NCBI GenBank assembly: GCA_027067135.1
Contig: JAMOMJ010000133.1
Coordinates: 1 to 46,651 of the forward strand
Source of the DNA: Cyclobacteriaceae bacterium
Lineage (GTDB): Bacteria; Bacteroidota; Bacteroidia; Cytophagales; Cyclobacteriaceae
DNA: 46,651 nt
Reading direction: 5' to 3'
Part shown: positions 1 to 46,651 of the stretch, in pieces
Numbering within the stretch: position 1 is the first letter of the stretch
Layout of the letters: the number at the start of each line of letters is the position of its first letter
Program-made: the position numbers and the translations under genes
Notes under the pieces: generated by a model
What the model saw: the letters and a program-made list of their open reading frames with translations, nothing else
Database searches by the model: none
Told to the model about the DNA's origin: nothing

Positions 1-384
1 AACATGAGTAAGGCTGAATTCTTCCAGCAAACTTTCTGTTTTCTCTTTTTGTGCGGCTTTAGAGAGGTTTGTCATTTCGAGTACGGCCAATATATTTTCC
101 TCTACCGTGAGCTTTCTAAATACAGAAGCCTCCTGGGCTAAGTAGCCAATGCCAAGTTTTGCTCTTTTGTACATCGGTAAAGAGGTAATATCTTCATCTT
201 TTAAATATATTTTTCCTTCATTCGGCTTAATTAGTCCTACAATCATATAAAAGGAAGTAGTTTTTCCGGCTCCATTTGGCCCAAGTAAGCCCACAATTTC
301 TCCCTGGTTCACTTCTACACTTACATCATCAACCACTTTTCGCTTGCTGTACTTCTTTACTAAATGCTCGGCTTTTAAAATCAT
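1..384 (-). CDS. lptB: LPS export ABC transporter ATP-binding protein LptB (partial)
   Basis: The first 128 codons of an ABC ATPase; the C-terminal half lies beyond the window edge. The ATG at 384 begins [20 protein letters not shown], followed by a Walker A motif GPNGAGKTT near residues 35-43 and a Q-loop region [17 protein letters not shown], which is characteristic of LptB. LptB energises the LptBFG inner-membrane complex that extracts lipopolysaccharide for transport to the outer membrane. The start lies 10 bp beyond the recJ stop on the same strand, so the two are probably co-transcribed, an arrangement I associate with Bacteroidetes. The signature, Walker B and H-loop cannot be checked here because they are outside the window. 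Confidence 0.93.
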
Positions 385-394
385 ATCTTCTTCA

Positions 395-2098
395 CTAATG
401 CGTAAACTTAATGTCTTTAACTTTAAGCTGAATACTTTTTATACCTCTAAAATTATTTTCATCAATATTAAAAACAATATCAATCTCATTTCCTTCTAAG
501 TCCTTAGAATATTGTTGAGGCATGTTAAACCCAATCCCATCAAACACTGCGCCATTCTGTTCTACATTAATTTTTAAATGCACATTTTTTAAAAGCGATG
601 CTTTTTGCACCCTTACACTTCTTGCCACAAACACAGGTTGTAAATTGGCTGGCCCAAAAGGAGCCATCTGATTTAGAACATCTAAGAACTTATAACTTAT
701 TAAATCGAGTGTAATTTCTGCATCAACTTTTAGCTGCTTTTTTTCTTGTTCTGGAGTAATCTCGTTTGAAACAGATTCTTCAAACGCCAATACAAACGCA
801 TCCAAGTTTTCTCTTTTCAAACTTAAGCCAGCTGCATATTTATGGCCGCCAAACTGATCCAGTAAAACCTCACATTGCAATATGGCTTCGTGCACATCAA
901 ACCCAGAAACAGAACGTGCAGAACCAGTAACAAATCCATTAGATTCAGTTAGTATAATGGTTGGCTTATAATGCTCATCTACACATTTTGAGGCCACAAT
1001 TCCAATCACTCCTTTATGCCAATCAGGCTGAAAGAGAACAGTGGATTTACGACCCTTATAGATAGGATCATCAGCAAGCATACCCAATGCTTCGTTAGTT
1101 ATTTGCTCTTGAGTTTCTTTCCTAATTTGATTTTTAGCATTTATAAGGGAAGCTATTCGATCAGCTTCAACTGCATCTTCACTAATTAATACTGAAACGG
1201 CCTCATTGGCATGGCCAATTCTGCCTGAAGCATTAATGCGTGGCGCAATGCCAAAAACTACATTGCCAATATTTAAGGGTGGTGTCAATCCTCCAACATC
1301 CATTAATGCCTTAAAGCCAATACTTGGGTTCTCGTTTAATTTCTTTAATCCATAATAAGCCAATACACGGTTTTCTCCATTAACTGGAACAATATCTGCT
1401 GCAATACTCACAGCCAATAAGTCCAAATTATTAAATAGCAATTCGGTATCTAAGTCCATTTTTGAGCACAACGCTTGCATAAGCTTAAACCCTACTCCAC
1501 AACCCGACAGCTCTTTGAAAGGATAATCACAATCCGATTGTTTGGGATCCAATATGGCAGTTGCATTTGGTAATGTTTCTCCCGGTGTGTGATGATCACA
1601 CACAATAAAATCCATACCTAATTCCCGCGCTCTTGCTATTGGCGCGTGTCCTTTAATTCCACAGTCAAGGCTAATGATTAAATCGAATTTATTGGCCGCT
1701 GCCCATTCCACTCCTTTCATTGATACACCATACCCTTCTTCGTATCTATCTGGAATGTAGTACTCCAAATTGGTGCTATAATTGGATAAAAACTTATAGA
1801 CCAAGGCTACCGATGTGGTGCCATCTACGTCATAGTCTCCATAAATAAGTATTTTTTCTTTTCCCTTAACTGCCTTTGCTAACCGCTCAGAAGCTACTTC
1901 CATGTCCTTCATCAAAAACGGATCGTGCAACCTGTCTAGCGAAGGACGAAAGAATGTTTTAGCCTCTTCAAAATTAGATATCCCCCGCTGTATTAAGAGA
2001 GCCGAAATAATTGGATTTGTATTGATTACCTCTGATAGTGCTTGAATGTCTTTTTCATCAGGTAAGGGTTTAATATTCCAAATGTATTCGTTAGGCAT
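395..2098 (-). CDS. recJ: Single-stranded-DNA-specific exonuclease RecJ
   Basis: A 567-residue RecJ, the 5'-3' single-strand exonuclease of recombination and mismatch repair. The DHH phosphoesterase motifs are visible: DYDVDGTTS near residue 88 and DHHTPGE near 168, followed by the GGHKYAAG motif of the DHHA1 domain near residue 405 and a C-terminal OB-like region. Length matches the family (about 560-580). I use the ATG at 2098 rather than the in-frame TTG three codons upstream. It lies downstream of the thioredoxin-like gene and a Crp remnant and just upstream of lptB. Confidence 0.95.
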
Positions 2099-2134
2099 AG
2101 ATGACAAAGTTAGCCAAATATTAAATCTAAATTC

Positions 2135-2359
2135 TTATCCCGAACTTAGGTTAATAGAACCTTTGGCATCTAAATTATAAGCTCCCATTACTCCACTTAA
2201 TAAAAAGGCTTGGTGTTTGGCTATGCGACCTTCTCGTATAAACATCTCTCCTTTGCTTAGTTTAACTCGCTCGGTAAGCTCAATAAATTTATTAAAATCT
2301 GAATCAGAAATATGTACTTTTAATGAAAGGTGCTTTCTTAATATTTCTAATTTATCCAC
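2135..2359 (-). pseudogene. Truncated Crp/Fnr-type cyclic-nucleotide-binding domain fragment
   Basis: A 74-codon frame with a GTG start resembling the N-terminal third of Bacteroidetes Crp/Fnr regulators (usually about 190 residues). It shows the helical lead-in, the FNKFIELTERVKLSKGEMFI strand pair and an AFLLSGVMGAYNLDAKG segment corresponding to the start of the cNMP-binding beta roll. It stops after about 66 homologous residues and lacks the rest of the effector domain and the whole helix-turn-helix domain. The space after it is only about 36 bp before recJ, so no remainder exists nearby. I infer a deletion remnant left in the operon; expression as a stand-alone peptide cannot be excluded. 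Confidence 0.6.
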
Positions 2360-2370
2360 AGGAGGTTGTA

Positions 2371-2691
2371 TTAGGCTTCAAACACCATTTTATAATACCG
2401 TTCAATTTCACTTTGTAGCTCTGGCATTGAGATGTATTTGCTTTTACGGATGTACTCTCGCTCTTCAAAAAAAACTAAAAGGGTTGGGTTTCCAAATACA
2501 TTATACTTTCCTGCCAGAGATGGATTTTCAAAGCTATCTACAATTACCATTTCCATTTTAGGGAATTTAGATTGCATCAAATCGTCCACTTTGGGGCGTA
2601 GAGCCACACAAGGGCCACAAAAATCATTTTTAAAGTACACAAGTAGTCCTTGTGTTTCTTTGATCTTTATGGCTAATTCTTCGGGTGTCAT
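2371..2691 (-). CDS. Thioredoxin-family protein
   Basis: A 106-residue single-domain thioredoxin fold without a signal peptide, hence probably cytoplasmic. The redox centre reads NDFCGPCVALRP with Cys25 and Cys28 (CGPC, the classic thioredoxin dipeptide) and a cis-proline region GNPTLLVF near residue 70. Thioredoxins reduce disulfides in partner proteins. The usual Trp before the first Cys is replaced by Phe, which suggests a specialised relative rather than the main TrxA. It lies between the unknown 109-residue gene and the Crp fragment, all on the same strand as the nuo genes, so it may be read through from that operon. Confidence 0.85.
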   Translation of the reverse strand: MTPEELAIKIKETQGLLVYFKNDFCGPCVALRPKVDDLMQSKFPKMEMVIVDSFENPSLAGKYNVFGNPTLLVFFEEREYIRKSKYISMPELQSEIERYYKMVFEA

Positions 2692-2732
2692 TATTTTTAT
2701 TGCCTATCTAGTAAAAATTGGAAGTAATTAAG

Positions 2733-2760
2733 AGATTCTTCGCTATGCTCAGAATGACGG
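2733..2760. repeat. Degenerate intergenic repeat, AATGACG family copy 1
   Basis: A GATTCTTCGCTATGCTCAGA-type sequence ending in AATGACGG. The same core (GATTnCT...AATGACG) recurs at 37723-37741, 37903-37916 and 39371-39397, always between genes. It has weak internal dyad symmetry (TTCTTCGC / GCTCAGAA). It looks like a dispersed palindromic repeat; function unknown. Confidence 0.5.
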
Positions 2761-2765
2761 AAGAA

Positions 2766-3095
2766 TTATGCTTCTAATTCATAGTACTCGGGTCGAGTAT
2801 CATCACTAATTTGCTCATAATAAGCTGGGGAAACCTTTCTACCATCTTTGGTTTTGAGCATAAACTTATATACTGCCAACACCGGATTAAACGTAATATC
2901 TGTTACTCCAATGATATAGGTTATTGGGTCTTCTTCTGTTTTTCTTTTCTCCTCTTCGATCTGAACGGTTAGTCCATTAAATTCTAAGAGGTCTTTTAGA
3001 AACTCAGTTCGTTCTTTAGAAACGCCTTTCTCAAGCACCTTACAACGTACTTCGTTAATTTCTTTCTCTGTATGTTTACCTGAATTCAGTGCCAT
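2766..3095 (-). CDS. Conserved-looking hypothetical protein (109 aa)
   Basis: I do not recognise a named family. It is an ATG-started, highly charged protein without signal peptide or membrane segments. The N-terminal half looks helical (KEINEVRCKVLEKGVSKERT) and the C-terminal half is strand-rich (DPITYIIGVTDITFNPVLAV), ending in an acidic tail. It lies about 40 bp downstream of nuoN on the same strand, with a small tandem repeat in between, so it may be the last gene of the nuo transcript. Nothing in the sequence supports a complex I role beyond position. Confidence 0.7.
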   Translation of the reverse strand: MALNSGKHTEKEINEVRCKVLEKGVSKERTEFLKDLLEFNGLTVQIEEEKRKTEEDPITYIIGVTDITFNPVLAVYKFMLKTKDGRKVSPAYYEQISDDTRPEYYELEA

Positions 3096-3106
3096 ATTAT
3101 CTAATG

Positions 3107-3137
3107 ATTGAATGAGTTAATAATTGAATGAGTTAAT
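3107..3137. repeat. Two-copy tandem repeat after nuoN
   Basis: The 15-mer ATTGAATGAGTTAAT occurs at 3107-3121 and again at 3123-3137, period 16. It fills the gap between the nuoN stop codon and the next gene. Possibly a slippage product; no function inferred. Confidence 0.75.
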
Positions 3138-4558
3138 TATAATCCAAAACTAAGTGCTTGTACCCATTCAAAAATAGGACTGTAGATACCTATTACAAGA
3201 ATACCAATAACAGTTATTACTAATCCCACACGAGCTAAAAGCTCTCCTTTAATAGGCTCTATTGGGTTATCAACCCGTACAACAAATATGGCTTTGACTA
3301 CTAGCAAATAGTAATACAGTGAAACAATGGTGTTGATTACTGCTATTAATACTAACCAATACATTCCTTGCTCAGCCACTGCAGCAAATAAGAAAAATTT
3401 GCCAAAGAAGCCTGCCAATGGAGGAATGCCTGCCAATGAAAACAAGGCCAACAACATTACCATACTTAACATGGGGTTGGTCGAGTAAAACCCATTATAA
3501 TCATCAATACTATCTTTGCCAGTTGCATTTTTTACAATAGAAACCACACCAAATGCAGCTAAATTTGAGAATACATACACCAAGATAAAATAGATTACCG
3601 TTGCCATTCCATAAGTGGTGCCGCTTATCATTCCTAGTAATATAAAGCCAGCTTGGGCAATAGATGAAAAGGCTAAAAACCGTTGCAAGTTTTGTTGCCT
3701 TATGGCAAATAGGTTGCCCACTACCATAGTAACAACGGCCATTACCATTAATAATGGTTGCCAAGCATCTGACATTTCTTTAAACACCGTAAACAAAATG
3801 GTAATCAGCACAAACACAGAAGCTCCTTTAGATATTACTGAAAGGTACCCTGTTACATTGGTTGGTGCTCCTTCGTACACATCGGCTGTCCATAAATGGA
3901 ATGGCACCAACGATATTTTAAATGCTAAGCCAGAAATAAAGAACACTGTTGCTAATATTTGCAAAGGGTTCATCTGTAAATTGCCCATTACCTCATTAAA
4001 ATAGAGGCTGCCTGTTGTTCCATAAATTAACGAAATTCCGTAGAGCATAATCCCTGATGATAGTGCCGCTAATAAAATGAGTTTGATACCTGCTTCGGTT
4101 GATTTCATTCGATATACATCGTAGGCAGCTAGTGTTGCGATTGGAATAGTTGCTAGCTCTAGTCCTAAATACAGCATTAAAAAATCACCTGCCGAAATCA
4201 TATAACTCATTCCCATTAAGGTTGAGAAGGTGAGTAAATAAAACTCCAATGATCGGTTATTATTCTCTGGCTTTTTCAGCCATCCTTGCACCTGAAAAAG
4301 TACTACTAAAACACCAATATTAAGTATATTTTTCATTAATATAATTAATGGTGTATTTCGATACATGCCTCCAAATAGCTCTCCAGTTTCTGCTGGTAGA
4401 AACCCTAGAATAGTATGCAATGCAAATAGTCCTGTGGCTACATTAAGCAGCATGTATCGCGCGTTTTTAGAAGAAAAAATTTCTGCCATCAACAGTAAAA
4501 GCACTACCACAATAAGTGATAGTTCGTTGCGCATTATTATAATATTTGATAAATCCAT
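3137..4558 (-). CDS. nuoN: NADH-quinone oxidoreductase (complex I) subunit N
   Basis: A 473-residue polytopic membrane protein of the Mrp-antiporter-like family that forms one of the three proton-pumping modules of complex I. The conserved core is visible: AAYDVYRMKSTEAGIKLILL (transmembrane (TM) helix 5 region), LVPFHLWTADVYEGAPTNVT (TM7-8, with the channel Lys and His) and LAFSSIAQAGFILLG. Length fits bacterial NuoN (about 470-490). It is the last complex I gene of the operon and is separated from nuoM by a KilA-N gene, whereas these two are normally adjacent. Confidence 0.97.
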   Translation of the reverse strand: MDLSNIIIMRNELSLIVVVLLLLMAEIFSSKNARYMLLNVATGLFALHTILGFLPAETGELFGGMYRNTPLIILMKNILNIGVLVVLFQVQGWLKKPENNNRSLEFYLLTFSTLMGMSYMISAGDFLMLYLGLELATIPIATLAAYDVYRMKSTEAGIKLILLAALSSGIMLYGISLIYGTTGSLYFNEVMGNLQMNPLQILATVFFISGLAFKISLVPFHLWTADVYEGAPTNVTGYLSVISKGASVFVLITILFTVFKEMSDAWQPLLMVMAVVTMVVGNLFAIRQQNLQRFLAFSSIAQAGFILLGMISGTTYGMATVIYFILVYVFSNLAAFGVVSIVKNATGKDSIDDYNGFYSTNPMLSMVMLLALFSLAGIPPLAGFFGKFFLFAAVAEQGMYWLVLIAVINTIVSLYYYLLVVKAIFVVRVDNPIEPIKGELLARVGLVITVIGILVIGIYSPIFEWVQALSFGL

Positions 4559-4566
4559 TATAAAAA

Positions 4567-5445
4567 TTAATTTTTCTTAGGTCTTTTCTTTTCTTCAATA
4601 TAGGTTGCACCGCTCAATTTTTTCAATGCTTTCATAAAATCTTTTTCATTTAAGATAGTAAGTTGATAGGTGGCCATATTTAGTAATTTATTAAACCTTA
4701 TTTCCTTGTTTACATCTGACTTAATCATTTCTGCATTTAAGCTTTCCAGATTTGACAAAACTGCGAGTTCATTAATGCTTGCAGTATCTCTGATATTCAT
4801 TCCTTCTTCAGCCTGCTTTGCATTTGCTTCCCGCCAATCTTTAGCCATACATTTAAACAATACAACATTTAGCAGGTCTGCTTCTTCCGCATATATTAAC
4901 CATTTTTTATCCTCACTATAATTTTTTTTCGGCAATAAGTATTTATTAACTGCATCTGTTTGAATATAGTAATTTGCTTTGCTTAAAATTCGTTTAAAAT
5001 TCCATTCAAGATTATATTGGTTGGTTTCAATTTCCTTTAGTCGTTGATACTCTGTTATTAAGTACAATTTAAACGTTGGGCTTATCCAAGTACCAAATTC
5101 AAAGGCGATATCTTTATGGGCATACGTGCCTCCGTATCTTCCTGCTTTTGAAAAAACTCCAACAGCATTAGTTTTGCTTACCCATTCTTTTACACTTACC
5201 TTAAAACTGTTAAGTCCTGATTGATTTCTAATTATGGCGAATTCGCCATAATTAAAATCTGGGTTATTTATTTTCTCCCAAACACTTAAAAATTCTAGTG
5301 TATTCCTGTTTCTTAACCAATCTGCAATAAAAAAACTCCCATCTTTTGCTGCCAACATATCTGTTAAACAGATATAGTCTTCCTCGTCTCTTTTTACAAT
5401 AGAGATTAATTTATCCTCAACTTTTATTTTGGCAGTTTTGCTCAT
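4567..5445 (-). CDS. KilA-N domain protein inserted between nuoM and nuoN
   Basis: A 292-residue soluble protein; I use the ATG at 5445 because the upstream in-frame codon is TTG. Residues about 20-130 match a KilA-N domain, a DNA-binding fold common in phages and mobile elements (YICLTDMLAAKDGSFFIADW, then a VFSKAGRYGGTYAHKDIAFE core and FGTWISPTFKLYLITEYQRL). The C-terminal 150 residues are helical and I cannot assign them. The gene fits the operon closely: 17 bp after nuoM and 8 bp before nuoN, same strand. Its presence inside a respiratory operon suggests horizontal arrival; it may be carried passively. A role in complex I is not supported. Confidence 0.85.
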   Translation of the reverse strand: MSKTAKIKVEDKLISIVKRDEEDYICLTDMLAAKDGSFFIADWLRNRNTLEFLSVWEKINNPDFNYGEFAIIRNQSGLNSFKVSVKEWVSKTNAVGVFSKAGRYGGTYAHKDIAFEFGTWISPTFKLYLITEYQRLKEIETNQYNLEWNFKRILSKANYYIQTDAVNKYLLPKKNYSEDKKWLIYAEEADLLNVVLFKCMAKDWREANAKQAEEGMNIRDTASINELAVLSNLESLNAEMIKSDVNKEIRFNKLLNMATYQLTILNEKDFMKALKKLSGATYIEEKKRPKKN

Positions 5446-5462
5446 CAAAATTTCAAATACTA

Positions 5463-6956
5463 TTAATTCGCTACAAAACGTTCAAACATAGGGCCTAAGC
5501 CATCATAAATCATTGTGGCTAACCAATTTGGGAACATACCCATACCTGCGATAACAGCTATTAATACAAACACTGCCACCTTATCATACCAATGTGCATC
5601 GGGAAGCAATTCAAAATCTTTGTTCTTAATGGCGCCCATCAACATAGTGCCTGCTGCTCGTAAAACATACACCGCAGTAATCACAATGGATGAAATTACT
5701 AGGATAGTTGCCACTCTAATAAACATCTGCTCATTTTGGAAAGCTCCAACGAAGATGGTCATTTCAGCTACAAAGGCACTAAAACCAGGCAAGCCTAAAG
5801 AGGCAAACCCTGCTATAAAATAGGCTACACCCAATACAGGCATCACTTTCATAAGCCCACCCATTTCGTTGATATTACGTGTTTTTGTACGACTGTAAAT
5901 CATACCAATTAAAGCAAAGAAAAGAGCTGTAATTAATCCGTGCGAAATCATTTGTAATACCGCACCTTCAAAGGCAACCTGATTAAACATTAAAGCTGCA
6001 AACAGAATAAACGCCAAATGACTTACAGATGAATAGGCATTGATATATTTTAAATCTTTTTGCCAAATGGCTCCGAATGCTCCATACACGGCTCCTATGG
6101 TTGCCAATATGATAAATATCCATTGGTAATGGTGTGCACCTTCGGGCATTAACATTACGGCAATTCTTAATGCTCCATAGCCTCCTAATTTCATAAGCAC
6201 ACCTGCGTGCAACATTGAAACGGCTGTTGGTGCCGATGCGTGACCATCTGGTGACCAGGTATGAAATGGGTATAAAGCACCCAGCACTCCAAAGCCTATA
6301 AACGTTAATGGAAAGAAGAAATATTGTGCCGAAGCTGGAATATCAATTTTTGAAATCTCAATAAAGTTAAACGTCAACTGACCTCCATCTAGAGCCGAGT
6401 TAAAATAGATACCTAAAATACCTACCAGTAAAAAGGCCGAAGCTCCCATTAACATTAAGGTCAACTTCATTGCAGAGTATTCTTTTGGCCCTGTTCCCCA
6501 AATACCAATTAATAGGTACATTGGAATTACCGCTAGCTCGTAGAATAAGAACATTGTGAATAAATCCAGCGAGATAAAAAAGCCAAATACCCCAGTAGCC
6601 AACATATAAAGGGTAATAAAAAACTCCTTGGTTCTGTCTTTAATTTCCCAAGAAGCAAATACCCCTGTAAAAACGATGATACTGGTTAGTAAAATCAATG
6701 CGATGGAAACTCCATCTACGCCAGTAGCATAGTGAATATTGAGGTATTTATACCAAACTATATCCGTTGTAAAAAGCATTTCGGATGTATCGCCTGCCTC
6801 TCTTGCTGCAAAAAATGAGAACAATAATAAAACCGATTGAATCAGCTGCACTGCTGCACCTATGGCTCCAACCCACTTTACTTTTGAATCATTTACAAAT
6901 GCCATCACAATCATTGTGATAACTGGCACCCATATTAGTAAACTTAATTTATCCAT
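5463..6956 (-). CDS. nuoM: NADH-quinone oxidoreductase subunit M
   Basis: A 497-residue antiporter-like proton-channel subunit of complex I. Diagnostic stretches include LFYELAVIPMYLLIGIWG with the TM5 Glu, LYPFHTWSPDGHASAPTAVS (TM7-8) and LKYINAYSSVSHLAFIL. It lies between NuoL and NuoN in the membrane arm. The gene starts 6 bp after nuoL ends, consistent with one transcript. Length and motifs are normal. Confidence 0.97.
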   Translation of the reverse strand: MDKLSLLIWVPVITMIVMAFVNDSKVKWVGAIGAAVQLIQSVLLLFSFFAAREAGDTSEMLFTTDIVWYKYLNIHYATGVDGVSIALILLTSIIVFTGVFASWEIKDRTKEFFITLYMLATGVFGFFISLDLFTMFLFYELAVIPMYLLIGIWGTGPKEYSAMKLTLMLMGASAFLLVGILGIYFNSALDGGQLTFNFIEISKIDIPASAQYFFFPLTFIGFGVLGALYPFHTWSPDGHASAPTAVSMLHAGVLMKLGGYGALRIAVMLMPEGAHHYQWIFIILATIGAVYGAFGAIWQKDLKYINAYSSVSHLAFILFAALMFNQVAFEGAVLQMISHGLITALFFALIGMIYSRTKTRNINEMGGLMKVMPVLGVAYFIAGFASLGLPGFSAFVAEMTIFVGAFQNEQMFIRVATILVISSIVITAVYVLRAAGTMLMGAIKNKDFELLPDAHWYDKVAVFVLIAVIAGMGMFPNWLATMIYDGLGPMFERFVAN

Positions 6957-6962
6957 TATTCT

Positions 6963-8888
6963 CTATCTATTAGACCAGTAAAGTATAAATAATGCCAGCC
7001 CAACTACACCTGCAATCATTACAAATGCATATTGTTGTAATTGGCCAGATTGCAAGCCTTTGGTTTTATCCGACACCTTGTTTGTAACCCACGCCATTCC
7101 ATCCATTGATCCATCAACCACTTTTTTATCGAACCAAGCAATAGGTCGTGCAATAGAATTAAAAATAATAGAATGAGTTACCCACACATAAATTTCATCT
7201 ATATAAAACTTGCGTAAACTCAATTTATAAAGCCCAGGCATTGCATTTGCAATTTTATCAGCAGTGGATTTTGGTTTAATGTAAAGTATCGCTGCTACCA
7301 CAATTCCAAATACGCCAATAGCTACCGAAGGAATGGCTATGTTCCAATGAAAATGTGTTTCAAAAGGAATAAGCGAAGGAGCTACGTAATGGCTGAAAGG
7401 AATAAACCCAACAATCGATGTCATGATAGCTAAGAAAATTAAAGCAAATGACATAGAGAACGGAGCCTCGTGAGGCTTGTGCTCGTACTCTCGCTTATTG
7501 CCCCAGAAAATATTAAAGTATAATCTAAACATATAGAAAGCGGTAAGCCCTGCTACTGCCCATTCTGTCCAGAAGTATAATTGGTTGCTTTCATAAGCTG
7601 CAGCCAAAATTTCATCCTTACTAAAGAACCCTGCAAAAGGAGGTATACCTGAAATAGCCAATGCAGCAATTAAAAAAGTAATATGTGTAATAGGTAAGTA
7701 CTTTCTAAGACCACCCATATCGCCCATTTCGTTGCTATGCACTGCGTGAATAACCGCACCTGCCCCTAAGAACAATAGCGCTTTAAACATTGCGTGGGTA
7801 AATAAGTGAAACATAGAAGCCGTAAAACCAAGTCCTTCTGCGCCCACATAACCAGATACGCCCAATGCTAACATCATATAGCCGATTTGCGACATCGTTG
7901 AAAATGCCAGCACCCGTTTAATATCAGTTTGAGTTACTGCAATGAGTGCAGCAAATAAGGAGGTAAATGCACCTACGCCTGCCACAACTGCTAAAGCATC
8001 GGGGGCGTGTAGTACATAGAGGCCAAATAAACGCGCTACTAAATATACACCTGCCACAACCATTGTTGCTGCGTGAATTAATGCAGAAACTGGGGTTGGG
8101 CCTTCCATTGCATCGGGCAGCCAAATATGTAGTGGAAACATGGCCGATTTACCAGCACCACCCATAAATATGAGTAGCAATGCCCAAGACAGCACCGACA
8201 TACCCATAAATGAGATGCCCGTCATATTAGTAATGGCAGCATTGTCTGGGCTCATGAGCTCTTGAAAATCGAATGTTTTTGTATAATAGGAAAGTACTAG
8301 GATTCCCACTAAGAAGCCAAAATCTGCAAACCTTGTAACAATAAATGCTTTTTTAGAAGCAGCAACTGCGGATGGTTTGGTATAATAAAATCCTATAAGT
8401 AAGAATGAAGATACACCCACAAGCTCCCAGAAAATATACATCTGAAAGATGTTAGTGGCTATCACTAAACCAATCATTGAAAAGCTAAATAAGGATAAGT
8501 AAGCGTAAAAACGTTCAAATCCTTGTTCCCCTTTCATATAACCAAAGCTATAAATATGCACCATAGACGAAATAGTGGTAACTACCACCAACATCATAAT
8601 GGAAATAGGGTCGATCATAACACCCAACTTTATAACAAGCGTATCGTAAAAACTGAGCCACTCCCAGTTCTGAGGAATAAATGTTTGATAGGTTCCATCA
8701 ACCAACCCCCTGCCTAAAAAGTACTGAAACGCTGCTGTATAAGACAACACCATGCCCAGCAAAATTGCCAAGGTTGCAATGGCTCCAGAAAGCATTGGTT
8801 TTAGCTTATTACCAAAAAGCCCTACTACTAAAAATGAGACTAATAGTACAGCCGGAATCCAAATAACATAAGAAAAATCGATCTGCAT
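6963..8888 (-). CDS. nuoL: NADH-quinone oxidoreductase subunit L
   Basis: A 641-residue distal antiporter-like subunit. It shows YIFWELVGVSSFLLIGFYY (TM5 Glu), MFPLHIWLPDAMEGPTPVSA (TM7-8), IKRVLAFSTMSQIGYMMLAL and a C-terminal region that would supply the long lateral helix and a last TM helix (residues about 545-641). NuoL carries one of the proton paths and clamps the membrane arm. It is 4 bp downstream of nuoK. Length is close to the usual 610-650. Confidence 0.97.
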   Translation of the reverse strand: MQIDFSYVIWIPAVLLVSFLVVGLFGNKLKPMLSGAIATLAILLGMVLSYTAAFQYFLGRGLVDGTYQTFIPQNWEWLSFYDTLVIKLGVMIDPISIMMLVVVTTISSMVHIYSFGYMKGEQGFERFYAYLSLFSFSMIGLVIATNIFQMYIFWELVGVSSFLLIGFYYTKPSAVAASKKAFIVTRFADFGFLVGILVLSYYTKTFDFQELMSPDNAAITNMTGISFMGMSVLSWALLLIFMGGAGKSAMFPLHIWLPDAMEGPTPVSALIHAATMVVAGVYLVARLFGLYVLHAPDALAVVAGVGAFTSLFAALIAVTQTDIKRVLAFSTMSQIGYMMLALGVSGYVGAEGLGFTASMFHLFTHAMFKALLFLGAGAVIHAVHSNEMGDMGGLRKYLPITHITFLIAALAISGIPPFAGFFSKDEILAAAYESNQLYFWTEWAVAGLTAFYMFRLYFNIFWGNKREYEHKPHEAPFSMSFALIFLAIMTSIVGFIPFSHYVAPSLIPFETHFHWNIAIPSVAIGVFGIVVAAILYIKPKSTADKIANAMPGLYKLSLRKFYIDEIYVWVTHSIIFNSIARPIAWFDKKVVDGSMDGMAWVTNKVSDKTKGLQSGQLQQYAFVMIAGVVGLALFILYWSNR

Positions 8889-8892
8889 AGCG

Positions 8893-9210
8893 TTAGTGTT
8901 TCATCGTGTTTATATGTTCTATATCAATACCTTGCAGATTTCGATATACATTTAAAATAATGGCTATGGCCACTGCGGCTTCAGCAGCTGCAATACCAAT
9001 GACAAAAAGGCTAATCATATATCCCTGCAATAAATCCGGATAGAGGTATTTATTAAATACCACAAAATTGATATTGACAGAATTGAGAATCAACTCAACT
9101 GACATTAAAATGGTGATTAGGTTTTTGCGTACCACAAACCCATAAATGCCTATGAAAAACATAATGGTTGAAACCACCAAAAATTCGGTTACTCCTACTC
9201 CTTCAATCAT
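8893..9210 (-). CDS. nuoK: NADH-quinone oxidoreductase subunit K
   Basis: A 105-residue subunit with three predicted TM helices. The family pattern GIYGFVVRKNLITILMSVEL (with the conserved TM2 Glu) and AAAEAAVAIAIILNVYRN (conserved TM3 Glu) is intact. These Glu residues form the central charged axis linking quinone chemistry to proton pumping. It overlaps the end of nuoJ by 4 bp, so translation is probably coupled. Confidence 0.96.
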   Translation of the reverse strand: MIEGVGVTEFLVVSTIMFFIGIYGFVVRKNLITILMSVELILNSVNINFVVFNKYLYPDLLQGYMISLFVIGIAAAEAAVAIAIILNVYRNLQGIDIEHINTMKH

Positions 9211-9710
9211 TTTTTGTATCGTTTAGCAATCATAATGGCGCCTATCATAGAGGCCAATAATAAAACACTTATTACTTCGAACGGAAGCACATAGCCATAA
9301 TTTCCATAGCTCAATAAGCTCATTCCAACGGCTTTAACATCATGCGCTCCTTCGGCCATTCCGTTGGGTACAAATGAGTAGCCCATTATTGCCCAAAGTA
9401 TTACGCCCAACCCACTTAATAATAATAGAATGGAAGCGATGGATTTTATCGAACCAACAGCTTCTAATTTATGATCCATTCGGGCTGTAAGTAGCACAGC
9501 AAAAACAATGAGCACTACTACACCTCCTGAATAAACAGTAAGCTGAACTGCTGCCAGAAAGTTATAATTAAGCATAAAGTAAAGGCCAGCCGTTGACATT
9601 AATACAAACAACAAATAGATGGCTGCTCTTAAAATATTTCTACTGGTTACTGTCATCACAGAAAACAGCACAATAGCGAGGGCGAGGATGTAAAAAATAA
9701 TCTTTTCCAT
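9207..9710 (-). CDS. nuoJ: NADH-quinone oxidoreductase subunit J
   Basis: A 167-residue, five-helix membrane subunit. The conserved N-terminal segment RNILRAAIYLLFVLMSTAGL and the YSGGVVVLIVFAVLL motif of TM3 (the pi-bulge helix) are present. It overlaps nuoI by one base and nuoK by four, in the standard H-I-J-K order. Confidence 0.96.
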   Translation of the reverse strand: MEKIIFYILALAIVLFSVMTVTSRNILRAAIYLLFVLMSTAGLYFMLNYNFLAAVQLTVYSGGVVVLIVFAVLLTARMDHKLEAVGSIKSIASILLLLSGLGVILWAIMGYSFVPNGMAEGAHDVKAVGMSLLSYGNYGYVLPFEVISVLLLASMIGAIMIAKRYKK

Positions 9711-10198
9711 TATTCTTCTACACCTTTACGGATTTTTGATCCGGGTTTATTTAAAACCATAGTTAAATCTTTTCGATCGAATGTAGCATGCTCAAATGAT
9801 TGTCCCATTTTAATGGCATCCGTTGGGCAGGCTATAATACATAAATTACATAGTGTACACATGGAGTGGTGGTACACATGCTTTTCAATTGCTTTCTTTT
9901 TCTTTCCTGTTTCGGGGTCGAGCACTCGTTGCCACATGATTTCGATAGAACCATTTGGGCAGGCAAGTTCACAGGCGGAACAACCTGTGCATGAATGTTC
10001 GTTATTCTCATCGTGAGGCATTATAACTACTCCTCTAAATCGATCGAACATTTTTAATGTATCCCTGTTTTCAGGATACTGCTGCGTAATAATCTCTTTA
10101 CGAGCATGCGTAAAATAATACCCAGTAACCCTCATCCCTGTCAGCAGGGTTTTAATTCCTAGATAAATATCTTTAAAATATGTAGTGATTGCACTCAT
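9710..10198 (-). CDS. nuoI: NADH-quinone oxidoreductase subunit I (two [4Fe-4S])
   Basis: A 162-residue ferredoxin-like subunit of the connecting arm. Two full cluster motifs are present: C70-x2-C73-x2-C76-x3-C80-P and C114-x2-C117-x2-C120-x3-C124-P, which bind clusters N6a and N6b. In a complex without NuoEFG this subunit is the likely entry point for electrons from ferredoxin, by analogy with the photosynthetic NDH-1 complex. It starts 9 bp after nuoH and overlaps nuoJ by one base. Confidence 0.96.
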   Translation of the reverse strand: MSAITTYFKDIYLGIKTLLTGMRVTGYYFTHARKEIITQQYPENRDTLKMFDRFRGVVIMPHDENNEHSCTGCSACELACPNGSIEIMWQRVLDPETGKKKKAIEKHVYHHSMCTLCNLCIIACPTDAIKMGQSFEHATFDRKDLTMVLNKPGSKIRKGVEE

Positions 10199-10207
10199 TA
10201 TTATTTC

Positions 10208-11284
10208 TTAAAAATGCCAGCCCATCATAGCAATAAATGCCACAACTAGTAGGTTTACTAGGTTAATAGGTAATAAATATTTCCACTCTAACACTAAGAG
10301 TTGATCAATACGCAGTCGTGGGAAGGTCCACTTAAACCACATAATCAATCCGATAATGAAGAACGTTTTTCCGAAGAACCAAACCACGGATGGTATATAA
10401 TCCATAATACCGTTGAAAGCCTCCCAAGTTCCAATGTGAAATGGCATCCAACCGCCTAAAAAGACCGTTGCGCCTACTGCAGCTATGATAAATAAATTTA
10501 CATATTCTGCTAAAAAGAACATCGCAAATTTAATACCTGAGTACTCTGTATGAAAACCTGCCGTTAATTCTGATTCGGCCTCTGCCATATCAAAAGGACC
10601 ACGGTTTGTTTCTGCTGTACCTGCAATTAAGAAAATCACAAAGGCAATAAACACAGGAATATGTCCTTTAAAAATCCACCAGCCATCTGCTTGGCTTTCG
10701 ATAATGGCACTTAATTGCAAATCGCCTGCAAGTACCACAATAACCAATAAGGAAAGCATTGCTGAAATTTCGTAACTAATTATTTGGGCTCCACTTCGTA
10801 GTGCTCCAATAAGTGAGTACTTATTATTACCAGCCCAACCTCCAATTAATATACCCAACACACCAATAGATGAAACAGCTGAAATATAAAACACACCAAT
10901 ATTAATATCCATAATATGCAGACCCATTGCAAATGGGATAGCTCCAATCGCTAAAAACGCTGCTATCACAATGATAAATGGCGCTAGGTTAAATAGAAAT
11001 TTATCTGCTGAACGAGCCGTAATATGCTCTTTCATTAACAGCTTTAAAAAATCAGCCAAGGTTTGTAATAAGCCCCATTTACCTACTCGGTTTGGGCCAA
11101 TCCTTAATTGAAAGAAAGCCGCAACTTTCCGTTCCATATACACTAAACCCATAACGGAAAGTGCCACAAAAAGAATTAGTGTAATTCCTATAAGCGACCA
11201 TTCTGCAACGGTAACCATTGTTGGAGAAAGAACGCCAACTAGGTATTCGTGAATGCTATTAGTAAGGGGTGAAAAAAGATCCAT
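10208..11284 (-). CDS. nuoH: NADH-quinone oxidoreductase subunit H
   Basis: A 358-residue membrane subunit that forms the quinone-binding chamber next to NuoB and NuoD. The conserved loop VYMERKVAAFFQLRIGPNRV and the AETNRGPFDMAEAESELTAG segment with its Glu cluster are intact, as is the FPRLRIDQLL motif near the C-terminus. It follows nuoD by 17 bp; in standard operons nuoE, F and G would lie between nuoD and nuoH, and there is no room for them here. Confidence 0.97.
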   Translation of the reverse strand: MDLFSPLTNSIHEYLVGVLSPTMVTVAEWSLIGITLILFVALSVMGLVYMERKVAAFFQLRIGPNRVGKWGLLQTLADFLKLLMKEHITARSADKFLFNLAPFIIVIAAFLAIGAIPFAMGLHIMDINIGVFYISAVSSIGVLGILIGGWAGNNKYSLIGALRSGAQIISYEISAMLSLLVIVVLAGDLQLSAIIESQADGWWIFKGHIPVFIAFVIFLIAGTAETNRGPFDMAEAESELTAGFHTEYSGIKFAMFFLAEYVNLFIIAAVGATVFLGGWMPFHIGTWEAFNGIMDYIPSVVWFFGKTFFIIGLIMWFKWTFPRLRIDQLLVLEWKYLLPINLVNLLVVAFIAMMGWHF

Positions 11285-11301
11285 AGTTTAAAAATTTAGC
11301 A

Positions 11302-12429
11302 TTAACGATCAATATCAGGTACAACCAAATCGATGGTGGACATCATTGCTACCAAATCAGCAATTTTATATCCTCTAACCATATGGTCTAAAACAAATAA
11401 ATTTGAGAAGCCTGGTGACCTAAATTTTATACGGTAAGGACTTTTAGTACCATCACTTACCACATATACGCCTAGTTCGCCACGAGCGGTTTCTACACTT
11501 TGAAAAAACTCTCCTTTAGGTAATTTAATTACCGCCTTTACAGCCGATGATTGAATTTCTCCTTCAGGAATATTATCTATCAATTGTTCAATAATCGACA
11601 TAGATTCCCACATTTCAAGCATACGAGCTTTGTATCTTGAGTAGGTATCGCCCGTGTCCATCACAATTTCTTTAAAATCAACTCGGTCATAAGCACTGTA
11701 AGGTTTGTGCTTACGAATATCGTTTGAGAATCCAGAAGCTCTACCTGTAGGGCCCGTAATTCCATAAGAAATAGCGTCCTCCTTAGATAAGGTACCGATG
11801 CCTTCTGTTCTATTTCTAAAAATTACATTATTAGAAAGGAGGTCATCGTATTCCGGCAATTTCGTTTTAAAATGAGTTATAAAGTCCTTAACCCGTTTTA
11901 CAAAATTTGGATGAATATCAAACATTACACCACCGGGTGTATTATAATTCATGGTTAAACGAGCTCCGCATGTTTCTTCGAAAATATCGTTAATCAACTC
12001 ACGATCTCTGAAGCCATATAAAAACCCTGTTAGAGCTCCTAAATCCATTCCCATTACACCCCACCATAATTGGTGCGATGATAAACGAGTAAGTTCAGAC
12101 ATAATCGTGCGAATTACTTTTACACGATCACTCACTTCAATTTCTAGCGCATTTTCCACCAAAAGGCAAACAGCCTCGTTGTTCATATGGTTACTGAGGT
12201 AATCCATACGATCGGTTACATGCACAATCTGCCGATAGGTATCTTTCTCGCACATTTTTTCGATGGAACGATGCACATAACCAATATGAGGAATAACCTT
12301 TTTAATAATTTCACCATCAAGCTCCAACATCAACCGTAGCACACCGTGTGTAGAAGGGTGCTGAGGCCCCATATTGATAAAGTACTCTTGGGTTTTGATT
12401 CCCTCTTTTATTGCTTCCTCGGCTATCAT
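11302..12429 (-). CDS. nuoD: NADH-quinone oxidoreductase subunit D
   Basis: The 49-kDa-type subunit (375 residues) that shapes the quinone site. I use the ATG at 12429, which gives MIAEEAIKEGIKTQEYFINM and an ATGA overlap with the nuoC stop. A longer frame to 12486 adds 19 unrelated residues that are just nuoC read out of frame. Diagnostic motifs are GPQHPSTHGVLRLMLELDGE, the quinone-site HR in PHIGYVHRSIEK, and the C-terminal DLVVPDIDR. NuoC and NuoD are separate here, not fused as in enterics and Bacteroides. Confidence 0.97.
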   Translation of the reverse strand: MIAEEAIKEGIKTQEYFINMGPQHPSTHGVLRLMLELDGEIIKKVIPHIGYVHRSIEKMCEKDTYRQIVHVTDRMDYLSNHMNNEAVCLLVENALEIEVSDRVKVIRTIMSELTRLSSHQLWWGVMGMDLGALTGFLYGFRDRELINDIFEETCGARLTMNYNTPGGVMFDIHPNFVKRVKDFITHFKTKLPEYDDLLSNNVIFRNRTEGIGTLSKEDAISYGITGPTGRASGFSNDIRKHKPYSAYDRVDFKEIVMDTGDTYSRYKARMLEMWESMSIIEQLIDNIPEGEIQSSAVKAVIKLPKGEFFQSVETARGELGVYVVSDGTKSPYRIKFRSPGFSNLFVLDHMVRGYKIADLVAMMSTIDLVVPDIDR

Positions 12430-12929
12430 AATGAAATTATATTTACAGAATCCACATAATCTTTTCTCAGAGGGTAGCCTTTCCAATCATCATCTAGCAA
12501 GATTCTTCTCAAATCAGGATGATTGGTAAACACCACACCAAACAAATCATAGACCTCGCGTTCGAGGTATTCTGCAGTTCGCCAAATATGGCATAAGGTT
12601 TCAACCACAGGCTTGTCTTTATCTTCAATTTTTACTTTGAGTACCAATTCGTGTTCCAGCTCAATCGAACGAAGATGATAGACCATCATAAAATGATCGG
12701 CAAAATCAACACAAGTAAGACTGAACATAAAGTTAAATTGCATATCGGCTTCGTTGCGTAGTTTTTCAGCAAACTCCAACAACTGATTTGGCTTAATGAT
12801 AACTTCTAAAAACTGAGTTCCAGGAGAGGCTTTTACACCTGCTTCTTCATCTGCCAAAACGGGTTCGGCTGAAAACTCAACTTCAGAGCTCCAAGTAGCA
12901 ATTTTCTTTTGTAGGCTTTCTCTGTCCAT
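12426..12929 (-). CDS. nuoC: NADH-quinone oxidoreductase subunit C
   Basis: A 167-residue 30-kDa-type subunit of the peripheral arm. The family signature is clear near residues 120-157: WRTAEYLEREVYDLFGVVF followed by HPDLRRILLDDDWKGYPLRK. It starts one base after the stop codon of the inserted nucleotidyltransferase gene and overlaps nuoD by 4 bp. The tight fit implies co-translation with whatever lies upstream, including the inserted cassette. Confidence 0.96.
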   Translation of the reverse strand: MDRESLQKKIATWSSEVEFSAEPVLADEEAGVKASPGTQFLEVIIKPNQLLEFAEKLRNEADMQFNFMFSLTCVDFADHFMMVYHLRSIELEHELVLKVKIEDKDKPVVETLCHIWRTAEYLEREVYDLFGVVFTNHPDLRRILLDDDWKGYPLRKDYVDSVNIISL

Positions 12930-12930
12930 T

Positions 12931-13428
12931 TTACCCCTTATTTAAACCTTTATTTCTAGATTTTATTCTTTCCAGCTCTTCAATATCAGCTTTATCTCTT
13001 GTTCTTCCTGAAGCCCTTTTCGCTTCTAGAAGTTGTCCGTATTTTATAACATTAACCTCAATGCCATTGTCGATTTTTACCTTAAACACTTGTTTATAAG
13101 CATCACTAAAATTAACACCTTTACAAGCTGTCATTATATCTATTTGAACAGGAGAAACACCAAAAGTGTAAACATCATATTTCTGCGTATCTAAAAAACT
13201 TTCCAAAACAGCCATCTCGCCCAAGTGCATCCCAAACTCGTTATGTACTTTAATTAATTTTTTATGATTTTCCTTTGTTGGGTTCACAAATAAATCCATA
13301 TCACCTGTAGTTCTTCTATAACCATAAATATTAACAGCCATTCCTCCTACTAATATATATTCAACTTTATATTTATTTAGCAATTCTATATATTCCTCAA
13401 AATCAGGATTAAAAATATTATTGCTCAT
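12931..13428 (-). CDS. Nucleotidyltransferase-fold protein, AbiEii-like
   Basis: A 165-residue protein with a minimal nucleotidyltransferase core: YILVGGMAVNIYGYRRTTGD followed by MDLFV gives the GG (residues 28-29), the Arg-Thr and the DxD metal pair (Asp43, Asp45). This pattern fits the AbiEii/DUF6036-like group, often the nucleotidyltransferase toxin of type IV-like toxin-antitoxin pairs. The upstream 66-residue gene overlaps it by 11 bp and would be its natural partner. It lies inside the nuo operon between nuoB and nuoC. Toxin activity is inferred only; a housekeeping nucleotidyltransferase is less likely given the context. Confidence 0.75.
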   Translation of the reverse strand: MSNNIFNPDFEEYIELLNKYKVEYILVGGMAVNIYGYRRTTGDMDLFVNPTKENHKKLIKVHNEFGMHLGEMAVLESFLDTQKYDVYTFGVSPVQIDIMTACKGVNFSDAYKQVFKVKIDNGIEVNVIKYGQLLEAKRASGRTRDKADIEELERIKSRNKGLNKG

Positions 13429-13618
13429 TTCTTAAAGATGCTTTTACAACCGTTTTATCAATTTTGGCATCAAAAGGTATATTATTATTTATGCAATGCA
13501 ATCTCCATGATTCTGAAAGCCTTTGAGATGGTGTCTTTTCCAAAGCCCAAAATAAAATATCTTGAACGTCTTTATTTTCCACTAACCCTGCATACGTTGG
13601 CTTTCTAAGCATTTTCAT
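13418..13618 (-). CDS. Small partner protein of the AbiEii-like nucleotidyltransferase
   Basis: A 66-residue basic, helical protein with no signal peptide. The segment ALEKTPSQRLSESWRL resembles short proteins found next to nucleotidyltransferase genes, which contain a TPxxRL helix start. Its last codons overlap the start of the nucleotidyltransferase gene by 11 bp, the usual arrangement for a paired small regulator and enzyme. A second ATG two codons in (13612) is equally plausible. I infer an antitoxin-like partner; sequence alone does not prove it. Confidence 0.6.
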   Translation of the reverse strand: MKMLRKPTYAGLVENKDVQDILFWALEKTPSQRLSESWRLHCINNNIPFDAKIDKTVVKASLRNEQ

Positions 13619-13660
13619 AAGTACAAATTCATTGTTTCAAGTGGTTACTCCATTTTTCCT

Positions 13661-13830
13661 TTACTTTTTAGCTGACTCCCCAATATTCATCAATCTACTA
13701 TTATTGAGTCATATTTTTCTTCATTTGAGTCTAATTCCAATGACGATGTAACCCCTGCTAAACTAGTTTCAATTTTTGAAATAGCCCAAAGAATATTTTC
13801 CAAATTCTGTATGTCATCATCTTTAAACAT
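13661..13830 (-). pseudogene. Decayed HEPN (DUF86-type) partner of the MNT gene
   Basis: An ATG at 13830, overlapping the MNT gene by 8 bp, opens a 46-codon frame beginning MFKDDDIQNLENILWAISKI, typical of the first helices of DUF86 HEPN proteins (normally about 110-140 residues). It stops at 13690. In a frame shifted by one base, starting at 13690, the sequence immediately reads MNIGESAKK, which matches the conserved helix that should follow; that frame then stops at 13661. So homology continues across a frameshift and then ends. I read this as a HEPN RNase gene inactivated by a single-base deletion and truncation; a sequencing error at the shift is the alternative. Confidence 0.65.
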
Positions 13831-14128
13831 AGAGAGCTTCTCTTTTTATTTTCTTTTCAAAAGCAGGCAACACTCTTCCATTGGCAATAATATCTACATC
13901 TCTATTAAAATGGTTTTTCATCTCTTGCTGAAGCCCCATATATAACCTATAAATTCTATTATTCTTTGCATCCTTGTTAAAGTACACAATGAGATCAATA
14001 TCACTATTCTCATTAAAATCGCCACGTGAAAAAGAGCCAACAAGACCTATTTTATCTAAAAAGTACTTTTCCATAAGGTACTCCTTATTATCATGTAGAA
14101 ATTCTAATATGTTGTTTTTAGTTAACAC
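13823..14128 (-). CDS. MNT-type nucleotidyltransferase (antitoxin of a HEPN-MNT pair)
   Basis: A 101-residue minimal nucleotidyltransferase with the GSFSRG motif (residues 31-36) and metal-binding Asp43 and Asp45 in the segment ENSDIDLIVYF. In complete HEPN-MNT systems such a protein modifies and neutralises a HEPN ribonuclease encoded beside it. Here the start is a GTG (14128), 12 bp after nuoB ends, and the adjacent HEPN gene is broken. The catalytic residues are intact, so the antitoxin-like enzyme may still be functional while its toxin has been lost. Confidence 0.8.
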   Translation of the reverse strand: MLTKNNILEFLHDNKEYLMEKYFLDKIGLVGSFSRGDFNENSDIDLIVYFNKDAKNNRIYRLYMGLQQEMKNHFNRDVDIIANGRVLPAFEKKIKREALYV

Positions 14129-14140
14129 TAATACAAAAAA

Positions 14141-14716
14141 TTATAACCCTTTATCAAATTCTTCCAAAGTTGGTTTTTTATCCATCATCGAAGAATCTTT
14201 TATTTTATCTTGTAATTTCATAATGCCATCCAGCAAGGCTTCTGGCCTTGGTGGGCAACCGGGCACATATACATCTACCGGAATAATATGGTCAGCCCCT
14301 TTTACTACCGAATATGTATTATAAAAAAATGGGCCTCCTGATATAGCACAGGCTCCCATTGCGATTACATATTTAGGATCGGCAATTTGCTCGTATAATC
14401 TACGAAGCACAGGTGCCATTTTATTTACAATAGTGCCTGCAATCACAATCATATCGGCCTGGCGTGGAGTAGCACGAGCTACTTCAAATCCAAATCGTGA
14501 CCAATCGTGGCGAGAAGCTCCTGTCTGCATCATTTCGATGGCACAGCAACTGGTTCCAAACGTGAGCGGCCAAAGCGAATTTGATCGTGACCAATTCACA
14601 ATTTTATCGAACGAAGTAACAATGATGTTAGCTCCATTTCCAGCTCCAATTACCTTTCCAGGAAAGTCCTCTGGGATATTTGAAGGGTTCTGAATGTTGT
14701 CTATATCTATTCCCAT
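14141..14716 (-). CDS. nuoB: NADH-quinone oxidoreductase subunit B (cluster N2)
   Basis: A 191-residue PSST-type subunit carrying the terminal [4Fe-4S] cluster N2 that reduces quinone. The four ligands are visible: Cys57 and Cys58 in [12 protein letters not shown], Cys123 in [11 protein letters not shown] and Cys154 in [13 protein letters not shown] use the ATG at 14716, which overlaps the nuoA stop by 10 bp; the upstream in-frame TTG at 14737 would add seven residues read from the nuoA tail. It is separated from nuoC by about 1.2 kb of accessory genes, where the two are usually adjacent. Confidence 0.96.
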
Positions 14717-15057
14717 CTTAATGCGTCTTTTTTCCAAGCATATAAAAGGCCAAGCCCAAGTATGAAAAAGAAAATTACAATTTCAATAAAGGCAACAATC
14801 CCTAAATCTTTCATTACCACAGCCCAAGGAACAATAAAAATTGTTTCTACATCAAAGATGAGGAAGAGGATAGCAAATAAATAATACCCTACTTTAAACT
14901 GAATCCAAGAAGACCCTTGAGTTTCGATACCGCACTCAAAAGTATCTTCTTTCATTTTCTGAGGTACTTTTGGGGAAACAAAGTAGGAGAACACAATGGC
15001 TCCACCTACCAATACCACACCCAGAATAATGAACAGAATTATTGCTTCGTTGCCCAT
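14707..15057 (-). CDS. nuoA: NADH-quinone oxidoreductase subunit A
   Basis: A 116-residue, three-helix membrane subunit. The family-defining segments are present: [20 protein letters not shown] (loop between TM1 and TM2 with the conserved Cys) and [16 protein letters not shown] (TM2 with Asp/Glu pair). It starts 3 bp after korB ends and overlaps nuoB by 10 bp, which physically ties the kor genes to complex I expression. Confidence 0.96.
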
Positions 15058-15060
15058 TGC

Positions 15061-16071
15061 TTATTTAATTTCCCAAGTTTCACCGCTTTCCAATAAATCA
15101 TTTACCGATTTAAAAGGAGAGTTTTTTTCCACTTCTTCCACTTGTTTTTTCATTCTTATTTCGAATGAATCTTCCTGAAATGATCGGATAATACCTGTAA
15201 CAACAGGCATTTGTAATTTCACTAACATATTATGAAGTGTAGAATCTTCTTCGTGTGCATCGTGTACTAAAATATCATCTTCGGTAATGCCATCTTCACC
15301 AATGGTAACTATCTCTAGTTTGAAGCCATTTAGTTTTAAGCCTTTATCAGAGTTAGATCCAAAAATCATTGGTTGGCCATGCTCTACGTGTAATTGATTA
15401 TCAAGCTTAACATCTTTGGCCGTGTAATTTGAGAAGATATCTTTATTAAAAATTACACAGTTCTGTAAAATTTCTACAATAGATGCTCCTTGATGCTTTT
15501 CAGCCTCCACTAATATGGCGGTTAATGCTTTGGCATTGGTATCTGTTGCTCGTGCAAAGAAATGTCCGTTAGCACCTAATACTAATTCACCAGGATTAAA
15601 TGGATTATCAATGGTTCCTTGAGGAGACGATTTTGTGGATTGCCCTAAATTAGTAGTAGGAGAAAACTGCCCTTTTGTTAATCCGTAAATTCGGTTGTTA
15701 AACAAAAGCACATTTATACTCACATTTCTTCGTATTAAATGAATGAAATGATTACCTCCAATAGCTAAGGCATCGCCATCGCCCGTAATTTGCCAAACAC
15801 TTAAATTGGGGTTGGCCAATTTAACACCAGTCGCAATTGCTGGGGCACGCCCGTGGATACTATGGAAACCATACGTATCCATATAATATGGAAAACGTGA
15901 TGAGCAACCAATGCCCGACACAAACACAATATCTTCTTTTTTACGCCCGATCAAAGGCATTGCCTTTTGAACGGCTTTTAAAATGGCATAATCGCCACAA
16001 CCCGGGCACCATTTCACTTCCTGGTCGCTAGAAAAATCTTTTGCGGTATATTCTAATGTTTCTACTGACAT
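15061..16071 (-). CDS. korB: 2-oxoglutarate (2-oxoacid):ferredoxin oxidoreductase, beta subunit
   Basis: A 336-residue thiamine-diphosphate-binding subunit. It shows WCPGCGDYAIL (Cys22, Cys25), GIGCSSRFPYY (Cys56), the ThDP/Mg motif GDGDALAIGGNHFIH (residues 97-111) and NNRIYGLTKGQFSPTT, which is typical of 2-oxoglutarate-type beta subunits. The Cys residues would bind the single [4Fe-4S] cluster. With KorA it oxidises 2-oxoglutarate plus CoA to succinyl-CoA and CO2, passing electrons to ferredoxin. It starts 2 bp after korA and ends 3 bp before nuoA. Exact substrate is inferred from family resemblance. Confidence 0.92.
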   Translation of the reverse strand: MSVETLEYTAKDFSSDQEVKWCPGCGDYAILKAVQKAMPLIGRKKEDIVFVSGIGCSSRFPYYMDTYGFHSIHGRAPAIATGVKLANPNLSVWQITGDGDALAIGGNHFIHLIRRNVSINVLLFNNRIYGLTKGQFSPTTNLGQSTKSSPQGTIDNPFNPGELVLGANGHFFARATDTNAKALTAILVEAEKHQGASIVEILQNCVIFNKDIFSNYTAKDVKLDNQLHVEHGQPMIFGSNSDKGLKLNGFKLEIVTIGEDGITEDDILVHDAHEEDSTLHNMLVKLQMPVVTGIIRSFQEDSFEIRMKKQVEEVEKNSPFKSVNDLLESGETWEIK

Positions 16072-16073
16072 AA

Positions 16074-17918
16074 TTATTTCTCTTCTAGGGTTTTGTTAAT
16101 AGCGTGGGCTAACTCAACCACTCTAAATGGCAACCCTTGTGTTTTATTAAATTGCTGGTAGGTAAACTGAGGAAGTTCTCCTCTTAAGTATTTAACCAAC
16201 TGACCTTGGTTAAGCTCTGCAACTAAAATTTTCTTGTACTTACCAAATACCTCAGCGGTATTTTTTGGTAAAGGTTTGATATAACTAAAGTGGGCTAAGC
16301 CCACTTTTTTATTCTGAGCAGCACATTGGTTAATTGCCGTTAACAGTGAACCATAAGTTCCACCCCATCCAACAACTAGTAAATCTCCTTCTTGAGCTCC
16401 ATCCACTTCCAGCTCTGGAATATAATTGGCAACTCGTTGCACTTTTTCTTCCCTCACATGAGTCATTTTTTCATGATTCTCAGGGGTATATGAAACATTA
16501 CCTGTAAGCTCATCTTTTTCAAGACCTCCAATTCTATGCTCATAACCTTCTTGCCCTGGATACGCCCAATATCTTGCTAAAGAAGCAGTATCTCTTTCAT
16601 AAGGTTGCCAATTTTGCATTGACTTATCAGCTTCATGCGGAGTGATATCGTCTAAGTCTTCAGTATGTTGAATTTTCCAAGGTTGAGACCCATTGGCTAC
16701 ATAGCCATCTGTAAGTAATAATACGGGAGTCATATGCTCAAGTGCAATTTTAGCTGCTCTAAACGCCATCGAAAAACAATCGGCAGGAGATTTGGCAGCT
16801 ACTACTACTACAGGGCTTTCCCCATTTCTACCATATAAAGCTTGCATTAAATCAGATTGCTCTGTTTTAGTGGGCAAACCAGTAGAAGGGCCACCACGCT
16901 GAACATCAACTACAACTAAAGGAAGCTCTGTCATAACTGCTAAGCCAAGTGCTTCGCCTTTAAGTGCTAAGCCAGGACCTGAAGTAGTTGTAATGGCCAA
17001 GTCGCCTGCAAAAGCTGCACCAATGGCTGAGGTAATTCCTGCAATTTCATCTTCTGCCTGAAAAACCTTAGCGCCAAAATGACGATGCTTAGCTAATTCT
17101 TGCAAAATATCTGTTGCTGGGGTAATAGGATATGATCCTAAGAAAAGCTCTTTTCCAGATTTTTCAGCTGCAGCTAAGAACCCCCAGGCAGTAGCCTCAT
17201 TGCCCATTACATTTTTATAAAGCCCGGGAGCCATATCTGCCGGTAATACTGCACTTGCAGAAGAAAACGCTTCTATCGTATCCGCATAATTAAACCCTGC
17301 TTTTAATGCTTTTATATTACCTGCTAAAACTTCTGGTTTTTTACCAAATTTACCTTTCAAAAATCGCTCGGTGTATTCTAACGGACGACTGAACATCCAA
17401 TACACCATACCTAAGGCGAACATGTTTTTACTTCTTACAATACTTTTATTATCGAGCCCGAGCCCTTCTAAAGCCGTTTTAGTAAGTGCAGTCATAGGCG
17501 CCTCAATTACATGATACTCTCTCAGTTCTCCACTAGATAAGGGATCCTCAGCAAATCCTGCTTTTTCCCAATCTTTACGTTTAAAATTATCGGTATCTAC
17601 AATAATCGTTTTCCCTTTAGCTACATCCCTTAAGTTAGCTTTTAATGCAGCTGCATTCATAGCCACCAGCACATCCGGGTTATCTCCCGGGGTATGAATA
17701 TGTGCTTGTCCAATATGCACCTGAAATCCTGACACACCAGCCACTGTTCCTTGCGGAGCTCTAATTTCAGCGGGATAATCAGGAAAGGTGGCAATATCAT
17801 TACCCAATAAAGCAGAGGTTCCAGTAAACTGAGTACCAGTAAGTTGCATTCCATCGCCAGAATCTCCGGCAAATTTTATCACAACCTTATCCACCTCATT
17901 AATAGCAGTTGTTCCCAT
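16074..17918 (-). CDS. korA: 2-oxoglutarate (2-oxoacid):ferredoxin oxidoreductase, alpha subunit (gamma-alpha fusion)
   Basis: A 614-residue fusion of the gamma domain (residues about 1-200, beginning VIKFAGDSGDGMQLTGTQFT and FPDYPAEIRAPQGTVAGVSG) and the alpha pyrimidine-binding domain (from about 245, with SYPITPATDILQEL and the FQAEDEIAGITSAIGAAFAG segment). This architecture and length are standard for bacterial KorA. It is the first gene of the kor-nuo unit, preceded by a 327-bp gap shared with the divergent ferredoxin gene. In the TCA cycle the enzyme replaces or supplements the NAD-linked 2-oxoglutarate dehydrogenase. Confidence 0.93.
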   Translation of the reverse strand: MGTTAINEVDKVVIKFAGDSGDGMQLTGTQFTGTSALLGNDIATFPDYPAEIRAPQGTVAGVSGFQVHIGQAHIHTPGDNPDVLVAMNAAALKANLRDVAKGKTIIVDTDNFKRKDWEKAGFAEDPLSSGELREYHVIEAPMTALTKTALEGLGLDNKSIVRSKNMFALGMVYWMFSRPLEYTERFLKGKFGKKPEVLAGNIKALKAGFNYADTIEAFSSASAVLPADMAPGLYKNVMGNEATAWGFLAAAEKSGKELFLGSYPITPATDILQELAKHRHFGAKVFQAEDEIAGITSAIGAAFAGDLAITTTSGPGLALKGEALGLAVMTELPLVVVDVQRGGPSTGLPTKTEQSDLMQALYGRNGESPVVVVAAKSPADCFSMAFRAAKIALEHMTPVLLLTDGYVANGSQPWKIQHTEDLDDITPHEADKSMQNWQPYERDTASLARYWAYPGQEGYEHRIGGLEKDELTGNVSYTPENHEKMTHVREEKVQRVANYIPELEVDGAQEGDLLVVGWGGTYGSLLTAINQCAAQNKKVGLAHFSYIKPLPKNTAEVFGKYKKILVAELNQGQLVKYLRGELPQFTYQQFNKTQGLPFRVVELAHAINKTLEEK

Positions 17919-18245
17919 ATATATTCAATTAAAAAAATTAAAGTCTTTTTTCGAGCCGCCAAGGTAGGTCGTCTCTAAAACTAAAAATATGAGTTAAATC
18001 ATAAAAAACCGAATATTTGGTCAGTGTTTATTTCTCTTCCTGAAAAAAGCTTAAAATAGCCAAAATAGAGCTGTTTAAAAAATTATATTTACTTAAAAAA
18101 AATTATATTTACTTTATTTTTTTTGAGGACTTAATTTTCGTCTCTTTAGAATAATTCCAAATAAAAAAATGATGTTATTAAGTTAAATTTTGTATTTTAC
18201 ATTTGCGACAGAAAAAAAGCAAATAACTTTTAAAAGATAGCTATT
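17919..18245. promoter_or_regulatory. Divergent control region between korA and the ferredoxin gene
   Basis: A 327-bp AT-rich gap with no gene. For the ferredoxin (plus strand) a TACATTTG box at 18198-18205 matches the Bacteroidetes -7 consensus TAnnTTTG, 40 bp before the ATG. An imperfect 14-bp palindrome, ACCGAATATTTGGT (18008-18021), and a two-copy tandem repeat (18077-18114) lie between the genes and could be regulatory. I found no convincing -7 box for korA; TACCTTGG on the minus strand near 17962-17969 is one mismatch away. Confidence 0.5.
18077..18114. repeat. 20-bp-period tandem repeat
   Basis: AATTATATTTACTT occurs at 18081-18094 and 18101-18114, each preceded by a run of A, giving a period of 20 bp. 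It lies upstream of the ferredoxin promoter box. Two helical turns of spacing is compatible with a protein-binding or bent-DNA element, but this is only a suggestion. Confidence 0.7.
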
Positions 18246-18590
18246 ATGTTAGTAATAAATGATGATTGTATTAATTGCGATGCGTGTGTATCTGAGTGCC
18301 CAAACAACGCTATTTATGAGCCGGATGAAGAATGGTCGTATGCTGACGGAACCAACCTAAGCGGTTCTTTTACATTACCTGACGGTACTGAAAAAGATGC
18401 AGATGAAAAACAAGAAGCCCTTTCGGACGAGTTTTTCTTTATCGTAGCAGATAAATGTACCGAATGTAAAGGATTCCACGATGAGCCTCAGTGTGTATCT
18501 GTTTGTCCTGCGGATTCTATTCATGTAGATGAAGACCACCCTGAAACAGAAGAAGAATTATTAGCGAAGAAAGAATTGATGCACGGATAG
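18246..18590 (+). CDS. 2[4Fe-4S] ferredoxin
   Basis: A 114-residue ferredoxin with two cluster sites. The first is C8-x2-C11-x2-C14-x3-C18; the second is C71-x2-C74-x8-C83-x3-C87, the spaced pattern of Alvin-type low-potential ferredoxins. About 50 acidic residues separate the two motifs, which is long for the family. It is divergent from korA, so the likely role is to carry electrons from KorAB to complex I (NuoI side) or to other ferredoxin-dependent enzymes. It is monocistronic, with a TAnnTTTG promoter box upstream and a strong terminator 20 bp after the stop. Confidence 0.92.
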
Positions 18591-18610
18591 AAACATATTA
18601 AATGTATTAA

Positions 18611-18637
18611 AAGGCTGCTCCAAGGCAGCCTTTTTTT
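18611..18637 (+). terminator. Intrinsic terminator of the ferredoxin gene
   Basis: A perfect 8-bp stem AAGGCTGC / GCAGCCTT around a 6-nt loop, followed by a run of seven T. It starts 20 bp after the ferredoxin stop codon. Confidence 0.9.
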
Positions 18638-18998
18638 ATGCTTTCAATTACCTGTTTCATCCACCATTTTGGGGTCTTTTAACCAACGAACTAATAACGC
18701 ATATTGGTGAAACAACACCAACAAGGGGGCAACTGTATTTTCTTTTTCACCTTTTAACTCAGAGTCCTCTGAGCAGGTGTAATTACATGGCACAAAACCT
18801 CACTTAATTAAGTATGATTTCTCTTAAGTTTAACCTTATTATTGGAGCCATAGAAAATTAGACTACGTGTTTAATCTTACTTTTTGCTTAGGGCTAAAAA
18901 CCAATGAGTTATCGTATATTCTTATGAGTAAAATAATGATTGAACAGCTATACCTTTGAATTATAATTAAAACGAAAAAAAACCAAAAACGTACCATT
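18638..18998. other. Gene-poor intergenic stretch with one weak minus-strand frame
   Basis: About 360 bp with no recognisable gene. A minus-strand frame with a GTG start runs 18793-18644 (49 residues, beginning VPCNYTCSEDSELKGEKENT and ending in VRWLKDPKMVDETGN). The composition looks protein-like, but there is no ribosome-binding site I can see and no family I recognise, so it may be a gene remnant. The right part holds a conserved box (18892-18913) and a TACCTTTG promoter box (18951-18958) belonging to the lipoprotein gene that follows. Confidence 0.4.
18951..18958 (+). promoter_or_regulatory. TAnnTTTG promoter box of lipoprotein gene 1
   Basis: TACCTTTG, 40 bp upstream of the lipoprotein ATG at 18999. 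The equivalent TATCTTTG lies 29 bp before the paralogue at 21647. No clear -33 element is visible. Confidence 0.5.
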
Positions 18999-19139
18999 AT
19001 GAAAAGGCTTGGTCTAATTATCGCAGTTGTTATCTTATTTGTTGCAAGTTCTTGTGCTCCTACTTATATGTGCCCTACTTATACAAACGCAGACCAAGCA
19101 CCACAGGCTCCTGCTGAGTTAGTACAAAACGATTTATAG
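18999..19139 (+). CDS. Small lipoprotein, paralogue 1 (46 aa)
   Basis: A 46-residue frame with a lipoprotein signal (MKRLGLIIAVVILFVASSCA, lipid-modified Cys19). The predicted mature peptide is 28 residues: Tyr/Pro-rich with a second Cys at 25 and the segment MCPTYTNADQAPQAPAEL. A second copy lies at 21647. The copies differ at about 16 codons, of which 11 changes are silent, which is what selection on the protein produces; this supports a real gene. Function unknown; I infer a small membrane-anchored peptide of the cell envelope. Confidence 0.8.
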   Translation: MKRLGLIIAVVILFVASSCAPTYMCPTYTNADQAPQAPAELVQNDL

Positions 19140-19148
19140 TAATTAGTC

Positions 19149-19172
19149 TAGCGCAAGTGTCCACTTGTGCTA
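19149..19172 (+). terminator. Hairpin downstream of lipoprotein 1
   Basis: TAGCGCAAGTG / CACTTGTGCTA form an 11-bp stem with one G-T pair and a 2-nt spacer. A related sequence (TAGTGCAAG...CTTGAGCTA, 21833-21854) follows the second paralogue, so the hairpin was duplicated with the gene. There is no T-run, so it may be a stability element rather than a terminator. Confidence 0.5.
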
Positions 19173-19253
19173 ATGGTTATCGATTTTATCTTTCTATGTG
19201 GCTAAGATTCCTGCGGAATGACTTTCGTTGTGGCGAAAACAAGATAAGAAAAA

Positions 19254-21425
19254 TTACAACCTAAAGGTGTACCTAGCTTTAATAATAAGTTGGCTTGAGT
19301 TTAATTGCCAATTCTCATTTAAATCTTGCACCGTATTGTGGTTATATACCACAAAAATATCTCCCAAAGGAAGAAATATATAATGAAGCCTTGAATTTAC
19401 TCCTACTGATTTTGTATCTGTATCGTATTGCACAAAGCTATTTAGCTGCAAATCTGGAGTTACATTAAGTCGTACTCTTCCTCCAATTAAGGTTTGATCA
19501 AAATTACCTCCTGGTAAACTCCCAATATTTCTAATTCCTTGAAACTCAAATGTGAGTATTTTAAAAGGATTCCAATTTAATTCTATCTCATAGGTATCTA
19601 AATTGCCATCATAAAATGACCCAAACCACCAACTTGCTTGCCCGTTTACCTTTCGTTTGGCTGCAAAGCCAACCTCTCCTCTATACCTAATAAAATGATA
19701 GGCTGCAGTAGGAATAATGACACCTTCAGCTATTTCAAAATCAAATGGCAAGTTTTCTCCTGTAGGCACAAAGTTGGCCTCCACTCGGTCACCACTTTCG
19801 AACCGCCAATTAATTGGGGCTGTAAAAATTTGATAGGATTCCCAGTTTCCTTCTAAGTCTGATACATAAGATAAGAATAGCTCATTAAACATTTGCCTTA
19901 CCAATTCCCACTCTGGGCGAGGAGCATACACAACACCCAACCGATACCTATTAATCGCCTTTCGAGGCACAAAACCAAGTGAAGGGTCGAATGCGTCTCC
20001 GATTCTTAGATAGGTAAATGAGAGATCCCACAAATCATTAGGATAGTCAAATTTAAAAGAGAATGCCGTTTGGTCTCCACTTAAATCTTTACGATTAGTA
20101 TAAAGAGCCGTAGCTCCAATAAGTACATTTTTATTCCCCTTAAAGCTTGTGGTTTGATAGGTGTAATCAAAGCCTCCCAAATAGCTTCCTTGCCGCCCTG
20201 TTGGGTCTCCAAACGTACCAATGAGACCAAATGAAGACTCCTTCATGATATTTTGACGTACACGCACCACCCCCATTTGCGTTTTAGAGATGCTGGTGTC
20301 TGGAGTTGAAACTGCATCAGTACCAACAATTAACCCCCCAAAAGCAGTTTTATTAATTCTACCATTTATTTTTCCACCTAAAATTATGGGGATTTGGGTT
20401 CCTTCGAACAAGCCAATTCTTCTGCTGAAAAAGGGAACCAAATCTCTTCTAAGCCCTAGGCCAAACTCAAAAATATCGGCTCCTTCTAAAAAAAAAGATC
20501 TTTTTTCTGGAAAGAAAAGTGGAAACCTTGTAAGATTTGTTTGGCGGCTATCCACTTCTGTTTCTGCAAAATCAGTATTGGCAGTTAATGAGGAGGTAAT
20601 ATTAGAACCAATACGTTGATTGATATCTAAACTCGGTTGAAACTTAACTACACTCCCCTCTCCTGCATCCGAAGCTGGGCCTGTTTCCGAATAATTACCT
20701 ACGATTGAAGGCCTAATATTGGTTCCTATCCCATAGCTAAATACTGGCAAATTAGTTATCAAACCTGCCTTACTGGTTTGTGTAAACCATTGATCTCTCT
20801 TTACGTTACTCCATCGAATTGTTTCTTGATTACGCTGAATTCTTCGTTCTATATTAAAACCCCACTCAGTTAGGCTTTTTTTATAATTGATACTTTGAAT
20901 GGGAATTTTAATTTCAACTACCCAACCCGATTCAGTTATTCTGGTTTTTGCTTCCCAAACGCCATCCCAGTTTTTATTTTCAGACTCTCCACGCCTGCTT
21001 ACTAATGCATCATAACGTGCTCCACTTGGGTTTACTGCAAATATATAGCCCGATTGCCCATCTTTAGAAGGGTCAATCACAATTCTAATATGATCTTCAT
21101 TATTTAAATTAGCATCTCTTAGTTTAGAAAAGCTAACAATTTTAGAAGGTTCAGAATCAAAGCAAACAACAGAGAAATAAATGTTTTTGGCTTCGGCCAG
21201 TACTCTCACCTCTGTTTTGCCCGAAGGCATACCTCCCTCTACCGGAACCGTTGTTTTAAGATTTGTGAGCAGTGGTGCATTTATCCAAGAAGGTTCATTA
21301 AGCTTTCCATCAAGCTTAATATTGCCCTCCACCTTTCCAACAGGGTGAGAAGGTTGCATAAATTCTTGAGCTATTGAAGAAAAGGAAATACTTAATAGCA
21401 AAAAAAGAATACTAATCTTGCTCAT
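19254..21425 (-). CDS. DUF5916 / CBM9-like outer-surface protein
   Basis: A 723-residue protein with a signal peptide (residues 1-19, ending SSIAQ). Residues about 27-220 resemble a family-9 carbohydrate-binding-like domain (KVEGNIKLDGKLNEPSWINA, then FAVNPSGARYDALV). The remainder fits DUF5916, with alternating strands, FFPEKRSFFLEGADIFEFGL and a C-terminal aromatic residue pattern ending ARYTFRL, as in outer-membrane beta-barrels. Such proteins are common in Bacteroidetes, probably surface-exposed, with no established biochemical role. It is a single gene on the minus strand, flanked by the two plus-strand lipoprotein paralogues. Confidence 0.8.
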   Translation of the reverse strand: MSKISILFLLLSISFSSIAQEFMQPSHPVGKVEGNIKLDGKLNEPSWINAPLLTNLKTTVPVEGGMPSGKTEVRVLAEAKNIYFSVVCFDSEPSKIVSFSKLRDANLNNEDHIRIVIDPSKDGQSGYIFAVNPSGARYDALVSRRGESENKNWDGVWEAKTRITESGWVVEIKIPIQSINYKKSLTEWGFNIERRIQRNQETIRWSNVKRDQWFTQTSKAGLITNLPVFSYGIGTNIRPSIVGNYSETGPASDAGEGSVVKFQPSLDINQRIGSNITSSLTANTDFAETEVDSRQTNLTRFPLFFPEKRSFFLEGADIFEFGLGLRRDLVPFFSRRIGLFEGTQIPIILGGKINGRINKTAFGGLIVGTDAVSTPDTSISKTQMGVVRVRQNIMKESSFGLIGTFGDPTGRQGSYLGGFDYTYQTTSFKGNKNVLIGATALYTNRKDLSGDQTAFSFKFDYPNDLWDLSFTYLRIGDAFDPSLGFVPRKAINRYRLGVVYAPRPEWELVRQMFNELFLSYVSDLEGNWESYQIFTAPINWRFESGDRVEANFVPTGENLPFDFEIAEGVIIPTAAYHFIRYRGEVGFAAKRKVNGQASWWFGSFYDGNLDTYEIELNWNPFKILTFEFQGIRNIGSLPGGNFDQTLIGGRVRLNVTPDLQLNSFVQYDTDTKSVGVNSRLHYIFLPLGDIFVVYNHNTVQDLNENWQLNSSQLIIKARYTFRL

Positions 21426-21609
21426 TGCTTAAAAAAATATGAAGTAAAGATAAATTGTTAACCTTCCATAAAAAATGATTTTTATTCGTTTTTAGTTCAA
21501 ATTTAAAGCTTTTTACTACTCCTACGTATTAAGACTTAGGCACCAATTAAGGCTAAAAACGAATAAGTTCTCAAGCTTTATTAGTAGAAATTTAGACTAT
21601 CGCCCACTC

Positions 21610-21617
21610 TATCTTTG
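21610..21617 (+). promoter_or_regulatory. TAnnTTTG promoter box of lipoprotein gene 2
   Basis: TATCTTTG, 29 bp before the ATG at 21647. Further upstream, a 22-bp box starting GGCTAAAAAC (21551-21572) matches 19 of 22 bases with 18892-18913 upstream of paralogue 1, suggesting shared regulation. Confidence 0.5.
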
Positions 21618-21646
21618 AAATATCAATAAAACAAAATATTTCTATT

Positions 21647-21787
21647 ATGAAAAGGCTTAGTTTAATTATCGCAGTTGTTATCTTATTTGTTGCTAGTTCT
21701 TGCGCTCCTTCTTATATGTGCCCAACTTACACTAACGCAGATCAAGCGCCTCAAGCTCCGGCTGAGTTAGCACAAAGTAATTTATAA
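21647..21787 (+). CDS. Small lipoprotein, paralogue 2 (46 aa)
   Basis: A 46-residue lipoprotein nearly identical to the gene at 18999: same length, signal sequence, Cys19 lipobox and MCPTYTNADQAPQAPAEL core, with only five amino acid differences (positions 5, 22, 42, 44, 45). It sits on the other side of the DUF5916 gene in the same orientation as paralogue 1, so the two copies bracket that gene as direct repeats about 2.65 kb apart. Too short for routine gene callers and likely to be missed in annotations. Confidence 0.8.
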   Translation: MKRLSLIIAVVILFVASSCAPSYMCPTYTNADQAPQAPAELAQSNL

Positions 21788-21790
21788 TAA

Positions 21791-21813
21791 AAGGTCTGCT
21801 TTACAGACCCCTT
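21791..21813 (+). terminator. Terminator-like hairpin after lipoprotein 2
   Basis: GGTCTG / CAGACC with a 5-nt loop, extended by AAGG/CCTT with a bulge. The T-run after it is poor, so the confidence is moderate. Confidence 0.5.
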
Positions 21814-21856
21814 ATGTTTAATATCTAGAGTTTAGTGCAAGTGTGCTTGAGCTAGT

Positions 21857-23170
21857 CTAATCCTTACTCATCATCCATTTAAAGATGACCTTATAATTTA
21901 CTTTAGCCCCGTGCATTAAAATGCCTATTCTGTAAACTCGTCCTGCCATCCAGGTAGTACCCAAAAAGCCTCCAATCATAATTAACATTGATAGAATTAG
22001 CTGCCACGTTGGCACATCGAATGGTATTCGTACCATCATTATAATAGGTGCTGAAAATGGAATCATAGAGAGCCAAAAAGCTAAATCTCCTGCAGGGTCT
22101 TTTAGTACAGGCCCCAACATCATCATACTTATAATCACAGGCATCATAATGGGCATCATAAATTGTTGTGTATCGGCTTCGCTATCTACTGCAGAACCCA
22201 CCATTGCAAATAAAGCTGCATTAAATAAATAACCCGTTAAAAAGAAATATAAAAAGGCACCTAGTATTAAAGGAATATTAATTTCGCCAAGTACATCATT
22301 TAGTTTATCCATTGCCTCTAAAGCCTGTGCATTTCCTCCGCTGTTCCCTGCAACACTTACTCCACTAGCAGCATCTGCTGCAACTTGAGGGTCAACATCT
22401 AACAACATTGGCCCAATGGAAAGGATAGCAAATGTTAATATCATCCAGAGGGCAAACTGTGTTAGACCCACTAATGCCACTCCCAAAATTTTGCCCATCA
22501 TCAATTGGTAAGGTTTTACAGACGAAACCAAAATTTCAACAATCTTGCTGGTTTTTTCTTGCATTACAGCTCGCATTACCTGAGAACCATAAATCATAAT
22601 AAACATATAGATGAGCAAGCCACTAATGGTACCAATTGCCATAGCAATGGTGGAACTTCCTGCGGTAGAGGCTTCACCAGATAAACTTTTAGATTTAATA
22701 CTTATTCGCGTTTTGATACTATCCAATGTATTTTGCCTTAGCCCTAGATTATCCATTTTAGTAGCTTCAAGTGCATTTTCTACGGCATCATCTACATCGC
22801 TTTCTAGCTCCATGCCAGGAGTTTGCATGGTATATAGCTCTATGCCTTTCGGTTTGTATAAATCTAGTTCAGGAATGTACAATAAGGCAAACCCTTCTCC
22901 TTGCTCCACATCAGTTTTAACTGAATCTATTTGACCGGTTATGACTTCAAATTTAGCAACCCCTTTGTCTTCAATTTTGTTTCCAACATAGCCACTTTCA
23001 TCTATAACTTTTATTAGAAATTCCTCATCAGAGTCTTTTACACTGAGATAAATACTTAGGGCATACATACCGCCAATTAAAATTGGCATTAAAAAAGTGG
23101 CCAATAAAAAGCTTTTCTTTTTTACTCGCGAAATATATTCTCGTTTTAGAATTAATAAGATCTTATCCAT
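21857..23170 (-). CDS. ABC-2 type transporter permease (NatB-like)
   Basis: A 437-residue permease. It has one N-terminal TM helix (residues about 19-40), a large extracytoplasmic domain (about 45-170) and then five or six TM helices (from about 175), the layout of NatB/ABC-2 exporters. The segment AVMQEKTSKIVEILVSSVKP QLMMGKILGVALVG (with a Tyr between) is the conserved coupling region. The start overlaps the ATPase gene end by 8 bp, so they form one exporter. Relatives export sodium or small molecules; the substrate here is unknown. Confidence 0.87.
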   Translation of the reverse strand: MDKILLILKREYISRVKKKSFLLATFLMPILIGGMYALSIYLSVKDSDEEFLIKVIDESGYVGNKIEDKGVAKFEVITGQIDSVKTDVEQGEGFALLYIPELDLYKPKGIELYTMQTPGMELESDVDDAVENALEATKMDNLGLRQNTLDSIKTRISIKSKSLSGEASTAGSSTIAMAIGTISGLLIYMFIMIYGSQVMRAVMQEKTSKIVEILVSSVKPYQLMMGKILGVALVGLTQFALWMILTFAILSIGPMLLDVDPQVAADAASGVSVAGNSGGNAQALEAMDKLNDVLGEINIPLILGAFLYFFLTGYLFNAALFAMVGSAVDSEADTQQFMMPIMMPVIISMMMLGPVLKDPAGDLAFWLSMIPFSAPIIMMVRIPFDVPTWQLILSMLIMIGGFLGTTWMAGRVYRIGILMHGAKVNYKVIFKWMMSKD

Positions 23171-24077
23171 TATTTGCCTCCTTTACTGCTTGAATGAAAA
23201 TATCGTTTATTGATGGAATAAGCTCGTTAAACCCTACCACTTTGGTTTGATTAATTAGATGCTTTAATAATAGGTTGGAATCAGAATCATCTGTAATCCT
23301 TACTTTAGTTTCTAAAATCTCATCTTCCAATTTGTTAGTTCCCAAAATTTCATAATGACTATCTAAGGCTCCCATTGCGCCCAAATGGTTTACCAAATAA
23401 GTTTGAGACCTATGTGAATTTTTAATATCCTTTTTAGGCCCATCCAGTATTTTATGAGACTCATCTATTAGAGCAATATGATCGCATAACTCTTCCACAC
23501 TTTCCATTCGATGGGTAGAAAAAATAATGGTGCTGCCTTTTTCACGTAGCTCCAAAATTTCATCCTTAATAATATTAGCATTTATAGGGTCAAATCCAGA
23601 AAAAGGTTCATCCAAGATGATAAGTTCAGGATCATGCAACACCGTGCCAATAAATTGCACCTTTTGCTGCATCCCTTTGGAGAGATCTTCTACTTTCTTA
23701 TCCAACCAATCAGGAATATCAAGCTTTTTAAACCAATGCTTAATTTTAGTAATTGATTCTTTCTTTTTTAGTCCTTTGAGCTGCGCAAAATACAAAAGGT
23801 GCTCGCCTACCTTCATCTTTTTATAAAGCCCTCGTTCTTCAGGCAAGTAGCCAATTACCCGAACATGGCCTGGATTCAAGGGCTCTCCATTTATTTCAAT
23901 GGTGCCCGCATCGGAACTAATAATTTGATTAATAATTCTGATTAAGGTGGTTTTACCTGCTCCATTTGGCCCTAAAAGCCCAAAAATGCTTTGCTTTGGT
24001 ATAGCCATACTTACATCTGAAAGTGCTTGATGATCAGCATATCTCTTTGAGATGTTGTTTATCGTAAGAATATTCAA
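23163..24077 (-). CDS. ABC transporter ATP-binding protein (NatA-like)
   Basis: A 304-residue ATPase with Walker [10 protein letters not shown] (residues 36-44), signature LSKGMQQK (132-139), Walker B LIILDEP (152-158) and an H-loop in FSTHRMESVEELCDH. The C-terminal 80 residues match the DUF4162-like extension seen in NatA-type ATPases. The start is a TTG (24077); the first in-frame ATG falls at residue 24 and would cut the first strand. Its 3' end overlaps the permease gene by 8 bp, forming a two-gene exporter operon. Confidence 0.9.
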   Translation of the reverse strand: MNILTINNISKRYADHQALSDVSMAIPKQSIFGLLGPNGAGKTTLIRIINQIISSDAGTIEINGEPLNPGHVRVIGYLPEERGLYKKMKVGEHLLYFAQLKGLKKKESITKIKHWFKKLDIPDWLDKKVEDLSKGMQQKVQFIGTVLHDPELIILDEPFSGFDPINANIIKDEILELREKGSTIIFSTHRMESVEELCDHIALIDESHKILDGPKKDIKNSHRSQTYLVNHLGAMGALDSHYEILGTNKLEDEILETKVRITDDSDSNLLLKHLINQTKVVGFNELIPSINDIFIQAVKEANNG

Positions 24078-24209
24078 CTTAAAATGGTTTTGTTAACAAT
24101 CGACTAAAATAGAACGAATCTTGATAATTTATAAACCGTTGGTGTAAAAATAAAACTGTTATCTTAAATAAGGTTCTACTTCTTTAAGTGCTTTTCAACA
24201 ACTTCTTCT

Positions 24210-26081
24210 CTATGATGTAAAATAATTTTTATACCACCATTGAAACACCAATAGTGCCCAAATTTTTGCAGGAGCATCTTCTGGGTTTCGTGAGTGTAAT
24301 TGTTTTTTCAATGCTTCGATTCCAGCAATATTAAAAATCCCTTGTTCTTCAATGTAACTAGTTTTCAATAAATCATTTTCGAGTAATGAGTTTAGTTCGT
24401 TTCTCAGCCACCCCAATAAAGGCACTTCAAATCCGTGCTTTTTACGATTAAATAAACCATTTGGCACATAACTTTTAAAGGTTTCTTTTATAATTCGTTT
24501 TCTATCTGCACTATTTATTTTACTATCAACAGGTAAGCGAAAAGCAAAGTCAACAACTCGATGGTCTAAAAAGGGCACTCTAACTTCCAAACTATTGGCC
24601 ATACTCATTAAATCAACTTTTGTGAGCATATCTCCTGACAACACCAAATTTATATCTGCTAATAAAGTATCGTTTACTGATTCTTTTGTTTTAATCTTCG
24701 CAAAAGGATTCAGCTTTTTGGGGGCTTCTAAATGCTCTGGTTTAATTAAACTTGATGCGTATTGGGCATCTCCAATGGCTGCCCAAGCCCAGTACCGATC
24801 CGAAGAACTCATTTTAGATACCTTTGCAAATCGATCTAATTGTCTAAAGATATTTGTAAATGGGTTATTCCTTGATTTTGGCAGCAACCCCCACAAGCCA
24901 GAAAACGAGGTAACCATTTTTTCTTTTGCTCCAGCATTTAGCATTTTATGAATGGCAGCATGTTTATTATACCCTGCAAAAAGCTCATCAGCTCCATCGC
25001 CTGATAAAGCCACGGTTACATGCTTTTTAGTTTCCTTGCTTAAGATGTAAACTGCTAAGGCTGATGAATCAGCAAACGGTTCATCCACATAATCGAGCAT
25101 ATCAAACAAGTGGTTAAATAAATCATTATTTGACAATTTAAACACGGTATGTTTAGAACCTATATGTTTTGCTACTTGGTCTGCATATTTTGTTTCATCA
25201 AAATAGGCTACATCCTTATAACCAATAGAAAAAGTTTGAAGATTATTAATATGTTTAGCAGCAATAGCTGAAATTACGGAAGAATCTACCCCTCCACTTA
25301 AAAAAGTCCCCAATGGAACGTCCGAAACCAAACGGTCAGTAACAGATTCTTCAAGAATACTTTTAAATTCCACTTTCGATTCCTTGAAAGGTCGATCTTT
25401 AATACTGGTGCTGATTTTATAGTAACACTCCTCTGTAACAACCCCATTAACTATTGTTACATAATGTGCAGGCTTAAGTTTACGAATGCCTTCCAGCATG
25501 GAAACTTCAGTAGGTAAATAATTAAGTTGTAGATAGTTATAAAGTGCGTTATAATTTAGCTTTTTCTCTATCCCATAGGCTAGTAAAGATTTTACCTCTG
25601 AAGCAAACAAAAACTTGTCCTCATCTTGATAAATATGAAGCGGTTTAATCCCATATCTATCTCTAGCAACAAGTAGGGTTTTTTCTAATGTATCGTAAAA
25701 AGCAAAGGCAAAAAAACCGTTAAGCTTAGAAAGACATTTAGATCCTTCTTCGATGAGAAGGTAGAGCAGGACTTCAGAGTCAGAGTTATTCGAAAAAGTG
25801 AGCCCCTTTGATAAAAGCTCTTCTTTTAAACTTTTATAATTATAAATTTCTCCATTAAAAACTAATTTATACCTCCCAGTAGCATCTGTCATTGGTTGGT
25901 TAGCCTCAATGGAAGTATCTATGATAGAAAGTCGCCTATGACCCAAACCTACCATTTCATCATTAAACAAGCCATGATTATCTGGCCCACGATTTTCCAG
26001 AGCAGAAGTGGCTTTGGAGAGGTTGATCATATTAAAACGACCCACCTGATTAAACGAAAAAATGCCAGTTACTCCACACAT
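24210..26081 (-). CDS. asnB: Asparagine synthase (glutamine-hydrolysing)
   Basis: A 623-residue enzyme. Cys2 after the initiator Met (MCGVTGIFSF) is the glutaminase nucleophile, RGPDNHG and FNGEIYNY belong to the class II amidotransferase domain, and SGGVDSS (residues 262-268) is the ATP pyrophosphatase loop of the synthetase domain. It converts aspartate, glutamine and ATP to asparagine. The length (about 620 rather than 554) is that of AsnB-like enzymes, some of which act on surface polysaccharide or other amidation substrates. It stands alone with no operon partner, so the exact acceptor is not certain. Confidence 0.92.
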   Translation of the reverse strand: MCGVTGIFSFNQVGRFNMINLSKATSALENRGPDNHGLFNDEMVGLGHRRLSIIDTSIEANQPMTDATGRYKLVFNGEIYNYKSLKEELLSKGLTFSNNSDSEVLLYLLIEEGSKCLSKLNGFFAFAFYDTLEKTLLVARDRYGIKPLHIYQDEDKFLFASEVKSLLAYGIEKKLNYNALYNYLQLNYLPTEVSMLEGIRKLKPAHYVTIVNGVVTEECYYKISTSIKDRPFKESKVEFKSILEESVTDRLVSDVPLGTFLSGGVDSSVISAIAAKHINNLQTFSIGYKDVAYFDETKYADQVAKHIGSKHTVFKLSNNDLFNHLFDMLDYVDEPFADSSALAVYILSKETKKHVTVALSGDGADELFAGYNKHAAIHKMLNAGAKEKMVTSFSGLWGLLPKSRNNPFTNIFRQLDRFAKVSKMSSSDRYWAWAAIGDAQYASSLIKPEHLEAPKKLNPFAKIKTKESVNDTLLADINLVLSGDMLTKVDLMSMANSLEVRVPFLDHRVVDFAFRLPVDSKINSADRKRIIKETFKSYVPNGLFNRKKHGFEVPLLGWLRNELNSLLENDLLKTSYIEEQGIFNIAGIEALKKQLHSRNPEDAPAKIWALLVFQWWYKNYFTS

Positions 26082-26134
26082 AGCTCAAATAACCGGCATT
26101 TTTAAAGATTTAACAACCAATAAATGGTCTTTAC

Positions 26135-26560
26135 TTAATGAGGTTCACTATTTATCCTAGAACGTGTTTCTCCTGTAACTACATTATACAGAGTTTTAAA
26201 ATCATTTGCTGTTTGATCCTTTCGAATTATGCCTGGTGTTAGGTACACTTCAATCTCATCACCATCAAACCAAGAAACAGTACCTCCTTCAACTCTATTT
26301 TCAAGTGCTATGGAATTATCCTTTACATTAATTACTAAATAATAGATACTATTTCTAGTCTGTTGTGATGAGCCTGCAACTTCGTAAGTACAAAGAACAT
26401 AGGCTTTATCATCATTGAAAAAATACTCCACATCTTCTCCCATCTTAGCCTCAGCTATTTGGATATAGGTTGAATTAGGTGAAGTTTTAGAACTACTCAT
26501 ATTAGAAGATTTGCAACTTATAAAGGTTGCAAAAACCATTATTATTAAAAGCCGAATCAT
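26135..26560 (-). CDS. Small lipoprotein downstream of the T9SS protease-like gene
   Basis: A 141-residue protein with a lipoprotein signal (MIRLLIIMVFATFISCKSS, Cys16) and a Ser-rich linker, followed by a beta-rich domain (VEYFFNDDKAYVLCTYEVAG and later YLVINVKDNSIALENRVEGG). I do not recognise the family. Its ATG is 2 bp after the stop of the large secreted metalloprotease-like gene, so the two are almost certainly co-transcribed; a chaperone, inhibitor or anchoring role for that protein is possible but unproven. Confidence 0.75.
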   Translation of the reverse strand: MIRLLIIMVFATFISCKSSNMSSSKTSPNSTYIQIAEAKMGEDVEYFFNDDKAYVLCTYEVAGSSQQTRNSIYYLVINVKDNSIALENRVEGGTVSWFDGDEIEVYLTPGIIRKDQTANDFKTLYNVVTGETRSRINSEPH

Positions 26561-26562
26561 AA

Positions 26563-29500
26563 TTATTCGATAATAATTTTATAGACCATTCTCTTGTCCG
26601 CAAATTTTATATCTACAATATAAATACCTTCACTAAAATTATTAACATCTATTTCCTTAGAAAAAATTAAGTCCTCTTTACTACTTACACTCCTATAAAA
26701 TTCCTTTCCTACAGTATTCATGATTTTCAAATCTACTACCCCTCTGTACTCATTTTCTACACCAATAAATAAATTGTCAGAAACAGGATTGGGATATATA
26801 TAAACTCCTTGGCTTTGTAAATCATTATTTAATGCAGTAATAATAGAAGACCCACTAGAAATTCCAATACAGCCACCAACATTTACAGCCACACTATAAT
26901 TCCCGCTTTTCTCAGCCAAATATGTTTTTTGATTAGCTCCCATAATAGAATCGCTATTTAGAAACCATTGAAAAACATCTCCATCTGTTGCTGTTAGTGT
27001 TAATTGGGCATCGTTACCTGCTACGGCTTCGGATATATAGCTTGGCGTATGCGCAGGTGCAGTAGATATTATGCCTGCTTTTGTTTCTATCTGGGTTCCA
27101 TTTTCGGGGCTTTCCAAAGTGAGTGTTACGGTACTGCTCCCGTTTCCAGTATAGGTTACCTCAAAAGGACCAATGCCTGATGCTGTTGCAGGAGTTGCAT
27201 TGGCACCAAAATCCCAATTCATACTTGAAATACTACCTGTAGAAGTACTTGTAAATATAACTACTTGGTTATTACATCCGGTATCACCTTCGTAGGTAAA
27301 ATCGGCTGTTGCTGCTCCAAGTTGGGGGCCTGTTAACGTTACATCATCCAATGCCATGCCTACATCTACAGAGGCATAATCTGTTTTAAAATAAAATCTA
27401 AAAGCTACTCGGTCGTTTCCACCAAATTCATTTAGTTTAACAGATTTAGTATCAAAATTACCATTTGTAGAGCCTGTAAACAAAGGTATTGCAGGCCAGC
27501 CCTGATCTGGATTGTCTTCGCCAATTTTATCATACCAGCCATCTTCAACAACTGGGTTTAACTGTTTCCAGTTTTCGCCAAAATCAAGAGAGTATTCTAA
27601 AATAAATCCATCCCATCCATCTTCAAATTGATAATTTGCTTTAAAAGACAATTCATAGTCTCCAAGCAACGAGAAATCAAATATGGGTGTATATAAATAG
27701 GCTACTGATCGGTCTTGATATTTTTCTTCATCTATGCCGCTTACCCAGGCAATATTTCCTGATGCTGTTCCGCTTTTGCCTGCAATAGTGGATTTTCCTC
27801 TTTCCAAGGGTGTGCCACTAATATTCTCAACAAGAAAATCACTGAAATTAGATTCCATATCTCCTCCATTTGCCAGCGTATAGGTTGAACCTTTTAAAGC
27901 AACTACATTAATTAGTGAATCTTTTGTATGTGTATGGTTACCTCCTCCCGGATATGTAATGGTTAAAGATACATCGTAGATTCCGCCAGCCTGGTATGCG
28001 TGTTTGGGGTTTTTCTTGTTAGAAGATTCTCCATCACCAAAGTCCCAAGTAAATGTTTCAGCTCCTTTTGAAATATATTCAAACTGAATGGTATCTCCAG
28101 GTAAATTAACTGAAGAACTGGTAACCGAAAAGAATGCCCTAGGGTCGGTTTTAGTTATTTCAAAGTCATCAATTAGTATGCCATCAAAATTATAAATCGT
28201 ATCGTTATAGGCATTTGTAACAGAAGCGATCAAGCCAAAATATACTTCACTTTCTCCGTTCCCAATCATTTCAGATAAATTATAAGATACGGTTTCTGGT
28301 GCATCTTCTGTATTGTCCTGCACCCAGGCATTTCCACTTTCAAACAGTAAATACTCATCGGATCGGTTCATCCAATTTACCCCTCTTCCATCATTTGGTT
28401 CTCCTAAGCTTTTCCAAGTAGTTCCTCCATCTACACTATAAACAACACTAAGCCCAGCTGCTGCTGTTTCAACATCCATACTCAAATCAAATTTAAGGTT
28501 GTAATCAGCAATAGTATCTGAGAGGTTAAATTTTGGAGTAATCAATGCAGTAGAGAAATCTGCATCTGGCTCTTTTAGATTTGCATCTAAATCAGTTTTC
28601 CAAACCTGAGTTCCGCTACTTGGAGTCTTAAGTACATTTGTTGGAACACCTTGTTCCCAAATATTAGTATTTCCTTTAAAAGCAACTTGAATAAATTCAC
28701 TTGGGTTCTCAAAATCCCCGCCATTTGCTAGCGAATAAGGTACTGTAACAGCAGCTAAATCCTGAATAATAGTTTTATGCCTGGCTGATGAAATACCAGG
28801 CGAAGTATAACTGCGACCCAATACATCTGAAACACCCGATATATAATACTGTAAAACAGACGTACTTCCAGGGTTAGGAATAGTAAATGAATATACTCCA
28901 CCACCATCATCGTTCATATTTTGATTCGTTTGAGTAGCGAAATCATCAAAAGAATAATGAAGAACAGGTTGCTCTACAGATAGTGTAGTATCTGAAGTTA
29001 CTTCTACAGTAATTAAAATATTATCCGTTAAATTGTCCACTATCAAATCAGGCTGGTGTTTTAAGTATGTATGAACCCATCCCATATCGGCAAACAAGCT
29101 CATCATATTGGGTCCTGGGTCGTGTATTGACTCTCCGCTACCTATTTGAGGGGTTAATAATGCATTAGCAGTACCATTGTACGTGTTTTCATCCCAGTGC
29201 GAAATGCTGGAACCTGAATTGTAACTAGTTGGGGCATATATTTTTGGGATAGTACCTCCATTAGAAGTAACAGCCAGTGGTGCATTTAAAAAAAGATTAT
29301 CACTTGTAAAAAAATCACCCAGTTCAGATGAATTATTGGATACATCATAGATTTTAACTCCTTCTCCATCTTCAATATAATGGTCGAATACTCCAGGGCT
29401 TCTTCTACCTGTATCAGCTGTTTCATCATAGCTATTTAAAGCAAAAAAGCCCAGCCCATGGCCAATTTCGTGTAAAACTACGGTTACAAAATCATGTTTG

Positions 29501-30036
29501 CCAGAGGTTGTGTTACCATCTGTTCCCAGATACCAATCAAAAGAACTACTAAACGAAGCGTTAATATCTGCTTCGCCTGGCTCATTTAAATCATGGCCTG
29601 CCATTTTTTCGGCCAAAGCCACATTATACCAAGTAGAGTCATTTGGTGCTCCATCAAAACCCTTGTAAAGCCCACTTGTACCTGCGGAACCTAAAACACC
29701 TGAAGCTAGAGGTTTATAAGTAGCATCGATATAGATAGTTACATCTGATTTAATTAAAGTTGACCAAATATCTACTGCAAATTGAAATGCATCTTTGGCT
29801 TCCTGCTCATCATCAAATCCATGATAGTTAACTACAATTTGTGCTGTTTTTGCAGTAGCATTTACTCTTGCGTTACTAAAACTTTTTAAAAAATTAGATG
29901 GTGGTGGTATATGAAAATCGGTATGGGTAAAATCTGCCGGACAAACTATTACAGGGGGCGTAAAACTCTTTTGTGAAAATGAATTTATGGCACTAACAAC
30001 TGTAATAAGTAGTATTAAAGGTAATATTTGTTTCAT
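26563..30036 (-). CDS. Large secreted metalloprotease-like protein with PKD domains and T9SS sorting domain
   Basis: A 1157-residue protein with a signal peptide (residues 1-22). The N-terminal domain holds HEIGHGLGFF (His189, Glu190, His193), the zinc-protease HExxH motif. The third metzincin His is absent (Ala199), so another ligand must be used or activity may be altered. Two beta-sandwich segments with NGGDFENPSEF and NGGDMESNFSD starts and at least two PKD-like domains (AFFSVTSSSVNLPGDTIQFE, then FTWDFGDGESSNKKNPKHAY) follow. The end (VYIYPNPVSDNLFIGVENEY ... YKIIIE) is a T9SS type A sorting domain that directs secretion across the outer membrane. It is divergent from the DUF6438 gene with only 19 bp between starts. 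Confidence 0.88.
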   Translation of the reverse strand: MKQILPLILLITVVSAINSFSQKSFTPPVIVCPADFTHTDFHIPPPSNFLKSFSNARVNATAKTAQIVVNYHGFDDEQEAKDAFQFAVDIWSTLIKSDVTIYIDATYKPLASGVLGSAGTSGLYKGFDGAPNDSTWYNVALAEKMAGHDLNEPGEADINASFSSSFDWYLGTDGNTTSGKHDFVTVVLHEIGHGLGFFALNSYDETADTGRRSPGVFDHYIEDGEGVKIYDVSNNSSELGDFFTSDNLFLNAPLAVTSNGGTIPKIYAPTSYNSGSSISHWDENTYNGTANALLTPQIGSGESIHDPGPNMMSLFADMGWVHTYLKHQPDLIVDNLTDNILITVEVTSDTTLSVEQPVLHYSFDDFATQTNQNMNDDGGGVYSFTIPNPGSTSVLQYYISGVSDVLGRSYTSPGISSARHKTIIQDLAAVTVPYSLANGGDFENPSEFIQVAFKGNTNIWEQGVPTNVLKTPSSGTQVWKTDLDANLKEPDADFSTALITPKFNLSDTIADYNLKFDLSMDVETAAAGLSVVYSVDGGTTWKSLGEPNDGRGVNWMNRSDEYLLFESGNAWVQDNTEDAPETVSYNLSEMIGNGESEVYFGLIASVTNAYNDTIYNFDGILIDDFEITKTDPRAFFSVTSSSVNLPGDTIQFEYISKGAETFTWDFGDGESSNKKNPKHAYQAGGIYDVSLTITYPGGGNHTHTKDSLINVVALKGSTYTLANGGDMESNFSDFLVENISGTPLERGKSTIAGKSGTASGNIAWVSGIDEEKYQDRSVAYLYTPIFDFSLLGDYELSFKANYQFEDGWDGFILEYSLDFGENWKQLNPVVEDGWYDKIGEDNPDQGWPAIPLFTGSTNGNFDTKSVKLNEFGGNDRVAFRFYFKTDYASVDVGMALDDVTLTGPQLGAATADFTYEGDTGCNNQVVIFTSTSTGSISSMNWDFGANATPATASGIGPFEVTYTGNGSSTVTLTLESPENGTQIETKAGIISTAPAHTPSYISEAVAGNDAQLTLTATDGDVFQWFLNSDSIMGANQKTYLAEKSGNYSVAVNVGGCIGISSGSSIITALNNDLQSQGVYIYPNPVSDNLFIGVENEYRGVVDLKIMNTVGKEFYRSVSSKEDLIFSKEIDVNNFSEGIYIVDIKFADKRMVYKIIIE

Positions 30037-30055
30037 ATTATATTAAATTTGGATT

Positions 30056-30520
30056 ATGAAGATGAAAAATTCACTAAAATTAGTTCTTTTTTGGGCATTT
30101 TTTGTAATGAATTGCAAAAACATTCCTCAAAAATCAAGCTCAATAACAGAAGATCAACTGTTTTACTATAAAACTAGTGAGTGTATGGGTACTTGCCCTG
30201 TATTTACTTTTACAATTTTTCCAGATGGGAGTTGCACGTATCAAGGTGTTGCGAATGTTGATAATCTTGGTACTTTTAGTGGTACAATAAACAAGGAAGA
30301 GTTAAGTCAATTTAAATCGACTCTATCAGAATCCAAGTTTTATGATATCAATATTGAAAGTAACTCTTTGGTAAAAGACTTACCGACAACTTATCTTTTT
30401 TATAATGATGGCAATCAGCAAAAAACTATTACCTATTATGATGCTAGCAACAAGAAAGTTGAAGGCATAATTAATCAGGCAAATGGATTAATTGAGAGCA
30501 TAAAATGGACTAAGAAATAA
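30056..30520 (+). CDS. DUF6438-type lipoprotein
   Basis: A 154-residue protein with a hydrophobic N-terminus ending in NCKN, a probable lipoprotein Cys at about residue 20. The domain opens with CMGTCPVFTFTIFPDGSCTY, the CxGxCPxF...DG pattern that I associate with DUF6438, a small Bacteroidetes domain of unknown function. The rest is alternating strands and a helix. It is divergent from the secreted protease gene (19 bp between starts) and convergent with the FAD/Fe-S dehydrogenase (12 bp). Confidence 0.75.
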   Translation: MKMKNSLKLVLFWAFFVMNCKNIPQKSSSITEDQLFYYKTSECMGTCPVFTFTIFPDGSCTYQGVANVDNLGTFSGTINKEELSQFKSTLSESKFYDINIESNSLVKDLPTTYLFYNDGNQQKTITYYDASNKKVEGIINQANGLIESIKWTKK

Positions 30521-30532
30521 TTATTCAATCAA

Positions 30533-33472
30533 CTATTTCAAACTAGTTAATAATAACTCAGCAGGGTGAAAAGATTTTTCACCTGTTCCATCTTTAATTT
30601 GATGTCTGCAGCTTGTACCTGGTGCAACCACAACTCCATTTTCTAAACTTCTTACTGCTGGAAACAAAACTAACTCCCCAATTTCCATCGATATATCGTA
30701 GTGTTCTTTCTCATACCCAAAAGAGCCTGCCATACCACAGCAACCCGAAGGAATTAGCTCAACTTGTGCTTCTGGGATAAGGTTCAACACTTTTTTTAAA
30801 GGCGTTAGTGACGATAATGCTTTTTGGTGACAATGCCCATGGTACTTAATGGTTTTATTCAAAGGTTTAAACTGAGATGAGATAACGTTCCCTTCGTCAA
30901 TCTCATTGGCCAAAAATTCTTCGAATAAAAAACAATTTTCGGAAAGCCTTTTAGCCAATTTTTGGTCAGTTGCCAAATCAATATACTCATCTCTAAAAGA
31001 AAGAATAGCAGAAGGTTCTATCCCAATCAATGGCTGGCTAGACGAAATTTTACCTACTAGGGCTTGAATATTCTTATCTACAAGTTTTTTAGCCTTTCCC
31101 AATAATCCTTTTGAAAATAAAGCTCTTCCAGTATCATTAATAGGAGCAAGTTCCAATTCATATCCCAATTTGGTTAATATTTGAACTACTGCCTTTCCAA
31201 CTATTAAATCATTATAATTGGTAAACTCATCTGCTAGAATAAAAGCTTTTCCATTGGATTCAGGTTTTAAATCAACACCAAAATTTGATTTCTTATTTTG
31301 GATAAACCAAGAGTTAAAAGTTTGCTTATTTAACTGAGGCATGCTGCGTTTTTCTGCAAAACCGACCAACCACTTAAAAGGCTTACTTAGTGCACCGTTT
31401 GCCACAAGTTTATAGCCCCAAGGAGCAATCATGGCAAGTTTATTTAATGCATTAAAATTTGAGATAAGCCTTGTTCTGAGAGATAAGCCTTTTCTCTCCT
31501 GGTATTGATGTAAAAACTCAGCCCTAATTTTAGCTATATCTACATTGGACGGACACTCGGCTTTGCAACCTTTGCATGCCAAGCATAAATCCAACACTTC
31601 TTTAATTTCTTCGCTTTCAAATGGGTTATTTTCTCCTCGTCCAGCTATTTCTCTAAACATATTGGCTCTACCACGAGTGGTGTGTTTTTCATTTCGAGTA
31701 GCCATATAGCTAGGGCACATGGTGCCACCTGTTAATTCAGTTTTTCGGCAATCGCCTGCCCCATTGCATTGTTCTGAGGCTCGCACAATACCTGCAGTGC
31801 TCGAAAAATCTAATATTGTATCGTAGATAGGTGTCTTTTGCCCTGGAGAAAATCGCAATGAACTATTCATTGAAGGGGTATCCACAATTTTCTCAGGGTT
31901 AAAAATATTATCAGGATCCCATGATTTTTTTATCCTCTTTAGCAGGTTGTAGTTCTCCTCACCAATCATAAAAGGAATAAACTCGCCACGTAAACGACCA
32001 TCTCCATGCTCTCCACTTAAGGAGCCTTTGTACTTTTTAACTAAGCCAGCAACCTCTTGCAGTACTACTTTAAAAAGCTTATTCCCTTCTTCTGTTTTTA
32101 AATCTAATATAGGACGTAAATGAAGCTCGCCAGAACCTGCATGTGCATAATGCACACAACTCAAATTATATTTTGCTAAGAGTTCATTTAACTCTAAAAT
32201 GTACTCAGGCAAGTCATCTACTTTTACCGCAGTATCTTCAATTACAGGTACAGCCTTAGGGTCACCTGGCACATTGGATAAAAGACCAAGGCCTGCTTTT
32301 CTAAGTGTCCAAACTTTAACAGCATCTTCATTCCAAACAATTGGAAAATGATAACCTAAACCCACATTTTTTAACTGATTAATGAGTGCATCAGCTTCCT
32401 TTTTAACTTCTTCTTTGGTATCTCTTTTAAGCTCAATAACTAGCAAAGCCTTGGGGTCGCCCTGCATAAAAAAGCGATTTGGCTTTTGAGAAACACTGGT
32501 TTTTGTGCGCTCTAAAATATGATGATCCATTAATTCAACAGCACTAGGGTTATAATTAAGTGCTATTTGAGTTGCCTTTAAAGAATCATATACCGTTTCG
32601 AAATGGCCACAAACAAGTCCTACTTCTTTGGGAGGGAGATCGACAAGGGCAATTTTAACTTCGGTTATAAAAGCCAACGTTCCTTCGGAACCTGCTATTA
32701 ATTTGCAAAAATTGAAGGGTTTATCACCCTCTTCAAATACCTCTGTATCCATTAATAAATCTAAAGCATAGCCAGTGTTTCTACGTGGTATGGCAGGGTC
32801 TGGGTAATGTGTTGTTATTAATTCACGGTTAGACTTATCACTTAAAATAGACTTTGCTTCCCTATAAATATCACCTTCAATAGACCTAGATGATAAGCTG
32901 CATTTTTCTTCAAACTCCTTCTTGTTCAAACTTGAAAAAACAGTTTCTTTGCCATCTGCTAAAATTGCTTTAATTTCTAATAAATGATCACGAGTACTGC
33001 CATACACTACCGAATTAGAACCACAACTATTATTACCTACCATACCCCCAATCATTGCTCGATTGGCAGTAGATGTTTCTGGGCCAAACAATAGCTCATA
33101 CGGCTTTAGGTGCATATTAAGCTCATCTCGAATCACACCTGGTTGTACTCGAACCCACTTTTTTTCTTTATTTACTTCTAAAATTTCCGTATAAGTACGA
33201 GATACATCTACTATAATACCTCCACCTACTACCTGGCCAGCTAGGGAAGTACCAGCCGTTCTGGGAATGAGGGAAAGATTATTTTCTCTTGCAAAATTAA
33301 TAAGCGCTTTAATGTCAGAATTATGTTTGGGATAGCAAACAGCTAGTGGTATTTGCCTATAAGAAGAAGCATCCGTAGCATACAACATCCTTGTGGTTTC
33401 GTCTAAAAGCAATTCACCTGTAAGTTGTGGTTTTAAGATTTCTAAAAAATAATTATTTGCAAATTCTCCCAT
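30533..33472 (-). CDS. FAD-linked D-2-hydroxyacid dehydrogenase with Fe-S and CCG domains (YdiJ-like)
   Basis: A 979-residue three-part enzyme. Residues about 1-260 are a FAD-binding PCMH domain (LIPRTAGTSLAGQVVGGGII, IGGMVGNNSCGSNSVVYGST); about 260-520 the FAD-oxidase C-terminal domain (HAGSGELHLRPIL, LSGEHGDGRLRGEFI); about 560-640 Fe-S motifs (CNGAGDCRKT...MCPSY and CLACKGCKAECPSNVDIA); the end has CCG-type motifs (YHGHCHQKAL, IPSGCCGMAGSFGYE). This matches E. coli YdiJ, a D-2-hydroxyglutarate dehydrogenase, and D-lactate dehydrogenase relatives. It would feed electrons to the quinone pool. The substrate is inferred. Confidence 0.85.
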   Translation of the reverse strand: MGEFANNYFLEILKPQLTGELLLDETTRMLYATDASSYRQIPLAVCYPKHNSDIKALINFARENNLSLIPRTAGTSLAGQVVGGGIIVDVSRTYTEILEVNKEKKWVRVQPGVIRDELNMHLKPYELLFGPETSTANRAMIGGMVGNNSCGSNSVVYGSTRDHLLEIKAILADGKETVFSSLNKKEFEEKCSLSSRSIEGDIYREAKSILSDKSNRELITTHYPDPAIPRRNTGYALDLLMDTEVFEEGDKPFNFCKLIAGSEGTLAFITEVKIALVDLPPKEVGLVCGHFETVYDSLKATQIALNYNPSAVELMDHHILERTKTSVSQKPNRFFMQGDPKALLVIELKRDTKEEVKKEADALINQLKNVGLGYHFPIVWNEDAVKVWTLRKAGLGLLSNVPGDPKAVPVIEDTAVKVDDLPEYILELNELLAKYNLSCVHYAHAGSGELHLRPILDLKTEEGNKLFKVVLQEVAGLVKKYKGSLSGEHGDGRLRGEFIPFMIGEENYNLLKRIKKSWDPDNIFNPEKIVDTPSMNSSLRFSPGQKTPIYDTILDFSSTAGIVRASEQCNGAGDCRKTELTGGTMCPSYMATRNEKHTTRGRANMFREIAGRGENNPFESEEIKEVLDLCLACKGCKAECPSNVDIAKIRAEFLHQYQERKGLSLRTRLISNFNALNKLAMIAPWGYKLVANGALSKPFKWLVGFAEKRSMPQLNKQTFNSWFIQNKKSNFGVDLKPESNGKAFILADEFTNYNDLIVGKAVVQILTKLGYELELAPINDTGRALFSKGLLGKAKKLVDKNIQALVGKISSSQPLIGIEPSAILSFRDEYIDLATDQKLAKRLSENCFLFEEFLANEIDEGNVISSQFKPLNKTIKYHGHCHQKALSSLTPLKKVLNLIPEAQVELIPSGCCGMAGSFGYEKEHYDISMEIGELVLFPAVRSLENGVVVAPGTSCRHQIKDGTGEKSFHPAELLLTSLK

Positions 33473-33559
33473 AATCTATTCAAAAATAGTTTTTAGTTAT
33501 GGTAACCTCAATTAATGACAATTATATTCGTTTATTTAGTAAAATAATTAATTCAGTTT

Positions 33560-34033
33560 ATGCGTATTCGACAGGTTTATTTTACAAACTATTTATTAAT
33601 TGGCATATTACTATTAACCTCCTGTGCAGGTCATAAATCAAAACGAAGTAGAACAGAAACAGTTATAAAAACCGCAAGGTCTTATACGGGTACACCTTAC
33701 AAATGGGGTGGTACTACCAAGTCGGGAATGGACTGCTCTGGGTTATTACTTAATTCATTTAAGGCCATTAATTATAAAATTCCACGTACTTCAGCAGAGC
33801 AAAGTAAAATAGGTAAAAAGGTAGCTAAAAGTGACATTAAACCTGGTGATTTAGTATTTTTTGCTACTGGAAAAAAGAAACGAAAAATTACGCATGTAGG
33901 GTTGGTAACTGAGGTTCGAGGTAAAGATAATATCAAGTTTATCCATGCTTCTTCAAGTGTTGGTGTAACCGAAAGTAACTTGGCAAGCAGTTATTATAAA
34001 AAACGATTTCGAATGGCTCGCAGAGTTTTATAA
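33560..34033 (+). CDS. NlpC/P60 (C40) cell-wall peptidase lipoprotein
   Basis: A 157-residue lipoprotein (lipobox LLTSC, Cys22) with a complete NlpC/P60 domain. The catalytic Cys59 lies in GMDCSGLLL, His112 in THVGLV, and the third polar residue is His129 in FIHASSS. The YKWGG and PGDLVFF segments are typical. Such enzymes cut gamma-D-Glu-diaminopimelate bonds in peptidoglycan stem peptides, in the periplasm. The gene is convergent with the small membrane peptide gene, 4 bp apart. Confidence 0.93.
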   Translation: MRIRQVYFTNYLLIGILLLTSCAGHKSKRSRTETVIKTARSYTGTPYKWGGTTKSGMDCSGLLLNSFKAINYKIPRTSAEQSKIGKKVAKSDIKPGDLVFFATGKKKRKITHVGLVTEVRGKDNIKFIHASSSVGVTESNLASSYYKKRFRMARRVL

Positions 34034-34037
34034 ATTA

Positions 34038-34190
34038 TCAATTAAGAAAGTTTCTAACTAATTCGATAACTACTAAGGCTCCTAGGATAAACAATAATAG
34101 TGGAAGTATTGGATTTGTCTTTTTCTTATACTCAGAACCCGCATCCCATCGGCTAGACATAAAAGACCTTGAACCCCTTCTAAATTTCAT
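34038..34190 (-). CDS. 50-residue single-span membrane protein
   Basis: A 50-residue frame starting MKFRRGSRSFMSSRWDAGSE, with a basic N-terminus and a single hydrophobic helix (PLLLFILGALVVIELV, residues about 30-45). An AGAGG sequence sits just before the ATG. Its stop is 4 bp from the convergent NlpC/P60 stop codon. I recognise no family; the charge-then-helix design is that of a small inner-membrane protein. Confidence 0.6.
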   Translation of the reverse strand: MKFRRGSRSFMSSRWDAGSEYKKKTNPILPLLLFILGALVVIELVRNFLN

Positions 34191-34242
34191 CCTCTAAAAT
34201 TAAAAAATAACGCTCAATAATTCTAAAATAATAAAGGTAGTA

Positions 34243-34274
34243 TTGAATGGCATAACTAAACTTTTCTATATTTG
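34243..34274 (+). promoter_or_regulatory. Promoter of tRNA-Ala
   Basis: TTG at 34243-34245, 21-bp spacer, then TATATTTG at 34267-34274, matching the Bacteroidetes -33/-7 (TTTG, TAnnTTTG) scheme. The tRNA starts 10 bp later. The same TTG-N21-TAnnTTTG layout precedes fabG (39494-39525). Confidence 0.75.
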
Positions 34275-34283
34275 CAGCCGCTC

Positions 34284-34357
34284 GGGGGATTAGCTCAGTT
34301 GGCTAGAGCGCTACACTGGCAGTGTAGAGGTCATCGGTTCGAATCCGATATTCTCCA
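34284..34357 (+). tRNA. tRNA-Ala (anticodon GGC)
   Basis: All four arms fold: acceptor GGGGGAT / ATTCTCC with the G3:U70 pair that identifies tRNA-Ala, D-arm GCTC / GAGC, anticodon arm CTACA / TGTAG with loop CTGGCAG (U33 present, anticodon GGC), and T-arm ATCGG / CCGAT around TTCGAAT. Discriminator base A73. The CCA end is not encoded (ACT follows). A hairpin terminator begins 5 bp downstream. Confidence 0.95.
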
Positions 34358-34361
34358 CTAT

Positions 34362-34397
34362 AAGGGTTTACTTATACTAAGTAAACCCTTTGTTTTT
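34362..34397 (+). terminator. Terminator after tRNA-Ala
   Basis: A perfect 13-bp stem AAGGGTTTACTTA / TAAGTAAACCCTT around a 3-nt loop (34362-34390), followed by TGTTTTT. It ends just before the GIY-YIG start codon at 34405, so that gene is probably reached by read-through or has another promoter. Confidence 0.85.
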
Positions 34398-34404
34398 GAC
34401 TTAT

Positions 34405-34656
34405 ATGAAAGGGTTCGTCTATTTTATCTACTCAAAAAAATGGAATCAATTCTATGTTGGTTCCTCTACGGATGTGGATAAAAGAGTAGAACAACACAAC
34501 TCTGGCCAAAATAAGTCAACTAAAGGAGGGAATCCTTGGATACTAAAACATACCGAAGTTTTTAATTCACCTACCGAGGCTAGAAAACGTGAATATGCCA
34601 TAAAGAAAAAGAAAAGTAGAAAATACATTGAATGGTTAATTAACTCAGTGGGGTAG
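34405..34656 (+). CDS. GIY-YIG nuclease domain protein lodged between a tRNA and its degenerate copy
   Basis: An 83-residue single-domain GIY-YIG protein. The motif halves read FVYFIYS (residues 4-10) and FYVGSS (16-21), with Arg27 in DKRVEQHNSG and a late Glu63 in ARKREYAIKKKK. This fits the small SLX1/UvrC-like group. I use the ATG at 34405; the longer frame from a TTG at 34390 begins inside the tRNA terminator. The last codons (IEWLINSVG) and the UAG stop are built from the D-arm of a tRNA-like sequence. It sits 47 bp after tRNA-Ala. Enzyme activity and mobility are inferred. Confidence 0.87.
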   Translation: MKGFVYFIYSKKWNQFYVGSSTDVDKRVEQHNSGQNKSTKGGNPWILKHTEVFNSPTEARKREYAIKKKKSRKYIEWLINSVG

Positions 34657-34710
34657 AGCGCTCCGAAGGCTTTCGGAGAGGTCATCGGTTCGAATCCGAT
34701 ATTCTCCACT
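34634..34710 (+). pseudogene. Degenerate tRNA-like copy at the 3' end of the GIY-YIG gene
   Basis: Bases 34677-34710 are identical over 34 nt to 34326-34359 of tRNA-Ala (variable loop, T-arm, acceptor 3' half and ACT). The 5' half resembles a D-arm (AACTCAGTGGGGTAGAGCGC). It is not a working tRNA: the acceptor has two mismatches, the anticodon arm is a 6-bp stem CTCCGA / TCGGAG with a 6-nt loop (or 5 bp with 8 nt), and U33 is missing. The GIY-YIG stop codon lies in the D-loop. It ends before a terminator, like the real tRNA. Confidence 0.8.
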
Positions 34711-34716
34711 TCAATA

Positions 34717-34750
34717 AAAAAAGGTTGGTTCATTGGAACTAACCTTTTTT
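34717..34750 (+). terminator. Terminator after the tRNA-like copy
   Basis: A 15-bp stem (A-rich arm with GGTTGGTTC; opposite arm GAACTAACC with a T-run; one G-T pair) around a 4-nt loop. The T6 tract on the right and A7 on the left make it usable in both directions. Confidence 0.85.
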
Positions 34751-34770
34751 ATTGACTTAAGTTTTTCACT

Positions 34771-34778
34771 TAACTTTG
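34771..34778 (+). promoter_or_regulatory. TAnnTTTG box abutting the pterin-synthase start codon
   Basis: TAACTTTG ends 4 bp before the ATG at 34783. If used, transcription would begin at or very near the start codon, giving a leaderless message. Confidence 0.5.
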
Positions 34779-34782
34779 CACC

Positions 34783-35316
34783 ATGGGTCATATTATTTAC
34801 AAAGAGTTTCATGGTTGTTTTGGTCATCGAGTATGGAACCAAAACCTAGAAGAAAAATTTGCGGATTCAACTCAGTGTACTTGTAGGTATCTACATGGCC
34901 ATAATTTTAAAACGGTTGTTTATCTTGAATCTGACAAGCTTGTTAATGGTATGGTAACGGACTTTAAGCATTTAGGTGCTTTTAAAAAATGGCTCGACCG
35001 TGTAATGGATCATAAAACTTTGATGGACATTAGCGACCCAATGATACCCACTATGTTGCCAAAGGCTAAAATTGAAGATGCTATTTTAGAATTAAAAGAT
35101 AAGCTTTTTGCCATACCAGAAACTAAAAAAGAACTCACCGAGCTAGAATATGAACTTTATGCAGGAATTGTGTTTGTAAACTTTGCACCTACTGCTGAAA
35201 ATATTAGCAAATGGATTTTCGAAGCCGTTAATACTCTTTTACCCCAGGGAGTACGATGTACTAAAGTAGAGTTTTGGGAAACCCAAAAAGCAGGGGCTAT
35301 TTATACCAATGAATAG
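34783..35316 (+). CDS. 6-pyruvoyl-tetrahydropterin synthase / QueD family protein
   Basis: A 177-residue T-fold enzyme. The zinc ligands are His15 (FGHRVW) and His38 and His40 (YLHGHNF), and Cys34 precedes them in TCRYLHGH at the catalytic position. Later GMVTDFKHL and the FAPTAENISKWIFE segment with a Glu are family features, and the C-terminal WETQKAGAIY supplies the pterin-anchoring Glu. Family members make 6-carboxytetrahydropterin for queuosine (QueD) or 6-pyruvoyltetrahydropterin. At 177 residues it is longer than E. coli QueD (about 120), with an insertion near 85-125. Pathway assignment to queuosine is likely but not proven; no other que gene is nearby. Confidence 0.87.
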   Translation: MGHIIYKEFHGCFGHRVWNQNLEEKFADSTQCTCRYLHGHNFKTVVYLESDKLVNGMVTDFKHLGAFKKWLDRVMDHKTLMDISDPMIPTMLPKAKIEDAILELKDKLFAIPETKKELTELEYELYAGIVFVNFAPTAENISKWIFEAVNTLLPQGVRCTKVEFWETQKAGAIYTNE

Positions 35317-35330
35317 TTATTGGTTAAGAG

Positions 35331-36338
35331 TTATTCCATTTTCTGAATAATCTTCATCGTTTGCTCAAGCATCTGTTCTGTAAAATCTAAATGAGTAACA
35401 AATCGAATTTGATTGCCTCCAAAAGGCACAGCTAACACTCCTTTTTCTTTTAATTGGTTTAGTCTTTTGTCCACTTTATCCACTGAAAAAATAACAATGT
35501 TCGTATCAACTGGCATAACCTCTTCTACAAACGGGGCGTTTCTAAGAGTCTCTCCCAAAGCCCTTGCTCTTAGGTGATCCTCTTTCAATCGCTCCACATT
35601 ATGGGCTAATGCAAACAAGCCGGCAGAAGCTAAATACCCTGCTTGGCGCATACCGCCACCAAATACTTTTCGTACCCTACGCGCTTTTTTAATATGTGCT
35701 TTTGAGCCTAATAAAATCGAACCAATAGGTGCTCCCAACCCTTTAGATAAACAAATGGAAATTGTATCAAATACTTTTCCGTATTGAGTTGGAGTTTCTT
35801 TAGTTTCGACCAAGGCGTTGTATAAACGAGCTCCATCTAAGTGGAGTGCTAATCCTTTCTCATCACAAAGGTTTCTAATATTTTCTATCTCTTTAAAATC
35901 ATAGTAACTACCTCCACCTTTGTTCATGGTGTTTTCTAAACTAACTAACCGACTTACCGGAGCGTGAACATCATCGGGTTTAATAACTGCCTTAATTTGT
36001 GCAGCAGTAATCCTTCCTCTATTCCCATCTAACAAGGCAGGAGATACCCCTGAGTTAGAGGCCATTCCTCCACCTTCGTATAAATAAACATGTGAATTTT
36101 TATCGCAAATAACTTCATCTTGTGGTTGTGTATGTACCCTAATTCCAATTTGGTTGGCCATCGTGCCCGAAGGGCAAAAAACAGACGCTTCCATTCCGAA
36201 AATGTTAGCCATCTTTTCTTCCAGTAAATTTACTGTTGGGTCATCTCCAAACACATCATCGCCCACTTCTGCCGCCATCATGGCTTCGAGCATTGGTTTA
36301 GTGGGTTTTGTAAACGTATCGCTGCGTAATTCTATCAT
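35331..36338 (-). CDS. ltaE: Low-specificity L-threonine aldolase
   Basis: A 335-residue fold-type I PLP enzyme. The PLP Lys199 lies in SICLSKGLGAPIG, the Asp of ALHLDGARLYNA (Asp168) contacts the pyridine ring, and the N-terminus MIELRSDTFTKPT is typical of threonine aldolases. It splits L-threonine or allo-threonine to glycine and acetaldehyde. The gene is convergent with the pterin-synthase gene (14 bp) and shares orientation with the ExbB-like gene upstream, separated by a terminator hairpin. Confidence 0.9.
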   Translation of the reverse strand: MIELRSDTFTKPTKPMLEAMMAAEVGDDVFGDDPTVNLLEEKMANIFGMEASVFCPSGTMANQIGIRVHTQPQDEVICDKNSHVYLYEGGGMASNSGVSPALLDGNRGRITAAQIKAVIKPDDVHAPVSRLVSLENTMNKGGGSYYDFKEIENIRNLCDEKGLALHLDGARLYNALVETKETPTQYGKVFDTISICLSKGLGAPIGSILLGSKAHIKKARRVRKVFGGGMRQAGYLASAGLFALAHNVERLKEDHLRARALGETLRNAPFVEEVMPVDTNIVIFSVDKVDKRLNQLKEKGVLAVPFGGNQIRFVTHLDFTEQMLEQTMKIIQKME

Positions 36339-36387
36339 AGGCTAAAGGTAATTGAACCTAGAAAATTTACAGCAAATTAAAAATTAA

Positions 36388-36411
36388 AAAGGGACAAATA
36401 TTTGCCCCTTT
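36388..36411 (-). terminator. Terminator of the ExbB-like gene
   Basis: A 12-bp inverted repeat AAAGGGACAAAT / ATTTGCCCCTTT with one mismatch, a CAAATATTTG centre and a following T-rich tract on the minus strand. It lies 7 bp beyond the ExbB-like stop codon. Confidence 0.75.
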
Positions 36412-36418
36412 TAGCCTA

Positions 36419-36790
36419 CTAATTTTTATTTTTTAGGATACTTAAGCCAAACCAAAGAAGGTAGGCTACCAAGAAAATAATCATCCCATAAATGCTAGCA
36501 ATGGATGATATTCTTAAGCCATTAGCCAAAATTGCAGGAGAAATTGTACCAGCTTCTGCTATAAAATTAAATGCTTGAAACAAACCGAGAAATTGACCAA
36601 GAAACCCCAATACTAATGCAAACAGACCAAGTGATTTTATTGAGCCAATCTGGCTACTCACTTTTTCCTTATCACTCTCTTTAGAAAAGATAATAAGTGC
36701 ATTTTTTATGGACATAATAAAAACTACTAGGAATACAATGGAAAGCATTCCCATAAACAACGCCCCTCCTTCATTAAAATAAGTTAACAT
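36419..36790 (-). CDS. Short MotA/TolQ/ExbB-family proton-channel-like protein
   Basis: A 123-residue protein with three predicted TM helices (about 9-30, 54-76, 95-115). The middle segment LGLFALVLGFLGQFLGLFQA and the IANGLRIS-like ILANGLRISSIASIYGMIIF stretch resemble the core of MotA/TolQ/ExbB channel proteins, which use proton flow to energise outer-membrane or motility machines. It is shorter than ExbB (about 240) and lacks the large cytoplasmic loop. No ExbD or TonB partner is nearby. It is divergent from a membrane-bound LytTR regulator. Confidence 0.7.
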   Translation of the reverse strand: MLTYFNEGGALFMGMLSIVFLVVFIMSIKNALIIFSKESDKEKVSSQIGSIKSLGLFALVLGFLGQFLGLFQAFNFIAEAGTISPAILANGLRISSIASIYGMIIFLVAYLLWFGLSILKNKN

Positions 36791-36940
36791 ACTATTTTTG
36801 TTTTTGTTGAAAATAATTTCTTCAAAAGTAGAGCTGGCTCAAGGGTAGAATCAAGGTAGAATACTAGCTAAAGTCTGCATTTCATCGACAATTTGTGCTT
36901 CCTAATTATTTTTGAAGCAATTTAGGAACAAATTATACAT

Positions 36941-37696
36941 ATGAAGCCCATTAAACAGTTTCTCTTCTGGTTCATAACCGTCCTCACTTTGGTATTGGTA
37001 TTTGGAAAACCTTATGGTGGCTATTCGGTTTCTTTTTATTTCGTATCATTCTTATTACCTGTAATTATAGGCACCTCTTATACGTTCAATTCATTTTTGG
37101 TGCCCAAGTATCTTCTTCAAAAGAAATATGTAAAATTTGGTCTCTACACTTTCTACACCGTTGTTATTTCTTTAAATTTTGAGATGCTTGTAATTTTCTT
37201 AGCCTTTACGGTGCTAGCTAATTATGAATATGATAAAATGGTACCTGCGGCCACCAATATTTTTGGGTTGGCCATTACCATGTATTTTGTGGTGCTTATT
37301 AAAGCATTTATGCTATTAATAAAAACCTCGTTTGGCGAACAAGAAAAGATTCAAACACTAGAAGAAAAGCAAACCAATTTACAAAAAGGGTATTTAGTGG
37401 TAAGGGCAGATCGTAAAAATGTAAAAGTTCTTTTAGAAGAAATTTTGTATGTAGAAAGTCTTAGTGATTATGTTAAAATATTAACCACTTCCAATACTCC
37501 CATTATCACTAAAGAAAAAATTAGCAGCTTGGAGCAAAAACTAGCTTCTCCGTTTATCCGAATACACCGTTCGTTCATTATTAATACTGATAAAGTTGAT
37601 TCGTTTTCATCAGAAGCTGTTGTTGTAAGTGGCAAAGAATTGCCCATTAGCAGAACCTATAAAAAAGAGGTTTTCGCTGTTTTAAAAAGAGGATAA
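36941..37696 (+). CDS. Membrane-anchored LytTR-family transcriptional regulator
   Basis: A 251-residue protein. Residues 1-130 hold four predicted TM helices (about 8-22, 30-52, 65-90, 105-127) with no recognisable ligand domain. A short coiled linker (EQEKIQTLEEKQTNLQKG) follows, then a LytTR DNA-binding domain (about 148-250; VRADRKNVKVLLEEILYVES, then IRIHRSFIINTDKVDSF and LPISRTYKKEV). In such proteins the membrane part replaces the receiver domain. It is divergent from the ExbB-like gene with 150 bp between, so it may regulate that gene or itself. Confidence 0.88.
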   Translation: MKPIKQFLFWFITVLTLVLVFGKPYGGYSVSFYFVSFLLPVIIGTSYTFNSFLVPKYLLQKKYVKFGLYTFYTVVISLNFEMLVIFLAFTVLANYEYDKMVPAATNIFGLAITMYFVVLIKAFMLLIKTSFGEQEKIQTLEEKQTNLQKGYLVVRADRKNVKVLLEEILYVESLSDYVKILTTSNTPIITKEKISSLEQKLASPFIRIHRSFIINTDKVDSFSSEAVVVSGKELPISRTYKKEVFAVLKRG

Positions 37697-37722
37697 AAGT
37701 TAGCCTTTCATCTTCTTTAAAC

Positions 37723-37741
37723 AGATTGCTTCACAATGACG
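37723..37741. repeat. AATGACG-family repeat copy 2
   Basis: AGATTGCTTCACAATGACG; shares the GATTnCTnC...AATGACG core with the copies at 2733, 37903 and 39371. Confidence 0.5.
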
Positions 37742-37780
37742 TATTTGTATAAAGATATTCCAAATTATCCTATTTTTTTA

Positions 37781-37853
37781 TTCCGAGGAACGAGGAATCT
37801 TCTACTTTTTAAAGATAATTTTCTAGCCTCACAAGATTCCTCGTTCCTCGGAA
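37781..37853. repeat. Perfect 21-bp inverted repeat between LytTR gene and lpdA
   Basis: The 21-bp arm at 37781-37801 (starts TTCCGAGGAACGAGG, ends AATCTT) is repeated exactly in inverted orientation at 37833-37853, with a 31-nt loop. Each arm contains a CGAGGAA doublet. The element is bracketed by CAATGACG direct repeats at 37734-37741 and 37909-37916. It lies between convergent genes and could fold into a long hairpin or mark an inserted short repeat. Confidence 0.85.
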
Positions 37854-37902
37854 AAGAAAGGCTTTGTTGATTCATTATTTTTCTCCTCTGATTTTTTTAA
37901 CC

Positions 37903-37916
37903 TTCTTGCAATGACG
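37903..37916. repeat. AATGACG-family repeat copy 3
   Basis: TTCTTGCAATGACG, 4 bp before the lpdA stop codon; matches the 3' part of copies 2 and 4. Confidence 0.4.
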
Positions 37917-37920
37917 TTAT

Positions 37921-39315
37921 TTATAAATGAATTACCTCATCATAAGCAGCAGCTGCAGCTTCCATCACAGCCTCTGACATAGTTGGATGAGGATGTACCG
38001 TTTTAATGATTTCATGACCCGTAGTTTCTAGCTTTCTAGCAGCAACTACCTCTGCAATCATTTCGGTTACATTTGCTCCAATCATATGAGCACCTAACCA
38101 TTCGCCATACTTGGCATCAAAAATAACTTTTACAAAGCCTTCTGGTGCTCCAGCAGCTTTGGCTTTTCCTGAAGCCGTAAATGGAAATTTCCCTACTTTA
38201 ATATCGTAACCCGCATCTTTTGCGGCTTGCTCGGTATAACCTACCGAAGCAACTTCCGGTGAAGCATAGGTGCAACCCGGGATATTATTATAGTCAATTG
38301 GGTCAGGGTTTTGACCTGCAATTTTTTCAACACAAGTAATACCCTCTGCCGAAGCAACGTGAGCTAAGGCTTGCCCTTTAACAATATCGCCAATGGCATA
38401 AATGCCTGGTATATTAGTTTTATAATAGTCATCAACCAATACTTTTCCTTTGTCGGTGGCCACACCCACATCTTCAAGACCAATGCCTTCAATGTTGGTA
38501 GAAACTCCCACGGCAGAAAGTACTACATCACATTCAATTACTTCTTCGCCTTTTTTAGTTTTAACTGTAACCTTACAGCCTTTTCCTTTCGTATCTACAT
38601 TAGTAACTTCGGCAGAAGTCATAATGTTAATCCCTGCTTTTTTAAACGAACGACCTAATTGCTTAGAAACATCTATGTCTTCCACAGGAACAATATTCGG
38701 AAGGTATTCAACGATGATAACCTCCGTGCCAATTGTATTATAAAAATAAGCAAACTCAACACCGATAGCTCCTGAGCCCACCACAACCATTTTCTTTGGG
38801 CGGTCTTTTAAGGTCATTGCTTGTCGGTAACCAATGATCTTTTTGCCATCAATAGGCATGGTGGGTAACTCACGAGAGCGACCACCCGTAGCAATAATTA
38901 TATGGTCAGCTGAATAATCAACTGTTTTACCATCAGTTTCAACAGCTACTTTTTTACCGGCCTTTAGTTTTCCAAAGCCTTTTATCTGCGTAATTTTATT
39001 TTTCTTGAACAGGAATTCAATGCCATTACTCATAGCTCCTGCAACATCTCTGCTTCGTTTTACCATTCCAGAAAAATCAACCGAAGCCTCTTTTACATTA
39101 ATGCCATAATCACTTGCATGTTGAATGTATTCAAACACATTGGCGCTTTTAAGTAAGGCTTTAGTTGGAATACATCCCCAATTTAGGCAAATACCTCCTA
39201 ATTCTGCTCTTTCTACCACGCCAACTTTCATTCCCAATTGTGAAGCACGAATTGCAGCTACATAACCACCAGGTCCGCTACCTATTATAAGTAAATCATA
39301 TTTAGTATCTGCCAT
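37921..39315 (-). CDS. lpdA: Dihydrolipoyl dehydrogenase
   Basis: A 464-residue flavoenzyme. The FAD-binding GSGPGGYVAA is at residues 13-22, the redox disulfide is Cys43/Cys48 in GGICLNWGCIPTKALL, the NAD-binding GSGAIGVEF lies near 183 and the active-site HPHPTMSE is near the C-terminus. It re-oxidises lipoamide in pyruvate or branched-chain dehydrogenase and glycine cleavage complexes. It is a single gene, not adjacent to E1/E2 genes. Since 2-oxoglutarate appears to be handled (at least partly) by KorAB, this enzyme may mainly serve pyruvate dehydrogenase and glycine cleavage. Confidence 0.96.
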   Translation of the reverse strand: MADTKYDLLIIGSGPGGYVAAIRASQLGMKVGVVERAELGGICLNWGCIPTKALLKSANVFEYIQHASDYGINVKEASVDFSGMVKRSRDVAGAMSNGIEFLFKKNKITQIKGFGKLKAGKKVAVETDGKTVDYSADHIIIATGGRSRELPTMPIDGKKIIGYRQAMTLKDRPKKMVVVGSGAIGVEFAYFYNTIGTEVIIVEYLPNIVPVEDIDVSKQLGRSFKKAGINIMTSAEVTNVDTKGKGCKVTVKTKKGEEVIECDVVLSAVGVSTNIEGIGLEDVGVATDKGKVLVDDYYKTNIPGIYAIGDIVKGQALAHVASAEGITCVEKIAGQNPDPIDYNNIPGCTYASPEVASVGYTEQAAKDAGYDIKVGKFPFTASGKAKAAGAPEGFVKVIFDAKYGEWLGAHMIGANVTEMIAEVVAARKLETTGHEIIKTVHPHPTMSEAVMEAAAAAYDEVIHL

Positions 39316-39370
39316 TATTATATTTTTTAGTTATCTACACACCACATAAATATTGCTTTCAATAATTTAC

Positions 39371-39397
39371 GGATTCCTGCCTACGCAGGAATGACGG
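39371..39397. repeat. AATGACG-family repeat copy 4 with hairpin
   Basis: ATTCCTGC (39373-39380) and GCAGGAAT (39385-39392) form a perfect 8-bp stem with a CTAC loop, followed by GACGG. This GGATTCCTGC...GCAGGAATGACGG sequence is a widespread type of bacterial intergenic repeat. It lies upstream of lpdA and fabG. Confidence 0.7.
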
Positions 39398-39493
39398 TGC
39401 AAGTGATTTGTTTAAATTTCTAATTGCAAAGTTAAAATAATTAACACCTAAAAAATAGATTTAAAGCTTCCATATTTAGTTTTCTAACAGTCA

Positions 39494-39525
39494 TTGGTAT
39501 CATGCAGAATATCTCGTTAATTTTG
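39494..39525 (+). promoter_or_regulatory. fabG promoter
   Basis: TTG at 39494-39496, 21-bp spacer, TAATTTTG at 39518-39525 (TAnnTTTG). The ATG follows 20 bp later. Spacing is identical to the tRNA-Ala promoter. Confidence 0.7.
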
Positions 39526-39545
39526 AGGACTTAAATTTTATACAG

Positions 39546-40292
39546 ATGAAATTACTCGAAGGAAAAACCGCACTTATTACAGGTGCATCAAAAGGAATAG
39601 GCAGAGCCATTGCATTAACTTACGCAGAGCAAGGAGCCAACGTGGCATTTACATATTTATCTAGTGTTGAACAGGGCGAAGCACTTACTGCTGAGTTAGA
39701 AGCCAAAGGCGTTAAAGCCAAAGGGTTTAGATCAGATGCTTCTGACTTTGCTGCTGCTGAGCAATTAATTGCAGATGTAGTTACAGAGTTTGGCTCCCTA
39801 GATGTTCTTATTAATAATGCGGGCATAACCCAAGATAATTTGCTTATGCGCATGAGCGAAGAAATGTGGGACAGAGTAATTAATATCAATCTAAAATCCG
39901 TATTTAATACCGTAAAAGCAGCCAACCGCAGCATGATGAAGCAACGTAGTGGATCTATTATTAACATGACTTCGGTAGTAGGTATAAAAGGCAATGCAGG
40001 CCAAGCTAATTATGCAGCTTCTAAAGCTGGAATAATTGGATTCACTAAATCGGTTGCGCTAGAACTTGGCTCTAGAGGAATAAGAAGTAACGCCATTGCC
40101 CCTGGTTTTATTGAAACAGAAATGACAGACAAACTAGACGAAAAAATGGTGCAAACCTGGAGGGATGCCATTCCTTTAAAACGAGGAGGCACCCCTGAAG
40201 ATGTTGCTAACCTTGCGGTCTTCCTAGGTTCGGATATGTCGAGTTATATTAGCGGACAAGTGCTACAGGTTGATGGTGGTATGTTGACTTAA
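39546..40292 (+). CDS. fabG: 3-oxoacyl-[acyl-carrier-protein] reductase
   Basis: A 248-residue short-chain dehydrogenase. It shows the NADPH-binding TGASKGIGRA (residues about 13-22), NNAGITQDNLLMRMSEEMWD, the catalytic Ser in INMTSVVG and the YAASKAG Tyr/Lys pair, and the C-terminal GQVLQVDGGM. The QDNLLMRM segment is specific for FabG rather than general SDRs. It performs the first reduction step of fatty acid elongation. Stand-alone gene with its own promoter, convergent with dinB (16 bp). Confidence 0.95.
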   Translation: MKLLEGKTALITGASKGIGRAIALTYAEQGANVAFTYLSSVEQGEALTAELEAKGVKAKGFRSDASDFAAAEQLIADVVTEFGSLDVLINNAGITQDNLLMRMSEEMWDRVININLKSVFNTVKAANRSMMKQRSGSIINMTSVVGIKGNAGQANYAASKAGIIGFTKSVALELGSRGIRSNAIAPGFIETEMTDKLDEKMVQTWRDAIPLKRGGTPEDVANLAVFLGSDMSSYISGQVLQVDGGMLT

Positions 40293-40308
40293 TACCTAGA
40301 CGATTAAA

Positions 40309-41400
40309 TTAGAACTCAAGGGTTAATTGTCCTTGCGTTTTTTTGTTTTGCTCTCCTTCAAAATTAGAAAGGCTTATGCCAAGTAATCTAATTTTATGAT
40401 GAGGCTCTAACGCAGAAACTAATAATTCACTTGCCAACAGTTTAATTTGATCGAGTTTATTAATGCCATTTCCAACGGTTTTACTTCTGGTGATTTGAGT
40501 AAAATCTGCAAACTTTATTTTAACCGTAAGGGTTTTAGGTAATCCGCCTGACTTAGCCAATCTCTTGCTTACAGAGGTTGCTACTTTATGTAATTTTTCT
40601 AAGAGAACCACTTTGTCTCCATAGTCTTCGCTAAAAGTTGATTCCGCCCCAAGTGATTTCCTCTCTCGATGCGCAATTACAGGTCTATTATCAATTCCTC
40701 TAGCTACATTATAAAAATAATGACCTGATTTGCCGAACCATTTAACCAAATTTCTTTCAGATTCCTTTTTTAAATCTGCTCCCTTAAAAATACCTTTCGA
40801 TTTCATTTTTGTAGCTGTTACTTTTCCAACTCCAAAAAACTTTTCAATTGCAAGGCTGGCTACAAAATCTTCCACCTGATGTGGTTTTACCACATATAAC
40901 CCATTGGGTTTATCCATATCAGAAGCAATTTTTGCCAAGAACTTATTTACCGATACTCCTGCCGATGCTGTTAACCTCGTTTGTACTTTAATTCTATTTT
41001 TAATTTCTAAGGCAATATCAGTAGCAATGGCTATGCCCTTTTTATTATGAGTTACATCCAAGTAAGCTTCATCTAGCGAAAGTGGCTCCACCAAATCGGT
41101 GTATTCCTTAAAAATGCTTCTAATTACTAAAGAAGTTGCTTTGTAGGCATCAAACCTGTGCTTAACAAATATTAAATTAGGGCATTTACGTTTGGCAATT
41201 TTAGATGACATGGCTGAGAACACGCCAAATTTTCGAGCTTCATAACTTGCTGCTGCAATTACACCCCTTTCTCCATCTCCCCCAACGGCAACAGGCTTTC
41301 CTCTTAACTCCGGATTGTCTCTTTGCTCTACCGAAGCAAAGAAGGCATCCATATCAATGTGAATTATTTTACGTTGAAGTTCAAGGGATTGGTTTTCCAT
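40309..41400 (-). CDS. dinB: DNA polymerase IV
   Basis: A 363-residue Y-family translesion polymerase. The catalytic carboxylates are in IHIDMDAFFASVEQRDNPEL and SLDEAYLDVT, the steric-gate Phe is in DAFFASVE, and a helix-hairpin-helix FFGVGKVTATKMKSKGI follows. The end (QGQLTLEF) is a beta-clamp-binding motif of QxxLxLF type. It copies past damaged bases with low fidelity. Length and motifs are normal. Confidence 0.95.
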   Translation of the reverse strand: MENQSLELQRKIIHIDMDAFFASVEQRDNPELRGKPVAVGGDGERGVIAAASYEARKFGVFSAMSSKIAKRKCPNLIFVKHRFDAYKATSLVIRSIFKEYTDLVEPLSLDEAYLDVTHNKKGIAIATDIALEIKNRIKVQTRLTASAGVSVNKFLAKIASDMDKPNGLYVVKPHQVEDFVASLAIEKFFGVGKVTATKMKSKGIFKGADLKKESERNLVKWFGKSGHYFYNVARGIDNRPVIAHRERKSLGAESTFSEDYGDKVVLLEKLHKVATSVSKRLAKSGGLPKTLTVKIKFADFTQITRSKTVGNGINKLDQIKLLASELLVSALEPHHKIRLLGISLSNFEGEQNKKTQGQLTLEF

Positions 41401-41420
41401 ACTTAAGAATATGGATACTT

Positions 41421-42770
41421 TTAATTCAAGTTCGAATCTTTTTTCAATATACCAACTAAACGGTAGCTAATTGATTTTAAGATTTTTTGCCAAGCTAGTT
41501 TTGCTCTAATAGGGATTTCTTTCCCCATCTCATCTTCAAAAGATTCTAAAAATAAATCTGGCATTCTAAGAATTTGAGCATTAGATATTTTATGCTTTCC
41601 AAACACTTTGGCTATTTCCTGTAACCTTCGTTTTAACTCTACTTCGTTTAATAAAACATCTATTATTTCTGTGATATATTCTTCAATTAAGGCACCAACT
41701 GCTGCAATATCTTCCTTTTCGGTATCAAAGTCAATATTGTTCTTATTTTTAATTCGATAATAAAAATCGATGCCAAACGAATGTCCTTTTTTAGCAAACT
41801 GATACCATGTGTTTTGAACAATTACGGCTTCATTTTCAATGTAAACAAGTGACCTTCTTCTTTTTTTGTATTGAAATAAAACTATTAACACAAGTATTCG
41901 TGTGCCTAGTAAAGCCAGGGTACTATTATACCAAATTTGCGACCATCTTATTTCACTTTTAAAAACTACTGGAGGAGCCACAGATAAAATCCCCCAACTA
42001 AGGTTGCCAAGTTTAAAAGGAGTAAATAGAAAGAGTGAGTCTTTCATAATCGCAGTACGTTCTTTCGAGATTGTAAAGCCAATATCATCAACAGATTGAA
42101 ATTTTAAATCTCGATCGAAGTAATAATTTGTTGTTATTATGTAATCTTCAATACCCTCTATATGAACACCAATGTTAAGTTTTTCAAACGAAGTAGGTAA
42201 TTGTATAGAAATAAAGCCGATATACTTTCCTTCTTCAAAAATTGGTGCTCCCACAAAGCCAGCCAACATATTATTACTAGGTTCATAAACAGAAAAGTCA
42301 GCCACTGAAAATTCTTTAGTTTCTTGAATTCGTTTATTTACTTTACCTAGGCCACTATTTGCAAAAGGCCCATTAACAAGGTTGGTGCCTAGGTCTTTCT
42401 CCTTTACCACCGAATAAATAACATCACCTTTTTTATTTATAATTAACACATCGTGATACCCAAAATGTGCCACAATCTTTTTTCCCCATTCATCTAAATT
42501 GGCTATGGCATTGGTGTTTGATGAAGCATTGTTTACAAAATTCTTAATTGGTGTGCTTTCAGCCAATAACTGAATCTCTTCTTGCAAGGCCTTTAAATTA
42601 CCAGAAATAGACGCAATACTGAGTTCATGATTTAAATGTAAGTTTTCAATCACCTTCGTTTTTATCCGTTCCATTTCTAAATCATAGCTAACTTTAGAAA
42701 CAAGTAATATAATGACTAATGAAAAAGCCAGCCCTATAAGCTGAGGAGTATTCTTTTTAGATAAACTCAT
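41421..42770 (-). CDS. Membrane sensor with extracytoplasmic Cache-like domain and C-terminal globin-like domain
   Basis: A 449-residue protein with TM1 at about 10-26, an extracytoplasmic Cache-like region at about 30-275 (HFGYHDVLIINKKGDVIYSV, AGFVGAPIFEEGKYIGFISI), TM2 at about 279-301 followed by KKRRR, and a 145-residue cytoplasmic part. That part reads like a globin: an A-helix pattern IVQNTWYQFAKKGHSFGIDF, then AKVFGKHKISN with His393 as candidate proximal heme ligand, then FLESFEDEMGKEIPIRAKLA and WQKIL matching the G-H helices. No kinase, cyclase or methyl-acceptor domain is present. It overlaps the TAXI-type gene by 4 bp. The globin assignment is from pattern reading; no search was run. 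Confidence 0.7.
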   Translation of the reverse strand: MSLSKKNTPQLIGLAFSLVIILLVSKVSYDLEMERIKTKVIENLHLNHELSIASISGNLKALQEEIQLLAESTPIKNFVNNASSNTNAIANLDEWGKKIVAHFGYHDVLIINKKGDVIYSVVKEKDLGTNLVNGPFANSGLGKVNKRIQETKEFSVADFSVYEPSNNMLAGFVGAPIFEEGKYIGFISIQLPTSFEKLNIGVHIEGIEDYIITTNYYFDRDLKFQSVDDIGFTISKERTAIMKDSLFLFTPFKLGNLSWGILSVAPPVVFKSEIRWSQIWYNSTLALLGTRILVLIVLFQYKKRRRSLVYIENEAVIVQNTWYQFAKKGHSFGIDFYYRIKNKNNIDFDTEKEDIAAVGALIEEYITEIIDVLLNEVELKRRLQEIAKVFGKHKISNAQILRMPDLFLESFEDEMGKEIPIRAKLAWQKILKSISYRLVGILKKDSNLN

Positions 42771-44044
42771 TTGGTCAAAGATTTTTCTTTTTCATTAATA
42801 ATGCTTGAAACAGATTCCCACGCAAAGGCGAAGAATTCAAACCCATCTCCAGAAATTTTACCATGAACAGCATCTCCCACAATTTGGTTTACCAAAGCAA
42901 AATGTTCTTCTTGCAGTTTTTTAAGATTTTCTAAACTATTTGTTTGCTCAATATTTACTTTTATAGATAGCAGATGTTCATTATAGGCATTTAGCCTTTG
43001 TTGTTTTGAGCGGTTAAAAAACTGTATTATGCTTGAGCCCATTAATATAATGACCGATAACATTAAAGCTAAAAATTCAGCATTCTGCTGAAGAAAATTT
43101 GGCTTTTCCTTATTAACAAAATCCACCAAGCCTTGATGCCACGGTATTAACGAGCTTTCTTCTGGTACCGAAATTAACCCTGCCACATTCGTGCTTTCCG
43201 CTAATTCTCTTTTTCGTGTAAACAACACAGTAGCAATGGCATTTACAACCTCTGCTGGCACTTGACCTGAAGCAACTAATAATTTATCAACACCAATGGT
43301 AACTATATCTTTTTTGGGATTTGGAGGAATACCTCCAAATATACCACGAGGAATTTTCGATTTGTGGTACATCGGATGATTGAGCACAATGGCATCTGAC
43401 TGTGTAATTGCCCTACTCTGTGCATTGCTCTCTACCATAAACTTTTTAATGCCAATATGGTTAGCCTCGCTCACCCTAAAAATGGCATCAATATTTCCAT
43501 TTGCAAAAAGCCATGTGGCAGATTTCCAGGTAGATGATATGGGTGTTAATCTCGATTCATCAAGGCCAAAATGATTTACCAATTGAGTAAACGAATAGCT
43601 TTCCCCACTATTTTTAGAAGTAATGGCTATTTTAAACCCATCAATGTCTTCAATGCTTTTTAAACTTATTGAGGGTTGAAAAATGAGGTGAAATACTTCC
43701 TCATATAAATTAGCCACAAGCCTAACGTTATTATTTATTTGTAAATCTGCTTGTTGAGTTGCCAACTGTACTAGGCCTTTCTCTAATAATTTTGCATTTT
43801 CAATACTCCCTTCAGTGTTTACCACTTCAAGGGTAAAATCAAACTCTTCATTATTCACTATTTGAGCCACCGACTCCATTATCTTATAACTCTCAGATGT
43901 AGTCTCTCCAGTAGCTATAACAAATAGCTCCTTACTTTCCATCTTACTTTTATAAAATGAATTACTTGTAATAACACCTAGTATGACTAGGAATAGAAAT
44001 ACAATTTTGAATTTTGTTGTATCTGTTTTGTGCTCGATAAACAT
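42767..44044 (-). CDS. Membrane-anchored TAXI-type solute-binding protein with cytoplasmic tail
   Basis: A 425-residue protein. After an N-terminal TM helix (12-28), residues about 38-315 match the TAXI family of TRAP-transporter binding proteins (FVIATGETTSESYKIMESVA, VNTEGSIENAKLLEKGLVQL and later IATVLFTRKRELAESTNV). TAXI proteins are normally free periplasmic binding proteins partnered with a fused TRAP permease; none is present here. Instead a second TM helix (324-343) and a coiled-coil-like cytoplasmic tail (344-425) follow, which suggests signalling rather than transport. Its end overlaps the globin-like sensor gene by 4 bp, so the two are made together. Confidence 0.8.
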   Translation of the reverse strand: MFIEHKTDTTKFKIVFLFLVILGVITSNSFYKSKMESKELFVIATGETTSESYKIMESVAQIVNNEEFDFTLEVVNTEGSIENAKLLEKGLVQLATQQADLQINNNVRLVANLYEEVFHLIFQPSISLKSIEDIDGFKIAITSKNSGESYSFTQLVNHFGLDESRLTPISSTWKSATWLFANGNIDAIFRVSEANHIGIKKFMVESNAQSRAITQSDAIVLNHPMYHKSKIPRGIFGGIPPNPKKDIVTIGVDKLLVASGQVPAEVVNAIATVLFTRKRELAESTNVAGLISVPEESSLIPWHQGLVDFVNKEKPNFLQQNAEFLALMLSVIILMGSSIIQFFNRSKQQRLNAYNEHLLSIKVNIEQTNSLENLKKLQEEHFALVNQIVGDAVHGKISGDGFEFFAFAWESVSSIINEKEKSLTK

Positions 44045-44167
44045 GTGTTAAAGATAAAATCTTGTAATTGCCTAAAGAAACATTCTACCTAAAATTTTAT
44101 TCCTCATCCAAACTTGATTATAATCAGGGTAAATGGAAACTAATCTGCATGTTTTTGTGTTTTAAAG

Positions 44168-44191
44168 AATCCTTCTTTGCAAAGAAGGATT
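44168..44191. repeat. Perfect 24-bp palindrome
   Basis: AATCCTTCTTTG / CAAAGAAGGATT, with no loop, in the 269-bp gap between the TAXI-type gene and the PqqD-like gene. It could be a cruciform, an operator or a short dispersed repeat. Nothing else was recognised in this gap. Confidence 0.85.
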
Positions 44192-44313
44192 AACAAGGGT
44201 TTGTAAAAAAATAGATTTACCCATTAAACCTTTATCACAAGGTATAGTCTAACCACCAATAATTGCTCAAACTTTTAGTTTGATGCACACTAATTTTTTA
44301 ACTCAACAAAAAA

Positions 44314-44565
44314 ATGGTACTTAAAAAAAGTATTGCCGTTAGTGAATCGGGATTTATTTTTAACCCTACTACCGGAGATTCATACACAGTAAATCAAGTT
44401 GCTGCTGAAATCTTAGAGCTACTCAAAGAGTCGAGATCGCTCGAAGAAGTAAAAAAGGAAATTCTTAAAAATTACGAAGTAGATGAAAAGTCGTTAACCG
44501 AAGACTTGAGTGATTTTTATGCCCATTTGCAACAACTAGATTTAGCTATTAATGAAAACGTATAA
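44314..44565 (+). CDS. PqqD-like peptide-recognition protein
   Basis: An 83-residue protein of the PqqD family: the winged-helix pattern GFIFNPTTGDSYTVNQVAAE, ILELLKESRSLEEVKKEILK and a C-terminal helix DLSDFYAHLQQLDL is characteristic. PqqD-type domains (RiPP recognition elements) bind leader peptides and hand them to modifying enzymes. It overlaps the following ATP-grasp gene by 14 bp, so the two are probably translated together. No precursor peptide gene was found in this window. Confidence 0.85.
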   Translation: MVLKKSIAVSESGFIFNPTTGDSYTVNQVAAEILELLKESRSLEEVKKEILKNYEVDEKSLTEDLSDFYAHLQQLDLAINENV

Positions 44566-45598
44566 ATTAACAATTGCTGTTTCTGGTCTTAACGCCATTG
44601 ATAGTCCTGGGCCGGGTATTGGCGTAATCCGTTCCTTGCGAGATTGCCCCGAATTTGACTTACGAATTATTGGACTTTCCTACGAAGCATTAGAACCAGG
44701 GGTTTATATGCATGATGTGGTAGATAAATCTTATCAAATCCCATACCCAAGCTCCGGAAGTACGGAGCTTTTAAATCGGCTTCAGTACATACATAAAAAA
44801 GAATCACTCAACGCCATTATTCCAACATTTGATGCTGAGCTAGGCAATTTTATTAAGCTTGAACCAATCCTAAAACAAATGGGGGTTGCCAGTTTTTTGC
44901 CAAGTACGGAGCAATTAATTGGGCTAGACAAAATGCACCTCCACGAGTTTGCCAAAGAGTATAACTTTAAAGTGCCTAACACTAAATTTATTGATGACCC
45001 TTCTCAGGTAGAATCATTAAAAAACGACTTTGATTTTCCGATGGTAGTAAAAGGAAAATACTATGAAGCCTATATTGCTAAAAATAATTCTGAGATTGAA
45101 AAGCACTTTCATCAACTAAGTGCTAAATGGGGGCTGCCTGTGGTTATCCAAGAATTTATTACTGGAACCGAAATTGTAATCGCAGGTTTAGGTGATGGTA
45201 AGGGGCAATTAATGGGAGCCATTCCTCTTCGGAAACTATATATTACCGACAAAGGCAAAGGCTGGTCTGGTGTAGTTCTCGAAGATGAAGTCTTAATCGA
45301 GCTCACCAAAAAATTTGTAAAGGATTCTAAATGGAAAGGCGGTTTTGAGATAGAGATTATGCGAACCGACAAAGGGGAGTTTTATATAATGGAAATGAAC
45401 CCACGGTTTCCTGCGTGGGTTTACACCACAGCAGCCGCTGGTCAAAACCTGCCTGCGGCCATGATAAAGTTAGCGATGGGGCAATCAGTAGCTCCATTCG
45501 AAGCCTACGAGGCAGGCAAAATGTTTGTGCGCTACTCGTGGGATTTAATAACAGACATCAGTGAATTTCAACAGATTACAACTACAGGAGAACTTTAA
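44552..45598 (+). CDS. ATP-grasp ligase
   Basis: A 348-residue ATP-grasp protein of the carbamoyl-phosphate-synthase-like type. It has a Rossmann-like N-terminal domain (LTIAVSGLNAIDSPGPGIGV), a linker with DKMHLHEFAKEYNFKVPNTK, the nucleotide-binding FPMVVKGKYYEAYIA and VVIQEFITGTEIV, and the metal-binding GFEIEIMRTDKGEFYIMEMN with PRFPAW. Such enzymes join a carboxylate to an amine using ATP. Sitting between a PqqD-like protein and a PLP decarboxylase, it is likely to act in a peptide or amino-acid-derived pathway; the substrate is unknown. Confidence 0.85.
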   Translation: MKTYKLTIAVSGLNAIDSPGPGIGVIRSLRDCPEFDLRIIGLSYEALEPGVYMHDVVDKSYQIPYPSSGSTELLNRLQYIHKKESLNAIIPTFDAELGNFIKLEPILKQMGVASFLPSTEQLIGLDKMHLHEFAKEYNFKVPNTKFIDDPSQVESLKNDFDFPMVVKGKYYEAYIAKNNSEIEKHFHQLSAKWGLPVVIQEFITGTEIVIAGLGDGKGQLMGAIPLRKLYITDKGKGWSGVVLEDEVLIELTKKFVKDSKWKGGFEIEIMRTDKGEFYIMEMNPRFPAWVYTTAAAGQNLPAAMIKLAMGQSVAPFEAYEAGKMFVRYSWDLITDISEFQQITTTGEL

Positions 45599-45610
45599 GA
45601 TTACGATATA

Positions 45611-46651
45611 ATGGAAAAGAAAAGATATGAACGACCTATTATTCAGAAACTGAATTCTGGGCTATTAAATAAATTTGGTACTGCCACCGACATCAAACCA
45701 TTTACAGAAATTGATGGGGTTTCGCTTAAGAAATTAAAGGAACAATATGGTTCTCCCCTCTTTGTGTTTTCGGAACGCCAAATTCGAGAAAAGTATGAAG
45801 AGGTAACAAAAATATTCTCCACCAGATACCCTAAAGTAAAATTTGGCTGGTCGTATAAAACCAATTACATCAATGCTATCTGTAATATTTACCACCAAGA
45901 AGGTTCTTGGGCAGAGGTGGTTTCTGGTTTTGAATATGATAAAGCCATAAAAAATGGAGTGCCAGGCAACAAAATAATTTTCAATGGTCCCGACAAATCA
46001 TCTGAAGATCTTCAAATGGCCATCGATAATAATTCACTTATTCACATCGATCATTTTGATGAGTTTTATATGTTGCAGGAACTTACAGAAAAATCTGACA
46101 AGAAACCACGTGTGGCCATTCGAGTGAATATGGATACAGGCATTTACCCTATCTGGGATCGCTTCGGTTTCAACTTCGAAAACGGGCAAGCTTGGGATGC
46201 AGTAAATAAAATTATGAACTCGGGCAAATTCAATATGGTGGGTTTACACTGCCATATTGGTACGTTTATGCTGGCACCAAGTGCCTATGGCGTGGCCGCT
46301 TCTAAATTGGCTTCGCTCTTTGTGCGCATCAAACAAAAATTTGGTCACGTGCTCGAATACATAGATTTAGGAGGAGGACTGCCTTCTCAAAATAATTTGA
46401 AAGGCTCTTATTTGCCTGGAGCAGATTTAGTTCCACCCATAGAAGATTTTGCGGAAAATATTGCAACAGGTTTACTCAATAGCGACATCAGCCCTAACGA
46501 ATTGCCATTACTTATTATGGAAACTGGCCGCTTAATGATTGATGAAGCCGGATATTTAATTGGAACTGTAATCGCTAATAAACGGCTTTCCACAGGTAGA
46601 AGATCAACGGTATTGGACTTTGGTTTAAATACACTTTTTACTTCCATGTGG
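45611..46651 (+). CDS. PLP-dependent decarboxylase, diaminopimelate/ornithine family (partial)
   Basis: The first 347 codons of a group IV decarboxylase cut by the window end. The PLP Lys is in FGWSYKTNYINAI (about residue 82), the HCHIG motif is in GLHCHIGTF, and the Gly-rich phosphate loop is IDLGGGLPSQ; METGRLMIDEAGYL follows. These are the marks of the LysA/ornithine-decarboxylase alanine-racemase fold. The first 23 residues (MEKKRYERPIIQKLNSGLL then NKFG) precede the catalytic fold and resemble a RiPP-type leader (YxxPxIxKL). The start is 12 bp after the ATP-grasp gene. Confidence 0.85.
   Translation, partial: MEKKRYERPIIQKLNSGLLNKFGTATDIKPFTEIDGVSLKKLKEQYGSPLFVFSERQIREKYEEVTKIFSTRYPKVKFGWSYKTNYINAICNIYHQEGSWAEVVSGFEYDKAIKNGVPGNKIIFNGPDKSSEDLQMAIDNNSLIHIDHFDEFYMLQELTEKSDKKPRVAIRVNMDTGIYPIWDRFGFNFENGQAWDAVNKIMNSGKFNMVGLHCHIGTFMLAPSAYGVAASKLASLFVRIKQKFGHVLEYIDLGGGLPSQNNLKGSYLPGADLVPPIEDFAENIATGLLNSDISPNELPLLIMETGRLMIDEAGYLIGTVIANKRLSTGRRSTVLDFGLNTLFTSMW

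Follow-up and report, generated by a model that had tools for sequence, protein, structure and literature searches.

The tRNA-Ala locus

The DNA analysed here, termed the window, is a stretch of 46,651 nt read on the forward strand of contig JAMOMJ010000133.1 from a Cyclobacteriaceae bacterium (assembly GCA_027067135.1). In this stretch, an intact tRNA-Ala gene is followed by a small GIY-YIG nuclease gene, which runs into a second, tRNA-like sequence. The features of the locus are as follows.

34243–34272, + strand: candidate promoter-like site 5´ of the tRNA-Ala (consensus scan; 7 sites versus 2.8 expected)
34284–34358, + strand: intact tRNA-Ala(GGC) (aragorn; Rfam RF00005, 66.8 bits)
34326–34359, + strand: exact 34-nt repeat, copy 1, comprising the end of the anticodon stem, the T-arm and the 3´ acceptor strand
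34362–34390, + strand: terminator-like stem separating the tRNA from the nuclease gene (scan)
34405–34656, + strand: GIY-YIG nuclease gene, 83 aa, ATG start, stop within the tRNA-like tail
34634–34709, + strand: tRNA-like tail, a pseudo-tRNA-Ala (RF00005, 39.9 bits; alignment to the tRNA)
34661–34678, + strand: hairpin CTCCGAAGGCTTTCGGAG, which takes the place of the tail's anticodon arm (27 Ala tails show covariation)
34677–34710, + strand: exact 34-nt repeat, copy 2
34716–34750 (about), + strand: terminator-like stem 3´ of the tail (by eye; unflagged by the terminator scan)

The motif TATATTTG at 34267–34274 of the window is similar to the Bacteroidota −7 box. An alternative in-frame TTG at 34390 gives a nuclease ORF of 88 aa. 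A first-pass annotation of this DNA had described the intact tRNA followed by an 83-residue GIY-YIG gene, which aragorn, RF00005 and the Pfam GIY-YIG model confirm, and the 34-nt identity that it had noted between the two copies is exact. Its statement that the gene ends inside the second tRNA-like sequence also holds; the final codons and the stop are located in the 5´ half of the tail. Of the terminators that it had placed after each copy, the one behind the tRNA was recovered by the scan, and the one behind the tail is seen by eye only.

The annotation had treated the tail as a 3´ tRNA fragment that also keeps D-arm and anticodon-arm features. Instead, the tail is a whole tRNA-like copy in which a hairpin replaces the anticodon arm, and the covariance model that had been suggested as a check scores it above the gathering score of RF00005 (39.9 versus 29 bits). 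The copy is nonetheless degenerate: its acceptor stem contains two mismatched pairs, and aragorn makes no tRNA call on it. Compared with shuffled sequences, the predicted RNA fold of the tail alone is mildly better (z −1.76), and that of the intact tRNA reaches z −2.82. No half-copy was observed upstream of the tRNA-Ala in the window. Among the ORFs between the two tRNA copies there is no integrase, and the sole recognised protein is the GIY-YIG nuclease. The six Rfam matches up to E 1 at 33500–35500 include no intron family, and hence no group I intron.

The nuclease

The encoded protein matches Pfam GIY-YIG (PF01541) with an E value of 7.1e-17. Twelve positions, including Y6, Y17, G19, R27 and E63, are invariant in 14 relatives. 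The median dN/dS over 60 non-independent nuclease pairs is 0.11 and no pair exceeds 1; the protein is under purifying selection. The match to the TIGR01453 homing-endonuclease model reaches 28.8 bits against a cut-off of 56.05 and covers residues 2–40 only, and the PADLOC HEase match (E 6.5e-5) covers residues 1–38. As judged from these profiles, the resemblance of the nuclease to a homing endonuclease does not extend over the full length. The closest solved chains by profile are the small GIY-YIG proteins of UPF0213, PDB 1zg2 (E 1.5e-14) and 1ywl (E 1.6e-13), with SLX1 nucleases next. The UPF0213 match spans most of the nuclease chain; unlike the tRNA-linked nuclease described here, however, these two PDB entries give neither a function nor a tRNA context.

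Association with tRNA genes

Relatives of the nuclease were found in 71 of 98 genomes of the taxonomic family (E ≤ 0.001), and many of these matches occur in runs with a spacing of about 340–440 bp. The draft genome that contains the window (81% complete) has a single nuclease copy. A tRNA-blind scan of a genome collection, with six relatives as queries, yielded at least 169 loci, the best 80 of which were used. The 79 usable loci from these best 80 are distributed among Bacteroidota (66), Ignavibacteriota (6), Fidelibacterota (3), Calditrichota (1) and Cloacimonadota (1), with two unplaced, and 57 of them have a same-strand tRNA within 300 bp.

In the combined set (191 gene copies at 146 loci), a same-strand tRNA lies within 300 bp of the nuclease at 115 loci and an opposite-strand tRNA at none. 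This tRNA is upstream in 104 of the 115 loci and downstream in 17, some having both. Small GIY-YIG relatives thus sit mostly at tRNA genes. The arrangement recurs at 16 isotype/anticodon classes in one orientation. For the control, 25 loci of an unrelated protein were retrieved by the same procedure, and at none of them was a tRNA called within 1.5 kb. The other 31 of the 146 loci comprise 13 near a contig edge and 18 away from an edge with no same-strand tRNA called within 300 bp; at least 11 of the latter have a hairpin tail, 12 being listed with a hairpin close to the gene end, and several have an Ala-type tail. A reversed order was observed in L148 and L151 (2001–2308), in which the nuclease ORF is directly followed by an intact tRNA-Gly(GCC) and no upstream tRNA was called.

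L001, which is the window itself, was excluded, as were L056 and L059, which repeat L016 and L005. Because L004 and L089 share one genome and L005 and L136 another, with both members of each pair counted, the loci are not fully independent; L089 was excluded from the phylum tally and from the comparison of left and right hairpins. Some family stretches were chosen by hand for close reading, which favoured tandem ones. Carriage by plasmids or phages was also considered and rejected: no plasmid match was found, and the viral matches were two weak ones to Staphylococcus phages and nine weak viral contigs.

Tails match the local tRNA

The sequence 3´ of the gene was compared with tRNAs of all isotypes. 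The blind set contains 57 units that have an upstream tRNA, and in 52 of them this sequence fits the unit's own tRNA better than every tRNA of another isotype. A finer comparison was possible within tRNA-Ala, where 25 of 43 units have a scorable 3´ half and all 25 strictly prefer the local allele over 20 others; in the remaining 18, decay or alteration of this half prevents scoring. Summed over all 43 units, the allele match is 952, compared with 741 (sd 17) after permutation, and none of 2000 permutations reaches 952. Units shorter than 150 nt were dropped from the isotype comparison and from the reading of tail anatomy. The tail is therefore either kept equal to the local tRNA or made from it. 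The first-pass annotation had proposed a possible minimal tRNA-targeting unit and had named two outcomes that would make it a chance juxtaposition. Both checks came out in favour of its proposal, given the position of the relatives at tRNA genes and the preference of the tails for their own neighbour and allele.

A tree built from 104 nucleases shows 23 switches of tRNA type, compared with 54–61 in 300 shuffles; this tree rests on 80 columns and has many weak forks, and repeated proteins were removed. The small number of switches indicates that nuclease clades are loyal to one tRNA.

Hairpins and half-copies

Across tRNA types, most tails have a TCCCGA..TCGGGA-type hairpin, which varies among clades, where the anticodon arm would be. 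A second hairpin of the same type occurs in the T-loop of some tails and in the D-loop of some upstream copies. In an alignment of 27 Ala tails, the hairpin and the T-arm contain 33 cells with two-sided changes, compared with 9.1 in shuffled alignments, and none of 500 shuffles reaches 33; 23 of the 33 fall in the hairpin. One of the five alignment-based measures, the number of further pair types, does not go beyond the shuffles (66/500). The alignment-based count was used in place of a fixed-register count (0.46 paired; shuffled mean 0.34), which is blurred by jitter. Retention of the anticodon in the hairpin loop was rejected as a rule (Ala GGC 7/39, Asp GTC 6/28, Met CAT 1/10), with matches under about 50 profile positions dropped from the tally; the anticodon is present in the loop of a few tails (Arg TCT 3/3, Leu TAA 2/2).

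Partial tRNA copies on the two sides of the unit decay in opposite directions. Upstream of the intact tRNA, 103 loci yielded 29 half-copies, 28 of which are better preserved in their 5´ half (means 0.93 versus 0.56; random about 0.4). Downstream copies were found 47 times in the same number of loci, and 42 of the 47 keep the 3´ half better (0.915 versus 0.645). Part of the 5´-half decay of the downstream copy may arise because that half is coding. Thirteen loci have a hairpin on each side, and the two partners within a locus are alike to a degree that none of 5000 permutations attained.

The palindrome TCCCGA(N2-8)TCGGGA occurs at 1300 sites in the 98 genomes, compared with 201 for the reversed pattern; some of the counted palindromes are the tails themselves. 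Genomes with more nuclease matches have more palindromes (rho 0.61; control −0.12), in a correlation that ignores the kinship of genomes. The median is 3 palindromes in the 27 genomes without a nuclease match and 10 in the 71 genomes with one. A strong palindrome family in the genome of the window was not supported (6 sites versus 2 for the control; 4 versus 1 for the window's own variant). In L071 (1501–1518; G000 C38:35385–35402), a TCCCGACAGTTGTCGGGA palindrome lies within an open frame of 267 codons, which looks as if palindromes insert into genes too. Three TCCCGATAGCTATCGGGA palindromes, 56 bp apart, are located immediately 5´ of the tRNA-Ala of L002 (G085 C1:415457–415586).

Arrays and turnover at orthologous sites

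Two arrays illustrate which part of the unit is multiplied. In L031 (G096 C1:3225000–3231500), 14 near-identical units of nuclease and pseudo-tRNA-Asp follow two intact tRNA-Asp genes, which have a partial hairpin copy on their 5´ side. In L281 (194–1039; G239 C1), nine pseudo-tRNA-Ala copies with TCCCGACTGCTGTCGGGA-type hairpins and a 77-bp period precede one intact tRNA-Ala, in a stretch without a nuclease gene. In such arrays the pseudo-tRNA has multiplied, either alone or together with the nuclease, and the working tRNA has not. Nuclease arrays in L005, L018, L021 and L034 lie a few hundred bases from a contig end, and assemblies may be broken by them.

Empty sites, for which the first-pass annotation had suggested a search, exist within the genus of the window, where five genomes were examined at the site behind the same upstream gene. 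G098 has a tRNA-Ala without a nuclease and a candidate hairpin scar 3´ of the tRNA. G092 has two hairpin copies 5´ of the tRNA and no nuclease. G014 contains a partial upstream copy and a truncated nuclease gene, and the match in G099 is at a contig edge only. In two pairs of congeners, one partner (G014 with C44 and C251; G001 with C33 and C55) has the two flanks of the tRNA-Ala site on separate contigs, which suggests rearrangement near the element.

A broader sample of one site was obtained with the tRNA-Ala flank of Algoriphagus winogradskyi, which matches 335 of 390 genomes (E ≤ 0.001). Ninety stretches were read at this orthologous site, 30 from loci of this flank search and 60 fetched in addition. 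The 60 were taken down the match list, skipping G401, G314, G039 and G031, and several end early at contig ends. The nuclease gene is present in 21 of the 90 stretches and a remnant of it in 2; 29 have pseudo-tRNAs or hairpins only, 30 were scored as bare, and 8 lack an intact tRNA-Ala. The bare count is an upper bound because L229 and L234 retain faint remnants. A tree of 30 flanks gives 8 changes of nuclease state, about as many as expected from shuffling the labels (mean 7.2, minimum 5), and the nuclease shows no clustering on it.

In L228, the outer half-copies fit one known Ala allele (26/26 and 31/32 letters), and the intact tRNA in the middle is a different Ala allele, identical to that of L238. 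This pattern hints that a cassette carrying a tRNA of its own was inserted. L228 is one of seven loci with half-copies on both sides; the other six have a single allele throughout or are decayed.

Discussion

Several known systems share parts of this arrangement. Genomic islands that carry an integrase enter at the 3´ ends of tRNA genes. As in these islands, an intact tRNA lies on one side of the unit and a 3´-half copy on the other, with a direct repeat of tens of bases; here, however, there is no integrase, the nuclease is the sole gene between the repeats, and the copy comprises an entire pseudo-tRNA. Another parallel is offered by REP palindromes, which go with RAYT transposases. The short dispersed palindromes that track nuclease number are reminiscent of this pair, although the enzyme here is a GIY-YIG nuclease, not a Y1 transposase, and the unit is bound to tRNA genes. 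The Ssn proteins are GIY-YIG nucleases specific for single strands, with cognate repeats in Neisseria. By description rather than by sequence, they share with the present units a small GIY-YIG nuclease and may share a recurring, partly dispersed sequence near the gene; the tRNA association and the pseudo-tRNA arrays differ.

The literature search, in which broad topics were covered by top-ranked matches, found no description of this tRNA/GIY-YIG/pseudo-tRNA element and one close precedent, SegB. According to the published account, SegB is a free-standing GIY-YIG homing endonuclease of T-even phages, described in phage T6, which cuts tRNA sequences with the cleavage motif RAWTSGAAC and is required for tandem amplification of tRNA-Tyr together with segB; the 5´ end of the tRNA has microhomology with the 3´ end of the gene (PMC13096335). 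Both systems have a GIY-YIG gene beside a tRNA, tandem tRNA/nuclease repeats and short homology linking the tRNA's 5´ end to the 3´ end of the nuclease gene, and the complement of its motif fits GTTCGAATC in both tRNA copies of the window. In contrast to SegB, the elements here are chromosomal, the protein has 83 aa and shows no second domain, a hairpin takes the place of the anticodon arm in the pseudo-tRNA tail, and the arrays amplify this pseudo-tRNA instead of the working tRNA. Because of this last difference, selection for tRNA dosage under attack, as for SegB, is not favoured. The elements resemble a far smaller, chromosomal version of SegB with a built-in pseudo-tRNA. They may work like SegB, and we do not call them SegB because the likeness to homing endonucleases is not full-length.

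Our preferred reading, to which we assign a probability of roughly 0.6, is that the locus is a minimal selfish chromosomal homing element on a tRNA gene, SegB-like in action, with the tRNA repeats as recombination arms. The association with tRNA genes in one orientation, the loyalty to tRNA type, the match to the local allele and the tandem arrays support it, as do the coexistence of occupied and bare orthologous sites, the hairpin covariation and the purifying selection. We infer the following steps for cleavage and its site, for repair and for the function of the hairpin. The nuclease, each clade of which keeps to one tRNA type, would break or nick DNA at a tRNA sequence, either the tRNA gene or the hairpin copies. 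Recombinational repair between tRNA repeats would then copy the nuclease gene into bare sites, and the same recombination would let tandem units grow and shrink. Selection would preserve one intact tRNA copy and leave the other copies free to swap the anticodon arm for the hairpin, which may protect them from the enzyme or flag them for it. Against the homing reading, the intact tRNA that adjoins the gene would need to escape the enzyme. Also against it stand the 18 of 146 loci that lie away from contig edges and have no same-strand tRNA called nearby, the 18 of 43 Ala tails that could not be scored, the many weak forks of the nuclease tree, and the short protein with its partial homing-endonuclease match.

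A more specific form of this reading is a tentative proposal that we consider somewhat unlikely. The element would be a replacement cassette that is capped by cognate hairpins on both ends, inserts in the anticodon arm of the resident tRNA and brings its own intact tRNA along with the nuclease, so that the split gene is immediately replaced; the nuclease would act on hairpins, perhaps single-stranded. Mirror-image decay of the half-copies (28/29 upstream, 42/47 downstream) speaks for it, and the similarity of left and right hairpins at 13 loci, the two alleles of L228, which such insertion would leave behind, and the scaling of dispersed palindromes of the same kind with nuclease copy number (rho 0.61) point in the same direction. 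The allele pattern, however, is confined to L228 among the seven two-sided loci, and gene conversion of the middle tRNA yields the same picture. Moreover, 74 of 103 loci, like the window, lack an upstream half-copy, and the 5´ half of the downstream copy also codes for protein. The compensatory changes in the hairpin and T-arm (33 versus 9.1 shuffled), together with the overlap of ORF and tail in the window and many relatives, would also suit a tRNA-like RNA ending that protects or regulates the nuclease message through RNase P or Z processing or autoregulation, with mobility secondary. This appears improbable: such covariation is expected of DNA hairpins also, the tails often lack the 5´ acceptor strand and the D-arm and fold just mildly better than shuffles, and the matching to local alleles, the upstream copies and nuclease-free arrays such as L281 are left unexplained. 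Transfer RNA genes duplicate and short repeats recombine, so neutral tandem duplication with a bystander gene must be weighed too, along with chance juxtaposition. Both are very improbable given the 16 isotype/anticodon classes in a single orientation, the recurring hairpin motif, the absence of tRNAs from all 25 control loci and the purifying selection on the protein. Chance juxtaposition is refuted by the fit of the tails to their own tRNA (52/57) and allele (25/25) and by the 115 of 146 loci at a same-strand tRNA.

The element may be among the smallest autonomous-looking selfish elements, with about 350 bp and one gene parked on essential tRNA genes, and it is common in Bacteroidota and found in neighbouring phyla. 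Because bare, scarred, single-unit and tandem states coexist at one orthologous site, homing can be tested directly there, as can local amplification of genes and the evolution of tRNA genes. Should the replacement-cassette form be true, the cargo would be a nuclease plus a spare essential tRNA. The host could not easily lose such an element because the tRNA that it brought keeps the cell alive. Selfish DNA would then have a new route to becoming essential, through a guild of such elements in which every nuclease clade keeps to a single tRNA.

The genome of the window also contains a second tRNA-Ala-like gene (L207; G000 C245:10609–10686), which is 85% identical to the query. By eye, its anticodon is TGC and it adjoins an apparent ribosomal RNA sequence.
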